The translations under genes were made by a program, and so were the position numbers. Below, piece by piece: positions 1-64,000 of a DNA stretch of 64,000 bases. Numbering within the stretch: the first letter of the stretch is position 1; each line of letters starts with the position of its first letter. Source of the DNA: Rhodobacter sp. NTK016B (lineage in GTDB: Bacteria; Pseudomonadota; Alphaproteobacteria; Rhodobacterales; Rhodobacteraceae); the NCBI RefSeq assembly GCF_017303295.1, contig NZ_JAFKOK010000007.1, positions 1 through 64,000 of the forward strand. The letters are read 5' to 3'. The notes under the pieces were generated by a model. That model saw only the letters and a list, made by a program, of their open reading frames with translations, did no database searches and had not been told where the DNA came from.

Positions 1-69
1 TAATCCCGAAATATCCTCGGGGGGTGAGTTGGCCGCAGGCCAAGAGGGGGGCAGACAGCCCCCCTTTTT
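1..69 (+). repeat. Dispersed double-hairpin repeat, copy A (terminator-like)
   Basis: First of five related intergenic elements. It carries the shared core AAATATCCTCGGGGGGTGA, then a small hairpin TTGGCC-GCA-GGCCAA (29-43) and a strong G/C hairpin GGGGGGC-AGACA-GCCCCCC (46-64) followed by five T (65-69). The hairpin plus T-run should end transcription on the plus strand, probably of a gene left of the window. Copies at 1337-1408 (inverted) and 5947-6018 share both hairpins. Confidence 0.8.
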
Positions 70-132
70 CCGCGATTGGGCTTGCCTCGCGCGGGTCCGC
101 GCGCCAGCCTGTCGGGGCAACAGGAGAACGCC

Positions 133-1290
133 ATGACCATCCCGCACCGCATTCAGGACTTCGCCGACGACCTGACGGCCATCCGCCGCGACCTGCACGA
201 ACATCCCGAACTCGGTTTCGAGGAAGTCCGCACGTCGGGCATTGTCGCGGCCCAGCTTGAAAAGCTGGGGATCGAGGTGACGACGGGTATCGCAAAGACC
301 GGCGTGGTGGGCGTGCTCAGGGGCAACCGCCCCGGCCGCACCATCGGTCTGCGCGCGGATATGGATGCGTTGCCCATCGACGAGCAGACCAATCTGCCCT
401 GGGCGTCGAAAACGCCGGGCGTGATGCATGCCTGCGGCCATGACGCGCATACCGCGATGCTGCTGGGCGCCGCGCGCTACCTGTCGGAAACCCGTGATTT
501 CGCGGGCACGGCGGTGTTCATCTTCCAGCCCGCCGAGGAAGGTCTGGGCGGGGCTCGCCGGATGATCGCCGAGGGCCTGTTCGAGCGATTTCCCTGTGAC
601 GAGGTTTATGCGCTGCACAATTCCCCTTTCCACGCGCCGGGCGAGATTGGCCTCAAGCCCGGTCCGGCCATGGCGGGGGCGAATTTCTTCGACATCCGCG
701 TCAACGGCAAGGGCGCCCATGCAGCGATGCCCGAAGCCTCGATCGACGCGCTGATGATTGCCGCCAGTCTGGTGGGCCAGATCCAGTCGGTCGTATCGCG
801 CAACGTCCCGTCATCCGAGCGGATCGTCGTTTCGGTCACGCAGATCCATGCAGGCGCGGCCTATAACGTGATCCCCGAAAGCGCGCATCTGGCGGGCACG
901 GTCCGCTATTTCAACCGCGACCTTGCGCAGTCGGTGACCGAGCGTCTGCAGGCGCTCTGCGACGGCGCGGCGGCGTCCTATGGCTGCACCGTCAGCCTTG
1001 AGATGCGCAATGTCTTCGACGTATTGGAAAACCACGCCGAGCAATCGCGCGCGATGCTAGAGGCCGCCGCCACGCTGGTGGGCGACAGGGCGGTCGAGCG
1101 GACAGAGGCAGTGATGGGATCCGAGGATTTCGCTGACATGCTGCAGGTCGTGCCGGGCGCCTATTGCACCGTGGGCCATGGCAGCGGTGTCGCCGTGCAT
1201 AATCCGGGCTTCGTCTTCGACGACGCGACGCTGCCGCTGGGGGCCGCGCTGATGGCGCGAATGATCGAAACCCGGGGCACCGTGGAGTAA
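133..1290 (+). CDS. M20-family amidohydrolase (hippurate hydrolase / N-acyl amino acid hydrolase type)
   Basis: A 385-residue cytosolic metallohydrolase that cleaves an N-acyl or N-carbonyl amide from an amino acid; the exact substrate cannot be read from sequence. The metal-site motif HACGHDAH covers residues 99-106 (C101, H103), the acidic pair in PAEEG is E135-E136, and a C-terminal ligand H356 lies in AVHNPGF. The middle of the protein is the usual lid/dimerisation domain (around residues 185-300). The start at 133 is chosen because CAGGAG lies just before it; an earlier in-frame start at 76 has no such site and would run into the repeat. It stands alone, with terminator-like repeats on both sides. 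Confidence 0.88.
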   Translation: MTIPHRIQDFADDLTAIRRDLHEHPELGFEEVRTSGIVAAQLEKLGIEVTTGIAKTGVVGVLRGNRPGRTIGLRADMDALPIDEQTNLPWASKTPGVMHACGHDAHTAMLLGAARYLSETRDFAGTAVFIFQPAEEGLGGARRMIAEGLFERFPCDEVYALHNSPFHAPGEIGLKPGPAMAGANFFDIRVNGKGAHAAMPEASIDALMIAASLVGQIQSVVSRNVPSSERIVVSVTQIHAGAAYNVIPESAHLAGTVRYFNRDLAQSVTERLQALCDGAAASYGCTVSLEMRNVFDVLENHAEQSRAMLEAAATLVGDRAVERTEAVMGSEDFADMLQVVPGAYCTVGHGSGVAVHNPGFVFDDATLPLGAALMARMIETRGTVE

Positions 1291-1336
1291 GGCGGGCCTT
1301 CGCCGCAGAACGCCTCCGCTGGCGGATGAGAGAGAA

Positions 1337-1408
1337 GGGGGGGCCGTCTGCCCCCCTCTTGGCCTGCGGCCAATTCACCCCCCGAGGATATTTCCGGATC
1401 AAAGATGC
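1337..1408 (-). repeat. Dispersed double-hairpin repeat, copy B
   Basis: Inverted copy of the element at 1-69. It contains GGGGGGC-CGTCT-GCCCCCC (1338-1356), the small hairpin TTGGCC-TGC-GGCCAA (1359-1373) and the core ending GGATATTTCCGGATCAAAGATG (to about 1407). It lies between the convergent 3' ends of the M20 hydrolase (stop 1290) and the Hint protein (stop 1475), where it could terminate both transcripts. Confidence 0.8.
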
Positions 1409-1474
1409 GGTGTGTGGGCGTGAAGAGCCCCCGGCAGGGCTTTCCACCGGGGGTGTTCCGAAGGGATATCCGGA

Positions 1475-3382
1475 TCAGGCGGCGAACAGGACGCGGGCTT
1501 CGGCGCCCGACAGGACCGGGCGCGCGGCGTTGTAGGCGGCGCGGCCTTCCTCGGTCGCGAGTTCGGGGAACAGCGCAAGCAGCTCGGCGCGGATCTCGGC
1601 ATCCATGGAATCGAGCACTGCTTCGGCGGGCTGGAAGCTTTCGGTCCACGAGCCTTCGGCGCGGATGATCTGATGGGTGTCGCACATCACGTGGACATAG
1701 CTGACCGGCCCCTTGCACATGCGGCTCACGCCGGGCAGGCCCAGCAGGTCCATGGCGCAGATCAGCACCTCGCTTTCGCCGAACATCAATTCGGCACGCG
1801 GGCCGCTGATCAGCATCCGGTGGCGCGGCGAGACGTAGAGGTCACGCTCGGGCAGGCCCTTGCCCAGCGCACCGGCTTCGATGCGGACCGGGACCACGCT
1901 GGGATGAGCCAGCGTTTCGGACATCGTGAAATCGTGGCGTCCCGTCCAGGCCAGCGGCTGGTAGCCGTGATCGCGGGTCAGGACCTTGTCGCCGGGCGTC
2001 AGGTCTTCGACCGCGACGCGGCCGCGCAGCGTGTCGATGCGGGTTCCGGGCATGAAGCAGATGATCTTCTCGAAGCTCTCGAAATCGAGCCGCGAGCCGT
2101 CGTCGAAGATCACGTATCCGTCCTGCGAGACGGTGCCGTCGGGATTGGTAACCGAATTGGTGATGAAGACTTCGGGGGCATCGTCGCCCTCGGGCAGGAC
2201 CAGCTGGTCGAAGCCCGAGCCGCCATGGATATAGCCGGTGGTCGAGCTGATCACCTCGGCCTCGTCATCGCCCGAGCCCAGATTGATGCGCTCGATTTCT
2301 GTGAAGCTGGCGGTGTTGGCGCCTGACGCCATCGTGCCTTCTTCATCGCCGGTATAGGTGACCTTTGTGCTTTCGGTCATCAGCGTGGCGTCGATCTTGT
2401 CGCCCACGGTTTCACCGGCCTCGCCGCCGGTGATCTGGTGATTGCCGAACGTGTCGAAGACGCGGAAGGAATCGTCACCCGAGCCGCCATAGGCAGTGTC
2501 GTCGCCATTCCCCATGACCAGCGTGTCGTTGCCGAAGCCCGGTTCGGGCGAATCGCTCGGCGACCAGCCGCCGGTATCGCCGAAGGCGCTGTCGCCATAC
2601 ATCAGGTTGTCGCCTTCGCCGCCGATGATCAGGTCGTTGCCCTGACCGCCGATCAGCTTGTCGTCGCCTTCGTTGCCATAGAGCGTGTCGTCGCCCCGGT
2701 CGCCCCAGATCGAATCGGCGCCGTCATTGCCCGACAGCCAGTCGTTGCCGTCGCCGCCGAACAGCCAGTCATTGCCCGAGCCGCCCGAGATCGTGTCGTC
2801 GCCCAGTCCGCCATAAACCGTGTCGTCGCCGCCATTGGCCTCGATCACGTTACCCGAATCATCGACCGCGTCGCCGTCGCCATCGGTGTAGCCTGCCGAC
2901 ATCGATTCGGCGCCGTCGCTGCCATCGACGATGCCCGGCAGAGACAGCGACACCGTCTCGTCGCCCGAGACATTGTCGAAATCGATCTGCGTCAGCCCGG
3001 GATTGGTGTCGAGCGCGGTGATCTCGATCGCGCTGATATGGACGATATCGCCATTGGCATCGAGCGGCAGCAGCATGGTCGAGGTCGCGCCGCTGACATT
3101 GTCGGTGACTTCGACCATTACAAGCGTCATCGCCGCCGTGACATCGCTGCCCAGCGCGTTGGAATAGGTGACATTCGCCTGCAGCGTGCTGAGACCGGTG
3201 ATGCTGCCGGTCGATGAGTTAAGATAGAGCGTGTCGCCCTCGGCCAGAACCGCGGGGTCCGTCTGCGCGGTGACCACGCCGGAATCCGAGACGCCCGTCA
3301 GGCCCGCACCATTCGTGAGCGTATCGCCGACAGAAAGGCTGGTGACATCTGTCAGGATCAGGTCGTTAAGCACGTTACTCAT
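1475..3382 (-). CDS. RTX calcium-binding repeat protein with C-terminal Hint domain
   Basis: A 635-residue acidic protein. Residues 1-180 are beta-rich and unassigned. Roughly 183-310 carry tandem nonapeptide RTX units of the GGxGxDxLx type ([36 protein letters not shown]), which fold as Ca2+-binding beta-rolls. From C442 ([12 protein letters not shown]) to about 590 is a Hint_2 (Hedgehog/intein-like) domain with the expected leading cysteine; such domains can self-cleave. No N-terminal signal peptide is visible, which fits type I secretion, but no ABC exporter gene is nearby. The start at 3382 has GGAG at the right spacing; the upstream ATG at 3406 lacks one. Function beyond secretion and self-processing is unknown. 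Confidence 0.85.
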
Positions 3383-3513
3383 CAGAACAACTCCAGACGG
3401 GGGCATAGGACGCGTTTGCCCCGGTCTAGGACCGGATTGTGGGCATCAATGGTTCGAATCGGGGCAATTGTTGGGCGCGTGGAAACGGGGTGTTCCGGGG
3501 CGGCCCGCCGGTT

Positions 3514-4416
3514 TCAGGCCTGTTCGAGCGCGGCGCGGCAATGGCGCAGCATGAAGTCGATGAAGCGCTGAACCTTGGGGTCCTGCAGCTTGCGATGGGG
3601 ATAGAGACAGCCCAGCATCGCGGCCTGTGGCGGCGTCTGGGGCAGGATCTCGACCAGCGCGCCGCTTGCCAGATGCGCGGCCACCTCGAAACGGGGTTTC
3701 ATGACGATGCCCCAGCCGCCCAGCGCCCAGTCGAGGAGAACGTCGCCTTCATCGGTGTCGAACCGGCCCGAGACTTCAAGCTTCATCGGGCCGTCGGGGC
3801 CATCAAGCACCCAGAAATATTCAGGCGAGCGCGGGAATCTGAGCAGCAGGCAATTGTGGCCCAGCAGATCTCCGGGCGCTTTCGGCATCCCGGCCCGCGC
3901 AAGATAGTCGGGCGCGGCGCAGAGCACGCGCGGGCAATCGGCGATCTTGCGCAGCTTCAGCGTGGAATCCTGCGGCTGACCAAGGAAAAAGGCCACGTCC
4001 TGCTCGTCTTCGAACAGATCGACCCGCCGGTCCGACAGCCGCAGCCGAATCTCGACCTCGGGATGGGCCTCGCAAAACAGCGGCACCAGCGGCGCGACCA
4101 GCCGCCGGCCGACGCCCAGCGGCGCGGTCACCCGCACCGTGCCGCGCGGCTTCCCCTCAAGCCCCGCGATCGCTGCTTCGGCATCTTCAAGCGAGGCCAG
4201 CATGCCGCGCGCGTGATCGTAGAACAGACGCCCGGCCTCGGTTGTCACCAGCTTGCGCGTCGTGCGGTTCAGCAGCCGCGTGCCCAGCCGTTGCTCAAGC
4301 TCCTTGATGCGCTTCGAGGCCACCGCCGGCGTCAGCCGCAGGTCGCGCCCGCCCGAGGTGATCGAGCCCAGCTCAACCACCCGTACGAAGACCTTGATGC
4401 TTTCCAGATAGGGCAA
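3514..4416 (-). CDS. LysR-family transcriptional regulator (probable TTG start)
   Basis: A 300-residue LysR regulator: winged HTH in the first 60 residues (VFVRVVELGS..., AVASKRIKELEQRLG) and a periplasmic-binding-like effector domain from about residue 90. An ATG at 4458 is in frame, but family members usually begin close to the PYLESIKVF segment, and GGAG lies 6 bases before the TTG codon at 4416, so I place the start there. It is divergent from guanine deaminase (start 4575, gap 158 bases), which makes guaD a plausible but unproven target. No effector can be inferred. Confidence 0.85.
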   Translation of the reverse strand: MPYLESIKVFVRVVELGSITSGGRDLRLTPAVASKRIKELEQRLGTRLLNRTTRKLVTTEAGRLFYDHARGMLASLEDAEAAIAGLEGKPRGTVRVTAPLGVGRRLVAPLVPLFCEAHPEVEIRLRLSDRRVDLFEDEQDVAFFLGQPQDSTLKLRKIADCPRVLCAAPDYLARAGMPKAPGDLLGHNCLLLRFPRSPEYFWVLDGPDGPMKLEVSGRFDTDEGDVLLDWALGGWGIVMKPRFEVAAHLASGALVEILPQTPPQAAMLGCLYPHRKLQDPKVQRFIDFMLRHCRAALEQA

Positions 4417-4574
4417 TTTTCGCTCCAATGCCCGGCGACTCGCCCGTTCCGTTGACAATCAAGCCCCGCGCAGCGCCCATTTTCAACAGAACGCGCAAAC
4501 TCTGCCACGCTTTTCTGCGATTGCCCCCCAGCATGGCAGGGATAGGGTAAGGCGCGGCAAACAGGAGCGCGGGA

Positions 4575-5879
4575 ATGACGGAACAGGTTTTGCGGGGTCG
4601 GGTTCTCAGTTTCCGCCGCCGTCCCGAGGGGCCTGCGGATCTTGCCGCCTGCGACTGGTTCGAAGACGGCGCGGTGCATATCCGGGACGGGATGATCGTC
4701 GCCACCGGCGATTTCGCCACCACCGCGCCCGCCGGGGTGAGTGTGACCGACCATCGCCCGCATCTGATCACGGCCGGTTTCATCGACGCGCATATCCATT
4801 TTCCGCAAGGCGAGATCGTGGCGAGTTGGGGCGCGCAGCTTATGGACTGGCTTGAAACCTATACCTTCCCGGCCGAGACCCGGTTCGCCGATCCGGGCCA
4901 TGCCGGGCGCATTGCCACGGCCTTTTTCGACCTTCTCCTGATGAACGGCACCACCACGGCGTCGGCCTTCTGCTCGGTCCACCCCGCCTCGGTCGATGCC
5001 TATTTCACCGAAGCCGAGGCGCGTGGCCTGCGGATGCTGGGCGGCAAGGTGCTGATGGATCGCAACGCGCCCGTGGCCCTTCGGGACACGCCGCAATCGG
5101 CCTATGACGACAGCGCGGCGCTGATCGCGCGCTGGCACGGGCGGGGGCGGGCCTCGTATGTGATCTCGCCGCGCTTCGCGATCACCTCGACGCCCGAGCA
5201 GATGGCAGCCGCGCAGGCGCTGATCGCCGCCCATCCTGACCTGCATATCCAGACCCATCTGAGCGAAAACGACGCCGAAATCGCCTTTGCCTGCTCGCTC
5301 TATCCTCAGGCCAAGGGGTATCTCGATATCTACGACCGCTACGGGATGCTGGGCCCGAACGCGCTTCTGGGCCATGCGATCCATCTCTCGGATGCCGAGC
5401 GGGACCGCATTGCCGAGACCGGCGCGCATGCGGTCCATTGCCCGACCTCGAACCTGTTCCTCGGCTCGGGCCTCTTCGACGAGGCGGCGCTGGCGCAGCG
5501 CGGCGCGACATCCGGAATCGCCACCGATATCGGCGCGGGGATGAGCTGGTCGATGCTCCGCACCGGTGGCGCGGCCTATGCCATCGCCCAGCTTCAGAAC
5601 CGCAAGCTCGACCCGCTGACAGGCTTCTGGTGGATCACGCGCGGCAATGCCGATGTGCTGGGCCTGACCGACCGGATCGGCACGCTCGAACCGGGGAGCG
5701 AGGCCGATCTCGTCGTCCTCGACAGCCACGCGACGCCGGAACTGGCGCTGAGGATGCAGGCGGCGCAGGATCTCAAGGACGAACTCTTCGCGCTTCTGAT
5801 CCTCGGTGATGACCGGGCCGTGGTCGAAACCTATGCCAATGGCCGCGCCGTCAAACCGAAAGCGCCCCTCGCGGCCTGA
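4575..5879 (+). CDS. guaD: Guanine deaminase
   Basis: A 434-residue amidohydrolase-superfamily enzyme that converts guanine to xanthine plus ammonia in purine salvage/catabolism. The Zn-binding motif DAHIHFPQ covers residues 71-78 (H73, H75), and the guanine-deaminase signatures QTHLSEND, HCPTSNLFLGSGLF and the late aspartate in ATDIGAGMSWSM are all present. A C-terminal beta-sandwich strand (GSEADLVVLD) closes the fold. The start follows AGGAG. It is divergent from a LysR gene and followed by repeat copy C. Confidence 0.93.
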   Translation: MTEQVLRGRVLSFRRRPEGPADLAACDWFEDGAVHIRDGMIVATGDFATTAPAGVSVTDHRPHLITAGFIDAHIHFPQGEIVASWGAQLMDWLETYTFPAETRFADPGHAGRIATAFFDLLLMNGTTTASAFCSVHPASVDAYFTEAEARGLRMLGGKVLMDRNAPVALRDTPQSAYDDSAALIARWHGRGRASYVISPRFAITSTPEQMAAAQALIAAHPDLHIQTHLSENDAEIAFACSLYPQAKGYLDIYDRYGMLGPNALLGHAIHLSDAERDRIAETGAHAVHCPTSNLFLGSGLFDEAALAQRGATSGIATDIGAGMSWSMLRTGGAAYAIAQLQNRKLDPLTGFWWITRGNADVLGLTDRIGTLEPGSEADLVVLDSHATPELALRMQAAQDLKDELFALLILGDDRAVVETYANGRAVKPKAPLAA

Positions 5880-5946
5880 CCCTGACCCCCGGATCGGCTC
5901 AGGCAATGCTGCATTCCAAAGCAGGCCGCTTAACCCGTTGTTAACC

Positions 5947-6018
5947 CATCTTTAATCCGGAAATATCCTCGAGGGGTGAATTGGCCAAAGGCCAAGAGGG
6001 GGGGCAGACAGCCCCCCG
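5947..6018 (+). repeat. Dispersed double-hairpin repeat, copy C
   Basis: Same orientation and order as copy A: CATCTTTAATCCGGAAATAT, then GGGGTGAA, the small hairpin TTGGCC-AAA-GGCCAA (5981-5995) and GGGGGGC-AGACA-GCCCCCC (ending 6017). It lies between the convergent ends of guaD (5879) and the cyclo-ligase (6043). The loop of the small hairpin differs from copy A (AAA versus GCA) while the stem is intact, which suggests the structure matters. Confidence 0.8.
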
Positions 6019-6042
6019 GCCGTGCGGGCCCAGCGCAGGTCC

Positions 6043-6594
6043 TCAGTCGAAGCGCCGCAGGCCGTCCTCGGTGACGATCCCGTCAAGTCGCTGGTCATAG
6101 CCATCGATCGGCACCTCCGCGATTTCCTGCGCGCCATAGGCGAAGCCAAGCGCGGTGACCGGGCCCGCCTTGCGCAGCATGTCCAGCGTGCGATCATAGA
6201 AACCGCCGCCATAGCCCAGCCGGTAGCCGCGCGCGTCGAAGGCAAGAAGCGGCACGATCAGCACGCGGGGGATCATCGCGACGCCGTTCTCGGGCACGCG
6301 CGCACCGAACGGGCCGTCGACCAGCACCGCCTCGGGCGTCCACAGATGGAACAGAAGCGGCTGTGCCTGTCCCGGGATGACCGGCACGCCGACCGGCCCG
6401 TCATGGGCGGCCATGGGGGGGCGGGGGTCGATTTCGGTGCGGATCGGCAGATAGCCTGACACCGGCGCGCCGGGATACCCGGCCAGAGCCGCGCTCAGAT
6501 GCGCCTGCGCCGCCGCGTCGAGACCCTTACCATGCGCGACCTTGCGCGCGGCGAAAGCGGCTTTGCGGGTTTCGGCCTTGATGTCGTCGATCAT
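6043..6594 (-). CDS. 5-formyltetrahydrofolate cyclo-ligase
   Basis: A 183-residue enzyme that uses ATP to convert 5-formyl-THF to 5,10-methenyl-THF, returning folate to the one-carbon pool. The family motifs GYLPIRTEIDPRP (residues 47-59) and GYGGGFYDR (127-135, phosphate/folate site) are clear. The start at 6594 (MIDDIKAE) gives the usual family length; the much longer open frame upstream is a shadow of mgtE. It lies 23 bases after the mgtE stop on the same strand and is probably cotranscribed with it. In some bacteria this gene follows 6S RNA; none is visible here. Confidence 0.9.
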   Translation of the reverse strand: MIDDIKAETRKAAFAARKVAHGKGLDAAAQAHLSAALAGYPGAPVSGYLPIRTEIDPRPPMAAHDGPVGVPVIPGQAQPLLFHLWTPEAVLVDGPFGARVPENGVAMIPRVLIVPLLAFDARGYRLGYGGGFYDRTLDMLRKAGPVTALGFAYGAQEIAEVPIDGYDQRLDGIVTEDGLRRFD

Positions 6595-6617
6595 GGAAGC
6601 CTCGTGCGTTGGGCGGG

Positions 6618-8027
6618 TCAGAGCAGGATCGCTGAGGCGAGCCCGAGGAAGGCGAAGAAGCCCACGACATCGGTGACGGTGGTCACGAACGGCCCCGAGG
6701 CCAGCGCCGGGTCGACCTTGATCTTGTCCAGGATCACCGGCAGCACGATGCCGCTGAGCGCCGCCGCCGTCAGCGTGGCGACCATGGCCAGCGCGATGAC
6801 CAGAGCCAACATCGGCACGCCGAACCAGACCCCGGCCACGCCGGCCATGATCAGCCCGAAGGCCGAGCCATTGATCAGCCCCACGATCAGTTCGCGCCAG
6901 ATGACGCGGCGGGTATTCTGGCCGGTCAGCTCGCGTGTGGCGAGCGCGCGCACGGCGACTGTCATCGACTGGGTGCCCGCATTGCCCCCCATCGAGGCCA
7001 CGATCGGCATCAGTACGGCCAGCGCGACCATGGCGTTGATCGCCTCTTCGAATTGCGCGATCACCGCCGAGGCGAAGATTGCCGTGATCAGGTTGATGAA
7101 CAGCCACAGGAACCGGCTGCGCGCGGTGTCGATGATGCGGTCGCTGAGCGAGCTTTCCTCGTTCACACCGGCCATCCGCAGCATGTCTTCCTCGTGCTCT
7201 TCATCCAGCACGACCATGGCGTCGTCGATGGTGATCACGCCCACCAGCCTGCCCGCGTCATCGACCACCGGGGTCGAGATCAAATGGTATTTATTGAACA
7301 TCAGCGCGACTTCGGTTTCGGATTCGCTGGCCTCGAATGTCCGGAAACTGTCTTCGGTGATGTCTTTCAGTGCCACGTCGCGTTTCGAGGCCAGCACCCG
7401 GCCCAGCGTCGCGTGGCCGGTCGGGCGGTGGCGTTCGTCCACAAGGATGACGTGGTAGAACTGGTCGGGCAGCCAGTCGATAGTGCGCAGATGGTCGATG
7501 GCTTCGCCCACCGTCCAGTCCTGCGGCGCGCTGACGGTTTCCGACTGCATCAGGCGACCGGCCGAGTATTCCGGCCAGGCGAGCGAGCTTTCGACCGCAG
7601 CCCGATCATCGCTTTCCAGCGAGCCGAGGATGAAGGCCTGATCGTCGTCTTCGAGATCCTCGATAATATCGACGACGTCGTCGGTATCGAGTTCGCGCAT
7701 CGCCTCGGCCAGCGCCTCGCGCGGCAAGGCCTCGATGATTTCCTCGCGCAGGTTCTCGTCGAGTTCGGACAGAACCTCGCCATCGATCCCGGCAGGGTAC
7801 AGGGTCAGAAGCGCGTGGCGCTGCTGGCTGCTGATCTGTTCCAGAAGGTCCGAAATATCGGCGGGGTGCAGGGGTTCCAGCGCTTCGGCCACCGCTCCGG
7901 CATCGCCCGCCTCGACGGCATCGAGGATCGTGTCGATGCGGTCGCTGTCGAGCTCGGAATGGCTCGATTCGTCGGACGGGTCTTCGGCACGCAGGAGGCG
8001 GAGTTCGTCGTCGGCGGGGTTTGTCAT
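6618..8027 (-). CDS. mgtE: Magnesium transporter MgtE
   Basis: A 469-residue Mg2+ channel/transporter of the inner membrane. Domains in order: acidic MgtE N domain (about 30-155), two CBS domains (about 160-280; VVDDAGRLVGVITIDD), then five transmembrane helices (about 310-469). The pore-region motif MPIVASMGGNAGTQS and the TVTDVVGFF segment with the conserved aspartate are present. In the family the N and CBS domains sense cytosolic Mg2+ and gate the pore. It is first of a likely two-gene unit with the cyclo-ligase. No M-box riboswitch was recognised upstream. Confidence 0.94.
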   Translation of the reverse strand: MTNPADDELRLLRAEDPSDESSHSELDSDRIDTILDAVEAGDAGAVAEALEPLHPADISDLLEQISSQQRHALLTLYPAGIDGEVLSELDENLREEIIEALPREALAEAMRELDTDDVVDIIEDLEDDDQAFILGSLESDDRAAVESSLAWPEYSAGRLMQSETVSAPQDWTVGEAIDHLRTIDWLPDQFYHVILVDERHRPTGHATLGRVLASKRDVALKDITEDSFRTFEASESETEVALMFNKYHLISTPVVDDAGRLVGVITIDDAMVVLDEEHEEDMLRMAGVNEESSLSDRIIDTARSRFLWLFINLITAIFASAVIAQFEEAINAMVALAVLMPIVASMGGNAGTQSMTVAVRALATRELTGQNTRRVIWRELIVGLINGSAFGLIMAGVAGVWFGVPMLALVIALAMVATLTAAALSGIVLPVILDKIKVDPALASGPFVTTVTDVVGFFAFLGLASAILL

Positions 8028-8208
8028 CGGCGCCTCGTTTGTGTCGTGCTTCTGGGTCGCGTTCTGTGCTCGTCCGGTGACGGACGCTGCCGCCCGTGCC
8101 CTTGGTTGTTATGCGCAAACGGCGTTTCGATAAAGGCCCGAGGCGCGGGTCTACGCGGTTGTGTCCGGGCTTATCTGTGGCGCGCGCAGCAGGTGGGCAC
8201 CGAGGTGC

Positions 8209-9030
8209 TTACTCTGCCAGCAGGGCGAGCGCTTCGGCATGGATCGCCGGGTTCGCGGCGGCGATGACGCGGCCGCCGCGATGGGCGGGGCCGCCCGTCC
8301 AGTCGGTCACGATGCCGCCCGCCGCTTCGATCACCGCAAGCGGCGCCATAATGTCGTAGCTTTTCAGCCCGGCCTCGATCACCAGATCGATCTGCCCCGC
8401 TGCGAGCAGGGCATAGGCGTAGCAATCCATGCCATAGCGCGTGAGCCGGGCCCGGGACGAGACGCGCTCAAAGGCTTTGCGGTCCTCGGGGGTGCCGATC
8501 TCGGGGAAGGTGGTGAACAGGATGGACTGATCCAGAGGCCGCGCGGCGCGGGTGCCCAGCGTGTGGGTGCCGGTCGGGCCGGTGACGCGGGCGATGCCGA
8601 AGCCGCCGCAGAACCGCTCGCCGATAAAGGGCTGGTCAACGATGCCCAGCCGCGCGCCCTGATCGTCGGCCAGCCCGATCAGCACGCCCCAGGTCGGGGT
8701 GCCGGACAGGAAGCCGCGCGTGCCGTCGATCGGGTCAAGCACCCATGTCAGGCCCGACGTGCCGGGTTTGTCGGCTTGCTCCTCACCGAGGATCGCGTCC
8801 TGCGGGCGCATCTGCGCAAGGATCTCGCGCATTGCGGCCTCGCAGTCGCGGTCGGCCACGGTGACCGGGTCGAAGCCCTCGGCCTCTTTGTTGTCGGCGG
8901 TCAGGCCACGGGCGCGGAAGTGGCGAAGCGTCACGTCACGCGCGGCATCGGCCAGTGCGTGGGCCGTGCGCCAGAGTTCGGCGCGGGTTTCGGGCGAGAG
9001 ATCGGCAGAGGGAGTCGTCGGGCGAGTCAT
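8209..9030 (-). CDS. hisN: Inositol-monophosphatase family phosphatase, HisN-like (histidinol phosphatase)
   Basis: A 273-residue Mg2+-dependent phosphatase. Metal-binding motifs: GEEQ (E83-E84) and DPIDGTRGF (D99, D102, G103, T104), plus a C-terminal KSYDIMAPLAVIEAAGG with the third-site aspartate. The closest family pattern I recognise is the alphaproteobacterial histidinol-phosphate phosphatase, which would supply the penultimate step of histidine synthesis, but related enzymes act on inositol phosphate or nucleotide substrates and no his genes are in the window. It is monocistronic, preceded by a 356-base region without genes. Confidence 0.82.
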   Translation of the reverse strand: MTRPTTPSADLSPETRAELWRTAHALADAARDVTLRHFRARGLTADNKEAEGFDPVTVADRDCEAAMREILAQMRPQDAILGEEQADKPGTSGLTWVLDPIDGTRGFLSGTPTWGVLIGLADDQGARLGIVDQPFIGERFCGGFGIARVTGPTGTHTLGTRAARPLDQSILFTTFPEIGTPEDRKAFERVSSRARLTRYGMDCYAYALLAAGQIDLVIEAGLKSYDIMAPLAVIEAAGGIVTDWTGGPAHRGGRVIAAANPAIHAEALALLAE

Positions 9031-9386
9031 CGGGCAAGTCCTCGGTCCAGGTCGGTGGTCGAGCTCGGCCGCCCAGATCGGCGGGGCTTGCCGAGGGTGT
9101 AGACGCGCCCGGCGTCAAAAGCCAGCGCCGCAAAGTATCAGCGCCGCCACACCCACGGCGGAAGCCGGGACATGGCGGCGCAGAGCACTCGTCACTACAA
9201 CCGACGCAAGCATCCCGCGCCGGACGCGTCGCTTACAACGATGAACGGCTCACAGCAAGGCTGGATTTTGGGAAGGCTCGGTACGGGGTGAACGATCAGG
9301 CAACTGGTACTGTACGAGAAAAATACTGACTAAACTGGCTGTTACCGATCATGAACTGGTACAGATCACAGCGACGCAACCCCCCG
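9031..9386. other. Gene-free region between XRE regulator and hisN, with AACTGGTAC repeats
   Basis: No convincing gene. It is the upstream region of the hisN-like gene on the minus strand. A relatively AT-rich pocket (about 9290-9370) holds two exact copies of AACTGGTAC at 9302-9310 and 9354-9362, 52 bases apart, with a weaker AAACTGGCTGTTACC between them, and the short palindrome GTAC-T-GTAC at 9307-9315. These may be operator half-sites; no cognate regulator is identified, though the XRE gene beside them is a candidate. Confidence 0.4.
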
Positions 9387-9746
9387 TCAGGCGGCGTCGG
9401 AAAGAACCCGAGCGAGGTCGAACAAACGTTTTCGTTGCGCTTCGGGGATGGCGTAGTAAGCGCGGACAAGCTCCATCGCTTCCTTGTTTGCCAGAATGTC
9501 GGCTTCGACATCGGCGGCGTTTTCATCTTCGCTGAGGCCCTGAAAGAAGAACCCGATTTGCACACCGAGAGTCCGCGCGATGTCCCAAAGACGCGACGCG
9601 CTGACCCGGTTCATGCCGGTTTCGTATTTCTGGATCTGCTGGAACTTGATGCCGACAGAATCGGCCAGTTGCTGCTGCGTCATGCCGACCATCCAGCGTC
9701 TGTGCCGGATTCGCTTGCCGACATGCACGTCAACGGGGTGCTTCAC
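9387..9746 (-). CDS. XRE-family HTH transcriptional regulator (GTG start)
   Basis: A 119-residue protein with a phage-repressor-type helix-turn-helix over residues 10-65 (TQQQLADSVGIKFQQIQKYE) and a helical tail with an acidic segment (LSEDENAADVEAD). The start is a GTG at 9746 with AAGGAG seven bases before it; the upstream ATG at 9803 has no site and adds 19 low-quality residues. This type of small XRE protein is common in Rhodobacterales. Target unknown; it is transcribed from the 515-base gene-free region to its right, which holds palindromic motifs. Confidence 0.87.
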   Translation of the reverse strand: MKHPVDVHVGKRIRHRRWMVGMTQQQLADSVGIKFQQIQKYETGMNRVSASRLWDIARTLGVQIGFFFQGLSEDENAADVEADILANKEAMELVRAYYAIPEAQRKRLFDLARVLSDAA

Positions 9747-10261
9747 GTCGATACTCCTTCGTATTCTGGCTGCCGAGCCCATGAGCGGACGTGCAGCCGA
9801 CATCCGTCAAACAAGTACAAGCAATAACCGTGCCAAGTTTCGCGCACGGGAGATTTTTCTTCGACGCTCGAGTGAAATTCATCTTCTGGACGAAACATTT
9901 CCGCGGGTTCCCTCGCTGATCGTCTCTTCAAAGGTAAACATTCGTCCTTCACACGCGCTGAGGGAGTGTACCCCCCGGTTAGAGAAAGACCCGAAAACCC
10001 GGTTTCTAACATCGGAATATTTTAGCCGGTCGCTGCACGTCATCAAGTGTGATTTGCAAATTGCACCTCTTTTTGCATCAACCTTAACGTGTATTCGCAT
10101 TTTGCGAAGGTATTCCCGGGTGATAAGGCCGCCACTTGACAGGGTTACAGGGCCTTCGCGGGTCCTATCTGGGTGCTTGTCCTTCGCGGCGGTCCTGTCC
10201 ATTCTCGCCCCGGAGAGAGGAAATCCGCCCCATTTCGCAACCCATTGCCCCAGGAGCCCCC
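9747..10261. other. Gene-free divergent regulatory region (XRE / quinone oxidoreductase)
   Basis: No gene is supported in these 515 bases. They separate the minus-strand XRE gene from the plus-strand quinone oxidoreductase and are richer in A/T than the surroundings. Open frames across it (for example an 89-codon minus frame at 9743-10012) have no ribosome-binding site and no family resemblance. The part at 10053-10108 carries palindromes listed separately. Confidence 0.5.
10053..10108. promoter_or_regulatory. Candidate operator cluster upstream of the quinone oxidoreductase
   Basis: TTTGCAAA (10053-10060) overlaps the inverted repeat TGCAA-A-TTGCA (10055-10065), and a perfect inverted repeat TTCGCA-TTT-TGCGAA lies at 10094-10108, which contains TTTGCGAA. 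The sites sit about 150-210 bases before the gene start at 10262. TTTGC[AG]AA-like half-sites are known for ScfR-family acyl-CoA regulators (for example PccR in Rhodobacter), but the usual fixed 4-base spacing between two full sites is not seen, so the assignment is only a suggestion. Confidence 0.4.
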
Positions 10262-11227
10262 ATGCGCGCCTTCGTTCTTGCGTCGACAGAGACACCGCCC
10301 GCCCTGACCGAACGTCCGGTCCCCGAGCCGCAGCCCGGCGAAATCCGGGTGCGTATCCGCGCCTGCGGTCTGAACTTCGCCGACCTGCTGATGGCCAAGG
10401 GCACCTATCAGGACATCCCGCCGATGCCCTTCGTCATGGGGATGGAGCTTGCGGGCGAGGTCGACGCGGTGGGCGAGGGGGTGTCGCGGCTCAGCCCCGG
10501 CCAGCGCGTCGCGGTCTTCGCAGGGCAGGGGGGGCTGGCGGAATACGGCTGTTTTCCCGCCGCGCGCTGCCTGCCGATCCCCGATTCCATGCCCTTTGAC
10601 CACGCCGCCGGATTCATGGTGGCCTATGGCACCTCGCATATCGGGCTGAAGCACCGTGCGCGGCTGAAGGCGGGCGAGACGCTTCTGGTTCTGGGCGCGG
10701 CTGGCGGGGTCGGGCTCACGGCGGTCGAGATCGGCGCCAAGCTGGGTGCCCGCGTGGTCGCCGTGGCGCGCGGGGCGGAGAAGCTGAAAGTGGCCAAGGC
10801 CGCCGGGGCCTCCGTCCTGATCGACAGCGAGGGTGAAGACCTGAAAGCTGCGTTCAAAGCGCTGGGCGGCGTCGATGTGGTCTATGACGCGGTGGGCGAG
10901 CCCGCCGCCTCGGCCGCGCTGCGCGCGCTGCGGCCCGAGGGGCGCTACGTGGTGATCGGCTTTGCCGGGGGCACGGTGCCGCAATTCCCGGCCAATATCC
11001 TGCTGGTCAAGAATATCGACGTGATCGGCCTGTATTGGGGCGGCTATTCGGGCTTCGCACCCGAGGCGCTGACCGACTCGCTGGCCGAGCTGATGAAGAT
11101 GTATGACGAGGGCGGCCTGCATCCCCATGTCAGCCACGCGTTGCCGCTCGAGAAAACGGCCGAGGCGATGGAGCTGATGCGCTCGCGCGCCTCGACCGGC
11201 AAGGTCGTCATCACGATGGGCGACTGA
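10262..11227 (+). CDS. NADPH:quinone oxidoreductase (zinc-independent MDR family)
   Basis: A 321-residue medium-chain dehydrogenase/reductase. The N-terminal GroES-like domain (GEIRVRIRACGLNFAD) lacks the zinc ligands of alcohol dehydrogenases, and the Rossmann domain begins with LVLGAAGGVGLTAVEIGAKLGA near residue 143, the AxxGxxG pattern typical of NADPH:quinone reductases. The substrate may be a quinone or an enoyl/enone compound. The start at 10262 follows CAGGAG; the open frame extends 42 codons upstream but without a site. It is convergent with a LysR gene, with only 4 bases between the stops. Confidence 0.87.
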   Translation: MRAFVLASTETPPALTERPVPEPQPGEIRVRIRACGLNFADLLMAKGTYQDIPPMPFVMGMELAGEVDAVGEGVSRLSPGQRVAVFAGQGGLAEYGCFPAARCLPIPDSMPFDHAAGFMVAYGTSHIGLKHRARLKAGETLLVLGAAGGVGLTAVEIGAKLGARVVAVARGAEKLKVAKAAGASVLIDSEGEDLKAAFKALGGVDVVYDAVGEPAASAALRALRPEGRYVVIGFAGGTVPQFPANILLVKNIDVIGLYWGGYSGFAPEALTDSLAELMKMYDEGGLHPHVSHALPLEKTAEAMELMRSRASTGKVVITMGD

Positions 11228-11231
11228 GTGC

Positions 11232-12197
11232 TTAACCGGCTGCGACGTCCGGCTGCGGGGCCGGGCGCTGCACGGGCTGGAGCGCGGGCTGCGCAAGCGG
11301 CTGAGGTTTGATCTCGCCGCCCCAGGCCTTGCGCAACAGTTCGGCCAGCGCGGTCACGCCGGGAATGGTGTTGCCGGGCCGCACATAGAGGTTGATCAGG
11401 AAGCTCGACAGATCCGGCAGCCCGCAACCGGCGGGGATGCGCTCGACATGCGGCGGTTCGGTGCCTGCCAGCAATGCATGGACCGCCATGTCGCAGCTCA
11501 CTGCCGCTTCCAGCGTGCGGTCGGAATCGCTTTCGACCGCCGTTTCCCACGGCACCCCATCGCGGTCGAGCGCGGCGATGATGCCTGCACGGAACGCGCA
11601 GACCCGCCCCTGCGCCAGCCGCAGCGGTCGCTGGCGGAACGCCTGTCCGCCCGGAGCCCCGATCCAGACCAGCGGCAGATGCGCCAGCGTCTCGCCGCCC
11701 GCATCGCATTGCATCTCGGTCGTCAGGATCAGATCGCATTCGCCGCGCCCGAAAGCTTCCTTGGCGCGGATGGTGTTGAGCGTCTGAAGTTGCACATTCA
11801 TGCGCGGAAACAGCGTGTTGAAATGACGCAGCACCTGCGGGATATGCGGATAGATGATGTCATGGGGCAGTGCGAAGCGGATCTCACCCTCGTATTCGCT
11901 GTCGGTCAGTCGCTCGACCGCCTCGTCATTAAGCGCAAGGATCCGCCGCGCATAGGACAGCAGTTGATCGCCCGCATTGGTCAGCGTCACGCCGCGCCCC
12001 GACCGGTCGAGCAGCGTCAGCCCGAGGCTTTCCTCGAGCCGCTTGATCTGCATCGAGACGGCGGATTGCGTGAGGTTCAGAAGCTGCGCCGCCTTGGTGA
12101 CGCCGCCGAAATCGGCGATCGCGGCAAGGGCACGCAGGGCGGCAAGGTCGAGATTTCGGCGCATATCAAGATCCGTGAACATACCCATCAGAAACAT
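11232..12197 (-). CDS. LysR-family transcriptional regulator
   Basis: A 321-residue LysR protein: HTH in residues about 15-75 (LAAIADFGGVTKAAQLLNLTQSAVSMQIKRLE), effector domain from about 105, and a Pro/Gln-rich tail of about 25 residues that is unusual for the family. The start at 12197 has AAGGG five bases upstream; internal ATGs at 12182 and 12164 are possible. It is divergent from the DUF1127 gene (gap 90 bases), so the shared region may hold its operator. Effector unknown. Confidence 0.88.
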   Translation of the reverse strand: MFLMGMFTDLDMRRNLDLAALRALAAIADFGGVTKAAQLLNLTQSAVSMQIKRLEESLGLTLLDRSGRGVTLTNAGDQLLSYARRILALNDEAVERLTDSEYEGEIRFALPHDIIYPHIPQVLRHFNTLFPRMNVQLQTLNTIRAKEAFGRGECDLILTTEMQCDAGGETLAHLPLVWIGAPGGQAFRQRPLRLAQGRVCAFRAGIIAALDRDGVPWETAVESDSDRTLEAAVSCDMAVHALLAGTEPPHVERIPAGCGLPDLSSFLINLYVRPGNTIPGVTALAELLRKAWGGEIKPQPLAQPALQPVQRPAPQPDVAAG

Positions 12198-12287
12198 TCG
12201 TTTCCCTTATACACCGGCTCTGGCTATCAGATCAACATCCGTGATGAACGGACGCCGACAGATCACGAAATGCGAGAGGATGTCCCG

Positions 12288-12521
12288 ATGACCTGTGTCG
12301 ATAGCCAAATGCAAGCGCCCGCCAGCCTGCACACCCAAGCCGCGCCGACGCGTCTGGGCCGGCTCGTCCGCATGGTTAAGGACGCGCCTGCGCTGGTGCG
12401 TCAGCGTGTCGCGCTGCGTCACCTCGACGACCGTCTGCTCAGGGATATTGGCCTGGACCGCGCCAGTGCCCGGGCCGAGGCTGAACGCCCTTTCTGGGAT
12501 GGCCCGAACTGGTGGCGCTGA
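12288..12521 (+). CDS. DUF1127 small protein
   Basis: A 77-residue basic/tryptophan-ended protein. The DUF1127 pattern is clear: a helical basic stretch followed by LRHLDDRLLRDIGLDR near residues 45-62 and a tail FWDGPNWWR. In alphaproteobacteria such small arginine-rich proteins have been linked to RNA/phosphate-related and metabolic regulation; the role of this one is unknown. The start at 12288 has GAGAGG eight bases before it; an in-frame ATG at 12270 is possible. It is divergent from a LysR gene. Confidence 0.8.
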   Translation: MTCVDSQMQAPASLHTQAAPTRLGRLVRMVKDAPALVRQRVALRHLDDRLLRDIGLDRASARAEAERPFWDGPNWWR

Positions 12522-12723
12522 GCCGCCCGAACGCCGGTCGCCGACCCTTGTGACGGCCTCGCGCGCGTGCCCGGATACGGGCGCGCGCCGCTTGCCTGCG
12601 GGATGAATCGCGCGCGTACCCGACCACCGGATCTTGAAATGCGAGTCTTCCTTCCCGATATTGAAGGCAAGTCTGGTATCCGATGACGGGTGCCGTTCGT
12701 CCAACATCTTTACGGAGGGATAC

Positions 12724-13506
12724 ATGGCCAACTATCAGTCGGTGCGCACGTCCGACGCTGGCGCGCTTGGCGCACGGATCGACGAAGGCCTGCGCGCGCA
12801 TATGAACAAGGTCTACGGCACGATGTCCGTAGGCATGCTGATCACCGCCGCGGGGGCCTGGGCCATTTCCGGTCTCGCCACGACCTCGGACCCGGCCGCG
12901 GCCGCGGCCCAGCTTCAGAACGGCCAGTACCTGTCGCAACTCGGCTATGCGCTCTATGCCTCGCCGCTGCGCTGGGTGGTGATGTTCGCCCCGCTCGCCT
13001 TCATCCTGTTCGGCTGGGGTGCGATGCTGCGCAATGCCTCGGCGGCGGCGATGCAGATCGCCTTCTATGTCTTCGCGGCGATGATCGGCGTTTCGCTCAG
13101 CTCGATCTTCCTGATCTATACTGATGCGTCGATCGTTCAGACCTTCCTTGTCACGGCCATCGCCTTCGCGGGTCTCAGTCTTTACGGCTACACCACGAAA
13201 CGCGACCTTTCGGGCTTCGGCACCTTCCTTGTGATGGGGGTGATCGGGCTGATCGTGGCGATGGTGATCAACATCTTCCTGCAGTCGGCGGCGATGACCT
13301 TCGCGATCTCGGTGATCGGCGTGCTGCTCTTCGCGGGCCTGACCGCTTTCGACACGCAGTCGATCAAAGCCAATTACGTGGCCCATGCCCAGCAGGGTGA
13401 CACCGAATGGCTGCAGAAATCGGCGATCGCCGGTGCGCTCAGCCTGTATCTGGACTTCCTCAACATGTTCCAGTTCCTGCTGATGTTCCTGGGCAACCGC
13501 GAATAA
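12724..13506 (+). CDS. Bax inhibitor-1 / YccA family integral membrane protein
   Basis: A 260-residue inner-membrane protein with about seven transmembrane segments, the first after a roughly 35-residue cytosolic N-terminus (MNKVYGTMSVGMLITAAGAWAIS). The family signatures FDTQSIK and the charged C-terminal helix LYLDFLNMFQFLLMFLGNRE region are present. Bacterial relatives (YccA of E. coli, a modulator of FtsH; BsYetJ, a pH-sensitive Ca2+ leak channel) suggest a membrane protein-quality or Ca2+ leak role, not shown here. The start at 12724 follows GGAGGG. A strong terminator follows the stop by 20 bases. Confidence 0.9.
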   Translation: MANYQSVRTSDAGALGARIDEGLRAHMNKVYGTMSVGMLITAAGAWAISGLATTSDPAAAAAQLQNGQYLSQLGYALYASPLRWVVMFAPLAFILFGWGAMLRNASAAAMQIAFYVFAAMIGVSLSSIFLIYTDASIVQTFLVTAIAFAGLSLYGYTTKRDLSGFGTFLVMGVIGLIVAMVINIFLQSAAMTFAISVIGVLLFAGLTAFDTQSIKANYVAHAQQGDTEWLQKSAIAGALSLYLDFLNMFQFLLMFLGNRE

Positions 13507-13526
13507 AGCGTTTCCATTCGTCTTCG

Positions 13527-13556
13527 AAAGGGCCGGTCGTAAGACCGGCCCTTTTT
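13527..13556 (+). terminator. Rho-independent terminator after the Bax-inhibitor-1 family gene
   Basis: A perfect 12-bp stem AAAGGGCCGGTC / GACCGGCCCTTT with a GTAA loop, followed by further T. It lies 20 bases after the stop codon at 13506. Confidence 0.93.
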
Positions 13557-13565
13557 CGTTGCCGG

Positions 13566-13615
13566 CATCTTTGTTCCGAAAATATCCCGGGGGGTGCGGG
13601 GGGGCAGCGCCCCCC
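13566..13615 (+). repeat. Dispersed hairpin repeat, copy D
   Basis: It carries the shared core (CATCTTTGTTCCGAAAATAT, then CCCGGGGGGTG) and the G/C hairpin GGGGGGC-AGC-GCCCCCC (13599-13615), but lacks the small TTGGCC hairpin. It lies between the convergent 3' ends of the Bax-inhibitor-1 gene and rpmG. The remaining bases to 13810 hold no gene; they include a perfect hairpin GCGCTCCC-AGC-GGGAGCGC at 13756-13774. Confidence 0.7.
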
Positions 13616-13810
13616 GCCCGGTCGTGCGAGACCTCGGCGCCGGAGGCGTCGCGGGCGAGGGCGAAATCCCTCACCCGGACGCTCATGGGCCTGAGGCGAT
13701 GGTATTGTGGCGCACCAGCCTGTGTGCGTCTCAGGCGCTGTCATGGGCCCGCCGAGCGCTCCCAGCGGGAGCGCCAGGGCAGCGCGCCGCCGGGCCGGGC
13801 TCGTCACAAA

Positions 13811-13838
13811 CGAAAAAGGCCACCCGCGCGGGGTGGCC
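13811..13838 (-). terminator. Rho-independent terminator of rpmG
   Basis: Read on the minus strand: GGCCACCC-CGCGC-GGGTGGCC followed by TTTTTCG. It begins 25 bases after the rpmG stop codon. Confidence 0.92.
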
Positions 13839-13862
13839 CAATTCCGATACGGAGGACAGATC

Positions 13863-14030
13863 TTACTTGATCTTGCCTTCCTTGTACTCGACGTGCTGAC
13901 GCACAACCGGATCGAACTTCCGGATGGTCATCTTTTCGGTCATCGTGCGGGCGTTCTTCTTGGTCACGTAGAAGTGGCCGGTGCCCGCCGTCGAGTTCAG
14001 ACGGATCTTGATCGTCGTCGGCTTCGCCAT
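13863..14030 (-). CDS. rpmG: 50S ribosomal protein L33
   Basis: A 55-residue ribosomal protein of the large subunit. The translation begins [20 protein letters not shown] and continues with [10 protein letters not shown] and [15 protein letters not shown], which is the classic L33 pattern. The zinc-binding CxxC pairs of some L33 paralogues are absent, so it is the zinc-free form. GGAG precedes the start by six bases, and a strong terminator follows. It is a single-gene unit. Confidence 0.97.
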
Positions 14031-14137
14031 GGGTGTCTCCTGCGCACGGCCGCCGCAGGCTGGCCGGTGAATTCCTTTGAAGCCCGCCTTTTACGCATCC
14101 CCGGGCCAGAGTCAACGCCCCAAACGCGGCAATTCGC

Positions 14138-15667
14138 TCAATAGGCGTTTTTCGTGGTCACAAGGCTGACCGGCGTCATCATCACGATCTTCAGATCCAG
14201 CCACAGCGACCAGTGTTCGATGTAATAAAGATCGTGTTCGATGCGCTGGGTGATCTTCTCCATCGAGTTCATCTCGCCGCGCCAGCCCTTGACCTGCGCC
14301 CAGCCGGTGACGCCCGGCTTGACCTTGTGGCGGGCCGAATAGGCCTGCTCGATCTGGTCATAGACGATGTCGCCGGTGCGCGCGGCGGTGGCGTGGGGGC
14401 GGGGGCCCACCATCGACAGATCGCCCATGATGACGTTGAAGAATTGCGGGAATTCGTCGATCGAGGCCCGGCGGATGAAGCGGCCCACCTTTGTCACGCG
14501 CGCATCGCCCTTGCGCACCGCCTTGACCGCCGTCGGATCGCACAGGTCGGTATACATCGAGCGGAATTTCAGCACAGCAATGGGCTTGTTGTTATAGCCG
14601 TGCCGCTTTTGTCGGAACAGGACCGGGCCGGGCGAGTCGAGCTTGATGGCGATGGCGGTGATCAGCATCACCGGCGACAGCAGCACGATGGCGAGCGAGG
14701 CGAAGAACAGGTCGAAGATCCGCTTTTCCACCGCCGCGAAACCGCCGATCGGGCGTTTGTAGATCTCGATCAGCCCGATCGGACCGATTTTCGAGCGCTT
14801 CTTGCGCGAATAATCGGGGATCTCGGTGCCCTCGGTCACTCGGATATCGACCGGCAGCACGAAGAGCCGCGCCAGCAATTCACGGATCCGCGCCTGCGAG
14901 GCGCCGGGGATCGCGATGATGACCGTATCGATTTTGGCCAGCCGGGCGAATTCGACCAGGTCGTCGACATCCCCGGTCTTGTGATAGCCCGCAAGCATCG
15001 CGGGCGAGCGCGGGTCCCTGCGCTCGTCGAAAAAGCCGCACATGCGCCGTCCGCGCCCGCGTTCGCGGTCGATCTCGCGGATCAGCGGTTCGATATCGGC
15101 GCCGCCGCCGACCAGCACGATCCGGTGTTCCAGAATGCCCGCCCGTACAAGGTGGTGGACCCGCGCCCGCATCGCCACGCGGCTCAGGCTCATCAGGCCG
15201 CCCGCAGCGAGTGTCCAGTACAGGCCCCATTCCTGCAGCGTGGTTATCGGCAGGCCCGCCCAGCCAAGGGCCACCAGCGTCAGCGCCAGCCCGCCCACGA
15301 GGCTGATCAGGCCGACTACGAGCCCCTTGCGCAACGAGCGCATGCGGCGAAATCCGTAGCCGCCCAGAAGCTTGGTCAGGAAGCTGACGATCAGCGCCCC
15401 CATCCATGCCGCGCCGACCGATTGCATCTGGCCCAGCATCGTATCCGTGACGAGGCTGTGCGCCAGCATCCCGGTCAGGCCGATGCAGAGCATGTCGGCG
15501 ACGAACTGGATATAGCCCAGCACGCGCGGCTGCATGGTCGAGCGCGACAGCCGCTGCGCCGCCGCCAGCGCCTGTCCGCCCAGAAGCCGCGGGCGTGCGG
15601 TGCCGGTATGCGGACGGCGGCGATGGGTTTCCGTGAACAGGCGTTTTCGCGCGAAGGATTCATTCAT
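14138..15667 (-). CDS. Exopolysaccharide polyprenyl-phosphate sugar-1-phosphate transferase (WcaJ-like)
   Basis: A 509-residue inner-membrane enzyme that loads the first sugar phosphate onto undecaprenyl phosphate for exopolysaccharide or capsule synthesis. Four transmembrane helices (about 50-185), a cytosolic CoA-binding-like/Rossmann domain (HRIVLVGGGADIEPLI, about 190-300), one further hydrophobic helix (ASLAIVLLSPVMLITAI) and the bacterial sugar transferase domain to the end (FRQKRHGYNNKPIAVLKFRS, RRASIDEFPQFFNV, LSMVGPRPHA, VKPGVTGWAQVKG). No other polysaccharide genes are adjacent. The upstream 250 bases include the inverted repeat TCCCG-TTTT-CGGGA (15783-15796), a possible operator. 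Confidence 0.92.
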   Translation of the reverse strand: MNESFARKRLFTETHRRRPHTGTARPRLLGGQALAAAQRLSRSTMQPRVLGYIQFVADMLCIGLTGMLAHSLVTDTMLGQMQSVGAAWMGALIVSFLTKLLGGYGFRRMRSLRKGLVVGLISLVGGLALTLVALGWAGLPITTLQEWGLYWTLAAGGLMSLSRVAMRARVHHLVRAGILEHRIVLVGGGADIEPLIREIDRERGRGRRMCGFFDERRDPRSPAMLAGYHKTGDVDDLVEFARLAKIDTVIIAIPGASQARIRELLARLFVLPVDIRVTEGTEIPDYSRKKRSKIGPIGLIEIYKRPIGGFAAVEKRIFDLFFASLAIVLLSPVMLITAIAIKLDSPGPVLFRQKRHGYNNKPIAVLKFRSMYTDLCDPTAVKAVRKGDARVTKVGRFIRRASIDEFPQFFNVIMGDLSMVGPRPHATAARTGDIVYDQIEQAYSARHKVKPGVTGWAQVKGWRGEMNSMEKITQRIEHDLYYIEHWSLWLDLKIVMMTPVSLVTTKNAY

Positions 15668-15918
15668 GACTGTACCGACCGGCTTCCCAGATTACACGAC
15701 CGGCGGTCTGGTGTGACGCGCCGGTTCGGGATCACTCTAGGGGCCGGGTCGGGCACAATTGTGGCACTTTGGGGCCAGACTGTCCCGTTTTCGGGATTTC
15801 CCCTATGCATTTTGCAATCAGCGCGTGTGCTGGGTGACTCGCGCCTCACACGCCGCGTGGCGTGGCGTGTTTCGGGCGCGTCGGCGGCTCGTTCTGATGG
15901 CGGGGGCAGGGGGTATTT

Positions 15919-16340
15919 GCGCGGATGGCCTGTAAGCCGGATTCTGTTCCGGGTTGCCCCGGCGACGACCATTCATCTGCCCCGTCCGTTACCGGCGGGG
16001 TCAAGCTGCCAACCCGGGCCTCTGGGCTGAGACGTCCCTGCGGCGATATCGGCCCGCCCGAAGACGAAACCGATCATGCCCGCGCGAGGCCCCTATTCGG
16101 CATTGCTCCCGGTGGGGCTTGCCATGCCGGTCCGGTTACCCGTCCCGCGGTGGGCTCTTACCCCACCGTTTCACCCTTGCCGCGGCCCATTGCCCTTGCG
16201 GGTGCCGGGCGGTGCGGCGGTCTGTTCTCTGTGGCGCTTTCCCTCGGGTTGCCCCGGCCGGGCGTTACCCGGCACCGTTGTCTCATGGAGTCCGGACTTT
16301 CCTCGGACCTTTCGGCCCGCGGCCGTCCGGCCATCCGCGC
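15919..16340 (-). ncRNA. rnpB: RNase P RNA (bacterial type A)
   Basis: The catalytic RNA that matures tRNA 5' ends. On the minus strand the 5' part carries the P4/CR-I signature GAGGAAAGTCCGGACTC, and the 3' end carries AGAATCCGGCTTACAGGCC. The ends pair as helix P1: GCGCGGATGGCC (from 16340) is exactly complementary to GGCCATCCGCGC (ending 15919), which sets the limits to within a few bases. Length is about 422 nt, normal for alphaproteobacteria. Open frames drawn across the region are not genes. Confidence 0.97.
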
Positions 16341-16383
16341 GACGGGTGTCCTACGCCGCGCATGGGCAGCCGTCAACGGGCGT

Positions 16384-16860
16384 CTATTCGGTGCACAGCG
16401 TCTCGCGGCGACCGCGGGCCGTGTAGACTTCCTGACAGCCGAAGATCGGCGTCAGCGGCGCGCAGGTGCCCGAGCGGGCAAGGCACAGCCCCTCGCAATC
16501 GCTGCCCTCGTCACAGGCCTGCCCGCCGTCGCGCGTGGTCTCGACACAGGCGAAAAGCCCGCTCGTGCCGCGCGCCATCAGTTGACCGCCCCGTTCTTGG
16601 CACAAAAGGCGCTGCTGGGCGAGGAAGGGGGGCTCGGGCGGCGGGGCGGGTTCCGCCTCTGGCGCGGGGGCTGGAATGGGGTCCTGAACGGCGGAAAGGT
16701 CGGGCTCAGGCGCGGCCGGACTGTCTGCCGGCCCATCGACCACGGCACCCGTATCTGTAGCCGCTTCCGCCAATGCGGCCCCGTCCCCTGCAGCAGGTCG
16801 ATCCCCCGCGCCACAGGCGGCGAGGGTCAGGCAGAGCAGTAGGGCTAAGGCGCGCGTCAT
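16384..16860 (-). CDS. Small predicted lipoprotein, cysteine-rich C-terminus
   Basis: A 158-residue exported protein of unknown function. Residues 1-16 form a lipoprotein signal (ALALLLCLTLAAC, lipobox LAAC), followed by an Ala/Pro/Glu-rich linker (to about 80) and a C-terminal region with about nine cysteines (LLCQERGG, FACVETT, ACDEGSDCEGLCLARSGTCAP, FGCQEVY), likely disulfide-bonded in the periplasm. The start at 16860 lies 14 bases after the aldo/keto reductase stop on the same strand, suggesting cotranscription. Its stop lies about 44 bases upstream of the RNase P RNA 5' end. Confidence 0.75.
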   Translation of the reverse strand: MTRALALLLCLTLAACGAGDRPAAGDGAALAEAATDTGAVVDGPADSPAAPEPDLSAVQDPIPAPAPEAEPAPPPEPPFLAQQRLLCQERGGQLMARGTSGLFACVETTRDGGQACDEGSDCEGLCLARSGTCAPLTPIFGCQEVYTARGRRETLCTE

Positions 16861-16874
16861 GTCGGTGCGGCGGC

Positions 16875-17930
16875 TCAATACGGCATCGGGTGTGCCTTGT
16901 GCACACCGTCGATGGCTTGCACCAGACCGTCGGGCAGCGTGGCCTCAAGCGCGGGAAGCTGTGCCTCGAGCTGCGCTGTATGGGTCGCACCGAGGATCGG
17001 GATCGAGGTGAAGGGCCGCGTGCGATGCCAGGCCAGCGCCATCACCACCGGGTCGATCGACCAGTCGCGCGCAAGGCCCAGATAGGCCGAGACGGCCTCG
17101 AAGACGCGCGGCGTGATCCGCCCGCCCAGATCGCCGGTGACCGAGCGACGCGAACCTTCGGGCGTGACATCGCCCGCGTATTTGCCGGTCAGAAGCCCCG
17201 CTGCGAGGGGCGAATAGGCCAGAAGGGGGATGTCCTCCTGCACGCTGGTTTCGGCCATGTCGGTGTCGAAGATCCGGCAAAGCAGCGAATATTCGTTCTG
17301 CACCGAGACAAGGCGCGGCAGGCCGCCTTCATCGGCCACCCGGCTCCATTGTGCGAGGCCCCAGGCGGTTTCGTTGGACATGCCCAGATGGCCGATCTTG
17401 CCTTCATCCATTAGCGCCTTCGCCTCGGTCAGGATCGCCCGCATATGCGCACGGGTGGCCTTGGCGTCGAAGGGCGCGTCGGATTTGGGCACGAAGCTCC
17501 AGTAGCGGCGGAAATGGTACGAGCCGCGATTGGGCCAGTGAAGCTGGAACAGGTCGATATGGTCGGTCTTCAGCCGGGTGAGCGATTCCTCGACCGCCGC
17601 GCGCAGGCGGGCGGGGTCGATCATCGGCGTGCCGCCCTCCATCGCGTGCGATCCTTCGCCGGTGACCTTGGTGGCAAGGATCATGCGCTCGCGCCCGCCA
17701 TGCTTGGCGATCCAGTTGCCGATCACCGTCTCGGTCCCGCCGCGCTTGTCGGCCGAGACCGGGTTGGTGGGGTACATTTCGGCAGTGTCGAGGAAAACCA
17801 GACCGTGATCGAGCGCGAGGTCGATCTGGCGATGGGCGTCGTCCTCGGGCGTGTGGCGGCCCCAGGTCATCGTGCCGAGACAGATATCGGGAACGCGGGG
17901 GCCGTCGGGGCCGAGGGTCAGGGTTTTCAT
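16875..17930 (-). CDS. Aldo/keto reductase (Tas-like)
   Basis: A 351-residue NADPH-dependent oxidoreductase with a TIM-barrel fold. The conserved catalytic set is visible: GTMTWG and FLDTAEMYPTN (Asp/Tyr), ILATKV (Lys) and DLFQLHWPN (His), with the C-terminal cofactor segment IPILGATHTAQLE. The length and the long loop after the first Asp/Tyr region match the E. coli Tas type. The start at 17930 follows AGGA; longer upstream reading is a shadow of the divergent ImuA-like gene. It precedes a lipoprotein gene by 14 bases. Physiological substrate unknown. Confidence 0.9.
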   Translation of the reverse strand: MKTLTLGPDGPRVPDICLGTMTWGRHTPEDDAHRQIDLALDHGLVFLDTAEMYPTNPVSADKRGGTETVIGNWIAKHGGRERMILATKVTGEGSHAMEGGTPMIDPARLRAAVEESLTRLKTDHIDLFQLHWPNRGSYHFRRYWSFVPKSDAPFDAKATRAHMRAILTEAKALMDEGKIGHLGMSNETAWGLAQWSRVADEGGLPRLVSVQNEYSLLCRIFDTDMAETSVQEDIPLLAYSPLAAGLLTGKYAGDVTPEGSRRSVTGDLGGRITPRVFEAVSAYLGLARDWSIDPVVMALAWHRTRPFTSIPILGATHTAQLEAQLPALEATLPDGLVQAIDGVHKAHPMPY

Positions 17931-18004
17931 GCGAGGTCCTTTTTGCGCGGAAGGTAACGTCTCGGGACTGAAAGACAAGCCGCCAGACGGGTGGGAGGAT
18001 TTGA

Positions 18005-18019
18005 GAACATAAAGAGAAC
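18005..18019. promoter_or_regulatory. SOS (LexA) box, GTTC-N7-GTTC type
   Basis: GAAC-ATAAAGA-GAAC, which on the other strand is GTTC-TCTTTAT-GTTC, an exact match to the direct-repeat LexA consensus of alphaproteobacteria. It ends 16 bases before the start codon of the ImuA-like gene, close to where a promoter -10 to +1 region would lie. The aldo/keto reductase on the other side (start 17930) is 74 bases away and could also be affected. Confidence 0.8.
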
Positions 18020-18035
18020 ATGATAGGCTGCGGGT

Positions 18036-18824
18036 ATGAGCCGCAGCGTCGATTCCCCCCCGGTTTCCTTTGATTCCGATCCGGATCCCAATCCCGGCGC
18101 CGGGACTGGGGCGGCGCCGGATTCCGGGGCCGAGACGCCGCCGAGCCTCGATGCCCTGCGGCAGGCGCTGCAGAAGGCGCCGAGCCTTCTGGACGGGATT
18201 GACGGGGCCCCGCCCGAACCGCTCAGGCCGCTGCCGCAGATGGCCCTGTCGCGGGGCCGCGTGCACGAGGCGACGGGCCGGTCGCGGCGCCGTCTGGCGG
18301 CGCTGGCGGCGGGGGCGGCGCAGCCCGAAGGGCCGGTGATGTGGCTGCGCCCGGCCTGGCGGATCGAGTCGCTTTATCCCTACGGGATGCTGACCCTGAT
18401 GCCCGATCCCGGCGCGCTGATCTTCGTCGCCTGCCCGAAGCCCGTCGATATCCTGTGGTGCATGGAAGAGGCGCTGCGTGCGGGCTGCGTGTCGCTGGTC
18501 GTGGCCGAGATCGTCGGGATGCCGGATCTGCGGCAGGTGCGCCGGTTGCATCTTGCTGCCGCCGAGGGGCTGGCGCGCAACCGCCGGGCCGGACGGATCA
18601 GCCCCGCGCCGCTGGGCCTGATGCTCGAGGCCGAGCGGGCCCAGAGCCGGGTGCCGGGGGTCGAGAGCCGCTGGGCGCTGCATCCGCTGCCGGGGCCCGA
18701 AGGGGTGACGCCGGTCGGACGCTGGCGGCTGGAGCGGCAGCTGGCGCGCGGCGAGCCGCCCCGCGACTGGGACATTCTGGAGACCCGGCTTCCCAGCGGC
18801 GCGCCGGGCCGAGAGCGGGCCTGA
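18036..18824 (+). CDS. ImuA-like (RecA-fold) SOS protein, without adjacent imuB/dnaE2
   Basis: A 262-residue protein. Residues 1-45 are Pro/Gly-rich and variable; from about 65 the segments LSRGRVHEATG, GPVMWLRPAWRIESLYPYG, LIFVACPKPVDILWCMEEALRAG, VRRLHLAAAEG, APLGLML and GVESRWALHPLPG match the ImuA-like proteins of Rhodobacterales, which have a degenerate RecA fold. No Walker A motif is present. ImuA works with ImuB and DnaE2 in SOS mutagenic translesion synthesis, but neither gene follows; the next genes are unrelated. The SOS box at 18005-18019 supports the call. Family assignment is from pattern recall, not a search. Confidence 0.7.
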   Translation: MSRSVDSPPVSFDSDPDPNPGAGTGAAPDSGAETPPSLDALRQALQKAPSLLDGIDGAPPEPLRPLPQMALSRGRVHEATGRSRRRLAALAAGAAQPEGPVMWLRPAWRIESLYPYGMLTLMPDPGALIFVACPKPVDILWCMEEALRAGCVSLVVAEIVGMPDLRQVRRLHLAAAEGLARNRRAGRISPAPLGLMLEAERAQSRVPGVESRWALHPLPGPEGVTPVGRWRLERQLARGEPPRDWDILETRLPSGAPGRERA

Positions 18825-18846
18825 GTATTTGAGGCAGAATGAAGGG
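18823..18846 (+). repeat. Short GAGTATTTG repeat, copy F
   Basis: GAGTATTTGAGGCAGAATGA begins at 18823 and overlaps the stop codon of the ImuA-like gene. The same pattern, GAGTATTTGCAGCAGAATGA, recurs at 59503 after dgt. Both resemble the GGATATTTGGGGATTAAAGATG arm of repeat copy E, so they are probably short members of the same family. I recall similar sequences as common intergenic repeats in Rhodobacterales. Confidence 0.6.
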
Positions 18847-19141
18847 GCGCGGAGGCGCCCGGCGTCAGGGCTCCGCTATCGTCTGCGTGACGCCCCTTGG
18901 ACGCGCGATGTGACAGGGCTGTCGCGGCCCTTGGCCATCCCGTCATTGGGAGGGGCGGGTTGATGCGCCGGACGGAAGAGGCGGCTCCTCAGACGCTTGC
19001 GCTGCAAGGGATGCAGAAGGGGATCGGTCGGTAGGGGAAACTCTGCCTGTGGCCCGCATGGACGCCGTCCGCGCGGAGGGCTTTCCTCAAGCGGAAATCC
19101 ACGCCAGAGTGGCATGATCCAGGCTTATGGGAAGGGCGCGC
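18847..19141. other. Gene-free stretch before the LysR/MttB pair
   Basis: I see no gene in these roughly 295 bases. They follow the ImuA-like gene and precede a LysR gene on the same strand. An inverted repeat GGCGTCA ... TGACGCC (about 18861-18895) could form a hairpin but has no T-run. The minus-strand frame across it is Pro/Arg-rich and looks like noise. Confidence 0.45.
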
Positions 19142-20032
19142 ATGGCGGGCTTTCGGCGCGAGGTTTCATCGCTGGGGGCGCTGGCCACCTTCGAGGCGGC
19201 GGCGCGGTTGCAGGGCTTTACCCGTGCCGCCGAAGAGTTGGGCGTGACGCAGGCGGCGGTTTCGCGCCAGATCAAGCTGCTCGAGGACGAGCTGAACATC
19301 GCGCTGTTCCTGCGCGGGCATCGCAAGGTCGCGCTGACGCCCGCCGGTCTGACGCTGTCGCGCGCGCTCACGGGCGCCTTCGATCAGGTATCCGAGGCGC
19401 TCGACACGATCCGCCGCCCCGCCGAGGGCAAGACGGTCACGGTGGCCGCGACGCTGGCCTTCACGCATTTCTGGCTGTTGCCGCGTCTGCCCGCCTTTCG
19501 CGCCGCGCATCCCGAGGTGCAGCTGAGACTGGTCTCGCAAGACAGCGGCTTTGACCTGCGGCGCGATGCGGTGGACGTGCTGGTGCATTATGGGCGCCCC
19601 CCGGTCGACGGCGCGCGCTGCCTTGCCACGCTGGCCGAACGGGTTTTTCCGGTCTGCGCGCCGGACCTTGCCGGGCAGCCGCTGGAAGCTCTGCCGCTGA
19701 TCTCCTGTGAATGGACCGAGCCCACATGGATGGGCTGGCGCCGCTGGGCGCAGCGGGCGGGCATGGCGCCGGTGACGCGGCGCAGCGCGCTGCGGTTCAG
19801 CCAGTATTCCGACGCGATCTATGCCGCGATCGGCGGCGAGGGGGCGGCGCTGGGCTGGCAGGCGCTGGTGGGGATGCATCTGGAGGACGGGCGGCTGGTG
19901 CGGCTGGGCGAGGCCGAGGTCGTGCCAGACGAGGTGAACATGCTGCTGGTGCCGGTGACGCGACGGCCCGGCAAGCCCGCGCAGGTCTTCATCGATTGGC
20001 TGGTAGGGGCGTTTGAGCGCGCTCAGACATAA
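19142..20032 (+). CDS. LysR-family regulator (GcvA-like)
   Basis: A 296-residue regulator with HTH at residues 5-65 (FEAAARLQGFTRAAEELGVTQAAVSRQIKLLE) and effector domain with the GcvA-type FWLLPRLPAFRAAHPEV segment. The start at 19142 has GGAAGG seven bases upstream; an ATG at 19127 is also in frame. It lies 89 bases upstream of, and in the same direction as, the MttB-family methyltransferase, so regulation of quaternary- or tertiary-amine use is a reasonable guess, not shown by the sequence. Confidence 0.88.
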   Translation: MAGFRREVSSLGALATFEAAARLQGFTRAAEELGVTQAAVSRQIKLLEDELNIALFLRGHRKVALTPAGLTLSRALTGAFDQVSEALDTIRRPAEGKTVTVAATLAFTHFWLLPRLPAFRAAHPEVQLRLVSQDSGFDLRRDAVDVLVHYGRPPVDGARCLATLAERVFPVCAPDLAGQPLEALPLISCEWTEPTWMGWRRWAQRAGMAPVTRRSALRFSQYSDAIYAAIGGEGAALGWQALVGMHLEDGRLVRLGEAEVVPDEVNMLLVPVTRRPGKPAQVFIDWLVGAFERAQT

Positions 20033-20121
20033 GCGCAGATTATTCAAACCCGGCTGATTTCTGGGCGTCACAGCGCCGGGGCGCGAGCGTAGCGTGGAAA
20101 GGTTCCACAGAGAGGTGCGCC

Positions 20122-21699
20122 ATGAGCCTTGATGAATCCTTTCGTTCCGCCGCTGATTCCGGCCCCGCATCGGGCCCCGCCCGCCCGCGCGGCGGTCGCG
20201 CCGCGCGCAGGGCCGAGCGGGCGGCGCCTTCGGGCCCGCACACGCCTTTTATCGTCCGGGGCATCCCGACCTATGATGTCTTGTCCGACGAGGCGCTGTT
20301 GCGGATCGAAGAGGCCGCCGACCGCATTCTGGCCGAGACCGGGATCGAGTTTCGTGACGATCCCGAGGCGCTGGCGCTGTGGCGCCGGGCCGGGGCCGAG
20401 ATGGACGGTGTGCGGGTGCGGTTTCCCAAGGGCATGCTGCGCGAGATCCTGAAAACCGCGCCGTCCGAGTTCACCCAGCACGCGCGCAACCCCGCCAACA
20501 GCGTTCAGATCGGCGGCAAGAACGTGGTCTTCGCGCCCGCCTATGGCAGCCCCTTCGTGATGGATCTGGACCGCGGGCGGCGTTTCGGCACGCTGGAGGA
20601 TTTCGAGAATTTCGTGAAGCTCGCGCAGTCGAGCCCGTGGCTGCACCATTCCGGCGGCACGATCTGCGAACCGACCGATATCGCCGTCAACAAGCGGCAT
20701 CTGGACATGGTCTATGCCCATATCCGCTATTCGGACCGGGCGTTTCTGGGCTCGGTCACGGCCGAGGAACGGGTCGAGGATTCGATCGACATGGCGCGGC
20801 TGGTCTTCGGGGCCGACTTTACCGACGCAAATTGCGTGATCATGGGGAATTTCAACGTCAATTCGCCGCTGGTCTGGGACGGGACGATGACGCGCGGCAT
20901 GCGGGCCTATGCGCGGGCCAATCAGGGCGTGGTGCTGGTGCCCTTCATTCTGGGCGGGGCAATGGGGCCGGTGACGAGCGCCGGCGCCATCGCGCAGGCG
21001 CTGGCCGAGACGATGGCGGGCTGTGCGCTGACGCAGCTTGTCCGTCCGGGCGCGCCGGTCGTGTTCGGCAATTTCCTGTCGTCGATGTCGCTTAGATCCG
21101 GCTCGCCCACCTTCGGGACGCCCGAACCCGCCATCGGCTCGATGGTGATCGGCCAATTGGCGCGCAGGCTGGGCCTGCCGCTGCGCTGCTCGGGGAATTT
21201 CACCAATTCGAAACTGCCTGACGCGCAGGCGATGATGGAAGGCACGATGTCGATGCTGGCGGCGGTGCAATGCGGGGCGAATTACGTGCTGCATTCGGCC
21301 GGGTTCCTCGATGGGCTCCTGTCGATGTCGTACGAGAAATTCATGCTCGACTGCGACCTGTGCGGGGCGATGCATTCCTATCTGAAAGGCGTGGTCGTCG
21401 ATGACGACCATCTGGCGGTCGATGCCTTTGCCGAGGTCGGGCCGGGCAACCATTTCTTCGGCTGCGCGCACACGCTGAAGCATTATGAAACCGCGTTCTG
21501 GGACAGTGAGCTGAGCGATAACGAGCCATTCGAGAAATGGGAGGCCAACGGATCCGAAGACGCGGCGTCGCGCGCAAACCGGCTGTGGAAGGCAAAGCTG
21601 GCGGCGTATAAGGCGCCCGCGCTCGATCCGGGGATCGACGAGGCGGTGCGCGACTTCATGGCCCGGCGCAAGGCGCAGGTCGCCGATCAATGGTACTGA
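20122..21699 (+). CDS. MttB-family methylamine/betaine:corrinoid methyltransferase (non-pyrrolysine)
   Basis: A 525-residue TIM-barrel methyltransferase of the trimethylamine methyltransferase (MttB/MtgB) superfamily. Recognisable segments: IEEAADRILAETGIEF, GSVTAEERVEDSIDMARLVFG, QGVVLVPFILGGAMGPVT, PVVFGNFLSSMSL and FAEVGPGNHFFGCAHTLKHYETAFW. True MttB needs an in-frame amber codon for pyrrolysine; there is none here, so this belongs to the non-Pyl branch that includes glycine-betaine demethylase MtgB. The product would be a methylated corrinoid protein, which no gene in this window encodes. Residues 1-40 are a low-complexity Pro/Arg/Ala extension. A LysR gene precedes it. Confidence 0.85.
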   Translation: MSLDESFRSAADSGPASGPARPRGGRAARRAERAAPSGPHTPFIVRGIPTYDVLSDEALLRIEEAADRILAETGIEFRDDPEALALWRRAGAEMDGVRVRFPKGMLREILKTAPSEFTQHARNPANSVQIGGKNVVFAPAYGSPFVMDLDRGRRFGTLEDFENFVKLAQSSPWLHHSGGTICEPTDIAVNKRHLDMVYAHIRYSDRAFLGSVTAEERVEDSIDMARLVFGADFTDANCVIMGNFNVNSPLVWDGTMTRGMRAYARANQGVVLVPFILGGAMGPVTSAGAIAQALAETMAGCALTQLVRPGAPVVFGNFLSSMSLRSGSPTFGTPEPAIGSMVIGQLARRLGLPLRCSGNFTNSKLPDAQAMMEGTMSMLAAVQCGANYVLHSAGFLDGLLSMSYEKFMLDCDLCGAMHSYLKGVVVDDDHLAVDAFAEVGPGNHFFGCAHTLKHYETAFWDSELSDNEPFEKWEANGSEDAASRANRLWKAKLAAYKAPALDPGIDEAVRDFMARRKAQVADQWY

Positions 21700-21809
21700 T
21701 CCGCGCCGTGTTCTTCGCCCTTGACCGGGCGGAGGCGCGCGCTTGATGGCCTCTTGGCGGCGGGTGCGATACGAGGCATCTTGCCCGCCAGCCAAGAGGG
21801 AGATCCGGC

Positions 21810-22406
21810 ATGACAAGACCCTGGGCAGCGCCCGGGCAGGTGATCGGCTTGTTGGGCGGGTCATTCGACCCACCGCATGAGGGCCATGTGCACCTGACGC
21901 GCGAAGCGCTCAAGCGGCTGGGGCTGGACCGGGTGTGGTGGCTGGTCAGCCCCGGCAACCCGATCAAGGCGAACCCGCCCGCGCCGCTGGCCGACCGGGT
22001 TGCGGCCTCGCGCCGGATCATGCAGCACCCGGCGGTGACGATCACGGATCTGGAAGCCTCGTTCGGGACGCGCGCCACTGTCGACACGCTGGCCGCCCTT
22101 CAGCGCGCCTATCCGCTGGTGCGCTTCGTGTGGCTGATGGGGGCGGACAATCTGGCCGGGTTCCATCAATGGGACCGCTGGCCCGAAATCGTCGCCCGTG
22201 TGCCGATCGCCGTCTTCGCACGGCCCGGCCAGCGGATGCGGGCGCTGCATTCCCGTGCCGCACAGCGATTCGAAAATGCCCGGATCCGGGGGGGCGGGAT
22301 CCGGCGATTGGGGCAGGCCGAGCCGCCGGCATGGGCCTATCTGGATATGCCGATGCGGCATATTTCCTCGACCCAGCTGCGCGCCGCGCGCAAAATCGCC
22401 CCCTGA
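21810..22406 (+). CDS. nadD: Nicotinate-nucleotide adenylyltransferase
   Basis: A 198-residue enzyme that transfers AMP from ATP to nicotinate mononucleotide, forming deamido-NAD. The nucleotidyltransferase motif [11 protein letters not shown] (residues 16-26) and the C-terminal ISSTQLR motif are intact, and SPGNPIK plus [19 protein letters not shown] are diagnostic of NadD. The rsfS gene that often follows it is absent; a PBP4-type peptidase follows instead. Confidence 0.94.
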
Positions 22407-22479
22407 CCGACAGGAATCCGCCCAAGAATAATCGCTTTGAGCAGGCAGATTTGATGTAAGGTAAGACCGGATTAAGGTT

Positions 22480-24042
22480 GTGACCCAGCATTTGAATGAA
22501 TCAGGTTTGACGATGGTTGGTAACGGTCGCGGTTTGAGCAGGCGCGGAATGCTGGCAGGTTTGCTGGCGGGCGCCGCATCGCCCGCCTTGGCCCGGGCGC
22601 CCAGCCGCTCCCCGCTCCCGCCCGCACGTCCGGAAAACAACCGGTTTGCCGCGCTGGCGCTCGATGAGCCCATTGCGCAGGCGCCGCTCAGTTCGCTGTC
22701 CTCGGTTCTGGAGGCCGCGAATATCAGCGGCGAGACGGCGGTGATCGCCGTCGATGCCCAGAGCGGCGCGGTGATCGAAGAGCATCGCTCGAACCTGCTG
22801 GTGCCGCCTGCGAGCACCGCCAAAGCCCTGACGACGATGTACGCCCTGCAGACGCTGGGCGCCGAGTATCGGTTCATCACCCGCGTTGAGGCGCGGGGCG
22901 GGCAGATCGAGGCGGGAGTGCTGAACGGCGATCTGGTGCTGCGCGGCGGTGGCGATCCGACGCTGCAGACCGCGCATCTGGCACAATTGGCCGACGAGTT
23001 GATCGACCGCGGGCTGCGCCGGGTCGAGGGGCGGTTCCTGCTCGATGACGGGGCGCTGCCGGTGCTCGAACAGATCGACCCGACACAGCCGGTCGCGGCG
23101 GGTTACAACCCGGCGGTGGGCGGTCTGAACCTGAATTTCAACCGCGTTTATTTCGGATGGGAGACGCTGAACGGTCGCGCCGCGCTGTCGATGGATGCGC
23201 GCTCGGGCTCGGAAGTGCCGCCGGTTTCGGTGATTGGCATCGAAGCGGTCTCGCGCGATTTCCCGGTCTACACCTATACCAGCCGGGGCGGGCGCGAGAC
23301 GTGGACGGTCGCGGCCAGCGCTCTGGGCCGGTCAGGGTCGCGCTGGTTGCCGGTGCGGCATCCGACGGAATACGCGGGCGACGTGCTGCGTGTGATGCTG
23401 CAAGCGCGCGGCTGTATCGTTCCCGAGCCGCGTCGCGCAAGCGTGCCTGCCGGGGCCATTCTGGCCGAGTACCGCTCGTCCACCTTGCCGGGCGTGCTGC
23501 GGGAGATGCTGCGCTATTCGACCAACATCACCGCCGAATGCGCGGGGCTCAGCGCGTCGCTGCGGCGGGGCGGCTCGGTGCGGACGCTGTCGAATTCCGC
23601 CGATCGGATGAATGGCTGGCTGGCCGAGCGCTATGGCGCGCGCGGGCTGGCGCTGGTCGATCATTCGGGGCTGTCCGACGAATCGCGCGTCTCGGCGCGG
23701 GCGATGGCCGAGTACCTGGTCGCCGCAAGGCGCGAGAATATCCTGCCCGGTCTGCTGCGCGAGCATCCGATGCGGGATTCGAGCGGCGCGCCCATGGCCT
23801 CGCACCCGGTGCAGGTGCATGCCAAGACCGGCACGCTCAACTTCGTCTCTGCGCTGGCGGGCTATGCCCAACCGCGCGGCGGGCGCGAGATCGTGTTCGC
23901 CATCGTCAGCGCCGACATGGCGCGGCGGCGCGCCATCCGCGACGAAGATTCCGAGCGTCCGCCCGGAGCCCGGTCGTGGACCGCACGCGCCCGCAACCTG
24001 CAACAGACGCTGATCGAACGATGGTCGGCACTGCACGGGTGA
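22480..24042 (+). CDS. dacB: D-alanyl-D-alanine carboxypeptidase/endopeptidase, PBP4 (DacB) type
   Basis: A 520-residue periplasmic peptidase (family S13) that trims or cuts peptidoglycan cross-links. Catalytic motifs in order: STAK (S112-K115), STN (347-349) and KTG (449-451). The large insert between the first two motifs is typical of class C PBPs. The N-terminus has a twin-arginine-like signal (LSRRGMLAGLLAGAASPALARA). The GTG start at 22480 is kept, but the ATG 33 bases downstream (22513) would give a shorter signal and cannot be excluded. Its stop overlaps the next gene. Confidence 0.9.
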   Translation: MTQHLNESGLTMVGNGRGLSRRGMLAGLLAGAASPALARAPSRSPLPPARPENNRFAALALDEPIAQAPLSSLSSVLEAANISGETAVIAVDAQSGAVIEEHRSNLLVPPASTAKALTTMYALQTLGAEYRFITRVEARGGQIEAGVLNGDLVLRGGGDPTLQTAHLAQLADELIDRGLRRVEGRFLLDDGALPVLEQIDPTQPVAAGYNPAVGGLNLNFNRVYFGWETLNGRAALSMDARSGSEVPPVSVIGIEAVSRDFPVYTYTSRGGRETWTVAASALGRSGSRWLPVRHPTEYAGDVLRVMLQARGCIVPEPRRASVPAGAILAEYRSSTLPGVLREMLRYSTNITAECAGLSASLRRGGSVRTLSNSADRMNGWLAERYGARGLALVDHSGLSDESRVSARAMAEYLVAARRENILPGLLREHPMRDSSGAPMASHPVQVHAKTGTLNFVSALAGYAQPRGGREIVFAIVSADMARRRAIRDEDSERPPGARSWTARARNLQQTLIERWSALHG

Positions 24043-25052
24043 GACGCCCGGTCACGCGCCGTCTCAGCGGGCTCGGGGTGCTGGCGCTGGGGCTTGCCGC
24101 GCTGGGCGCGATTGCATGGCGTGTGTATCTTCCCGGTATCGAAACCGAGATCCGAACGCGCGCGCAAATGGTTACCGCGCTCTCGCGGCAGGAGGCCGGG
24201 ATCGAGGTTTCGGGCCGGGACATCCGTGTATCGGGCTCTGCCGACAGTGCCGAGGCGCGCGCGGCGCTGCTTGCCGCGCTGCATGCCGTGCCGGGGGGGC
24301 GGGTGGTGGGTGATACGCTTTCGGTCCTGCCGCACGCCGCGCCGTATATCCTGAACATCGCGCGCAGCGATCAGGGCCTGCATGCGCGCGGGGTGGTACC
24401 GTCGCGCGCAGCGCAGGATCGGCTGGCGGCGCGGGGGATAAGCGGCGTGACGCTGGCCTCGGGCGCGCCGGACGCAGCTTGGATCGACGCCGCGCTGGCG
24501 GCGGTGACGGGGGCCGAGGGGCTGCTGGCCGGGCAGGCCGAGCTGCGCGACCGCCAGCTGGTGGTGCTGGGCACGGTACTGACGCCGGTCGAAGGCGCGG
24601 CGCTGCAGCAGGCGGTACGCGCGGCCTTGCCCGAGGGCTACGCGCCGCGTTTCGAGCTGAGCTATCGCGACGACCTGACGCTGCCCGCCTACCGGCTGCA
24701 TTACGATCCGGTCTCGGGGCCGTGGCTGGATGGCAAGCTGCCGGTGGGCGTCGGGCCGGGAGACGTGGCGGCGGCGCTGGGGCTTGAGGATATCGATACC
24801 GGCGCCGACCGCGCGCAGCTGGGCGAGCCTGAAGAGCTGACGCCGGTCATCGCCGCGCTGCGGCCTTGGCTGCCCCGGGTCGCGGTGCTGGATGTGCGGG
24901 TTGCCGCAGACAGCGTGCGGGTCGAGGCCGGGTTCGGGCCGGGTGCCGACTTGGCGCGCAGCGAGGCCGACTTGCATGCCGCGCTGGATGCCGTGGCACC
25001 GGGTGCCGAGCTGCGGGTGTTCCGCGTGGATGAGCAGGAGGAGACGCGATGA
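24021..25052 (+). CDS. Membrane-anchored protein with BON-like repeats (hypothetical)
   Basis: A 343-residue protein. Residues about 10-32 form one hydrophobic helix (LGVLALGLAALGAIAWRVYL), and the rest is predicted periplasmic. At least three alpha/beta units resemble BON domains (IEVSGRDIRVSGSADSAEARAALLAAL; LVVLGTVLTPVEGAALQQAV; VRVEAGFGPGADLARSEADL). OmpA-family proteins of Rhodobacterales have such N-terminal regions, but no OmpA domain follows here. The ATG at 24021 overlaps dacB by 22 bases; a GTG at 24039 with a 4-base overlap is an alternative. Translational coupling to dacB is likely. Function unknown. Confidence 0.72.
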   Translation: MVGTARVRRPVTRRLSGLGVLALGLAALGAIAWRVYLPGIETEIRTRAQMVTALSRQEAGIEVSGRDIRVSGSADSAEARAALLAALHAVPGGRVVGDTLSVLPHAAPYILNIARSDQGLHARGVVPSRAAQDRLAARGISGVTLASGAPDAAWIDAALAAVTGAEGLLAGQAELRDRQLVVLGTVLTPVEGAALQQAVRAALPEGYAPRFELSYRDDLTLPAYRLHYDPVSGPWLDGKLPVGVGPGDVAAALGLEDIDTGADRAQLGEPEELTPVIAALRPWLPRVAVLDVRVAADSVRVEAGFGPGADLARSEADLHAALDAVAPGAELRVFRVDEQEETR

Positions 25053-25165
25053 TGCAGGGATGGGCCTATCTCTTGGGCGAGATCTGGCTGTTGCTGGCGC
25101 TGGCGGCCCTGCTGGGTCTGTTCGCGGGGTGGTTGATCTGGGGCCGCGCGCCCAAGGGTGATTGA
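25049..25165 (+). CDS. 38-residue single-pass membrane peptide, ATGA-coupled
   Basis: A short gene that begins in the ATGA overlap with the stop of the BON-like gene (a second ATG follows at once at 25052). The product starts MMQGWAYLLGEIWLLLAL, has a single transmembrane helix of about 25 residues and a short basic tail ending APKGD. The coupling, hydrophobicity and positive-inside pattern argue that it is real. It might interact with the upstream membrane-anchored protein. No family is assigned. Confidence 0.6.
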   Translation: MMQGWAYLLGEIWLLLALAALLGLFAGWLIWGRAPKGD

Positions 25166-25199
25166 GCGCGCGACGGAATTCCGGGCCGGCCTCGCCGGA

Positions 25200-25622
25200 T
25201 CAGGGCTGCGCGAAACGGGCGCGCGCGCCGCGTTCGATCGCCGCCGCGTGCAGACGGTCGAGATCCAGCTCGAAGCGCATTTCCTCGAGCATCCGCAGCT
25301 CGGTCTGGCGCAACTGGCCGTCCGATGCCGCCACGTCGCACGAGAGCGCATAGGCGGTCTCGAACAGCCGTGGGGGCAGATTTTCACGGATCAGCCCGAA
25401 CAGCGCGTCGAGCCCGTCCTCTTCTTCCATCAGGTCGAACACGGTCTGCGAGACGATCTTGATGCGGTCGGCGTCATAGCCCGAAAAGACCGGCAGATGC
25501 GCCACGATCTGTTCGATGGCCAGCAATTCCTCGGTGCGGATCGCACTGTCGGCGACAGAAGCCATGAGCATGACCGCCACAAGGCAGTCCTGCGGGGACA
25601 AGGAAGAGGGAATGTCGGTCAT
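25200..25622 (-). CDS. TerB-family (tellurite resistance-like) protein
   Basis: A 140-residue all-helical protein of the TerB/DjlA-N fold. Conserved pattern: QDCLVAVMLMASVADSAIRTEEL, VFSGYDADRIKIVSQTVFDLMEEEDGLDALF and SCDVAASDGQLRQTELRMLEEMRFELDLD, with acidic residues that bind metal in the family. Despite the name, no ter operon is present, so a role in tellurite resistance is not implied. It is convergent with the dacB-BON-peptide group and divergent from lysS. Confidence 0.8.
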   Translation of the reverse strand: MTDIPSSLSPQDCLVAVMLMASVADSAIRTEELLAIEQIVAHLPVFSGYDADRIKIVSQTVFDLMEEEDGLDALFGLIRENLPPRLFETAYALSCDVAASDGQLRQTELRMLEEMRFELDLDRLHAAAIERGARARFAQP

Positions 25623-25737
25623 GGCGCGTCCTGTAGTGGTTCGGGTGCAGAATATTGACTGGAACCGGGCCGGGCAATAGGAAGCCCGGGTTCAGATGGG
25701 CCGCAGGTGCGCGCCCGACAACACGAAAGAGCGAGAC

Positions 25738-27318
25738 ATGACTTCTCTGCGCGATGCTGCGATGACTTCCAAGGCCTGGCCCTTCGAAGAGGCCCGCCGC
25801 CTGCTGAAACGCTACGAGAAGAAGGCGCCTGAAAAGGGCCATGTGCTGTTCGAGACGGGCTATGGCCCCTCGGGCCTGCCGCATATCGGCACGTTCGGCG
25901 AGGTTGCGCGCACGACGATGATCCGCCGTGCCTTCGAGGTGATCTCGGACATCCCCACCCGGCTGATCTGTTTCTCGGACGATATGGACGGGATGCGCAA
26001 AGTGCCGGAAAACGTGCCTCAGCAGGATCTGCTGAAGGCCAATATCCAGAAACCCCTGACCGCGGTCCCTGATCCGTTCGGCGAGTATGAGAGCTTCGGG
26101 CACCACAACAACGCCATGCTGCGGCGGTTCCTCGATACGTTCGGGTTCGAATACGAATTCTACTCGGCCACCGATTTCTACAAGACCGGCCAGTTCGACG
26201 CGGTTCTGCTGCGCGCCTGCGAGCGCTATGACGACATCATGGCCGTCATGCTGAAATCGCTGCGCGAAGAGCGTCAGCAGACCTATTCCTGCTTCCTGCC
26301 GATCCACCCCGAAACCGGACGGGTTCTCTACGTGCCGATGAAAGAGGTGAACGCCAAGGACGGCACCATCACCTTCGACGATGAGGACGGGCGCGAATGG
26401 ACGCTGCCGGTCACGGGCGGTCAGGTGAAGCTGCAATGGAAGCCCGATTTCGGCGCGCGCTGGGCCGCGCTGGATGTCGATTTCGAGATGTACGGCAAGG
26501 ATCATAGCACCAACACGCCGATCTACGACAAGATCTGCGAGATCCTCGGCGGCAAGAAGCCCGAGCATTTCACCTATGAGCTGTTCCTCGACGAGAATGG
26601 CGAGAAGATCTCGAAATCCAAGGGCAACGGCCTGACGATCGACGAATGGCTGACTTATGCCTCGTCGGAAAGCCTGTCGTATTTCATGTTCCAGAAACCC
26701 AAGACCGCCAAGCGGTTGTGGTGGGATGTGATCCCCAAGGCGATGGACGAATATCACCAGCAGCTGCGCGCCTATCCCGGCCAGAGCGTCGAGCAGCAGC
26801 TGGCCAACCCGGTCTGGCATATCCATGGCGGCGACGTGCCTGAATCGGACATGGTGGTGCCGTTCTCGATGCTGCTCAACCTTGCCTCGGTCGCCGGGGC
26901 TCAGGATGCGGCGGGCCTGTGGGGCTTCATCAAGCGCTATGCGCCCGAAGCCACGCCGCAGACGCATCCGCAGCTCGATCAGGCGGCCGGCTACGCGGTG
27001 CGGTATTTCAACGATTTCGTGGCGCCCAAGCGGGTGTTCCGCCTGCCCACCGACTCAGAGCGCGCGGCGATGGAAGATCTGGCGGCGCGGCTGCGGGTCT
27101 GGGATGGCGGTCTCGATGCCGAGGCGCTGCAATCCGAGGTCTTCGCCGTCGGCAAGGCGCATGGGTTCGAGAACCTGCGCCAATGGTTCCAAGCGCTCTA
27201 CGAGGTGCTGCTGGGCCAGAGCCAGGGTCCGCGCTTTGGCGGGTTCATCGCGCTTTATGGCGTGTCCGAGACGGTAGCGCTGATCGACAAGGCTTTGTCG
27301 GGCGAGCTGGTGGCCTGA
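25738..27318 (+). CDS. lysS: Lysine--tRNA ligase, class I
   Basis: A 526-residue class I lysyl-tRNA synthetase, the archaeal-type enzyme used by many alphaproteobacteria in place of the class II form. The HIGH motif appears as HIGT (residues 49-52, within [10 protein letters not shown]) and KMSKS as KISKSKG near residue 291; [18 protein letters not shown] and [16 protein letters not shown] fit the family. The start at 25738 (MTSLRDAA) is chosen over an in-frame start 42 bases upstream. A strong terminator follows. Confidence 0.95.
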
Positions 27319-27341
27319 GGTCTGACTGTTTTTCACTGCAG

Positions 27342-27376
27342 CGCCCCCGCAGGTTTCTGCGGGGGCGTTTGCGTTT
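27342..27376 (+). terminator. Rho-independent terminator after lysS
   Basis: An 11-bp perfect stem CGCCCCCGCAG / CTGCGGGGGCG with a GTTT loop, followed by TTTGCGTTTT. Confidence 0.92.
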
Positions 27377-27408
27377 TACGCCGGACGCCTGCGTGCTAAG
27401 CCGCGTGC

Positions 27409-28143
27409 ATGACAGATCAGCCCGCCTACGCCCCGCTCAACACCCTGAAACCCGTGGCCGACGATATCTGGATCGTCGACGGCCCGGTGATCCGGTTTTA
27501 TGGCTTGCCGTTCACCACGCGGATGACGGTGATCCGGTTGCCCGATGGCGGGCTGTGGGTGCATTCGCCGGTGGCGATCGAAGCGGGGCTGATGGTCGAG
27601 ATCGACGCGCTGGGGCCCGTGCGCCACCTGATCGCGCCGAACTGGATCCATTACGCCTATGTGTCGGACTGGCAGGCGCGCTATCCCGACGCGGTGACAT
27701 GGGCCGCACCGGGTGTGCGCGAGCGGGCGCAGTCGCGGGGCAGGGCGTTGCGGATCGACCATCTGCTCGACAGCACGGCGCCGGATGACTGGGCCGGGGT
27801 GATCGATCAGGAACTGGTCGCGGGCAGCAGCATCCATCACGAGGTGGCGTTCTTCCACCGCCCCTCGCGCAGTCTGGTGCTGACCGATCTGATCGAGAAT
27901 CTCGAGCGCCGGGCCGTGCCTGCCTGGCTGGTCCCGCTGCTGATGATGGCGGGCAATCTGGACCCCGACGGGAAGACCCCGCGCGATATGCAGAAGACCT
28001 TTCGCAAGGGCCGGGACGCAGCGCGGGCCTCGGTCCGGCGGATTGTCGGCTGGGCGCCCGAGCGGATCGTTCTGGCGCATGGCCGCTGGTACGCGCAGAA
28101 TGGTGAGGCCGAGCTGAGGCGGGCGTTCCGCTGGATCCTATGA
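27409..28143 (+). CDS. DUF4336 protein (metallo-beta-lactamase-like fold)
   Basis: A 244-residue cytosolic protein matching DUF4336: LKPVADDIWIVDGPVIRFYGLPFTTRMTVIRL at the N-terminus, HLIAPNWIHYAYVSDW in place of the usual HxHxDH metal motif, and a late IVLAHGRW. The fold resembles metallo-beta-lactamases, but most zinc ligands are missing, so activity is uncertain. It is convergent with the DUF1194 gene and overlaps its 3' end by six bases. Confidence 0.75.
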   Translation: MTDQPAYAPLNTLKPVADDIWIVDGPVIRFYGLPFTTRMTVIRLPDGGLWVHSPVAIEAGLMVEIDALGPVRHLIAPNWIHYAYVSDWQARYPDAVTWAAPGVRERAQSRGRALRIDHLLDSTAPDDWAGVIDQELVAGSSIHHEVAFFHRPSRSLVLTDLIENLERRAVPAWLVPLLMMAGNLDPDGKTPRDMQKTFRKGRDAARASVRRIVGWAPERIVLAHGRWYAQNGEAELRRAFRWIL

Positions 28144-28875
28144 CGGCGCAGGGCCGGGCAGGCTGAGCGTGCCGATCATCTGTTCCGACAGCTCGCGGAT
28201 CAGTTTGCGGCGGAAGGTTTCGGCGAAATGCCGATGCGTGGGTGCGTATTCCACGAAAGCCCCCGGACCGTGGCGGACATACCGCTCGAACCACATGCGG
28301 ATCGCGCTTTCATGCCCGCCGATGGCCAGCCCGTTGACGGTGATCTCGGAGAAATCCGTGTCGCGATAGACCACTTGCGGATGGGGACCGGCATTTGTCT
28401 GTCCGTCGCCCGACAGGTCCAGCGTTTGCCATGTGCATTCGGGCGCTGTCTCGAAGAGTGAATGCGCATAGGCCAGCGCCGGACCGACCGCAGTCAGGCT
28501 GTCATAGCGCCGCTCGCTCAGAACGATGCGCTGGGCGAGCCTGTCGATATCGGCGGCGCTTTCCAGCAGCGTCCAGTCCGCCAGCAGCCGCTGTTCGCGC
28601 AGCCCGGCCCATTCGAACACCGCCAGCGCCACCGGTTCGGGCGGATCGAGGATCAGGCGCCGGATCGTGGGATCGAACAGGGCGGCGACAATGCCGTCGA
28701 TCTGGATCCGGTAATCCGCCGCGTCGACCGAGCGCGAGACGTCGAAACCCAGCGCCAGCGCGAGCCGACATGCCTGCGCGGGCAGGGGCAGGGTCAAAAG
28801 CGCGGCGATGATCGTGGCGCGGAACACACCCCGCCGCGCGCCGCCGGATCGAGGGATCAGCGAGCCAAGCGTCAT
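28138..28875 (-). CDS. DUF1194 secreted von Willebrand factor A-like protein
   Basis: A 245-residue exported protein. Residues 1-35 include a signal peptide (IIAALLTLPLPAQA), followed directly by LALALGFDVSRSVD, a MIDAS-like DxSxS at D45-S49 as in VWA domains. Further segments LDLSGDGQTNAGP and ITVNGLAIGG are typical of DUF1194. It is probably a periplasmic or extracellular metal-binding adhesion-like protein; the ligand is unknown. The start at 28875 is the best ATG; an upstream TTG at 28896 is possible. Confidence 0.78.
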   Translation of the reverse strand: MTLGSLIPRSGGARRGVFRATIIAALLTLPLPAQACRLALALGFDVSRSVDAADYRIQIDGIVAALFDPTIRRLILDPPEPVALAVFEWAGLREQRLLADWTLLESAADIDRLAQRIVLSERRYDSLTAVGPALAYAHSLFETAPECTWQTLDLSGDGQTNAGPHPQVVYRDTDFSEITVNGLAIGGHESAIRMWFERYVRHGPGAFVEYAPTHRHFAETFRRKLIRELSEQMIGTLSLPGPAPS

Positions 28876-28977
28876 GGCAGAAACTCTGCCACACAAGGGA
28901 CGGGCTGTCGCGAATATTGGTTTTCTGTGATCCGGTCAGGCTGCCGCAGCGTAACCCATGTGACACAGGAGGTTGCC

Positions 28978-29394
28978 ATGATCCGTTCCCGCCGACTTTC
29001 CCTGCTCATGCCGCTTGTGGCGCTTTGCTTGCTCGCCTTGCCCGTCGGCGCGCAGACCCGTACGCCGCCACAAGTGATTGACGCCCAGATCGACGCCTTT
29101 CGCGACGGTGATTTCGTCACCGCCTTCGGCTTCGCCTCGACCGAGTTGCGGGCGATCTTCGGCACGCCCGAGGTCTTCGGGCAGATGGTGCGGCAGGGTT
29201 ATCCGATGGTGCTGGACCCTGCCGAGATCCGCTATCTCGATCAGGGAGAACGGGGCGGCGCATTGGTGCAACGCGTGCTGATCCTCGACCGCGACGGGCG
29301 CTCGTATTTGCTGGAATATCTGATGCGCGGCGCGGGCGAGGGGATGCGCATCGCGGGCGTCAGCATCCTGCCCGAAACCGGCACCGGGGTCTGA
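28978..29394 (+). CDS. DUF4864 exported protein
   Basis: A 138-residue protein with a clear Sec signal peptide (SLLMPLVALCLLALPVGAQ, cut near residue 24) and a compact alpha/beta domain beginning VIDAQIDAFRDGDFVTAFGFAS, the NTF2-like pattern of DUF4864. The start has an ideal AGGAGG five bases before the ATG. It is convergent with the CHAD gene, with only three bases between the stops. Function unknown. Confidence 0.82.
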   Translation: MIRSRRLSLLMPLVALCLLALPVGAQTRTPPQVIDAQIDAFRDGDFVTAFGFASTELRAIFGTPEVFGQMVRQGYPMVLDPAEIRYLDQGERGGALVQRVLILDRDGRSYLLEYLMRGAGEGMRIAGVSILPETGTGV

Positions 29395-29397
29395 CCG

Positions 29398-30258
29398 TCA
29401 GTATCGCCACAGCGTCCACCATTCGCCCCAGCGCGCGGCAAGTGCCTCGCCCGGCTCGGCCAGAAGCCGCCGGGCCAAGGGCGCGGCGCGATCCGTCAAC
29501 GCGCGCGCCTGCTGTGTCGCCAGTGTGACGACCGGCGCGGCTTTCGGGTGGTCGGCCAGCCGTTCAGCCAACAACATCCGGTCGCGCGCATCGCCGAACA
29601 GCTCGCCCAGATCATCGGCGACCGCGCGATGCGGCGCGATCAGCCGTGGCCAGACGGGTTCCAGCAACGTGGCATGATACCAGTGGGTTTTCAGCCGCTT
29701 GCGGGCGGTGTGGAAGGCGTCCTCCCGTCCCGTTTCAAGCCATGCGTCCAGCGCCGCGCGCGCCTCATCGACACCGCGGGCAAGACCCGGCGCAACCAGG
29801 CCAAACCGGCGCGCGTCGAAGCGCCAGCCGGGCAGACGGGCGCGTATCTCTGCGATCAGCGCGCGGTGCCGGGCGAGGGCATCGTCGGGTGAAGGGCCCT
29901 CGGGCGTCAGTTGCCGCGCAAGGGCGTCGCGCAGCGCCTCGGCATGCGCGCGGGGCAGTGTGGCCTCGGCCGCGAGACGGTCGAAAAGCGCCAGCATCAC
30001 GTCGCGGTCGCGCAGCGCCGAGACACTCTGCCCGGCCTTGCGCAGCGCGCGGTTCTCGCGCTTGTAGCCGCCGAAGCGGGGCCGGATCAGCCGCAGCAGC
30101 GCGCGGGTCTTCTTCGCATTTTTGCGCAGCTCGTGCAGACCCGCCGCGTCCACGTTCCCGGCATCGATCAGAGCCAGCGAGGCGTCGAGCCGCTTGCGCG
30201 CGATACGTTTGACGCCGCGCGCCGCATCGCGGTCGCTGCGTTTGAACCTGTAGGCCAT
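29398..30258 (-). CDS. CHAD-domain protein
   Basis: A 286-residue helical protein of the CHAD family (conserved histidine alpha-helical domain), which binds polyphosphate. The basic, histidine-bearing helices are visible: GLHELRKNAKKTRALLRLIRP near residue 40 and FHTARKRLKTHWYHATLLEP near residue 180, plus ALRDRDVMLALFD. The CYTH triphosphatase domain that often accompanies it is absent. Its stop is three bases from that of the DUF4864 gene. Confidence 0.88.
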   Translation of the reverse strand: MAYRFKRSDRDAARGVKRIARKRLDASLALIDAGNVDAAGLHELRKNAKKTRALLRLIRPRFGGYKRENRALRKAGQSVSALRDRDVMLALFDRLAAEATLPRAHAEALRDALARQLTPEGPSPDDALARHRALIAEIRARLPGWRFDARRFGLVAPGLARGVDEARAALDAWLETGREDAFHTARKRLKTHWYHATLLEPVWPRLIAPHRAVADDLGELFGDARDRMLLAERLADHPKAAPVVTLATQQARALTDRAAPLARRLLAEPGEALAARWGEWWTLWRY

Positions 30259-30422
30259 ACTTTCCTCTTTTGTGTCCGGCCGTCGCCTTCAATCTAGGCG
30301 GCTCGGCGTGGCGTGCAACGCGCGGTGGCCTCAAACCGGTTTAAGCGCGCCCTGATACCCCCCTGTCCCGGACAGGCCGTTTGCGCGGTCTGGCGTCGAG
30401 CATTTCTAGACAGGGGTCTGAC

Positions 30423-32714
30423 ATGAACAAGGCAGTGACCGAGGGGCTGATCCTGATGCCGCCTCCCTTCGCGGACGGACTGGGCGTGTGGTCGAGCGGC
30501 GACGGCACGCCCGGCTCGCCCACCTATGACGGTGCGGCGAACGCGGCCTTCGTGCCCTCGGACCCGGATTTCGAGGGCTGTCTGGAGCTGCTGAAGACCG
30601 ACAGCACGCAAAAGCTGCGCTGGATGGGGCAGATGCCGGTGCTGAACGGGCTCTATCTACGCGTCACCGCGCGGGTGAAGGCGATGTCGGGGGCGCTGCC
30701 GAATGTGCGGATCGCGGGATTTGCGGCGAATGCCAATAACACGGCATATGGCGGCGTGGTGCTGAACGGGCCGGCCACCACGCTGACCACCTATGGCGAG
30801 ATCGCCGAGGTCAGCGCGATCATCGCCACCGCCGCGCGCACCGGTGTCGACATGAACTGGCACGGCGTGCATCACGGCTTCGTCGGGCTGGATCTGACCG
30901 GGCCGAATGGCGGGATCGTGCGGGTCGACGACATCATCATCGAGGACGTCACCAGCTTCTGGCTACGCGAGATGATGGACTGGGTCGATGTGCGCGATTA
31001 CGGCGCGGTAGGGAACGGCTCGACCGACGATTCCGCCGCTTTCGTCGCGGCGCGCAACGAAGCCGTTAATACCGGGCGCACGCTGCTGGTGTCCGAGGGG
31101 AACTTCTATATCGGCGACACGCTGACGCTGGAATGCCCGGTGCGGTTTCAGGGCACGCTGTCGATGCCCGCGGCGGCGCGGCTGCAGATGACGAAGAATT
31201 TTGACTTCCCCAGCTATGCCGCCGCTTTCGGCAGCGAGGGGCTGGGTCTGCGCAAGGGCTTGCAGGCGCTGTTCTGGTATACCGACCACGACACGTTTGA
31301 TCTGAAGGGACGGCGGATCATCCTAGATGCGCCCATCGATCTGGCCGAGACCACGGGGCTGAATTACTACGCGATCCGCCGCGTGGTGCGCAACGGCCTG
31401 ATCGAAGCCAACGACCTGTCGACATGGGACACGGTGACGGTCAATTCCCAGGCCACCTATTCGCCGGGACAGCCGACCACGCTGACCAATGTGGGCAACG
31501 TGGCCAACGTGCCGGTGGGCGCGCGGGTCTCGGGTTCGGGCGTCGGGCGCGAGGTCTATGTGCGCGCGCGCAATATCAGCGCGGGCACGCTGACGCTTAG
31601 CCAGCCGCTTTATGGCGCGGCGGGTACGCAATGGTACTCGTTCGAGCGGTTCCAGTACATTCTGGACATGTCGGGATTTGGCACGCTCGAACGCTTCGAA
31701 CTGGCCGATATCGAGTTCCAGTGCAAGAACATCTGCTCGGCGCTGAACCTGTCGACGCAGGGGCCGATCTTCAGCCTGCGCAACTGCACCTTCAACCGCC
31801 CCAAGGACAAGGCGATCACCTCGATCGGGCGCGGCTGTCAGGGGATGCTGGTCGACAATTGCATCTTCCTGTCGTCGGAAGCCGCCGTGCGGTCGCAGGA
31901 CCGGAACTCGGTCGCGATCAACGTCAATGCCAACGACGTCAAACTGCGCGCCAATCTGGTGCAGCGCTTCGGGCGTTTCGCGGTGATGGCGGGCACTTAT
32001 CACCTGATCGAGAACAACCACTTCTATCACGGCGACAACGAGCAGAACGCGATCCGACAGGCCGGGATCGTTCTGACCTATCCCAATACCGTCACCTCGA
32101 TCACGGGCAATTACGTCGATAACAGCTTCATCGAGCACACCAACGAATACGACCCGACGCCGAATTTCGGCAACGAGTACAGTTTCGGCGGGTTGTCGAT
32201 CACCAACAACATCTTCCTCGTGTCGAACGTGATCTCTAGCTTCCGTTTCATCGTCATGAAGCCCTATGGCAGCGGCCATTTCGTCTCGGGGCAGGTGGTG
32301 ACGGGCAACGTCTTCCGCACGGTCAACGCGACGCCGACACGCGCGGACGGGGTGAACACGACCCATGCCGATTTGAATTACGGGCTCTCTCGCAACGTGA
32401 TCTGGCAGCACAACACCTATAACGGCATCCCGGTCCAGACCGAGAGCCCGATGACGATCCGCCACGATCAGAACTCGGCCGCGACCAACTGGACGATCTA
32501 TACCGGCGGCAAGCTGCCCTATGGCGGTTATGCCCGCACGGTCAGCGCCCTTGTGATGGAGGGGCAGGCCAGAGGTCCGGCCAATGAGGTGCGCACCGGT
32601 ATGCCCTATGTGAACGTCCAGCAGGGCGCCAACCGCAACGAGGTCCGGCTGATATGGCCCAGCACCACGCGCGGGCGGGCGGTGATCACCATTCGTGGCG
32701 ATAACCCGCTCTGA
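30423..32714 (+). CDS. Right-handed parallel beta-helix protein (pectate-lyase-3 / tailspike-like)
   Basis: A 763-residue protein. Residues 1-180 form a beta-sandwich-like carbohydrate-binding or cap region. VDVRDYGAVGNGSTDDSAAFVAA near 190 is the entry signature of the Pectate_lyase_3/glycosyl hydrolase 28-related family, and the following 450 residues are an Asn-rich parallel beta-helix (TGNYVDNSFIEHT, LSITNNIFLVSN, VTGNVFRTVN). A short C-terminal cap ends GRAVITIRGDN. No signal peptide. AGGGG precedes the start at 30423. It could be a surface or secreted polysaccharide-acting enzyme or a stray tailspike; no phage genes are near. A terminator follows. Confidence 0.75.
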   Translation: MNKAVTEGLILMPPPFADGLGVWSSGDGTPGSPTYDGAANAAFVPSDPDFEGCLELLKTDSTQKLRWMGQMPVLNGLYLRVTARVKAMSGALPNVRIAGFAANANNTAYGGVVLNGPATTLTTYGEIAEVSAIIATAARTGVDMNWHGVHHGFVGLDLTGPNGGIVRVDDIIIEDVTSFWLREMMDWVDVRDYGAVGNGSTDDSAAFVAARNEAVNTGRTLLVSEGNFYIGDTLTLECPVRFQGTLSMPAAARLQMTKNFDFPSYAAAFGSEGLGLRKGLQALFWYTDHDTFDLKGRRIILDAPIDLAETTGLNYYAIRRVVRNGLIEANDLSTWDTVTVNSQATYSPGQPTTLTNVGNVANVPVGARVSGSGVGREVYVRARNISAGTLTLSQPLYGAAGTQWYSFERFQYILDMSGFGTLERFELADIEFQCKNICSALNLSTQGPIFSLRNCTFNRPKDKAITSIGRGCQGMLVDNCIFLSSEAAVRSQDRNSVAINVNANDVKLRANLVQRFGRFAVMAGTYHLIENNHFYHGDNEQNAIRQAGIVLTYPNTVTSITGNYVDNSFIEHTNEYDPTPNFGNEYSFGGLSITNNIFLVSNVISSFRFIVMKPYGSGHFVSGQVVTGNVFRTVNATPTRADGVNTTHADLNYGLSRNVIWQHNTYNGIPVQTESPMTIRHDQNSAATNWTIYTGGKLPYGGYARTVSALVMEGQARGPANEVRTGMPYVNVQQGANRNEVRLIWPSTTRGRAVITIRGDNPL

Positions 32715-32736
32715 GCAACCCGTGCAGCGCGAAGAC

Positions 32737-32772
32737 CAAGGCCGGCACCCGAGGGGTGTCGGCCTTGTTTTG
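32737..32772 (+). terminator. Rho-independent terminator after the beta-helix gene
   Basis: A 14-bp stem CAAGGCCGGCACCC / GGGTGTCGGCCTTG (one G-T wobble) with a 3-base loop, followed by TTTTG. It starts 23 bases after the stop codon. Confidence 0.9.
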
Positions 32773-33181
32773 TTGGCGATAACGGCTGAGTCGGCAATGG
32801 CGCGAATCACGGGGCGCGCGGCTGACGTAACCTGTGGTTGTGTCGCGCGGGGACGGCATCGCGGTGAACGCTGCGTCAACCGGTCACGCACGCGTTGATC
32901 CGGGCACGCTTCACGGCTTTGTCAACGAGCGGCCTTGCTTTGACTTTTCCGCGATGCCCACGGTGCTGAAAAACATGGCGGAATTGCGGCCTGGTTTTTC
33001 GAAATTTACAAATTGCCACGTTCCGGGTTAACAAATTTACAAAAAATCCGTTGTTAAAAAAAGAGTTACCAAAAAATTGACCGATACGCTAAGATCCCGG
33101 CAGGAGTGAGGACGGCTGTTTCCGCGACGCATACCGCAGGGTCGGGTGCATCGGGGCGGCCCCAAGGCAGGAGGATCGCAG
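32773..33181 (+). promoter_or_regulatory. Leader/promoter region of acs with AT-rich direct repeats
   Basis: No gene is supported in these 409 bases. The last 180 bases before acs are strikingly AT-rich for this genome (about 32995-33085). AAATTTACAAA occurs twice, at 33002-33012 and 33033-33043, starts 31 bases apart, close to three helical turns, as expected for a regulator binding one face of the DNA. Short inverted motifs GTTAAC and TTGTTAA lie between and after them. This is the likely control region for acs and perhaps for the downstream acetate genes. Confidence 0.5.
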
Positions 33182-35143
33182 ATGTCGGATCTGGCACAGG
33201 CGGGCGTGTACCCCGCGTCGGCGGATTTCACCCGGAAGGCGCATATTGACGCCGAGAAATACGAGGCGATGTATGCCGAGTCGGTCAGCAACCCCGAGGC
33301 CTTCTGGGCCGAGCACGGCAAGCGGATCGACTGGATCAAGCCCTATACCAAGGTGAAGAACACCACCTTCGATTTCGGCAAGGTCGATATCAAGTGGTTC
33401 GAGGACGGCGTGCTGAACGTTGCCTATAACTGCGTCGACCGCCATCTGGCGACGCGCGGCGATCAGACCGCGATTATCTTTGAACCCGACGATCCCAAGG
33501 ATCCGGCGCAGCATATCACCTACAAAGAGCTGTCGGAAAACGTGAACCGGATGGCCAACGTTCTGCTGTCGCAGGGCGTGATGCGCGGCGACCGGGTGGT
33601 GATCTATCTGCCGATGATCCCGGAAGCTGCCTATGCGATGCTGGCCTGCGCTCGGATCGGCGCGATCCATTCGATCGTTTTCGCGGGCTTCTCGCCCGAC
33701 GCGTTGGCCAACCGGATCAACGATTGCGGCGCCAAGCTGGTGATCACCGCCGATACCGCCCCGCGTGGCGGGCGCCGCACGGCGCTGAAATCGAATACCG
33801 ACGCGGCGCTGCTGCACTGCTCGGACAAGGTGCGCTGCCTTGTCGTCAAACATACTGGCGATCAGACGAGCTGGATCGACGGCCGCGACGTGGACGTCAA
33901 ATACCTGATGAAACACGCGTCGCCCGATTGTCCGCCGCGTCCGATGAATGCCGAGGATCCGCTGTTCATCCTGTACACCTCGGGCTCGACCGGCAAGCCG
34001 AAGGGCGTTGTGCATTCCTCGGGCGGGTATCTGGTCTATGCGGCGATGACGCATGAACTGACCTTCGATTACCACGAAGGCGACGTTTTCTGGTGCACCG
34101 CCGATGTGGGCTGGGTCACCGGCCACAGCTACATCATCTACGGGCCGCTGGCGAACGGGGCTACGACGCTGATGTTCGAAGGCGTGCCGACCTACCCGGA
34201 TGCGGGCCGGTTCTGGGCCGTGTGTGAAAAGCACAAGGTCAACCAGTTCTACACCGCACCGACCGCGATCCGCGCGCTGATGGGGCAGGGGACGGAATGG
34301 GTCGAGAAATACGATCTGTCGTCGCTGAAACTGCTCGGCTCGGTCGGCGAGCCGATCAACCCCGAAGCGTGGAACTGGTACAACACCCATGTCGGCAAGG
34401 GGAATTGCCCGATCGTCGACACGTTCTGGCAGACCGAAACCGGCGGCCACATGCTGACGCCGCTTCCGGGCGCCATTCCGGCCAAACCCGGCTCGGCCAC
34501 CAAGCCCTTCTTCGGTGTGAAGCCCGTGGTTCTGGATCCGACCAGCGCCGAGGAACAGAAGGACACCAAGGCCGAGGGCGTGCTGTGCATCGCCGATAGC
34601 TGGCCGGGCCAGATGCGCACCGTCTGGGGCGATCACGAGCGGTTCCAGGACACCTATTTCAGCCAGTACAAGGGTTATTACTTCACCGGCGACGGCTGCC
34701 AGCGCGACGAGGACGGTTATTACTGGATCACCGGGCGCGTCGACGACGTGATCAACGTCTCGGGCCACCGGATGGGCACGGCGGAAGTCGAAAGCGCGCT
34801 GGTCGCGCATGCCAAGGTCGCCGAGGCCGCGGTGGTGGGCTATCCGCACCCGGTCAAGGGGCAGGGCATCTACGCCTATGTCACGCTGATGAACGATATC
34901 GAGCCGTCGGAAGAGCTGCGCAAAGAGCTGGTGAAATGGGTCCGCACCGAGATCGGGCCGATCGCGTCGCCCGACCTGATCCAATGGGCGCCGGGTCTGC
35001 CGAAAACCCGCTCGGGCAAGATCATGCGCCGCATCCTGCGTAAGATCGCCGAGGACGATTTCGGCGCGCTGGGTGACACCTCGACGCTGGCCGATCCGTC
35101 GGTGGTCGAGGACCTGATCGACAACCGCATGAACAAGAGCTGA
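33182..35143 (+). CDS. acs: Acetyl-CoA synthetase
   Basis: A 653-residue AMP-forming ligase that makes acetyl-CoA from acetate, ATP and CoA. The adenylate-forming motif [19 protein letters not shown], the acetate pocket [24 protein letters not shown] and [21 protein letters not shown] are intact, and [13 protein letters not shown] near residue 605 holds the catalytic lysine that is controlled by acetylation in the family. The start at 33182 lies just after an AGGAGG-like site. adk follows after 14 bases. The neighbouring symporter and signalling genes, and the PHB locus beyond, place it in acetate assimilation. Confidence 0.97.
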
Positions 35144-35157
35144 CGGGGGCCGGGCGC

Positions 35158-35838
35158 ATGAACGAGACGATGACCAAGACCGCCGTGCTGATCCTGCTGG
35201 GGCCTCCGGGCGCGGGCAAGGGCACGCAGGCCCGGATGCTGGAAGAGCGCTTCGGCCTCGTTCAGCTGTCGACGGGCGATCTGCTGCGCGCGGCGGTCGC
35301 CGCGGGCACCGAAGCGGGGCTGGCTGCCAAGTCGGTGATGGAGGCCGGCGGGCTTGTCTCGGACGAGATCGTGCTGGCGATCCTGAAGGACCGCATGGCC
35401 GAGCCCGACACCGCGCGGGGCGTGATCCTTGACGGTTTTCCCCGCACGCCGGGGCAGGCCGAGGCGCTGGACGCGCTGCTGGCCGAACAGGGCCTGAGCA
35501 TCTCTGCCGCGATTTCGATGGAGGTCGATGACGCGGCGATGGTGACGCGGGTTTCGGGCCGCTACACCTGCGCCGCCTGCGGCGAGGGGTATCACGACAG
35601 CTTCAAGCAGCCGGCCAAGGCCGGGACCTGCGACAAATGCGGCAGCGGCGATTTCAAGCGCCGGGCCGATGACAATGCCGAGACGGTGGGGGCGCGTCTG
35701 ACCGCCTATCACGCGTCCACGGCACCGCTGATCGCCTATTACGAGCAGCGCGGGGTTCTGCAACGCGTCGACGGCATGGGCGCCATCGACACGATCGCCG
35801 CCGATCTCGGCGCCATCGTGAAAGACGTCACGGACTGA
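35158..35838 (+). CDS. adk: Adenylate kinase (long, zinc-LID form)
   Basis: A 226-residue enzyme for AMP + ATP = 2 ADP. P-loop GPPGAGKGT at residues 15-23, AMP-site LSTGDLLR and DGFPRTPGQAEAL, and a long LID with four cysteines (CAACGEGYH ... CDKCGSGDF) that bind zinc. Placed 14 bases after acs, it is well suited to recycle the AMP made by acetyl-CoA synthetase. Alphaproteobacteria usually have another adk in the ribosomal-protein operon, so this may be a second copy; that cannot be checked here. Confidence 0.94.
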   Translation: MNETMTKTAVLILLGPPGAGKGTQARMLEERFGLVQLSTGDLLRAAVAAGTEAGLAAKSVMEAGGLVSDEIVLAILKDRMAEPDTARGVILDGFPRTPGQAEALDALLAEQGLSISAAISMEVDDAAMVTRVSGRYTCAACGEGYHDSFKQPAKAGTCDKCGSGDFKRRADDNAETVGARLTAYHASTAPLIAYYEQRGVLQRVDGMGAIDTIAADLGAIVKDVTD

Positions 35839-35937
35839 CCGCCGCCTTCCCCGCTCGCAAGCCGGGGACCGGAGGGACATTGACAGGCGGGCATCCCATG
35901 GCGGGGTGCCGGCAGGAGGAAAAACCGGGAGGACATC

Positions 35938-36195
35938 ATGTCTGACAAATCGGCCAGTGCCTACTGGGCGGCGAATATTCGGCTGATCACCATCTGTCTG
36001 GTGATCTGGGCCGTCGCCTCCTTCGGGCTCGGTATTCTATTTCGCCCGCTGCTTTCGGGCATCGCCGTCGGGGGCACGGACCTCGGCTTCTGGTTTGCCC
36101 AGCAGGGCTCGATCCTGACCTTCCTGGTCCTGATCTTCTTCTATGCCGCGCGCATGAACAAGATCGACCGGGAATTCGGCGTCGACGAGCAGTAA
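35938..36195 (+). CDS. DUF4212 small subunit of sodium:solute symporter
   Basis: An 85-residue protein with two transmembrane helices (LITICLVIWAVASFGLGILF and GSILTFLVLIFFYAARMN) and the DUF4212 pattern YWAANIRL ... GFWFAQQGS ... MNKIDREFG. It precedes the large symporter by 15 bases, the usual pairing in the VC_2705-type family. GGGAGGACATC precedes the start. It probably stabilises or assembles with the symporter. Confidence 0.9.
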   Translation: MSDKSASAYWAANIRLITICLVIWAVASFGLGILFRPLLSGIAVGGTDLGFWFAQQGSILTFLVLIFFYAARMNKIDREFGVDEQ

Positions 36196-36210
36196 GGGAG
36201 CGGGGGACAT

Positions 36211-37995
36211 ATGGATCAATTCACTCTCAACCTGATCGTGGTGGGGCTGTCATTCGCCCTCTACATCGGGATCGCGATCTGGGCCCGAGCCGGGTCCACG
36301 TCGGAATTCTACGCCGCCAACCGGGGCGTTCACCCGGTTCTCAACGGCATGGCCACCGCGGCCGACTGGATGTCGGCGGCCTCGTTCATCTCGATGGCCG
36401 GGATCATCGCCTTTGTCGGCTATGACAACTCGACCTACCTGATGGGCTGGACCGGCGGCTACGTGCTGCTGGCGCTGTTGCTCGCGCCTTACCTGCGCAA
36501 ATTCGGCCGCTTCACGGTGCCGGATTTCATCGGCGACCGTTTCTACAGCCAGACCGCGCGTATCGTGTCGGTCATCGCGCTGCTCGTCATCTCGACCACC
36601 TACGTGATCGGCCAGATGGCCGGTGCCGGTGTCGCCTTCTCGCGCTTCCTCGAAGTGTCCAGCTCGACGGGTCTGTGGATCGCCTCGGCGGTGGTGTTCT
36701 GCTACGCCGTTCTCGGCGGCATGAAAGGCATCACCTATACGCAGGTCGCCCAGTATTGCGTGCTGATCGTCGCCTATACGATCCCGGCGATCTTTATCTC
36801 GCTGCAGCTGACCGGCACCTTCCTGCCGCAGATGGGCCTGTTCAGCGCCGATGCGTCCGGCACGCCGCTGCTGGCGCATCTTGACGGTCTGCTGACCGAT
36901 CTGGGCTTCCGCGCCTATACCGAGCACCATTCGAACACGCTGGACATGGTGCTGTTCACCATGGCGCTGATGATCGGGACCGCGGGTCTGCCGCACGTCA
37001 TCATCCGCTTCTTCACCGTGCCGAAAGTGTCGGATGCCCGTGCCTCGGCTGGCTGGGCGCTGGTGTTCATCGCGCTGCTCTACACCGTGGCTCCGGCTGT
37101 GGGGGCGATGGCGCGCTACAACATCACCACGCAGATGTGGCCCGATGGCGTGACCGGCGAGGCGGTGTCGCTCGAGACAATCGAGACCGGCGAGCAATAC
37201 AACTGGATGCGCAACTGGCAGACCACCGGCCTGCTGGGCTGGGAAGACAAGAACGGCGACGGCCGGATCCAGTACTACAACGACGCCAGCGCGGACATGC
37301 AGGCGGTTGCCGCAGAGCGGGGCTGGAACGGCAACGAGCTGACCAACTTCAACCGCGATATCCTCGTGCTGGCCAACCCGGAAATCGCCGGTCTGCCGGG
37401 CTGGGTGATCGCGCTGATCGCGGCGGGCGGTCTGGCGGCGGCACTGTCCACGGCGGCGGGTCTGCTGTTGGCGATCTCGTCGGCGGTGTCGCATGACCTC
37501 ATCAAGTCTGTGCTCAATCCGGGCATCAGCGAGAAAGGCGAAATGCTGGCCGCGCGGATCTCGATGGCGGTTGCCATCCTGATCGCGACGATCCTGGGCC
37601 TGAACCCTCCGGGCTTCGCGGCGCAGGTGGTTGCTATCGCCTTTGGTCTGGCAGCGGCCTCGCTGTTCCCGACGATCATGATGGGGATCTTCTCGAAGAC
37701 CATGAACTCGGCCGGTGCGGTCGCGGGCATGCTGGTCGGCCTTGTCGTGGAGATGGTCTACATCTTCACCTATGTCGGCTGGTTCTTCATCCCGGGCACC
37801 AACATGCTGGCCAACAACGCCGATAACTGGCTGTTCGGTATCCAGCCGGCCTCGTTCGGTGTGGTCGCCGCGATCCTGAACTTCGTCGTGGCCTATGTCG
37901 TGCTTGCCATGACCAAGCCCGCCCCGGCAGAGATCCAGGATCTGGTGGAATCGATCCGCGTGCCGCGCGGCGCCGGTGTGGCCCAGTCGCACTGA
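36211..37995 (+). CDS. Sodium:solute symporter, VC_2705 subfamily (probable acetate uptake)
   Basis: A 594-residue inner-membrane symporter with about 13 helices. Family motifs: YAANRGVHPVLNGMATAADWMSAASFISMAG near the N-terminus, RFTVPDFIGDRF, GLPHVIIRFFTVP and ALSTAAGLLLAISSAVSHDL. A soluble loop of about 85 residues (around 305-390) is typical of this subfamily and absent from ActP. Substrate by context (acs upstream) is acetate or another short-chain carboxylate. A 15-base tandem duplication covers its stop codon. Confidence 0.9.
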   Translation: MDQFTLNLIVVGLSFALYIGIAIWARAGSTSEFYAANRGVHPVLNGMATAADWMSAASFISMAGIIAFVGYDNSTYLMGWTGGYVLLALLLAPYLRKFGRFTVPDFIGDRFYSQTARIVSVIALLVISTTYVIGQMAGAGVAFSRFLEVSSSTGLWIASAVVFCYAVLGGMKGITYTQVAQYCVLIVAYTIPAIFISLQLTGTFLPQMGLFSADASGTPLLAHLDGLLTDLGFRAYTEHHSNTLDMVLFTMALMIGTAGLPHVIIRFFTVPKVSDARASAGWALVFIALLYTVAPAVGAMARYNITTQMWPDGVTGEAVSLETIETGEQYNWMRNWQTTGLLGWEDKNGDGRIQYYNDASADMQAVAAERGWNGNELTNFNRDILVLANPEIAGLPGWVIALIAAGGLAAALSTAAGLLLAISSAVSHDLIKSVLNPGISEKGEMLAARISMAVAILIATILGLNPPGFAAQVVAIAFGLAAASLFPTIMMGIFSKTMNSAGAVAGMLVGLVVEMVYIFTYVGWFFIPGTNMLANNADNWLFGIQPASFGVVAAILNFVVAYVVLAMTKPAPAEIQDLVESIRVPRGAGVAQSH

Positions 37996-38010
37996 CCCCA
38001 GTCGCACTGA
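37982..38010 (+). repeat. 15-base tandem duplication over the symporter stop codon
   Basis: CCCAGTCGCACTGA occurs at 37982-37995 and again at 37997-38010, one base apart. The first copy encodes the last residues and stop of the symporter; the second is untranslated. It looks like a recent slippage duplication. Confidence 0.85.
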
Positions 38011-38033
38011 GCCAGACGGCAGGACACAATAGC

Positions 38034-38061
38034 GGGGGGCGCGGTCGTCGCGCCCCCTTTC
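38034..38061 (+). terminator. Terminator-like hairpin between symporter and DUF294 gene
   Basis: Stem GGGGGCGCG / CGCGCCCCC with loop GTCGT, followed by only three T and then C-rich sequence. It could attenuate rather than end transcription, separating acs-adk-symporter from the signalling genes. Confidence 0.6.
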
Positions 38062-38090
38062 CCCCCGCACCCCTTGCACCAGGTGTCACG

Positions 38091-39914
38091 ATGGAACCGC
38101 AGATCGAGACGATCATCGCTTTCCTCGAAACGGTGCATCCTTATGACAGCCTGCCGCGCAACGAGCTGGTGCGAGTCGCCACTTCGTTCGGCCGCAGGGA
38201 ATACCGCGCGGGCGACCCCATCTACGAAGCTGACGAGCCGCTGAAGGGCCTCTACCTGATCAAGCGCGGCTCGGTCGAAGTGACCGACCGCAACGGCGTG
38301 CTGGTCTCGATCCTGGGTCCGCGCAACACCTTCGGGGAGCGGGGCCTTCTGCGCGACGGTCTGGCGGTGACGACGGCGGCGGCGGTCGAGCCGTCGGTCG
38401 TGCTGCTGCTGCCCGAGGCCGAATGGCGCAGGCTGATCGCGGGCGTTCCGGCCTTCGAGAGGTTCTTCAACCGCTCGCGCCCGGCCGAGACGCGTGGCAC
38501 CGATTTGTCGACGCTCAAGGTCTCGGACCTGATGGCGCGCATGCCCGTCACCCTGTCGCCCGAGGCCAATGTGACCGAGGCCGCGCGGATCATGCGCGAC
38601 CAGCATATCAGCTCGATCGCTATCATGCGCGACGAGGCGCTGCTGGGTCTTGTCACCACGCGCGACCTGACCGAACGGGTGCTGGCCGCCGAATTGCCGG
38701 GCACGACGATGCTGGAACAGGTGATGACGCCCGATCCCATCACCCTGACGCCCGATGCGCTGGGCTCGGATATCCTGCACACGATGCTTGAGCGCGGGAT
38801 CGGCCATGTGCCGGTGGTGCAGGACGGCAAGCTCAAGGGGATCATCACGCAGACCGACCTGACGCGGTTTCAGGCGGTCAGTTCGGCGCTGCTGGTCCGC
38901 GACGTGGCGGCCTGCGAAACCCCCGAGGAAATGGCCGAAGTCACCGCCCGCATCCCGCGCCTGCTGGTGCAGCTTGTGGCGGCGAACAACGCGCATGAAG
39001 TCGTCACCCGGCTGATCACCGACATCGCCGACACGGTGACGCGGCGGCTTCTGAAACTGGCCGAGGCGCAACTGGGCCCCGCGCCGGTGCCCTATCTGTG
39101 GCTCGCCTGCGGCAGTCAGGGACGGCAGGAACAGACCGGCGTTTCCGATCAGGACAATTGCCTGATCCTTGACGATGCCGTCACGCCCGGGGACCGGGAC
39201 TATTTCAAGGCGCTCGCGCGCTTCGTCTGTGATGGGCTCAATACGGCGGGCTACGTCTATTGCCCCGGCGACATGATGGCCACGGCCGAGCGCTGGTGTC
39301 AGCCCAAATCCGTCTGGCGGCGCTATTTCCGCGGCTGGATCGACACGCCCAGCCCCGAGGCGCAGATGCTGGCCTCGGTCATGTTCGACCTGCGCCCGAT
39401 CGGGGGCACTCCGGCGCTGTTTCGCGACCTGCAGGAAGAGACGCTGTCGCTGGCGTCAAAGAATTCGATCTTCGTGGCGCATATGATTTCCAACGCGCTG
39501 AAGCATCACCCGCCCTTGGGCCTGCTGCGCGGCTTCGCGACCGTGCGGTCGGGCGAGTACAAGAACCATATCGACATGAAGCATAACGGCGTCGTGCCGG
39601 TGACTGATATCGCCCGCGTCTATGCGCTGCGCGGCGAGCTGACCGAGGTCAACACCCGCGCGCGGATCGAAGCCGCCGAAGATGCGGGCGTCGTTTCGGT
39701 CTCGGGCGCGCGGGACCTGATCGAAGCCTATGACCTGATTGCCGCGCTGCGGCTGGAAAATCAGGCGGCTCTGGTCAAGGCGGGCAGAAAGCCCGACAAT
39801 TACCTTGCGCCATCGGACCTGTCCGATTTCGAGCGCAGCCATCTGCGCGACGCGTTCGTCGTCGTGCGTACCATGCAATCGGCCCTGAGCCAGCGAAGCG
39901 GTGTGCTGGGGTGA
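38091..39914 (+). CDS. cNMP-binding / CBS-pair / DUF294 nucleotidyltransferase-like signalling protein
   Basis: A 607-residue cytosolic protein with four parts: cyclic-nucleotide-binding domain (about 10-130; LYLIKRGSVEV, FGERGLL), a pair of CBS domains (about 143-265; QHISSIAIMRDEALLGLVTTRDLTERV, GIGHVPVVQDGKLKGIITQTDL), a DUF294 nucleotidyltransferase-like domain (about 300-440; LACGSQGRQEQTGVSDQDNCLIL, the GSxxRxE...DxD pattern) and DUF294 C-terminal helices to the end. This protein is widely linked to acetate-type symporters and DnaQ-like exonucleases in proteobacteria, as here. It probably senses a nucleotide and modulates partners; no target is known. Confidence 0.9.
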   Translation: MEPQIETIIAFLETVHPYDSLPRNELVRVATSFGRREYRAGDPIYEADEPLKGLYLIKRGSVEVTDRNGVLVSILGPRNTFGERGLLRDGLAVTTAAAVEPSVVLLLPEAEWRRLIAGVPAFERFFNRSRPAETRGTDLSTLKVSDLMARMPVTLSPEANVTEAARIMRDQHISSIAIMRDEALLGLVTTRDLTERVLAAELPGTTMLEQVMTPDPITLTPDALGSDILHTMLERGIGHVPVVQDGKLKGIITQTDLTRFQAVSSALLVRDVAACETPEEMAEVTARIPRLLVQLVAANNAHEVVTRLITDIADTVTRRLLKLAEAQLGPAPVPYLWLACGSQGRQEQTGVSDQDNCLILDDAVTPGDRDYFKALARFVCDGLNTAGYVYCPGDMMATAERWCQPKSVWRRYFRGWIDTPSPEAQMLASVMFDLRPIGGTPALFRDLQEETLSLASKNSIFVAHMISNALKHHPPLGLLRGFATVRSGEYKNHIDMKHNGVVPVTDIARVYALRGELTEVNTRARIEAAEDAGVVSVSGARDLIEAYDLIAALRLENQAALVKAGRKPDNYLAPSDLSDFERSHLRDAFVVVRTMQSALSQRSGVLG

Positions 39915-39930
39915 GCGACGGAGACGCCTC

Positions 39931-40485
39931 ATGCTGATCGACCTGATGGGAGCACTGGCGACGGGCTTCGGCCTGATGGGGCTGGTGCTGATGGTCAACC
40001 GGCTGGTCCTGCGCGGCGCGCTGGGGCGGTGGATCTATCCCGCCAGCGTCGCGGCGGGGATGATCCTGTACACGGTCTGGGCGGAATACACCTGGGCCGA
40101 CCGCACGATCGACGCGCTGCCGCAGCTTACGCTGGTCTCCGAGGATGGCGACGCGGTGCCGTACCGGCCCTGGACCTATCTTTGGCCGCAAACCACGCGC
40201 ATGGTTGCCATCGACCTGTCGCAGACGCGCACCCATCCGCAGCAGCCGGGGCTGGTGATGACCCGGATCGTGCTGATCGGGCGCTGGCAGCCGATGCGGG
40301 CGGTCACGGTGGTTTATGATTGCGCGGACCATCGCCGCGCCGATCTGCGCGAGGGCGTGGAACTGAATGCGGACGGGACGCTGGAAGGGGCGGACTGGAC
40401 ATCGCTTGATGCCGAAGATGCGGCCCTGCGCGCCGCCTGTTCGGTTGTGGAGGAGGAACCCGATGAGCAAGGCAGCGGAGCCTAA
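39931..40485 (+). CDS. Small membrane-anchored hypothetical protein
   Basis: A 184-residue protein with two N-terminal hydrophobic segments (LIDLMGALATGFGLMGLVLMV and ASVAAGMILYTVWAEYTW) and a soluble remainder with no recognised family (VVYDCADHRRADLREGVEL). It lies 16 bases after the DUF294 gene and overlaps the response-regulator gene by 23 bases, so it belongs to the same transcript. The start at 39931 is inferred from the first methionine of the hydrophobic segment; there is no strong binding site. Function unknown; perhaps the sensor part of the pathway. Confidence 0.65.
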   Translation: MLIDLMGALATGFGLMGLVLMVNRLVLRGALGRWIYPASVAAGMILYTVWAEYTWADRTIDALPQLTLVSEDGDAVPYRPWTYLWPQTTRMVAIDLSQTRTHPQQPGLVMTRIVLIGRWQPMRAVTVVYDCADHRRADLREGVELNADGTLEGADWTSLDAEDAALRAACSVVEEEPDEQGSGA

Positions 40486-40897
40486 GCGAATCCTCGTCGT
40501 CGAGGACGAGGACAACATCGCCGTCGCGCTGGATTACCTGATGACGCGCGAAGGCTACAGCCAGCAGCGCATCGCCACCGGCGCCGGCGCCGTCGCGCTG
40601 ATCCGCGAGACCCGGCCCGATCTGGTGCTTCTGGATGTGATGCTGCCCGAAGTGTCGGGCTACGAGATCTGTCAGGACGTACGCATGGACCCCTCGCTCA
40701 ACGATGTGAAGATCCTGATGATGACCGCGCGCGGCTCGGCGATGGAGCGGCGCAAGGGGCTGGCGATGGGGGCCGATGGCTTCATCTCGAAACCCTTCGA
40801 GCTGAAGGCCCTGCGCGCCGAAGTGCGGCGCATCCTTGCCGGCGAGGCGCCCGGCGATCTGGAGGACGGCGCGCGCGGCGAGGCGCGCCATGCGTGA
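40463..40897 (+). CDS. Single-domain response regulator
   Basis: A 144-residue CheY-like receiver: acidic pair E14-D15, phosphoacceptor D58 in LVLLDVMLPEVSGYE, T in MMTARG, and the conserved lysine in SKPFELK. No output domain follows; the last 25 residues are acidic. GGAGGAACCCG precedes the start. It overlaps the previous gene by 23 bases and the next, a degenerate sensor/exonuclease, by 8 bases, so the pair is translationally coupled. The partner lacks an evident phospho-accepting histidine, so the true kinase may be elsewhere. Confidence 0.9.
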   Translation: MSKAAEPKRILVVEDEDNIAVALDYLMTREGYSQQRIATGAGAVALIRETRPDLVLLDVMLPEVSGYEICQDVRMDPSLNDVKILMMTARGSAMERRKGLAMGADGFISKPFELKALRAEVRRILAGEAPGDLEDGARGEARHA

Positions 40898-42977
40898 CCG
40901 GCTGACGCTGCGGCTGCGGATCCTGTTGTTCTTCGCGCTGCTGGCGCTCGGTTCCATCGCGCTGGTCGCGGCGGGCCTGTGGGTCGCCGCGCGCGAGACG
41001 GGCTTTGGGGCGCTCGCCCCCGAAGTGGTGCAGGGCGCGCTGGTGGCGGGGTTTGGCATCGTCGGGCTGGTCGTCTGGGTCTGGTTCCTGTTCGACCACA
41101 ATGTCGCACGCGCCATCGACGGGCTGGCCTCGGGGATCCGCGCGCGGGTCCATGCCGGGATCGAGCACGATCTTGCCGCCGAGGCCCGCGCCGCGCGCTA
41201 TCTGGGCGATCTGGCCCCCGCCGCCGAGGCGGTGACGCGCTCGCTGATCGAGACGCGCAGCGCGCTGGCCGAAAGTGTCGCGCGCGAAACCACGCGGCTG
41301 GCGGCCGAGAAGTCGCGGCTGGAGACGCTTCTTGCCGATGTGCCGGTGGCGGTGCTGCTGTGCTCGGCCGAGCATCAGCTGGCTTTCTATAACGGGCAGG
41401 CGGTAGACATTCTGGGCGGCGGCACCGCGCCGGGGCTGGATCGAAAGCTGCTCGATTACCTGCGCGAGGGACCGATCCGCCATGCCTATGACCGGCTGGC
41501 GGGCGCGGGAGATCCCGACGCGGCCTCGGACCTGCTATGCGCGACGACCTCGGGCGGTCGGCTTCTGGCGGGGCGGATGCGGGTTCTTCGGCGGCGGGAA
41601 GAGGGTGTCGAGCCGGGCTACGTGCTGACCCTGCGCGATGTCACCGCCGATATCGCCGCGCATACCCGCCGAGACGCGCTGCTGAGCGAGATTTTCGACC
41701 GCGTACGGCGCCCGGCGGCCAATTTGCAGACGGTCATCGGCGTGTTGGCCGAGCTCGACAGCGCGGCGGAGATGCCCGACCTGTCTGCGGCCCTGCGCGC
41801 CGAGATCGAAACGCTGACGCGCGCGATCACCGAGCTGGGTGCGCGTTATGACGCGATCCAGTCGGATTGGCGGCCCTTGGTCAATACCCGCTCGGGCGAT
41901 CTGCTCGACGGTCTGGCCGCACGGTTTCAGGCGCATGGCCTGCAGTTGGAAACCGAGAGCCTCGATCTGATCCTGCAGGTCGACGGATTCGAGATCATCG
42001 CCTTCTGGACATGGCTGGCCGATCATATCGCGGGCGAGGGGCTGGCGCGCCAGTTCCGCATCGTCATCGAAGAAGAGGACGGCCCGGGCGCGCTGATGCG
42101 GCTGTGCTGGCGGGGCGCGCCCTTGTCGGTGGGGCGGCTCGACGGCTGGCTGTCGGGCTCGCTGGGGCGCGATACCGGCGAGCTGACGGCGCGCGCGGTG
42201 CTGCAGACGCATGGCAGCGAGGCCTGGCCCGAAGCCTTCGACACCGGACATTCGGTGGTGATGCCGATCCGCTCGGTCCGGCGCGCGGGGCGACGGGTCG
42301 CACCGATCGCGCGCAAGGTGGTCTACGATTTCGAGCTGCTGGGCAAAGCACGCAACGCGGCGGTGGCCGAGACGCGGCTGGAAGACCTGACCTTCGTCGT
42401 CTTTGATACCGAGACCACGGGGCTCTCGCCGTCGAGCGACAGCATCGTCCAGATCGCGGCGGTGCGGGTGGTGAACGGTCGGCGGCTGGAGAACGAGGTG
42501 TTCGACACACTGGTCGATCCGAAACGCGCGATCCCGCCCTCGTCGACCGATGTGCACGGGATCACCGACAGCATGGTGGTGGGCGCGCCCGATATCGTCG
42601 AAGCCGGGCAGCGGTTTCACCATTTCGCCGAGGGCGCGGTGCTGATCGCGCATAATGCGCCGTTCGACATGGAATTCCTGCGCCGGCAGGAAGCCGAGAT
42701 CGGGCGTGTCTTCGATCATCCGATCCTCGATACGGTGCTGTTGTCGGCGGTGCTGTTCGGCCAGCTTGAGCAGCATTCGCTGGATGCGCTGACCGCGCGG
42801 CTGGGGATCACCATCCCCGACGAGGCGCGCCATACCGCGCTGGGCGACGCGGTCGCCACCGCCGACGCTTTCCTGCGGCTGGTGCCGATGTTGAAGGCCC
42901 GGGGGCTGTCGACATTCGGGCAGGTCGTGGCCGAGATGCGCAAGCACGGGCGATTGCTGAAGGATCTGAACGGCTGA
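40890..42977 (+). CDS. Degenerate membrane sensor-kinase module fused to DEDDh (DnaQ-type) 3'-5' exonuclease
   Basis: A 695-residue fusion. Residues about 8-75 give two transmembrane helices; about 80-140 a coiled linker; about 145-255 a PAS-like domain (LLADVPVAVLLCSAEHQLAFYNGQAV). Then comes a region shaped like a histidine-kinase dimerisation helix, EIFDRVRRPAANLQTVIGVL, where the usual phospho-His position is not histidine, and a weak ATPase-like region lacking clear N and G boxes. From about 510 there is a DnaQ-type exonuclease with all motifs: FDTETTG (Exo I), HNAPFDMEF (Exo II) and HTALGDAVAT (Exo III, H and D). It overlaps the response regulator by eight bases. The biochemical role and substrate are unknown. 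Confidence 0.85.
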   Translation: MRDRLTLRLRILLFFALLALGSIALVAAGLWVAARETGFGALAPEVVQGALVAGFGIVGLVVWVWFLFDHNVARAIDGLASGIRARVHAGIEHDLAAEARAARYLGDLAPAAEAVTRSLIETRSALAESVARETTRLAAEKSRLETLLADVPVAVLLCSAEHQLAFYNGQAVDILGGGTAPGLDRKLLDYLREGPIRHAYDRLAGAGDPDAASDLLCATTSGGRLLAGRMRVLRRREEGVEPGYVLTLRDVTADIAAHTRRDALLSEIFDRVRRPAANLQTVIGVLAELDSAAEMPDLSAALRAEIETLTRAITELGARYDAIQSDWRPLVNTRSGDLLDGLAARFQAHGLQLETESLDLILQVDGFEIIAFWTWLADHIAGEGLARQFRIVIEEEDGPGALMRLCWRGAPLSVGRLDGWLSGSLGRDTGELTARAVLQTHGSEAWPEAFDTGHSVVMPIRSVRRAGRRVAPIARKVVYDFELLGKARNAAVAETRLEDLTFVVFDTETTGLSPSSDSIVQIAAVRVVNGRRLENEVFDTLVDPKRAIPPSSTDVHGITDSMVVGAPDIVEAGQRFHHFAEGAVLIAHNAPFDMEFLRRQEAEIGRVFDHPILDTVLLSAVLFGQLEQHSLDALTARLGITIPDEARHTALGDAVATADAFLRLVPMLKARGLSTFGQVVAEMRKHGRLLKDLNG

Positions 42978-42995
42978 CGGGTCGCCGTCGCGCAG

Positions 42996-43017
42996 GGGTG
43001 CGTGGAATCACGCACCC
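42996..43017. repeat. REP-like hairpin GGGTGCGTG-GAAT-CACGCACCC
   Basis: A perfect 9-bp inverted repeat with a GAAT loop, 19 bases after the exonuclease-fusion stop codon. No T-run follows. I recall closely similar hairpins as dispersed repeats in Rhodobacterales; only this copy is seen in the window. Confidence 0.6.
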
Positions 43018-43086
43018 TACAGCCGCGCGCGGGGCGGGTTGCGTCCTGACTTGCCCGAAGCGGGGACAGGGCGGTAGCCTTTGCGG

Positions 43087-43527
43087 ATGGATCACCACAT
43101 CAATCCCGACCGCACCCGCTTTGCCCGTTTCAAGGACCTGCCACGCGATGCGCCGGTCGAGATGCTCAACCTTGTGCGGCTGCGCGACAGGGCGGTCTAT
43201 GAGGACGGTGAAGATGCACCCGGCACCTTTACTGGCACCCTCACCGGCGCAGAGGCCTATGCCGCCTATGGCCGCGAGAGCGGACCTATCTTCAGGGCCT
43301 TGGGCGGGCGGATTCTCTGGAGCGGCGCGCCGCAGCTGATGCTCATCGGCCCCGAGGACGAGGCATGGGACATCGCCTTCATCGCAGCCTATCCCAGCGG
43401 GCAGGCCTTTATCGACATGATCCGCAACGCGGACTACCAGCGCGCGGCGCGTCATCGCACTGCGGCGGTCGTCGATTCGCGGCTGATCCGCATGGCGCCG
43501 GGGAAAAAGGGCGCGGGTTTTGGCTGA
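43087..43527 (+). CDS. DUF1330 protein
   Basis: A 146-residue protein of the dimeric alpha/beta-barrel superfamily. DUF1330 features: PVEMLNLVRLRD near residue 26, GAEAYAAYGRESGPIFRALGGRILWSG and FIAAYPSGQAFIDMIRNADYQRAARHRTAAVVDSRL in shortened form (YPSGQAFIDM, YQRAARHRTAA). Function is unknown in the family. The start at 43087 is the first ATG (a TTG lies six bases earlier). It is convergent with phaZ, with a shared terminator. Confidence 0.82.
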   Translation: MDHHINPDRTRFARFKDLPRDAPVEMLNLVRLRDRAVYEDGEDAPGTFTGTLTGAEAYAAYGRESGPIFRALGGRILWSGAPQLMLIGPEDEAWDIAFIAAYPSGQAFIDMIRNADYQRAARHRTAAVVDSRLIRMAPGKKGAGFG

Positions 43528-43536
43528 GGCGGATAA

Positions 43537-43566
43537 AACAAAGCCCCGCGCGGGCGGGGCTTTGTC
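43537..43566. terminator. Bidirectional terminator between the DUF1330 gene and phaZ
   Basis: An 11-bp perfect stem CAAAGCCCCGC / GCGGGGCTTTG with a 4-base loop. T-rich sequence lies on both sides (TTTG on plus, TTTG then TTTTATCC on minus), so it can serve both convergent genes. Confidence 0.85.
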
Positions 43567-43586
43567 GGCAAACTTGGGGCGCGCGC

Positions 43587-44873
43587 TCAGTCGTTCGACG
43601 CCGCCAGCGTGACGGCGGGCTTCGGCGCGGCCTTGTTCTTCCGCTCGGCATGGGTGTCCATGAAGCTGAACACCAGCGGGCGGATATTGTTGCGCCAGCT
43701 CGACCCCGCGAAGATGCCGTAATGGCCCGCGCCGGGTTCCAGATGCTGCGCCTTGTAGGCGTCGGGCAGGCCGGTCAGCAGGTCGAGCGCGGCAAGACAC
43801 TGGCCGGGGGCCGAAATGTCGTCCTTGGCGCCCTCGACGATCATCGTCGCGACATTGGTGACCTTGCCGATATCGACGGTCTTTCCGTTCACCACGAATT
43901 CGTTCTTCGCGATTTCGCCGTTCTTGAAGATCCGCTCGACCGTCGAGAGGTAGAATTCGGCGGTCATGTCCATGACGGCGAGGTATTCATCGTAGAAGCG
44001 GTTGTGCTGGTCGCGCTCGCTGCCCTCGCCCCGGGCCTCGGTGGCGATCTTGTCCGAGAAGGCCTGCGCGTGGCGGTCGAGATTCATCGAAATGAAGCCC
44101 GCAAGCTGCAGAAGGCCGGGATAGACCTGACGGCCCACGCCCGCATATTTGAAGCCCACGCGCTGGATCGCCAGATGCTCGAGCTGACCCATCGTCACCC
44201 GGCGGCCGAAATCGGTGACTTCGGTCGCGGCGGCGTCGGGGTCGATCGGGCCGCCGATCAGCGTCAGGGTCAGGGGCTGCGCGTCGGGCTCTTCCTCAGC
44301 CAGCATGGCGGTGGCGGCCAGAGCCAGCGGCGCGGGTTGGCACACCGCGATCACATGCGTGTCGGGACCGAGGAATTTCATGAAATCGACGAGGTACTGG
44401 GTGTAATCCTCGATATCGAACTTGCCTTCCGAAACCGGGATGTCGCGCGCGTTATGCCAGTCGGTGATCCACAATTCCGCATCGGGCAGCAACGAGGCCA
44501 CGGTCGAACGCAGCAGCGTCGCGTAATGGCCCGACATCGGCGCGCACAGCAGGATGCGGCGGCTTTTCTCGGGGCGGCCATTCACATTGAAACGGACGAG
44601 ATCGCCGAACGGGCGCTTCATCTCGGTCTCAAGCTCGACAAGGTGGTCCTTGCCGTCTTCGCCGACCACGGTGCGGATGCCCCAGGCGGGCTTGGTAACC
44701 ATGCGCGCAAAGCTGCGCTCGGTCACGCGGCCCCACGCTTCGACCATGTCGAACATCGGGTTCGACGTAAGGCCGAACACCGGATAGGATGCCATGGCAC
44801 GGGCCGTTGCGCCGAGCCACTCGTTGGTGTTGCGCATCGTTTCCATGAGGTCGTACGTGGCCATTTGTCGCAT
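43587..44873 (-). CDS. phaZ: Intracellular poly(3-hydroxybutyrate) depolymerase
   Basis: A 428-residue alpha/beta-hydrolase that degrades stored PHB. The nucleophile is a cysteine, C178 in HVIAVCQPAPLALAA, as in the PhaZ1 type of Ralstonia eutropha (C183), instead of the serine of extracellular depolymerases. The acid and histidine of the triad probably lie in VEGAKDDISAP and GAGHYGIFAGSSWR. The start at 44873 (MRQMATYD) has GGAG six bases upstream; nine-base-later ATG (44864) is an alternative. Divergent from phaC, sharing a 104-base region that contains a PhaR site. Confidence 0.94.
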   Translation of the reverse strand: MRQMATYDLMETMRNTNEWLGATARAMASYPVFGLTSNPMFDMVEAWGRVTERSFARMVTKPAWGIRTVVGEDGKDHLVELETEMKRPFGDLVRFNVNGRPEKSRRILLCAPMSGHYATLLRSTVASLLPDAELWITDWHNARDIPVSEGKFDIEDYTQYLVDFMKFLGPDTHVIAVCQPAPLALAATAMLAEEEPDAQPLTLTLIGGPIDPDAAATEVTDFGRRVTMGQLEHLAIQRVGFKYAGVGRQVYPGLLQLAGFISMNLDRHAQAFSDKIATEARGEGSERDQHNRFYDEYLAVMDMTAEFYLSTVERIFKNGEIAKNEFVVNGKTVDIGKVTNVATMIVEGAKDDISAPGQCLAALDLLTGLPDAYKAQHLEPGAGHYGIFAGSSWRNNIRPLVFSFMDTHAERKNKAAPKPAVTLAASND

Positions 44874-44943
44874 GGGACTCTCCGTGATGTGACCGCTCAC
44901 GCGCACAGATCGGCGGTTCCACCAAGGGCGCTGCCAGTCTATG

Positions 44944-44954
44944 CTGCAGTGCAG
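44944..44954. promoter_or_regulatory. PhaR operator upstream of phaC
   Basis: CTGC-AGT-GCAG, an exact match to the CTGC-N3-GCAG sequence bound by PhaR of Paracoccus denitrificans. It lies 23 bases before the phaC start and in the region shared with divergent phaZ, so PhaR could repress either or both. Confidence 0.7.
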
Positions 44955-44977
44955 GAGTGTAGGGGGGAGGTTATTCA

Positions 44978-46777
44978 ATGGCAACTTCTGAATGCGAAAA
45001 TTCAGATAAACTGGACGCCTTGAATGAAAACTTGGCAAAGATTGAGACCCTGACACAACGTCTGATTGCTGCGTTTGCGAACAAGCAGCCGCAGCGTCCC
45101 GAGTTGCAGGCGCCGGATCCGTCGATCTATCTGCGCGCCGCGTCGGCCTATTGGAACGAGATGGTCAATCACCCCTCGAAGGTGATCGAGCAGCAGGTGG
45201 AATACTGGGGCAAGACGCTGAAGCATTTCGCCGAGGCGCAGGAAGCGCTCAAGCACGGTCAGCTTGTCGCGCCCGAGGATCATACGCCCGACGACAAGCG
45301 CTTCACCAACCCGCTGTGGAAGACGCATCCCTATTTTAACTACATCAAGCAGCAGTATTTGATGTCCTCGGATGCGATCGAGAAAGCGATCGAGGAGCTC
45401 GACACGCTGGATCCGCGCGAAAAGCGGCGGCTGGAATATTTCGGCAAGCAGATTATCGACATGATGGCGCCGACCAATTTCCTCGGCACCAACCCCGATG
45501 CGCTGATGCGCGCCGTCGAGACCGAGGGCGAGAGCCTTGTGAAAGGGCTTGAGAACCTCGTGCGCGATATCGAGGCCAATAACGGCGACCTGCTGGTGAC
45601 GCTTGCCGACCGCGATGCGTTCAAGGTGGGCGGCAATATCGGCACCACCGAGGGCGAGGTCGTCTATCGCAACCGGATGTTCGAGCTGATCCAGTACAAG
45701 CCGACGACCGAGCAGGTGCACGAAACGCCGCTGATGATCTTCCCGCCCTGGATCAACAAGTTCTACATTCTGGATCTGAAGCCGCAAAACAGCCTGATCA
45801 AGTGGATCGTCGATCAGGGCTACACGCTGTTCGTGGTGAGCTGGGTCAATCCCGATGCCAATTATGCCGATGTCGGCATGGAGACCTATGTCGAAGAGGG
45901 CTATCTGGAAGCCGTCGCCAAGGTCAAAGAGATCTGCAAGGTCAAGCAGGTCAATGTCGTGGGCTATTGCATCGCCGGGACCACGCTGTCGCTGACCCTG
46001 TCGCTGATGCACAAGCGCAAGGACAAGTCGATCAAGTCGGCGACGTTCTTCACCACGCTCACCGATTTCTCGGATCAGGGCGAGGTCGGCGTGTTTCTCG
46101 AGAACGATTTCGTCGACGGGATCGAGGCCGAGGCGCAGGATAAGGGCTACCTGCCCAGCTATTACATGACGAAGACGTTCAGCTACCTGCGTTCGAACGA
46201 TCTGATCTACGGACCGGCGATCCGCAGCTATATGATGGGCGAGGCACCGCCCGCCTTCGATCTGCTGTTCTGGAACGGTGACGGGACCAACCTGCCGGGC
46301 CGGATGGCGGTGGAATACCTGCGCGGGCTTTGCCAGCAGGACAAGCTGTGCACGAGCGGCTACGAGATGTTCGGCGAGACGCTGAAGATCGCGGATGTGA
46401 AAATTCCGCTCTGCGCCGTTGCCTGCGAAACCGACCATATCGCCGCGTGGCGGTCGAGCTTCCGGGGCGTGTCGAAGATGGGGTCGACCAACAAGACCTT
46501 CATCCTGTCGGAATCGGGCCATATCGCAGGGATCGTCAATCCGCCCTCGAAAAAGAAATACGGCCACTACACGTCGGAGCATCCGATCGACGGCGATCCC
46601 GACGCCTGGCGGGCCGACGCCGAGCGGCATGACGGCTCGTGGTGGCCGCGCTGGGAAGAGTGGCTGCGCAGCCGCTCGGGCAAGCTGATTTCCGCGCGTG
46701 AGGTGGCCGATTCGGGGCTTGGCGCCGCGCCGGGCAGCTATGTGCGCGCTAATCCGAACGCTACGTCAAGCACTTAG
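44978..46777 (+). CDS. phaC: Class I poly(R)-hydroxyalkanoate synthase
   Basis: A 599-residue polymerase that links (R)-3-hydroxybutyryl-CoA into PHB on granules. The N-terminal half is the class I helical domain (PSIYLRAASAYWNEMVNHP); the catalytic C-terminal alpha/beta-hydrolase has the PhaC box GYCIAG with nucleophile C331, and the acid and general-base His lie in ACETDHIAAW and SESGHIAGIVNPP. The length is normal for class I. A GGGAGG site precedes the start by about 8 bases. It is followed by phaP and phaR. No phaE partner, consistent with class I. Confidence 0.96.
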   Translation: MATSECENSDKLDALNENLAKIETLTQRLIAAFANKQPQRPELQAPDPSIYLRAASAYWNEMVNHPSKVIEQQVEYWGKTLKHFAEAQEALKHGQLVAPEDHTPDDKRFTNPLWKTHPYFNYIKQQYLMSSDAIEKAIEELDTLDPREKRRLEYFGKQIIDMMAPTNFLGTNPDALMRAVETEGESLVKGLENLVRDIEANNGDLLVTLADRDAFKVGGNIGTTEGEVVYRNRMFELIQYKPTTEQVHETPLMIFPPWINKFYILDLKPQNSLIKWIVDQGYTLFVVSWVNPDANYADVGMETYVEEGYLEAVAKVKEICKVKQVNVVGYCIAGTTLSLTLSLMHKRKDKSIKSATFFTTLTDFSDQGEVGVFLENDFVDGIEAEAQDKGYLPSYYMTKTFSYLRSNDLIYGPAIRSYMMGEAPPAFDLLFWNGDGTNLPGRMAVEYLRGLCQQDKLCTSGYEMFGETLKIADVKIPLCAVACETDHIAAWRSSFRGVSKMGSTNKTFILSESGHIAGIVNPPSKKKYGHYTSEHPIDGDPDAWRADAERHDGSWWPRWEEWLRSRSGKLISAREVADSGLGAAPGSYVRANPNATSST

Positions 46778-46783
46778 CAGAAA

Positions 46784-46829
46784 ATGCTGCAGCGCAGCAT
46801 ATCACTCTTGATTTTCTGCGCTGCAGCAT
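46784..46829. promoter_or_regulatory. Double PhaR operator upstream of phaP
   Basis: Two exact CTGC-N3-GCAG sites, at 46787-46797 (CTGC-AGC-GCAG) and 46816-46826 (CTGC-GCT-GCAG), sit inside a perfect 14-bp inverted repeat: ATGCTGCAGCGCAG at 46784-46797 and its complement at 46816-46829, centres 32 bases (three turns) apart. This is the expected place for PhaR to repress the phasin gene. The same inverted repeat could fold in RNA and help end the phaC transcript. Confidence 0.85.
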
Positions 46830-46889
46830 ACATATTGTCTCTCAGATGCACGGGTCCGGTTGTTCGGGCCACGGACAAGGAGAGAACAA

Positions 46890-47372
46890 ATGGCCAAGAC
46901 CAACGATTTCAGCAAAGTCATGCAAGACATGATGGGCGCTTTCCCCGTCGACACCTCGGCGATGCAGGACGCGTTCAAGACCCAGGCTGCGATGGGCGAG
47001 AAAATGAGCAAGGTCGTGCTGGAAGCCGCCGAGAAATCGGCCGAAGTTTCGAGCAAGTGGACCAAGGACACCCTGGCGAAGATCGGCGAAGTGTCGACCG
47101 TCAAGGAAGAGCCCGCGGACTACGCCAAGGCCTATACCGATTTCGCCTCGGCTTCGGCTGAAATGGCTGCCGAGCACATGGCTGCCTTCGCCGATATCGC
47201 CAAGCGCGTGCAGATGGACACCGTCGAGCTGTGCCTCGCCGCTGGCAAGGACATGTCGGCCGACGCGACCGCTGCGATGCAGAAGGCGACCTCGGACATG
47301 ACCGCCGCCGCGAAAAAAGCGTCGGAAGATGTCACCGCTGCCGCCAAGAAAGCCAGCGCGACCGCGAAATAA
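46890..47372 (+). CDS. phaP: Phasin (PHB granule-associated protein)
   Basis: A 160-residue amphipathic helical protein that coats PHB granules. It begins MAKTNDFSKVMQDMMGAFP and has the alternating Ala/Lys/Glu helices of phasins, ending in an Ala/Lys-rich tail (AAAKKASEDVTAAAKKASAT) that may bind DNA or the polymer surface. AAGGAG precedes the start by eight bases. Two PhaR sites lie upstream, and a terminator downstream, so it is likely a highly expressed, PhaR-controlled single transcript. Confidence 0.93.
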   Translation: MAKTNDFSKVMQDMMGAFPVDTSAMQDAFKTQAAMGEKMSKVVLEAAEKSAEVSSKWTKDTLAKIGEVSTVKEEPADYAKAYTDFASASAEMAAEHMAAFADIAKRVQMDTVELCLAAGKDMSADATAAMQKATSDMTAAAKKASEDVTAAAKKASATAK

Positions 47373-47435
47373 TCCGTCTCGCGGGGATTGCCCCGCAGGA
47401 ACGGCAGAATGTCCCCGGCTTTGTCGGGAACGGAA

Positions 47436-47465
47436 AAGGGCGGCCTTCGGGTCGCCCTTCTTCGT
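47436..47465 (+). terminator. Rho-independent terminator after phaP
   Basis: Stem AAGGGCGGCC / GGTCGCCCTT (one wobble) with a stable TTCG tetraloop, then CTTCGTTT. It separates phaP from phaR. Confidence 0.88.
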
Positions 47466-47566
47466 TTCCTGATGGAAATCCCTTCATTGATGCATGGAAA
47501 TTCATCGAATTTCTGTCACGCAGCGAAGAAACCTGTTTTCCGAACGCGTTTCGGGGTCTAGGCTCG

Positions 47567-47577
47567 CTGCAATGCAA
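47567..47577. promoter_or_regulatory. Near-match PhaR site upstream of phaR
   Basis: CTGC-AAT-GCAA differs from CTGC-N3-GCAG by one base and ends 24 bases before the phaR start at 47602. PhaR of P. denitrificans represses its own gene, so this is a candidate autoregulatory site, weaker than those before phaC and phaP. Confidence 0.45.
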
Positions 47578-47601
47578 TATCGACCCGAGGGAGCAACGGA
47601 C

Positions 47602-48180
47602 GTGTCCGAGACTGATAAACCGCTTCTGATCAAGCGCTACGCGTCGCGTCGTCTCTACAACACCGAAAGCAGCGACTACGTCACACTGGAAGACATTGCC
47701 GGTTTCATCCGTGCCGGTCGCGAAGTGAAGATCGTGGACCTGAAGACCGGTGACGACCTGACGCGGCAATACCTGCTGCAGATCGTGGCCGAGCATGAGA
47801 GCCGGGGCGAAAATGTCCTGCCGCTCGATGTGCTGACCGATCTGGTGCGCAGCTATACCGCGCAGGCGCAAAGCGTCGTGCCGCAATTCCTGGCGATGTC
47901 GTTCGAGATGCTGAAAGACGGCCCGAAACTGGCCGAGCAGATGACCGCGATGAACCCGATGATGGCCCAGATGCAGAAGATGCCGGGCTTTGCCGAGATG
48001 CAGCGCCAGCAGCAGGCCTTCATGGAAAACATGATGGCGGGCTGGAAATCCATGCCCGGCGCGGCCCCGGGGGCCGAGGGCGAAAGCACCGGCGAAGCCG
48101 CCTCGGACGAAGAGGATCTGACCGCGATCCGCCGTCAGCTTGCCGCGCTGGAAGCCAAGCTGAGCAAGATGGGCAAGTAA
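47602..48180 (+). CDS. phaR: PHA synthesis repressor PhaR (GTG start)
   Basis: A 192-residue regulator. The N-terminal PHB/PHA accumulation DNA-binding domain is clear (IKRYASRRLYNTESSDYVTLEDIAG, VKIVDLKTGDDLTRQYLLQIV), followed by a helical Met/Gln-rich PHB-sensing region (MNPMMAQMQKMPGFAEMQRQQ) and a short C-terminal coiled coil. In the family PhaR leaves DNA when it binds nascent PHB. The GTG start at 47602 has GGAG eight bases upstream; the open frame extends to 47494 but that part crosses the promoter. It is convergent with the RACo-type gene. Confidence 0.95.
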   Translation: MSETDKPLLIKRYASRRLYNTESSDYVTLEDIAGFIRAGREVKIVDLKTGDDLTRQYLLQIVAEHESRGENVLPLDVLTDLVRSYTAQAQSVVPQFLAMSFEMLKDGPKLAEQMTAMNPMMAQMQKMPGFAEMQRQQQAFMENMMAGWKSMPGAAPGAEGESTGEAASDEEDLTAIRRQLAALEAKLSKMGK

Positions 48181-48199
48181 CGCCCGGGCGACGTGATAC

Positions 48200-48231
48200 G
48201 AAAGGGGCCGGTCCGTGGGACCGGCCCTTTG
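48200..48231. terminator. Bidirectional terminator between phaR and the RACo-type gene
   Basis: Stem GGGCCGGTCC / GGACCGGCCC with a short loop and T-rich edges on both strands (CCCTTTGCC on plus; CCCCTTTCG on minus). It fills the 55-base gap between the convergent stops. Confidence 0.85.
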
Positions 48232-48235
48232 CCGT

Positions 48236-50269
48236 TCAGCGCCGCCGCCGTCTGCCGCCTTCGCCCCCGCCGCCGGTATTGAAGCTGACATCGGGCAGCG
48301 TCACCACCGTGGACAGGTTGGGGAAGCTGTCGACGGCGTGCGGCATGGCCGAGGCATTGACGAAATGCTCTTGAAACCGGGGTTCGATGGCGGTTTCGAC
48401 CTTGTGGATCCGCGTCACCTGCGTCTCGATCCCCGCCCGCGCGGCGATGTTGCACAAAGCGATCCGCGCGCCGGTGCCGGCGGCGTTGCCCGCGCTGGTG
48501 ACCTTGTCCAGCGGGCAATCGGGGATCATTCCCAGCACCATCGCGTGTTTGGCGCTGATATGTGCACCGAAGGCCCCGGCCAGAACGATTTTCTCGACAC
48601 GAACCGCGCCCATCTCGTCCATCAGCAGGCGCGCGCCCGCGTAAAGCGCCGATTTCGCAAGCTGAATCGCGCGGATATCGCTTTGCGTGACGGTGATGCG
48701 CGGCCCGTTCCGGGCGGTGCCGTCATGGATCAGGTAGCTATGCGTGCGGCCCTCGGGCTGGCAGCGGGCGGTGCCGGTCTGATCGGGCCCGCCGATCAGG
48801 CCCGCCGCGTCGACGATGCCTGCCATACGCATCTCGGCCACCGCCTCGATGATGCCCGAGCCGCAGATGCCGGTGATGCCCGTGCCCGCAATCGCCGTCT
48901 CGAAACCCTCATCGTCGGACCAAAGATCGCAGCCGATGACGCGGAAGCGGGGTTCCTTGGTTTCCGGGTTGATCTCGATCCGTTCGATGGCACCGGGCGC
49001 GGCGCGCTGGCCGCTGGAAATCTGCGCGCCTTCAAAGGCCGGGCCCGTCGGCGACGAGCAGGCCAGAACACGCGTCTTGTTGCCCAGCAGGATCTCGGCA
49101 TTGGTGCCGACATCGACGATCAGTGTCAGGTCGTCTTGCTCCTGCGGGGCCTCCGACAGCGCGACGGCGGCGGCATCGGCGCCGACATGGCCGGCGATGC
49201 AGGGCAGGGTGTAAAGCCGGGCCTCGGGGTTGATGGCAGTCAGGTCCACGTCGCGTGCGGGCAGCGATAGCGACGACGAGGTCGCCAGCGCGAAGGGCGC
49301 CTGTCCCAGCTCGACCGGGTCGATGCCCAGAAACAGGTGGTGCATCACGGGATTGCAGACGACGACCGTCTCCATGATCGCTTGCGGCGGGACCTTGGCG
49401 TCTTCGGCCACCGAGACTGCCAGCGCGTTGATCGCGGCGCGCACGGCCTTCGTCATCTCGACATCGCCGCCGGGATTCATCATCGCGTAGGAAACCCGGC
49501 TCATCAGATCCTCGCCGAAGCGGATCTGCGGGTTCATCATCCCGCCCGAGGCCAGCACCTCGCCATTGCGCAGATCGCACAGATGCGCGGCGATCGTGGT
49601 CGATCCCAGATCAATCGCCAGTCCCGCCAGGGCGCCTTCGTAGAGGCCGGGGAAGATGTCGAGAATCCGCGTGGCGCCGCCATGGTGATCGCGGAAGGCG
49701 GCGATGGTTACGCCCCAGTTTCCCTTGCGCAGAACGACCTGCAGCTTGCGCAAAACGGCGGGGCCGGCCTCGATCCGGTCGATATCCCATTGCGCCTGCA
49801 GCGCCTGCGCCAGCCGTTCCAGATCGCCCGACGGCTCATGCATGTCGGGCTCGGCCACTTCGACGTAGAAGAGCCGCGTGGCAGGGTCCATTTTGACCGC
49901 GCGGATACTGGCCGCCTTGCGCACGACCTGACGGTGAAGCTGGCTCTCGGGCGGGACGTCGATCACCACGTCGCCCATGATCTTCGCCTGACAACCCAGA
50001 CGACGGCCGTCGATCAGCCCGCGCTTGTCCTTGTAACGCTGCTCGACGGCGTTCCACTCGCTCAGCGCGTCGGCAGACACCGTCACGCCATGCTTGGGGA
50101 AGGACCCGACGCCCGGCGTGATCTGGCATTTCGAGCAGATGCCGCGCCCGCCGCAGACCGAATCCAGATCGACGCCCAGCTGGCGCGCGGCGGTCAGAAC
50201 CGGCGTTCCGTGGGCGAAGCGGCCCCGCTTGCCCGAGGGCGTGAAAATCACCAGCGCGTCGCTTGTCAT
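48236..50269 (-). CDS. RACo-type reductive activator of corrinoid proteins (2Fe-2S, ASKHA/DUF4445)
   Basis: A 677-residue protein. The N-terminal 2Fe-2S ferredoxin domain has C39-x5-C45-x2-C48 (CGGRGICSKC) and C93. A middle domain is followed by the DUF4445 ATPase of the ASKHA type (LAIDLGSTTIAAHLCDL near 225; LIVDVGTNAEILLGNK near 400; ITGICGSGIIEAVAEM near 500; KIVLAGAFGAHIS near 580). In the family it reduces oxidised Co(II) corrinoid proteins to Co(I) so that methyltransferases can work. The tail ends in a Gly-rich, five-arginine stretch. No corrinoid protein is adjacent; the MttB homologue at 20122 is a potential client pathway. Confidence 0.88.
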   Translation of the reverse strand: MTSDALVIFTPSGKRGRFAHGTPVLTAARQLGVDLDSVCGGRGICSKCQITPGVGSFPKHGVTVSADALSEWNAVEQRYKDKRGLIDGRRLGCQAKIMGDVVIDVPPESQLHRQVVRKAASIRAVKMDPATRLFYVEVAEPDMHEPSGDLERLAQALQAQWDIDRIEAGPAVLRKLQVVLRKGNWGVTIAAFRDHHGGATRILDIFPGLYEGALAGLAIDLGSTTIAAHLCDLRNGEVLASGGMMNPQIRFGEDLMSRVSYAMMNPGGDVEMTKAVRAAINALAVSVAEDAKVPPQAIMETVVVCNPVMHHLFLGIDPVELGQAPFALATSSSLSLPARDVDLTAINPEARLYTLPCIAGHVGADAAAVALSEAPQEQDDLTLIVDVGTNAEILLGNKTRVLACSSPTGPAFEGAQISSGQRAAPGAIERIEINPETKEPRFRVIGCDLWSDDEGFETAIAGTGITGICGSGIIEAVAEMRMAGIVDAAGLIGGPDQTGTARCQPEGRTHSYLIHDGTARNGPRITVTQSDIRAIQLAKSALYAGARLLMDEMGAVRVEKIVLAGAFGAHISAKHAMVLGMIPDCPLDKVTSAGNAAGTGARIALCNIAARAGIETQVTRIHKVETAIEPRFQEHFVNASAMPHAVDSFPNLSTVVTLPDVSFNTGGGGEGGRRRRR

Positions 50270-50366
50270 GGCTGTCCCGTCCTTTGCCGTCGCGCGCCAC
50301 CATAACCTGCCCGCCTGCGGCGAAAAGAGAGAAGGCGACCAGCGGCTGCGGGAAAGCGACGAAGGG

Positions 50367-50729
50367 TCAGTCAGCGTCGACGCGATCCCCGGCAACGGCA
50401 AGCGGGGTCAGGGCGTGGCTGAGCATTCGCGCCTCGCAGATCAGGGCGATCAGCACATCGATATGACGCGCCGCGCGCCACGGATCGCCGACCTCGTGCG
50501 GCGGGCGGGTGCGCAGGGTGTCGATCTGTGCTTCGAGATCCAGGATCTGGCGCAGCGTGGCCGGTCCGGGCGGCGGCGTCGCGGGCAGCCGCAGGATGCG
50601 GCGCAGGTCGGTGTCGCGGTTGTAATCCGCAGTGCCGAAGCGTGCCGTTCTGAGCAACAGCGCCGGACGTCTGAGGGTGCTGATCTCGGCCAGCAGGCTC
50701 AGCAGGGTCGAAGATTTCTGGCAGGTCAT
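50367..50729 (-). CDS. DUF6477 family protein
   Basis: A 120-residue helical protein typical of Rhodobacterales: LLSLLAEISTLRRPALLLRTARFGTADYNRDTDLRRIL (in shortened form LRRPALLLRTARFG) and AARHIDVLIALICEARML. Function unknown. The start at 50729 has AGGA eight bases upstream. It lies 97 bases upstream of the RACo-type gene on the same strand and is divergent from the DUF6456 gene, a neighbour pair I associate with this order. Confidence 0.78.
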   Translation of the reverse strand: MTCQKSSTLLSLLAEISTLRRPALLLRTARFGTADYNRDTDLRRILRLPATPPPGPATLRQILDLEAQIDTLRTRPPHEVGDPWRAARHIDVLIALICEARMLSHALTPLAVAGDRVDAD

Positions 50730-50830
50730 GACGGTGTCCTTTCGCGTTCTTCGCGTCGTGGCGAAAGGATGGCACAACCCGGGCGGGCGTTGCGTGCGGC
50801 GCCGCACGCGGCGTACGGGCCCTTCAACGC

Positions 50831-50886
50831 TCGTTACGGTTTCTCAACCAGTCTGGTGGGCCGAACGATTAACAATCCCGTAACGA
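50831..50886. promoter_or_regulatory. Inverted repeat in the DUF6477/DUF6456 divergent region
   Basis: TCGTTACGG (50831-50839) and its exact complement CCGTAACGA (50878-50886) flank an AT-richer stretch that includes ATTAACAATC. The spacing (47 bases between starts) suits a looped or cooperative operator controlling both divergent genes (50729 and 51006). The inner TTAACAATCCCGTAA resembles, but does not match, the CtrA pattern TTAA-N7-TTAA. Confidence 0.4.
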
Positions 50887-51005
50887 ATGCACGCATAAGT
50901 TGGCGTTTGTTCACGAATTCGCAACAGACCGGTTGGGGGGCTGCGGACGAATCGGACCGTTCCCCCGTGCGCGCAAGAGGGATGACACCGGCATGGGGGA
51001 AACCA

Positions 51006-52067
51006 ATGACTGCCAACATCTCGCCGCTTGACCGCCTTCCGGAATGGGTGCCTTCGGCCGTCCGCCTGTATCTGACGCATACCGAAGGCGGGCGTTCGCT
51101 GCGGGAGATCGCGCGCGAAGAGGGCGTGCATGCCTCGACCGTGATGCGGCAGGTGCGGCGTTTCGAGAACCGGCGCGACGATCCGCTGGTGGACGGGGCG
51201 CTGGGCTGGCTTTGTGGCGGTGTGCGAAGGGCGGCACAGGCGGCACAGACAAGGATGCGGCCCGAAGCGATAGCGGGCGACGAGATCGCCGGGATCTGCC
51301 CGATCGCCAATGACGCGCTCGAAGCCGAAGTGCGCCGCGTGCTGCCGCGTCTGGCCGAGCCGGGCGCGCTGCTGGCAGTGGCGCCGGATATGGACCGCGC
51401 GGTGGTGCTGCGCGAACAGGCGGGCAAGACGACGCGTCTGGCGGTGCTGGATCGCCCGGTGGCCGAGGCCTTCGCGCTGCGCGACTGGATCGAATGCGTG
51501 CAGCCCGGCCGGGTGCTGCGCTACGAGCTGACGATGTCGGGGCGCGCGGCGATCCGCCAGCTTCTGGGCGACGATGCGCTGCCCGACGCCATGCCCCGGC
51601 CCGACCTGCCCGACGAGGATACGCGCCGCACGCGGCCTGTGACCGTCGACAGCCCGGTTACCGCATTGGCGCGGCGGCGCACGCGCGATGGCGAACCCTT
51701 CCTGACGCCGGATCTGGTTTCGGCAGCCGAGCGCCTGCGCGAAGATTTCGAGGCCGCGCAGGCGGGTGCGCCGGTCGCGCAGAACTGGGACCGCTTCCTG
51801 ACCGGCCCGTCGCAGGCCGCGCCCGGCTCAGGCCTGCCTCGCGGCGGTGCGGGGCCGCGCGAGCGGGTCGAGGCGGCTTTGCACGACCTCGGGCCCGGGC
51901 TGGCCGATATGGCGCTGCGCTGTTGCTGTTTCATGGAAGGGCTTGAGACCGCCGAGCGGGATCTGGGATGGTCCGCGCGCTCGGGCAAGATCGTGCTGCG
52001 CATCGCGTTATTGCGCCTGAGGCAGCATTATGACGCGCTGGGCGACGCGGGGAAGATGCTGGGATAG
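51006..52067 (+). CDS. DUF6456 protein with N-terminal helix-turn-helix
   Basis: A 353-residue cytosolic protein. Residues 15-55 form a probable helix-turn-helix (TEGGRSLREIAREEGVHASTVMRQVRRFE). The C-terminal 130 residues are the DUF6456 region: GLGW-type start LTPDLVSAAERLREDFEAAQ, then ERVEAALHDLGPGLADMALRCCCFMEGLETAERDLGWSARSGKI in shorter form (LGPGLADMALRCCCFMEGLE, GWSARSGKIVLRIALLRL). It is likely a DNA-binding regulator; target unknown. The start at 51006 follows GGGGGAAACC. Confidence 0.8.
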   Translation: MTANISPLDRLPEWVPSAVRLYLTHTEGGRSLREIAREEGVHASTVMRQVRRFENRRDDPLVDGALGWLCGGVRRAAQAAQTRMRPEAIAGDEIAGICPIANDALEAEVRRVLPRLAEPGALLAVAPDMDRAVVLREQAGKTTRLAVLDRPVAEAFALRDWIECVQPGRVLRYELTMSGRAAIRQLLGDDALPDAMPRPDLPDEDTRRTRPVTVDSPVTALARRRTRDGEPFLTPDLVSAAERLREDFEAAQAGAPVAQNWDRFLTGPSQAAPGSGLPRGGAGPRERVEAALHDLGPGLADMALRCCCFMEGLETAERDLGWSARSGKIVLRIALLRLRQHYDALGDAGKMLG

Positions 52068-52079
52068 TCACGAAACCCA

Positions 52080-52121
52080 TGAATGTCAGGCAAATCGCAG
52101 ATGTTCGATTTATGACATTCA
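52080..52121. other. Long imperfect hairpin between convergent genes
   Basis: TGAATGTCA (52080-52088) pairs exactly with TGACATTCA (52113-52121), and inside it AAATCG (52092-52097) pairs with CGATTT (52106-52111), giving a 15-bp stem with small internal bulges. There is no T-run. It sits between the convergent stops of the DUF6456 gene (52067) and trpD (52175) and may act as a terminator or RNA 3'-end stabiliser. Confidence 0.6.
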
Positions 52122-52174
52122 CTGGCCGATTGACGCCGGTCTTCTGGTCCGAAACGTTGAATTTGTCCCGGTCT

Positions 52175-53197
52175 TCAGCCCTTCTTAACCGGCTGCAGCC
52201 GGGCGAGGTCACTGACCTTCTGAGCCGCAGCGCCGGATTCCAGCGCCGCCCGCGCGATCGCAACGCCGTCTTTCAGCGTCTCGGTTTTGCCCGCTACGAC
52301 AAGCGCCGCCGCCGCGTTCAGAAGCACCGCGTCGCGATAGGCCGGGCGCCCGCCGCCGGTCAGCACCGCTTTCAGCTCGGCCGCGTTCTGGACCGGATCG
52401 CCGCCCAGAAGCTCGTCGAACGGATGCGAGGGCAGGCCCGCATCCTCGGCGCTGACGGTGAATTCCGTGAGCATTCCGTTGTCGAGGGCCACGACCTGCG
52501 AGGGTTCGGCAATCGACAGCTCGTCGGTGCCGTCGCCCCCATGCACAAGCCACGCTTTTTCGGATCCCAGCGCGCGCAGCACCTCGGCCATCGGGCGCAG
52601 CAGGGAGGACGAAAAGGCGCCGGTAAGCTGCCGCTTGACGCCCGCCGGGTTGGTCAGCGGTCCGAGGATGTTGAAGATCGTACGCGTGCCCAGCTCGGCA
52701 CGGACGGGACCGACATGGCGCATCGCCGGGTGGTGCATCGGCGCCATCATGAAGCCCAGCCCGACCTCGGCCAGCGCGGTCTGCACCGCCTCGGCGCCAA
52801 CCATCACGTCGATGCCCAGAGCCCCCAGCGCATCCGCCGCGCCGGATTTCGAGCTGAGATTGCGGTTGCCGTGTTTGGCCACCGGCACGCCCGCGCCCGC
52901 CACCACGAAAGCGGTCGCGGTCGAGATGTTCAGCGTGCCCTTGCCGTCGCCGCCAGTGCCGACGATGTCGATGGCGCCCGCAGGGGCCGTCACCGGCACG
53001 CAGCGCGCGCGCATCACCGCAGCGGCAGCGGCGTATTCGTCCACCGTCTCGCCGCGCGTGCGCAGCGTCATCAGCAGCCCGCCCATCTGCGCGGGTGTGG
53101 CGTCGCCCGCGAACAGGATGCCAAAGGCCTGCTCGGCCTCGGCGCGGGTTAGCGGGCGGTCTACGGCGGTTGCGATCAGTGGCTTCAGCGCGCTCAT
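52175..53197 (-). CDS. trpD: Anthranilate phosphoribosyltransferase
   Basis: A 340-residue enzyme that joins anthranilate to PRPP in tryptophan synthesis. The PRPP/Mg2+ motif [17 protein letters not shown] near residue 77, [21 protein letters not shown] and the anthranilate-site GPLTNPAG are all present. It overlaps trpG by four bases (ATGA). Unlike many Rhodobacterales, trpC does not follow; the gene ends against the convergent DUF6456 gene. Confidence 0.96.
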
Positions 53198-53796
53198 GCC
53201 GGCACCCCCTCGGTGATCCCCGAAACCCCGGCTTCGACAAGGAAATTACGCAGCATTGCGTGGCCGTGCTGCGAGGCGATGCTTTCCGGGTGGAACTGTA
53301 CGCCCTCGATGGGCAGCGTTTTGTGGCGCAGACCCATGATGATCCCGTTGTCGAGCCACGCGGTGATCTGCAGGTCGTCGGGCAGCGTCTCGCGCTCGAC
53401 GATCAGCGAGTGATAGCGCGTGGCTTCCAGGGGCGAGGGCAGGCCGGTGAAGACGCCCGCGCTTTCGTGATGCACGCGGCCCATCTTACCGTGCACGATC
53501 TCGCCCGCGCGCACGACCTTCCCGCCGAACGCCTGTCCGATCGTCTGGTGCCCGAGGCAGACACCCATCAGTGGTGTGCGAGTTTCGGCCGCAGCGGCGA
53601 CCAGCGGTAGGCAGATGCCCGCCTGATCGGGATCGCAGGGGCCGGGGCTGAGAACGATGGCCTCGGCGCCCATGCTCATCGCTTCCTGCACATCGAGCGC
53701 ATCGTTGCGCCGGACCACGACATCGGCGCCAAGTTCGCCGAAATAATGCACCAGATTGTAGGTGAAGCTGTCGTAATTATCGATCAAGAGCAACAT
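53194..53796 (-). CDS. trpG: Anthranilate synthase component II (glutamine amidotransferase)
   Basis: A 200-residue class I glutamine amidotransferase that supplies ammonia to TrpE. Catalytic triad: nucleophile Cys in [15 protein letters not shown] near residue 80, and His/Glu in [11 protein letters not shown] near residue 170; [14 protein letters not shown] is at the start. The start at 53796 has GAAGGA seven bases upstream; ATG 53805 is also possible. TrpE is not in the window. It is divergent from the YibQ-like gene. Confidence 0.95.
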
Positions 53797-53988
53797 GCGG
53801 CGCATCCTTCGCGTGATCCCGGGCGAAGGACCCGAGCAGGCGATCCCTACATGCATCCCCGCGCGGGAGATGGTCAAGCCCGCAGCCTTGCATCGCGCGC
53901 TGTCCTTGGGGTTCATGCGGGCTCACGGGGGTGTACCGTGTTAACCATCAAGGTATAGTGCCGGAAAACACGGGGGCACCGAGGGCAG

Positions 53989-55884
53989 ATGACCGGATTC
54001 ATCAAGGGAATCGTCGTGGGCGTGATCAGCTTCGTGCTGGGTTTCGCGGTGTTGTCGCTGGCCGTTCCGGTCGAGGCGCCGGAGGCCGGCAACACGCCCG
54101 AACCCGCTCAGGTGGCCGAGGCACCAGCGCCGGAAGCCCCCGCTGCTCAGCAGCCCGAAGCGCCGGTTGACGAGGAACCTGAGGGCGTAAGCCTGTCGGC
54201 ATCCGAGGGCGACGTGTCCCCGGTCGAGCCGGAAGCGGTTGCCGACGAGATCGCGCCCGTTCAGGGCGAGGCGTTGCCCGACTCCGTCGAACTGGTGGGC
54301 GAGCCGTCACCCGGGACGGTGGCCGAGACAGAAACGCCCGTCGAGGGCGATCCGGTTGCGCCTGAGACGACGGGCGAGACCGCTGCCGCGCCTGCGACGG
54401 TTGCGGCGGATGAGCCCGCTGCGCCTGAGGTCAGTGCTGTGCCCGCTACGCCCGCTTCCGAAAACGTCGCGCCGGACGAGGCCGCTCCCGAGGCGCCCGC
54501 TATGGTTGAGGGGGAGGCTGACGCGCTTCCTTCCGAAGCGGCGGAAGACGCGGTTGTCGGGATCACGGATGAGACCGAGGGCACCACGGAGACTCCGGTA
54601 GTCGAAATTAGCGCGGTTGATGCTGAGGCGTCCGAGAGCGCCACGAATAGCGAAGTCGTCCCGGACGACGAACCCACGGAATACAGCGCGGAACAGCCGG
54701 TCCCGACTGACGCCGCCGCGACGGACGCAACGCCCGACGTCAACGCGTCCGATCTCGGCGTGCCTGAAGAGGCTCCGAGCGTCGGGGCCGAGGTCGCAAG
54801 CGCTGTCGACGATGGGGCGCCGGTTGCCGAGCGCGCGGCCGACGTGCAGGAACCCGAGGCCGAAGCCCCCGAACCGGCCCCGGCAGAAGAAACCCTTGGC
54901 GAAGATCCGGCACCCGGGACCGTGCCGTCGGACACCACCCCCCGCGAACCGGCGGACGACCTCGCGCCCGTGGCCGCCGAAAGCACGCCGGATAACGAGC
55001 CGCTGCTGGGCGACGAGACGCCCGCGACCGGCCTGCCGCGCGTGCGGGAGATGCCTTCGGGGACGCCCGATGTCACCGTGCGCCGCCCCGGCGCCGGGGA
55101 CCCGGCGGTGCGGCGGCTGGGAAGCGGCGGCGGGCGGCTGCCGACGGTGGGCGAGACCATCGTTGTCTCGCCCGACGCGACCGACGGCGCGGCGCCAGAG
55201 GCCGATCCGAACGCCCCCGCGATCCTGCGCAATGCCGCCACGCCCGACATGCAGCCCGACCAGCGCCCGCTGGGTGTTGTGCTGATCGACAGCGCCGAGG
55301 CCGAAACCGGGGTGCTGGCGCTGCCGGTGCCGGTGACGATTGCGCTCGATCCCTTCGATTCCGATGCGCCGCGCCGTGCTCGCGCCTATCGCGCAGCGGG
55401 CCACGAGATCGCCCTGCGGGCCGCAAGGCTTCCGGCGCTGGCCAGCGATTCGGATATCGCGCTGACGCTCGATTTCTGGCAGCGCGAATTCCCGCAAACG
55501 GCGTTGTTCGTGGATGTGCCGATCAACGGGCTGGGGGCGAATGCACCGCTGGCGCGTGATTTCGCCGGGATGATCGCACCCTATGGCTATGGCGCGGTGT
55601 CGCTGCGCAACGGGCTCGATGCCTTCTTGCAGGCGGCGCGCGCCAACGGACTGCCCGCGACCTCGGTCTACCGCGCGCTCGACGACGAAGATCAGGGCGA
55701 ATTCACCATCCGCCGCCTGATCGACCGCGCCGCCTTCGAGGCGCTGCGTCAGGACGGGATCGTCGTCATGGGCGACGCGGCCAACCGCGCGACGATGACC
55801 GAGCTTGCCGATTTCGCCGCCGGTTCCGGCCGCGCGGGTGTGGCCCTGACCCCGGTCAGCACGACGCTGATCGCCCCGCAATAA
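53989..55884 (+). CDS. Divergent polysaccharide deacetylase (YibQ-like) with long acidic linker
   Basis: A 631-residue membrane-anchored protein. Residues 5-26 are a signal anchor (FIKGIVVGVISFVLGFAVLSLA). Residues about 28-345 are a very long low-complexity Ala/Pro/Glu/Val/Asp linker. The C-terminal 215 residues are the divergent polysaccharide deacetylase domain (LGVVLIDSAEAETGVLALPVPVTIALDP, AGHEIALRAARLP). The domain lacks some canonical metal ligands, as usual for the family. Its low-complexity part creates long open frames on the opposite strand that are not genes. In Rhodobacter a yibQ gene lies within the trp region; here it is divergent from trpG. Confidence 0.85.
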   Translation: MTGFIKGIVVGVISFVLGFAVLSLAVPVEAPEAGNTPEPAQVAEAPAPEAPAAQQPEAPVDEEPEGVSLSASEGDVSPVEPEAVADEIAPVQGEALPDSVELVGEPSPGTVAETETPVEGDPVAPETTGETAAAPATVAADEPAAPEVSAVPATPASENVAPDEAAPEAPAMVEGEADALPSEAAEDAVVGITDETEGTTETPVVEISAVDAEASESATNSEVVPDDEPTEYSAEQPVPTDAAATDATPDVNASDLGVPEEAPSVGAEVASAVDDGAPVAERAADVQEPEAEAPEPAPAEETLGEDPAPGTVPSDTTPREPADDLAPVAAESTPDNEPLLGDETPATGLPRVREMPSGTPDVTVRRPGAGDPAVRRLGSGGGRLPTVGETIVVSPDATDGAAPEADPNAPAILRNAATPDMQPDQRPLGVVLIDSAEAETGVLALPVPVTIALDPFDSDAPRRARAYRAAGHEIALRAARLPALASDSDIALTLDFWQREFPQTALFVDVPINGLGANAPLARDFAGMIAPYGYGAVSLRNGLDAFLQAARANGLPATSVYRALDDEDQGEFTIRRLIDRAAFEALRQDGIVVMGDAANRATMTELADFAAGSGRAGVALTPVSTTLIAPQ

Positions 55885-55893
55885 GGCCGCGCC

Positions 55894-57570
55894 ATGCATG
55901 ACGCTTCTCTCGCTCCGGTCTTTCTGGAGATCGCGCTGCTGGTGCTCATGGCGGCAGGGCTGGGCCTTGTGGGCCTTGCCCTGCGCCAGCCACTGGTCGT
56001 GGCCTTTATCGCGGCCGGGATCCTTGCCGGGCCCGAGGCGCTGGGGCTGGTGCAATCCGAGGATTTCATCGCCCTTCTGAGCCAGATCTCGATTGCGGTT
56101 TTGCTGTTTCTGGTCGGGCTGAAGCTGGATGTCGGGCTGATCCGCTCGCTGGGCGCTGTGGCCATCGTCGCGGGGCTGGGACAGGTGGCGCTCAGCACCG
56201 GGCTGGGCGCGGTGCTGGCGCGGCTCATGGGCTTTGACTGGACGACGGCAATCTACGTGGCGCTGGCGCTGGCGTTTTCCTCGACCATCATCGTGGTCAA
56301 GCTGCTGTCGGACAAGCGCGAGATCGACGCGTTGCACGGGCGCATCGCGCTGGGCATCCTGATCGTGCAGGACATCGTCGTCGTGGCGGCCATGGTCGTG
56401 GTGGCGGCCAGCGGTGCAAGCGGCGCGGGCGCGGACGGGCATGGCGTCAGTCCGCTGGCGATGGCGGCGGGCGCGCTGGCGATGATCGGTGTGGTCTGGG
56501 TCTTCGTGCGCTGGCTGGCCGCGCCGCTGCTGGCCCGGATCGCGAAGGCGCCCGAACTGGTGGTGATCTTTGCCGTGGGCTGGGCCGCGGGATTTGCCGC
56601 CGCCGCGGACATGGTCGGGCTGGGCAAGGAGCTGGGCGGGCTGGCCGCCGGGGTGTCGCTGGCCTCGACCCCGTTTCGCGACGCGATCGGCGCAAGGCTG
56701 GCGCCGCTGCGCGACTTCCTGCTGCTGTTCTTTTTCCTCAGCCTCGGCGCGGGGCTGGATCTGGACGGGCTGGCGGCGCAGGTGGCGCCCGCGCTGGTGT
56801 TGTCGGTCTTCGTCCTGCTGGGCAAGCCGGTGATCGTGCTGGGGCTGACCCATGCCATGGGCTACCGCACGCGCACCGGGTTTCTGGCCGGGGTGACACT
56901 GGGACAGATCTCAGAATTCGGGCTGATCTTCGTGGCGATGGGCGCGGGGCTGGGGCTGGTGAGCGACGAGGCGGCCTCGCTCGTGACGCTGATCGCGCTC
57001 ATCACCATCGCCGTTTCGGTCTATGGCATCGCTTACGCGCACCGATTGCACCGTCTGGTCGAGCCGCTGCTCAGGCCGCTTGAGCGCCGGCACGAGACGC
57101 GCGAAGAGGCCGAGGACAGCCCCGACCGGCCCGGCGCGGGTTACGATATCCTCGTGCTGGGGCTGGGCCGCTATGGCTGCCGGATCGGCGAGGGGCTGAA
57201 GGCGCGCGGCTACCGGCTTCTGGGCGTCGATTTCGATCCCGAGGCGCTGCGCAACTGGCAATCCAAGGGGCTGGACGCGCATTTCGGCGATGCCACCGAT
57301 CCGGAATTCGTGGCGCATCTGCCGCTGCGGGGGGTGAGGGCGGTGATCTCGGCCGTACCACCGGGGCGCGGGGGGCTGAGCGAGGCCTCGGCCCATCCCG
57401 CGCTGCTGCACGCGCTGCGTGAGGCAGGCTATGACGGGGAAATCGCCGTCACGGTGAACCATCGCGGCGAGGCCGACACGTTCCGCGTGCTGGGCGCCAC
57501 GCTGGTTCTGTCGCCTTTCGAGGATGCGGCGGAACGGGCGGCGGAAAAGATTGCCGAGAGTTGCCGGTAG
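55894..57570 (+). CDS. CPA2-family cation:proton antiporter with RCK/TrkA-N domain (KefB/YbaL-like)
   Basis: A 558-residue inner-membrane protein: about 12 helices (residues 10-385) with the CPA2 pattern FIAAGILAGPEALG, VALALAFSSTIIVVKLLSDKRE and GILIVQDIVVV, then a cytosolic NAD-binding RCK domain from about 420 (YDILVLGLGRYGCRIGEGL, LGVDFDPEAL, FGDATDPEF). It probably moves K+ (or Na+) out against H+ under redox or nucleotide control. It lies nine bases after the YibQ-like stop and may be cotranscribed with it. Confidence 0.9.
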   Translation: MHDASLAPVFLEIALLVLMAAGLGLVGLALRQPLVVAFIAAGILAGPEALGLVQSEDFIALLSQISIAVLLFLVGLKLDVGLIRSLGAVAIVAGLGQVALSTGLGAVLARLMGFDWTTAIYVALALAFSSTIIVVKLLSDKREIDALHGRIALGILIVQDIVVVAAMVVVAASGASGAGADGHGVSPLAMAAGALAMIGVVWVFVRWLAAPLLARIAKAPELVVIFAVGWAAGFAAAADMVGLGKELGGLAAGVSLASTPFRDAIGARLAPLRDFLLLFFFLSLGAGLDLDGLAAQVAPALVLSVFVLLGKPVIVLGLTHAMGYRTRTGFLAGVTLGQISEFGLIFVAMGAGLGLVSDEAASLVTLIALITIAVSVYGIAYAHRLHRLVEPLLRPLERRHETREEAEDSPDRPGAGYDILVLGLGRYGCRIGEGLKARGYRLLGVDFDPEALRNWQSKGLDAHFGDATDPEFVAHLPLRGVRAVISAVPPGRGGLSEASAHPALLHALREAGYDGEIAVTVNHRGEADTFRVLGATLVLSPFEDAAERAAEKIAESCR

Positions 57571-57604
57571 GCGCCCGAAGCCCGGCCTTGCGCCGGTTGT
57601 GAGC

Positions 57605-57652
57605 GCCGGGGGCTTTGCCCCCGGACCCCCAGGATATTTGGGGATTAAAGAT
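57605..57652 (-). repeat. Dispersed hairpin repeat, copy E
   Basis: A hairpin CCGGGGGC-TTT-GCCCCCGG (57606-57624) is followed by the core GGATATTTGGGGATTAAAGATG (57632-57653), which on the minus strand reads CATCTTTAATCCCCAAATAT, as in copies B, C and D. The small TTGGCC hairpin is missing. It lies between the convergent stops of the antiporter (57570) and the Fe-S carrier gene (57705). Confidence 0.7.
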
Positions 57653-57704
57653 GGGGCGCGGTTTCGGGGCGAAGGCTTGGGGCCCGTGTTCCGGGCGGTG
57701 GCGC

Positions 57705-58034
57705 TTACATCGAGAAGCTGATGCCGCAGCCGCAGCTTGAGCTGGCATTGGGGTTTTCGATCACGAAGCGCGCGCCGATGAGTTCCTCGGTGAAGTCGAT
57801 GACCGCGTTTTCGAGGAAGGGCAGCGAGACGGGGTCGATCACCACCTGCTGACCCTTGCCTTTGAGCACGAGATCCTCGTCCTCGGGCGCGTCGAGCGTG
57901 ATCTCGTATTGAAAGCCCGAACAGCCGCCGCCCGAGACGGCGACGCGCAGAACCTGCGGTCCGCCGGCGGTCTCGGCGATTTCGGCGAGGCGGTCGAAGG
58001 CGCGGTCGGTGACGCGGGGCGGAAGCTTGAGCAT
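57705..58034 (-). CDS. A-type iron-sulfur carrier (IscA/ErpA/SufA family)
   Basis: A 109-residue protein that carries Fe-S clusters to apo-proteins. The three conserved cysteines are present: SGGGCSGFQYE near residue 37 and the C-terminal SSSCGCGISF. The start at 58034 (MLKLPPRVT) gives the family length; longer frames upstream are noise. It is a single gene divergent from dgt. Which subfamily (ErpA or IscA) it belongs to cannot be settled by eye. Confidence 0.9.
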   Translation of the reverse strand: MLKLPPRVTDRAFDRLAEIAETAGGPQVLRVAVSGGGCSGFQYEITLDAPEDEDLVLKGKGQQVVIDPVSLPFLENAVIDFTEELIGARFVIENPNASSSCGCGISFSM

Positions 58035-58228
58035 GGGCGGGGCCTTTTCGGCATGGGGAACGTCGTTACCGGGCAAGGTAGTCAGACTTGGCCCGGCTCT
58101 CAAGGGGAAGGGGCGATTGTCGCTTCCCATGGCCCCCCTCGTCTTGGCGCGCGCGCGCTGTTATAGGCGGGAAAAGGCGGCCGTCGCGCCGTCATCCATG
58201 TATCGTGACAGGAGCCGGGCACCCGCCC

Positions 58229-59437
58229 GTGGACATTGTGACCGCCCCATTCGCCGCCGACCCGGCCCAGAGCCGGGGCCGACTGTTCCCCGAGCGTATC
58301 TCGACCTTCCGCTCGCCGTTTCAGCGCGACCGCGACCGGATCATCCATGCCTCGGCCTTCCGGCGCCTCAAGCACAAGACGCAGGTCTTCATCGAACATG
58401 AGGGCGATTATTACCGCACGCGGCTGACCCATTCGATCGAGGTGGCGCAGGTGGCGCGCACGCTGGCGGGCGCGCTGGGGCTGAATACCGATCTGGCCGA
58501 GGCGATCGCGCTGGCGCATGATCTGGGCCACACGCCGTTCGGCCATACCGGCGAGGATGCGATGTCCGAGTTGATGGCGCCCTATGGCGGGTTCGATCAC
58601 AACGCGCAGGCGCTGAGGATCGTCACCTCGCTGGAGCGGCATTACGCGGATTTCGACGGGCTTAACCTGACATGGGAGACGCTGGAAGGGATCGCCAAGC
58701 ATAACGGGCCGATCCTTGCCGCCGATGGCAGCCCGCTGAAAGAGGCGCTGCCGGTCGCGCTGGCCGAGTATAACGCGCAGCACGATCTGTGGCTGCAGAC
58801 CTATGCCAGCGCCGAGGCGCAGGTCGCGGCCATCGCCGATGACGTGGCCTATAACCATCACGACCTGCATGACGGGCTGCGCTCGGGGCTGTTCTCGGAA
58901 GAGGACCTGATGGCGCTTCCGATCACCGGGCCCGCTTTTGCCGAGGTGGACGCGCAATATCCGGGGCTCGACAAGATGCGGCGGCGCCACGAGGCCTTGC
59001 GGCGGGTCTTCGGCGTGATGGTCGAGGACGTGATCCTTGTGGCCAATACGCGCCTGCAGGCGGCAGAGCCCGCCGATGCGGATGCGGTGCGGCATCTGGG
59101 GACGAAGATCATCCGCTTTTCCGACCGGCTATTCCGGGAGCTGAAGGTGATCCGGCACTTCCTGTTCACCCGGATGTACCGCGCCGAGCGAGTGGTGGCG
59201 ATGCGCGCCGAGGTGACGGAAGTGGTGCGCGATCTCTTCACGCTCTATATGAGCGATCCCGCGACGCTGCCCGAGGAATGGCGCGGCGATGTGGCCCGCG
59301 CGGGCGACGAGGCGGCGCTGGCGCGGATCGTGTGCGATTACGTGGCGGGCATGACCGACCGTTTCGCGCTGCAGGAACATGCCCGGTTGCTGGGCTCGGA
59401 TTCGGCGCGCTTCACGCGGTATATCGTTTCGGGGTGA
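58229..59437 (+). CDS. dgt: Deoxyguanosinetriphosphate triphosphohydrolase-like protein
   Basis: A 402-residue HD-superfamily phosphohydrolase that removes triphosphate from dNTPs. Motifs: HASAFRRLKHKTQVF, TRLTHSIEVAQVAR (first HD His), IALAHDLGHTPFGHTGE (HD pair) and IADDVAYNHHDLHDG (fourth metal ligand). The start is uncertain: a GTG at 58229 (protein beginning VDIVTAPFAADPAQSRGRLFPE-like) fits the family length, with AGGAG somewhat far (14 bases) upstream; GTG 58238 is another option, and the frame is open back to 58088. Confidence 0.92.
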   Translation: MDIVTAPFAADPAQSRGRLFPERISTFRSPFQRDRDRIIHASAFRRLKHKTQVFIEHEGDYYRTRLTHSIEVAQVARTLAGALGLNTDLAEAIALAHDLGHTPFGHTGEDAMSELMAPYGGFDHNAQALRIVTSLERHYADFDGLNLTWETLEGIAKHNGPILAADGSPLKEALPVALAEYNAQHDLWLQTYASAEAQVAAIADDVAYNHHDLHDGLRSGLFSEEDLMALPITGPAFAEVDAQYPGLDKMRRRHEALRRVFGVMVEDVILVANTRLQAAEPADADAVRHLGTKIIRFSDRLFRELKVIRHFLFTRMYRAERVVAMRAEVTEVVRDLFTLYMSDPATLPEEWRGDVARAGDEAALARIVCDYVAGMTDRFALQEHARLLGSDSARFTRYIVSG

Positions 59438-59502
59438 CGGGCGGGTCGGGGTGACGGGTGTGGACTTCAATCCGCCGGTCGCGCCTGCGGGAACCGCCGG
59501 AT

Positions 59503-59524
59503 GAGTATTTGCAGCAGAATGAAA
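59503..59524 (+). repeat. Short GAGTATTTG repeat, copy G
   Basis: GAGTATTTGCAGCAGAATGA follows the dgt stop by 66 bases and matches copy F at 18823 in 18 of the first 20 positions. It lies between the tandem genes dgt and argS. Confidence 0.6.
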
Positions 59525-59609
59525 CGAGGAGCGCGCCGGGGGCGGGGCCGGGGCCCGTGTTGACCTTGGCGGTTTCCATGGTAGTGCAGAGCCAGCAAAG
59601 GACGCGACG

Positions 59610-61352
59610 ATGAACCTCTTTACCGATATCCGTGAGCTGGTGCTGGACTGCCTGAAGGCGATGGTCGAGGCGGGCGATCTGCCTGCGGGGCTCGAGACCG
59701 CCAACGTGACCGTGGAGCCGCCGCGCGACGCGGCGCATGGCGATATGGCGACCAATGCGGCGATGGTGCTGGCCAAGCCTGCGGGCCGCAAGCCGCGTGA
59801 CATTGCCGAGGCGCTGGCGGCAAGGCTGTCAGGCGATCCGCGCGTGGCCTCGGCCGAGGTCGCGGGGCCCGGGTTTCTGAACCTGCGGCTTGTGCCCGGC
59901 GCATGGCAGAAGGTCGTCGGCGCAGTGTTGTCGGATGGCAGGGATTTCGGTCGCGCGCAGCTGGGCGCGGGCATCAAGGTGAACGTGGAATTCGTCTCGG
60001 CCAACCCGACGGGGCCGATGCATGTGGGCCATACGCGTGGCGCCGTGGTGGGCGATGCGCTGGCTGCGCTGCTGGATTTCGCGGGCTACGCGGTCACGCG
60101 CGAATATTACATCAACGATGGCGGCGCGCAGGTCGACGTGCTGGCGCGCTCGGCGTTCGAGCGCTACCGCGAGGCGCATGGCCTGAGCCCCGAGATCGCC
60201 GAGGGCCTTTATCCCGGCGATTACCTGATCCGGGTGGGCGAGGAGCTGAAAGAGAAATTCGGCGACCGGTTCTTGCATATGCAAGAACACAATTGGCTGC
60301 CGGTGATCCGCGAATTCGCCACCGAAGCGATGATGGCGATGATCCGGGGCGATCTGGATGCGCTGGGCGTGAAGATGGACGTCTATTCCAGCGAGAAGGC
60401 GCTTTACGGCACCGGCAAGATCGAAGCGGCGATCGACCGGCTGCGCGGCATGGGCCTGATCTATGAGGGCGTGCTGGAGCCGCCCAAGGGCAAGACGCCC
60501 GAGGATTGGGAGCCGCGCGAGCAGACGCTGTTCAAATCGACCGCGCATGGCGACGACGTCGACCGCCCGGTGAAGAAATCGGACGGCGCCTGGACCTATT
60601 TCGCGCCCGACATCGCCTATCACGACGACAAGGTGCAGCGCGGCTTCGATATGCTGATTGACATTCTGGGCGCCGATCACGGCGGCTATGTCAAGCGCAT
60701 GAAGGCGGCTGTGGCAGCGCTGTCGGATGGCCGTGTGCCGCTTGACGTCAAGCTGATCCAGTTGGTGAAGCTTTACAAGAACGGCGAGCCGTTCAAGATG
60801 TCGAAGCGCGCGGGCACCTTTGTCACGCTGCGCGACGTGGTTGACGAGGTGGGCGCCGATGTGACCCGTTTCGTGATGCTGACGCGCAAGAACGACGCGC
60901 CGCTGGACTTCGATTTCGACAAGGTGCTGGAACAGTCGCGCGACAACCCGGTCTGGTATGTGCAATACGCCCATGCTCGCGTGGCCTCGGTGCTGCGCAA
61001 GGCGGGCGAGGCGGGGCTCGATACCTCGGATGCCGCACTGGCCGGGGCGGATCTGTCCAAGCTGGATCATCCCGCCGAGATCGCGCTGATCCGCAAGCTC
61101 GCCGATTGGCCGCGTCAGGTGGAAATTGCCGCGCGCGCGCATGAGCCGCACCGCGTCGCGGGCTACCTGACCGAGCTGGCCGCAGACCTGCACGGACACT
61201 GGAACAAGGGCAATGACGAGCCCTCTCTGCGCTTCGTGCAGGACGATCGTGCCACAATGGCCGCCAAAATCGCTCTGGCACGCGCGACTGGCGTTGTTAT
61301 TTCTGCCGGTCTTGCTATCCTTGGCGTCACTCCGGTCGAAGAAATGCGCTGA
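59610..61352 (+). CDS. argS: Arginine--tRNA ligase
   Basis: A 580-residue class Ia synthetase. An N-terminal Add-1 domain recognises tRNA (residues 1-100), the HIGH motif is HVGH near residue 137 ([20 protein letters not shown]), the KMSKS motif appears as [12 protein letters not shown] near 395, and the C-terminal DALR anticodon-binding domain ([15 protein letters not shown]) ends the protein. It is followed after 107 bases by a SPOR protein, nagZ and scpA, a cell-envelope/chromosome cluster typical of the order. Confidence 0.97.
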
Positions 61353-61459
61353 AAATACAGGCTGGCGCTCGGCTGGGGACCCCGGACAGGCACATCCGTG
61401 CAGGGGTTTTTCGAATGTAGGCCAAGACCGGGAAAATCCGGCGGGTTTGTGAGGCGAGC

Positions 61460-62791
61460 ATGGCACATGGGTTTTACGAGGGGTATGCACCCCCCGGTCC
61501 GCAACCGAATCCGTATTCGGGTAACGGGGCAGGGGTGATGCGCACGCGCGATCCCGTGGCGGGCTATGCCCCGGCGCCGCCCGCGCAACCCGGCTATCAG
61601 GGACATCCCTATCCACCGGCCTATCCGGCCGCGCCGGCGCCTTCGGGCTATGCCCGCGCGCCGCACCCGGTCCCGCAGCACGCGCCTCAACACGCCCCGC
61701 AGCCGCAGGGCTATGCGCAGCCCTATCCGGCGGCGCAGCCGGTTGTGCATCCCCCCGCGCGTCCCATGGCCGCCTATCCGCCGCAGGGTATGCCCCCGGT
61801 CGAGCCGCCCTATGCCGGTCCGGGCGCGGGGTCTTCGATGCCGCCTTCGGGTCCGCGCCAGAACCGCGCGGTGAAAGCCGTCAACGTCATCGGCGCTTTG
61901 TTGTCGGTGGCGCTGGTCGCCGGGGTCGGGATCTGGTCCTACCGCCTGATGGTGCGCGATGTGACCGGCGTGCCGGTGATCCGCGCGCTGGCCGGGCCGA
62001 TCCGGTCGTCGCCCGACGATCCGGGCGGACGGCAGGCGAATTATCAGGGCCTTGCGGTGAACGCCGTGGCCGCGCAATCCGACAGCGATGGCAGTGCCGA
62101 GAATATCGCGCTGGCGCCGCCCCCTGCGAGCCTGGCCGAGGAAGACCGCGCCGGGGAAGAAATGACCGCGCGGCGGGCCTCGTCCGGCGCATCGGCGCCG
62201 ATCACCGCGCCCGATGCGGTCGGTGCAGCGGTTGCGGCGGCGATGAGCGACGCGGCGCCCGCCACCGTGCAGACCGCCGCTGCGCAGCCCGCCCCGCTGG
62301 ATCTGGTGCCCGCCTCGGTGCCCGGCGTCTCACGCTCGCCTATGCCGCGTGCGCGCAACGCGCAGGCCGTGGCGCAGGCAGCAAGCCGCCCGGCGCAGCC
62401 CGTGGCGCCCGCCGCACCGACGCAGGTGGCGTCGAACACGGACGGATCGGGGGATCAGCAGGCCGAGGCGCTGCTGCAAGAGCTGGTGACACGGCTCAGC
62501 GCGCCCGATGTGACCGATATCGACCCCGATTCGCTGACCCCCGGCACACGGCTGGTGCAGCTCGGCATCTATCAGGACGAGGATTCGGCGCGCCGGGCCT
62601 GGGATACGATCAACCAGCGCTTCCCTGCGTTCCTTGAAGATCGCGGGCGCGTGGTCGAGGCGGCAACCTCGGGCGGGCGGGTGTTCTACCGGCTGCGCGC
62701 GGCGGGGTTCGCCGATGAGCCCGAGGCACGGCGGTTCTGCTCGATGCTGATCGCCGAGAATCTGGACTGCATTCCGACGCTGATCCGGTGA
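61460..62791 (+). CDS. SPOR-domain membrane protein
   Basis: A 443-residue bitopic protein. Residues 1-135 are cytosolic, Pro/Tyr/Gln-rich and low in complexity; a transmembrane helix spans about 138-158 (VNVIGALLSVALVAGVGIWSY); an Ala/Pro-rich linker follows; and the last 80 residues are a SPOR domain (TRLVQLGIYQDEDSARRAWDTI, AGFADEPEARRFCSML) that binds denuded septal peptidoglycan. It lies seven bases before nagZ, fitting a role in cell division or wall remodelling. Confidence 0.9.
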   Translation: MAHGFYEGYAPPGPQPNPYSGNGAGVMRTRDPVAGYAPAPPAQPGYQGHPYPPAYPAAPAPSGYARAPHPVPQHAPQHAPQPQGYAQPYPAAQPVVHPPARPMAAYPPQGMPPVEPPYAGPGAGSSMPPSGPRQNRAVKAVNVIGALLSVALVAGVGIWSYRLMVRDVTGVPVIRALAGPIRSSPDDPGGRQANYQGLAVNAVAAQSDSDGSAENIALAPPPASLAEEDRAGEEMTARRASSGASAPITAPDAVGAAVAAAMSDAAPATVQTAAAQPAPLDLVPASVPGVSRSPMPRARNAQAVAQAASRPAQPVAPAAPTQVASNTDGSGDQQAEALLQELVTRLSAPDVTDIDPDSLTPGTRLVQLGIYQDEDSARRAWDTINQRFPAFLEDRGRVVEAATSGGRVFYRLRAAGFADEPEARRFCSMLIAENLDCIPTLIR

Positions 62792-62798
62792 CCGGCTG

Positions 62799-63779
62799 AT
62801 GCGTCGGGCGGTCATTCTGGGGTTGGCCGGCACGAGCGTCCTGCCGGACGAGGCGGCGCTTTTCGGCGCGGCAGACCCGTGGGGCTTCATTCTGTTTCGC
62901 CGCAATATCGAGGACAGCGCGCAGCTTCGCGCGCTGACCGACCGCCTGCGCGAAATCGTCGGCTGGGACGCGCCCATCTTCGTCGATCAGGAGGGCGGCA
63001 CGGTGCAGCGCCTGCGCCCGCCGCTGGCGCGCGACTGGCCCGACGCCTCGGCACAAACGGGGGGCATCGCGGCGGTACGGCTCAGACATCGGCTGATGGC
63101 CGATGAATTGCGGCGCCACGGTGTTGACGGCAATTGCGCCCCGGTGATCGACGTGGCGGGGCCTGAGACGCATCCCTTCCTGCAGCGCCGGATCTGGGCC
63201 GGGACGCCCGTGGCGGTGTCCGAGACGGCGCGCGCGGCGGCCGAGGGGATGCTGGCGGGCGGCGTTTTGCCGGTCATCAAGCATCTGCCCGGCCATGGCG
63301 CGGCGAATGCCGACAGCCATGTGGACCTGCCGCGCTGCCATGCCTCGCTGGCCGATCTGGACGCGCGGGATTTCGTACCCGTGCGCGCGCTGGCCGATCT
63401 TCCGCTGGGGATGTCTGCGCATGTGGTTTACGAGGCGCTCGATCCGGATGCGCCGGGGACGCATTCGCCGGTCGTTCTGCGCCATCTGCGCGACGTTCTG
63501 GGATTTGACGGGTTGTTGCTGACCGACGATCTGAACATGAACGCCCTGGGCGGCACGATCCCCGAGCGGGCCGCGCGCGCGATTGCGGCGGGCTGCGATA
63601 TCGCGTTGCATTGTTCGGGCGATCTGGCCGAGATGGCGGGCGTCGTCGGGGCGGTCGGCCTGTTGGACGGGCAGGCGGCAAAGCGTGCCGAGCGGGCGCT
63701 CGCCGCGCGCCATGCGCCCGAGCCGATTGACATCGCAGCCGCCAATGCCGAATTTGAACGCCTGACCCGCACGGCCTGA
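62799..63779 (+). CDS. nagZ: Beta-N-acetylhexosaminidase (NagZ type, family GH3)
   Basis: A 326-residue cytosolic glycosidase that removes GlcNAc from anhydro-muropeptides during cell-wall recycling. Family GH3/NagZ motifs: GFILFRRNIEDSAQLRAL, IFVDQEGGTVQRL (substrate site), VIKHLPGHGAANADSHVDLP near residue 160 with the mobile catalytic His loop, and LLLTDDLNM carrying the nucleophile aspartate. No signal peptide, as expected. It is placed 7 bases after the SPOR gene and 37 before scpA. Confidence 0.95.
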   Translation: MRRAVILGLAGTSVLPDEAALFGAADPWGFILFRRNIEDSAQLRALTDRLREIVGWDAPIFVDQEGGTVQRLRPPLARDWPDASAQTGGIAAVRLRHRLMADELRRHGVDGNCAPVIDVAGPETHPFLQRRIWAGTPVAVSETARAAAEGMLAGGVLPVIKHLPGHGAANADSHVDLPRCHASLADLDARDFVPVRALADLPLGMSAHVVYEALDPDAPGTHSPVVLRHLRDVLGFDGLLLTDDLNMNALGGTIPERAARAIAAGCDIALHCSGDLAEMAGVVGAVGLLDGQAAKRAERALAARHAPEPIDIAAANAEFERLTRTA

Positions 63780-63816
63780 GCATCAGGGCCCGAACACCGG
63801 AAGGCACCACGCCAGC

Positions 63817-64000
63817 ATGACCGACGCCGCGCCGCAGACGGGCGATGCCATTGCCGCCCGGCTCGACGATGAGGCGCTCATCGTCGATGTCGATGGCTAT
63901 GAGGGGCCACTCGACCTGTTGCTGACGCTGTCGCGCCGCCAGAAGGTCGATCTGCGCAAGATCTCGGTGCTGCAACTGGCTGAGCAGTATCTGCGTTTCG
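63817..64000 (+). CDS. scpA: Segregation and condensation protein A (5' part, runs off the window)
   Basis: Only the first 61 codons are present. The segment VDGYEGPLDLLLTLSRRQKVD (in shortened form YEGPLDLLLTLSRRQ) followed by DLRKISVLQLAEQYL is the N-terminal ScpA (kleisin) signature. ScpA joins SMC heads in the condensin complex; scpB usually follows. The ATG at 63817 is 37 bases after the nagZ stop. Confidence 0.9.
   Translation, partial: MTDAAPQTGDAIAARLDDEALIVDVDGYEGPLDLLLTLSRRQKVDLRKISVLQLAEQYLRF

What the first reader, a model, noticed from the sequence alone, without database searches (positions are those of the whole stretch)
40463..42977. Pseudo-sensor kinase fused to a DnaQ-type exonuclease, coupled to a response regulator in an acetate locus
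The 695-residue protein has two membrane helices, a PAS-like domain, kinase-like dimerisation and ATPase-like regions in which the phospho-His position and clear N/G boxes are missing, and then an intact DEDDh exonuclease (FDTETTG, HNAPFDMEF, HTALGDAVAT). It overlaps a CheY-like gene by 8 bases. Exonucleases are known near DUF294 and acetate-type symporter genes, but a membrane sensor driving a nuclease would be an unusual output: perhaps degradation of a nucleotide signal or short RNA/DNA in response to carbon supply. That function is inference.
Basis: partly seen in the sequence, partly recalled or inferred. Interest (0 to 1): 0.72.

Follow-up and report, generated by a model that had tools for sequence, protein, structure and literature searches.

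The report
Dead sensor kinase fused to nuclease
A bacterial membrane protein joins a sensor kinase that has lost its kinase parts to a nuclease domain that looks intact, sits beside a free-standing signalling partner in an acetate-use gene cluster, and probably lets a phosphorylated signal protein control a nuclease rather than the usual reverse.

Summary
Window 40890-42977 encodes two membrane helices, a PAS-like domain, histidine-kinase-like DHp and CA domains, and a DEDDh exonuclease, overlapping a CheY-like regulator gene by 8 bases. Named relatives lie in Alpha-, Beta- and Gammaproteobacteria. In 127 rows with at least 60 DHp residues the phospho-His position never holds His (E 57, D 50); the five exonuclease residues are intact in 187 of 190 rows. 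DivL, a pseudokinase shown to bind a phosphorylated regulator, is the first profile and fold hit, by a narrow margin. The regulator keeps its phospho-Asp (54 of 54). Its gene is present in 115 of 126 loci with at least 50 DHp residues and 0 of 51 with fewer, including nine that keep the CA domain. So the DHp is probably a docking site for the regulator and the exonuclease the output: reversed two-component signalling. In one phylum sample all 41 genomes with this exonuclease (45% identity or more) have a DUF294 nucleotidyltransferase; seven distant relatives fuse the two. The substrate is unknown, and acetate sensing is inference: a CBS-gene-linked exonuclease of Pseudomonas putida (not compared by sequence here) mattered for pyruvate growth, not for 20 mM acetate.

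The parts
40463..40897 (+). Stand-alone CheY-like receiver, 144 aa, with phosphorylation pocket present (acidic pair, Asp, Thr, Lys)
   Evidence: Pfam Response_reg 4.5e-25; in 54 neighbouring regulators of the census set Asp and Lys 54 of 54, Thr or Ser 53 of 54
40890..42977 (+). Pseudo-histidine-kinase/DEDDh-exonuclease fusion, 695 aa
40902..41108 (+). Two membrane helices with a very short connecting loop (residues about 5-73), so no room for a periplasmic sensor domain
   Evidence: hydropathy only
41307..41639 (+). PAS-like domain (residues 140-250)
   Evidence: weak PAS_4 hit; order of helices and strands in the model; LOV/PAS-histidine-kinase chains among the fold matches
41643..41879 (+). 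DHp-like two-helix region (residues 252-330); phospho-His position is Asp270 (41697-41699)
   Evidence: two long helices in the model; profile match to DivL and histidine kinases; Foldseek first hit DivL 1.2e-9
41883..42299 (+). CA/HATPase-like region without N and G boxes; Trp407, Gly409, His441 conserved
   Evidence: W, G, H invariant in 59 aligned sequences; all three present in 135 of 190 rows, all three absent in 45, other combinations in 10; alpha/beta fold in model
42375..42959 (+). DEDDh exonuclease (residues 496-690); Asp506, Glu508, Asp593, His648, Asp653
   Evidence: RNase_T 1.7e-37; five residues in 187 of 190 rows; fold matches E. coli DnaQ epsilon (2gui, 1.9 A over 177 columns) and others
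39931..40485 (+). 184-aa protein of unknown function with hydrophobic N-terminus; relatives at the same place in many loci of the family
   Evidence: no Pfam or NCBIfam hit; relatives
38091..39914 (+). cNMP-binding, CBS, DUF294 nucleotidyltransferase; NTase-like motif GSQGRQEQTGVSDQD at residue 341
36211..37995 (+). VC_2705-family sodium/solute symporter (TIGR03648)
   Evidence: 1.6e-242
35938..36195 (+). 85-aa ORF before the symporter; place and size of the small subunit that goes with this symporter family (recalled, not tested)
   Evidence: ORF list
35158..35838 (+). adenylate kinase
33146..35143 (+). acetyl-CoA synthetase (acs)
   Evidence: TIGR02188 over cut-off

Best explanation
The protein is a membrane-anchored exonuclease whose control module is a dead histidine kinase. 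It no longer makes or passes on phosphate. Instead its DHp helices are a docking site for the neighbouring CheY-like regulator, which is phosphorylated by another kinase or by acetyl phosphate. Binding of the regulator, together with the membrane/PAS input, shifts the dimer and opens or closes the C-terminal DEDDh exonuclease, as DivK~P is proposed to shift DivL. The exonuclease works in one pathway with the DUF294 nucleotidyltransferase, most simply by removing what that enzyme adds (a nucleotide tail or a nucleotidyl mark), in cells using acetate, pyruvate or similar acids. Shown here: no His at the phospho-His position in 127 rows with at least 60 DHp residues, conserved catalytic residues of the exonuclease, conserved phospho-site of the regulator, association of the regulator gene with the DHp, association with DUF294. 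Inferred: physical docking, direction of control, source of phosphate, substrate.
For: H-box residue E 57, D 50, other 20, His 0 of 127 rows. Regulator gene: 115 of 126 loci with 50 or more DHp residues, 0 of 51 with fewer; at a cut of 60 residues 112 of 120 against 3 of 57. Loci with the CA domain but under 50 DHp residues: 9 of 9 without regulator, so the regulator follows the DHp, not the CA domain. On a tree built without the DHp and CA columns, 5 supported independent changes of DHp: the regulator goes the same way in 3.7 on average, the other way in 0, does not differ in 1.3. Regulator Asp 54 of 54. DivL is the first hit by profile (3.4e-8) and by fold (1.2e-9); DivL lacks kinase and phosphatase activity and binds DivK~P (PMC4211667, sections 12 and 14 read). 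Exonuclease residues 187 of 190. DUF294_C in 41 of 41 genomes with an exonuclease of 45% identity or more, against 82 of 258 others in the phylum sample. Exonuclease fused to CBS-DUF294 in one protein in 7 of 19 more distant loci looked at. G067, without a DUF294_C match, has lost four of the five exonuclease residues. Acetate kinase is present in the genome.
Against: The independent-pairs test does not reach significance (median p 0.125), and taken from the regulator's side, of 8 supported changes the DHp goes the same way in only 3.4 and does not differ in 4.6. Eight loci have 60 or more DHp residues but no regulator within 1.6 kb (L206 has one about 3.7 kb upstream); 3 Paracoccus loci have a regulator with 52-59 DHp residues. 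A mutual-information scan did not single out the DHp (0.28 to 0.57 times expectation). DivL leads the next kinases only narrowly in both searches, so this is no evidence for a DivL subfamily. The kinase module is lost in many loci of the family, so it is dispensable there. DUF294 is not always next door: no hit in the fetched stretch of 17 of 80 named loci. The DUF294 association was not corrected for descent, and the broken-exonuclease case is one genome. No biochemical evidence was found for any fusion member.
Confidence: 0.5

Rival explanations
1. RNA decay: the protein is a membrane-held 3'-5' exoribonuclease that trims particular mRNAs or small RNAs when the carbon source changes, and DUF294 merely shares the regulon. 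Control by the regulator may be as above; only the substrate differs.
For: DEDDh fold near DnaQ epsilon, polymerase exonuclease domains and RNase T. The authors of PMC9927547 speculate on mRNA decay for PP_0353 (section 8 read).
Against: Does not explain why the exonuclease is fused to DUF294 in 7 of 19 more distant loci or why 41 of 41 genomes carry DUF294.
Confidence: 0.25
2. Vestigial module: the kinase core is a decaying remnant with no role; only the membrane/PAS part controls the exonuclease and the regulator is a leftover.
For: DHp and CA both gone in 39 of 73 family-sample loci, in short forms with otherwise the same operon. Mutual information does not point to the DHp.
Against: Trp407, Gly409 and His441 are invariant in 59 diverse sequences; the regulator keeps its phospho-Asp in 54 of 54; the module is kept in three classes. 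A dead remnant should not hold these.
Confidence: 0.15
3. Second-messenger or dinucleotide degradation: the exonuclease clears a linear nucleotide signal (such as pGpG or a DUF294 product).
For: An oligoribonuclease, also DEDDh, cleaves short RNA and the dinucleotide mimic pNP-TMP (PMC6390093, passages read). The DUF294 protein carries a cNMP-binding domain.
Against: The domain's best model and fold hits are PolC, DnaQ and RNase T types; no cyclase family among the ten window proteins scanned.
Confidence: 0.07
4. Working kinase with an unusual phosphoacceptor (Asp/Glu or another residue) that phosphorylates the regulator in the ordinary direction.
For: Acidic residue at the H-box in 107 of 127 rows.
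Against: N and G boxes absent, Trp aligned with the G1 Asp; the position also holds A, R, L, I, M, P, V, S, Q, G or T in 20 rows.
Confidence: 0.03

Closest known systems
DivL (Caulobacter pseudo-histidine kinase, PDB 4q20)
   Same: PAS + DHp + CA with the phospho-His replaced; single-domain phosphorylatable partner regulator; first hit by profile and fold, narrowly
   Different: Here a nuclease is attached behind the CA domain, the H-box is mostly acidic instead of Tyr, and the partner is encoded next door
PP_0353 / PP_0354 of Pseudomonas putida (putative exonuclease + CBS-domain protein, linked to MxtR/ErdR)
   Same: RNase_T exonuclease in one operon with a CBS-domain protein; homologues next to actP in P. 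aeruginosa (PMC9927547, section 7 read)
   Different: No kinase core is mentioned there; its sequence was not compared here, so membership in the same exonuclease subfamily is untested
CrbS/CrbR (MxtR/ErdR) acetate two-component system
   Same: Acetate/symporter setting; membrane sensor with a regulator
   Different: CrbS carries the symporter and STAC domains and is a hybrid kinase; CrbR activates transcription (PMC5715377, abstract in listing)
DnaQ epsilon / PolC-type exonuclease / RNase T
   Same: Fold and all five DEDDh residues
   Different: Membrane-tethered, behind a PAS-like domain and a dead kinase core
GlnD (nucleotidyltransferase + remover in one protein; recalled)
   Same: Idea of an adding and a removing enzyme joined to a small-molecule sensor, as in the exonuclease-CBS-DUF294 fusions
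   Different: GlnD removes with an HD domain, not a DEDDh exonuclease

Membership tests
HisKA-type sensor histidine kinase | phosphoaccepting His in the DHp H-box | tested here: not met
   0 of 127 rows with at least 60 DHp residues; one row has His one column later
HisKA-type sensor histidine kinase | N, G1 and G2 boxes for ATP | tested here: not met
   alignments; HATPase_c in 1 of 59 members at 0.011
HisKA-type sensor histidine kinase | DHp-CA fold and descent | tested here: met
   profile 3.4e-8 to DivL, about 1e-7 to kinases; fold hits
DivL-like pseudokinase that reads a phosphorylated regulator | dead kinase core with a partner receiver that keeps its phospho-site | tested here: met
DivL-like pseudokinase that reads a phosphorylated regulator | phosphorylation-specific binding of the regulator | not testable with these tools
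   needs a binding assay; co-loss is indirect support
DivL-like pseudokinase that reads a phosphorylated regulator | covariation of regulator and DHp surface | tested here: inconclusive
   mutual information not enriched in the DHp
DEDDh exonuclease (RNase_T, PF00929) | five catalytic residues | tested here: met
   187 of 190 rows; 2 truncated, 1 degenerate
DEDDh exonuclease (RNase_T, PF00929) | nuclease activity | not testable with these tools
   no assay
CrbS/CrbR SLC5-STAC kinase system | symporter domain fused to the kinase | tested here: not met
   two hydrophobic stretches only (first 110 residues scanned); no SSF hit on the protein; symporter is a separate gene

The most novel reading that the evidence does not exclude
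A widespread reversed two-component system: a phosphorylated CheY-like regulator is the input, a membrane pseudokinase is the receptor, and a DEDDh phosphodiesterase is the output that removes a nucleotidyl mark or tail added by the partner DUF294 nucleotidyltransferase, so that the pair forms an add/remove switch on short-chain acid uptake or activation, built like GlnD but with an exonuclease-type remover.
Probability: 0.25. Interest if true: 0.88.

Novelty: new variant of a known kind. Interest (0 to 1): 0.72.

Why it matters
The DivL study asked how widely bacteria use reversed signalling, in which a dead kinase reads a regulator (PMC4211667, discussion read). This family offers a further candidate, present in three proteobacterial classes, with a directly measurable enzyme output and natural deletion variants. 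It would also give a handle on what the DUF294 nucleotidyltransferases of acetate and pyruvate loci do. No paper on a kinase-exonuclease fusion of this kind showed up in the listings; the held library lacks most subscription journals.

Tried and rejected
Mutual information between regulator and kinase (107 pairs, effective number 87): top pairs spread over the domains, DHp under-represented; taken as uninformative to mildly negative. Independent pairs on the tree: right direction, not significant either way round (quick tree without the mixture model). Acetyl-phosphate source: acetate kinase present; the two PTA_PTB hits lie in long frames of 832 and 1149, so a stand-alone Pta is unproven. A phmmer search of the PDB with the single sequence gave only a weak kinase hit (0.073); the alignment profile was needed. 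A regulator hit in G063 was set to absent by hand; the alignment later showed an out-of-frame match with a stop. G225 and L206 first looked like exceptions; G225 has the regulator, L206 has one further upstream.

Rows dropped: of 113 census loci, 3 (two of G314, one of G263) had no exonuclease hit; with 80 named loci this gave 190 rows. The 127-row H-box count keeps the duplicates; without the dropped rows it is 120 rows, E 55, D 46, His 0. Of the places only 16 were fetched for the look at more distant relatives, plus three loci already held.
Full report
What is there. The window holds, on the + strand, acs (33146-35143), adk (35158-35838), a small ORF (35938-36195), a VC_2705-family symporter (36211-37995), a cNMP/CBS/DUF294 nucleotidyltransferase (38091-39914), a 184-aa protein without known family (39931-40485), a CheY-like regulator (40463-40897) and the 695-aa protein (40890-42977). 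The two hydrophobic stretches are joined by a short loop, so there is no room for a periplasmic sensor domain; any signal enters by the PAS region, the membrane, or partners.

The kinase core is real but dead. On its own the window protein gives no HisKA or HATPase_c hit, but a profile of residues 252-495 from 59 sequences finds DivL first (3.4e-8) and then ordinary histidine kinases from 1.1e-7, and the AlphaFold model of this part (mean pLDDT 88.7, pTM 0.74) has DivL as its first match in the PDB (1.2e-9), closely followed by other kinases from 3.8e-9. TM-scores are low (0.42) with large rmsd, probably because the two domains are placed differently, so this rests on the E-values and domain order. 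In the alignment the phospho-His position is Asp270. Over 127 rows with at least 60 DHp residues it is E in 57, D in 50, and in the other 20 A, R, L, I, M, P, V, S, Q, G or T; never His. One row has a His one column later. Aligned with the G1-box Asp stands Trp407; Trp407, Gly409 and His441 are invariant in the 59 sequences though not in all 190 rows. The residues that follow the H-box in kinases with phosphatase activity are mostly replaced as well (the phosphatase motif is recalled).

The exonuclease is kept. Asp506, Glu508, Asp593, His648 and Asp653 are all present in 187 of 190 rows; two rows are truncated and one, G067, is degenerate. In the model (mean pLDDT 82.8, pTM 0.51) this domain matches E. 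coli DnaQ epsilon (2gui, 1.9 A over 177 columns), a bacterial DNA polymerase (9qrn, 1.6 A over 189 columns) and RNase T (3.6 to 4.6 A); the PolC exonuclease of Thermotoga has higher identity (38-39%) but rmsd of 10-14 A.

The family is wide. A search of 149 genomes of the window's family gave 73 loci of this kind, G067 included; in 299 genomes of the phylum, 39 match the sensor part at 1e-4 or better, though for G314 no exonuclease was found beside it. A scan of named genomes gave 80 loci, among them Rhodobacter capsulatus, Cereibacter, Azospirillum, Bradyrhizobium, Agrobacterium (Alphaproteobacteria), Hydrogenophaga (Betaproteobacteria) and Candidatus Thiodiazotropha (Gammaproteobacteria).

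A natural deletion series. Of the 73 family-sample loci, 28 have PAS, DHp, CA and exonuclease with the regulator gene; 39 have neither DHp nor CA and no regulator was seen (one of these, G118, has only 140 bases upstream); 4 have CA but under 60 DHp residues, and no regulator; 1 has a split frame with regulator (G022); 1 has the DHp without regulator (G130). Over 177 rows, with a cut of 50 DHp residues, the regulator is present in 115 of 126 loci with the DHp and 0 of 51 without; with a cut of 60, 112 of 120 and 3 of 57. Nine of nine loci that keep CA but have under 50 DHp residues lack the regulator. Losses are seen in the window's family, in a lineage of another class (G209, G310) and in Pusillimonas (L191); three Rhodospirillales-type loci (L217, L222, L224) with 53-56 DHp residues also lack the regulator, and count as losses or as exceptions by the cut chosen. 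On a tree from PAS-side and exonuclease columns only, five DHp changes are supported; the regulator changes the same way in 3.7 on average, never the opposite way, and does not differ in 1.3, with p 0.125 because the events are few. From the regulator's side 8 changes are supported; the DHp goes the same way in 3.4 and does not differ in 4.6. Exceptions with 60 or more DHp residues and no regulator within 1.6 kb: L167, L187, L188, L189, L200, L206, G130, G413; L206 has one about 3.7 kb upstream.

The regulator can be phosphorylated, by its residues. In 54 regulators of the census set the phospho-Asp and Lys are kept in 54, Thr or Ser in 53. A regulator with its phospho-site next to a kinase core without a phospho-donor recalls DivK and DivL. 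DivL has neither kinase nor phosphatase activity, binds DivK~P through the usual docking face, and is proposed to pass the signal on by its shape (PMC4211667; outline and sections 12 and 14 read). Here an enzyme is attached behind the CA domain.

Link to DUF294. In the phylum sample, 41 genomes have an exonuclease with at least 45% identity to the window domain; all 41 have a DUF294_C match, against 82 of the other 258 (Fisher 1.4e-18, not corrected for descent). The DUF294 gene is not always next door: it lies upstream on the same strand within 3 kb in 50 of 80 named loci, and 17 of 80 show no DUF294 hit in the stretch fetched. Of 19 more distant loci looked at, 7 show the exonuclease fused in front of CBS-DUF294 in one protein (L270, L271, L272, L273, L274, L139, L140), 2 a stand-alone exonuclease beside DUF294 (L275, L276), 1 a longer protein with C-terminal exonuclease beside DUF294 (L279). 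G067 has no DUF294_C match in its genome and its exonuclease has lost four of five residues; three other genomes searched in the same call have DUF294. These point to one pathway. The nucleotidyltransferase of the window keeps a GS...D.D motif.

What is known of the pathway. In Pseudomonas putida a deletion of the exonuclease gene pp_0353, in one operon with CBS-domain gene pp_0354, had no effect on 20 mM acetate or succinate but delayed growth on 20 mM pyruvate; the pp_0354 deletion did not. The same paper cites transposon data for a role of pp_0353 at 5 mM acetate, which the authors could not test (PMC9927547, sections 7 and 8 read). In P. aeruginosa the cluster PA3232-PA3235 was about 16-fold up during growth on propionate, while PA3233-PA3235 fell twofold on propionate addition (PMC9765439, passages read). 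Whether PP_0353 is the same exonuclease subfamily was not tested here. So the cue may be short-chain acids in general.

Mechanism. The best-supported reading is that the regulator, once phosphorylated, docks on the dead DHp and gates the exonuclease. The substrate is open. Removal of a DUF294 product is my first choice because of the fusions; that a DEDDh enzyme, an oligoribonuclease, cuts the aryl nucleotide ester pNP-TMP (PMC6390093, passages read) makes removal of a nucleotidyl group from a phenolic side chain chemically conceivable. RNA decay, as suggested in PMC9927547, is the main rival.

Limits. No assay of a fusion member was found. The covariation scan did not support the DHp as the contact. 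The tree test lacks power. The 80 named loci favour relatives of the window.

Noticed in passing
window 33146-35838: acs is followed directly by an adenylate kinase gene, as in many loci of the family; it may recycle the AMP made by Acs.
   Followed up: no
window 39931-40485: A 184-aa protein with a hydrophobic N-terminus and no Pfam or NCBIfam hit lies between DUF294 and the regulator; it is kept in short-form loci too.
   Followed up: partly
L138:3955-5296 (G067): Exonuclease relative with four of five catalytic residues replaced, after acs and adk, in a genome without a DUF294_C match.
   Followed up: partly
L270, L271, L272, L273, L274, L139, L140: Exonuclease fused in front of CBS-DUF294 in one open frame of about 700-820 aa; a symporter gene is within the fetched stretch in L271, L272 and L273.
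   Followed up: partly
window 43365-45023: 552-aa open frame with no Pfam or NCBIfam hit before phaC; not shown to be a gene.
   Followed up: no
G413 (L084), G130 (L097): Long forms with a DHp-like region but no adjacent regulator gene.
   Followed up: partly
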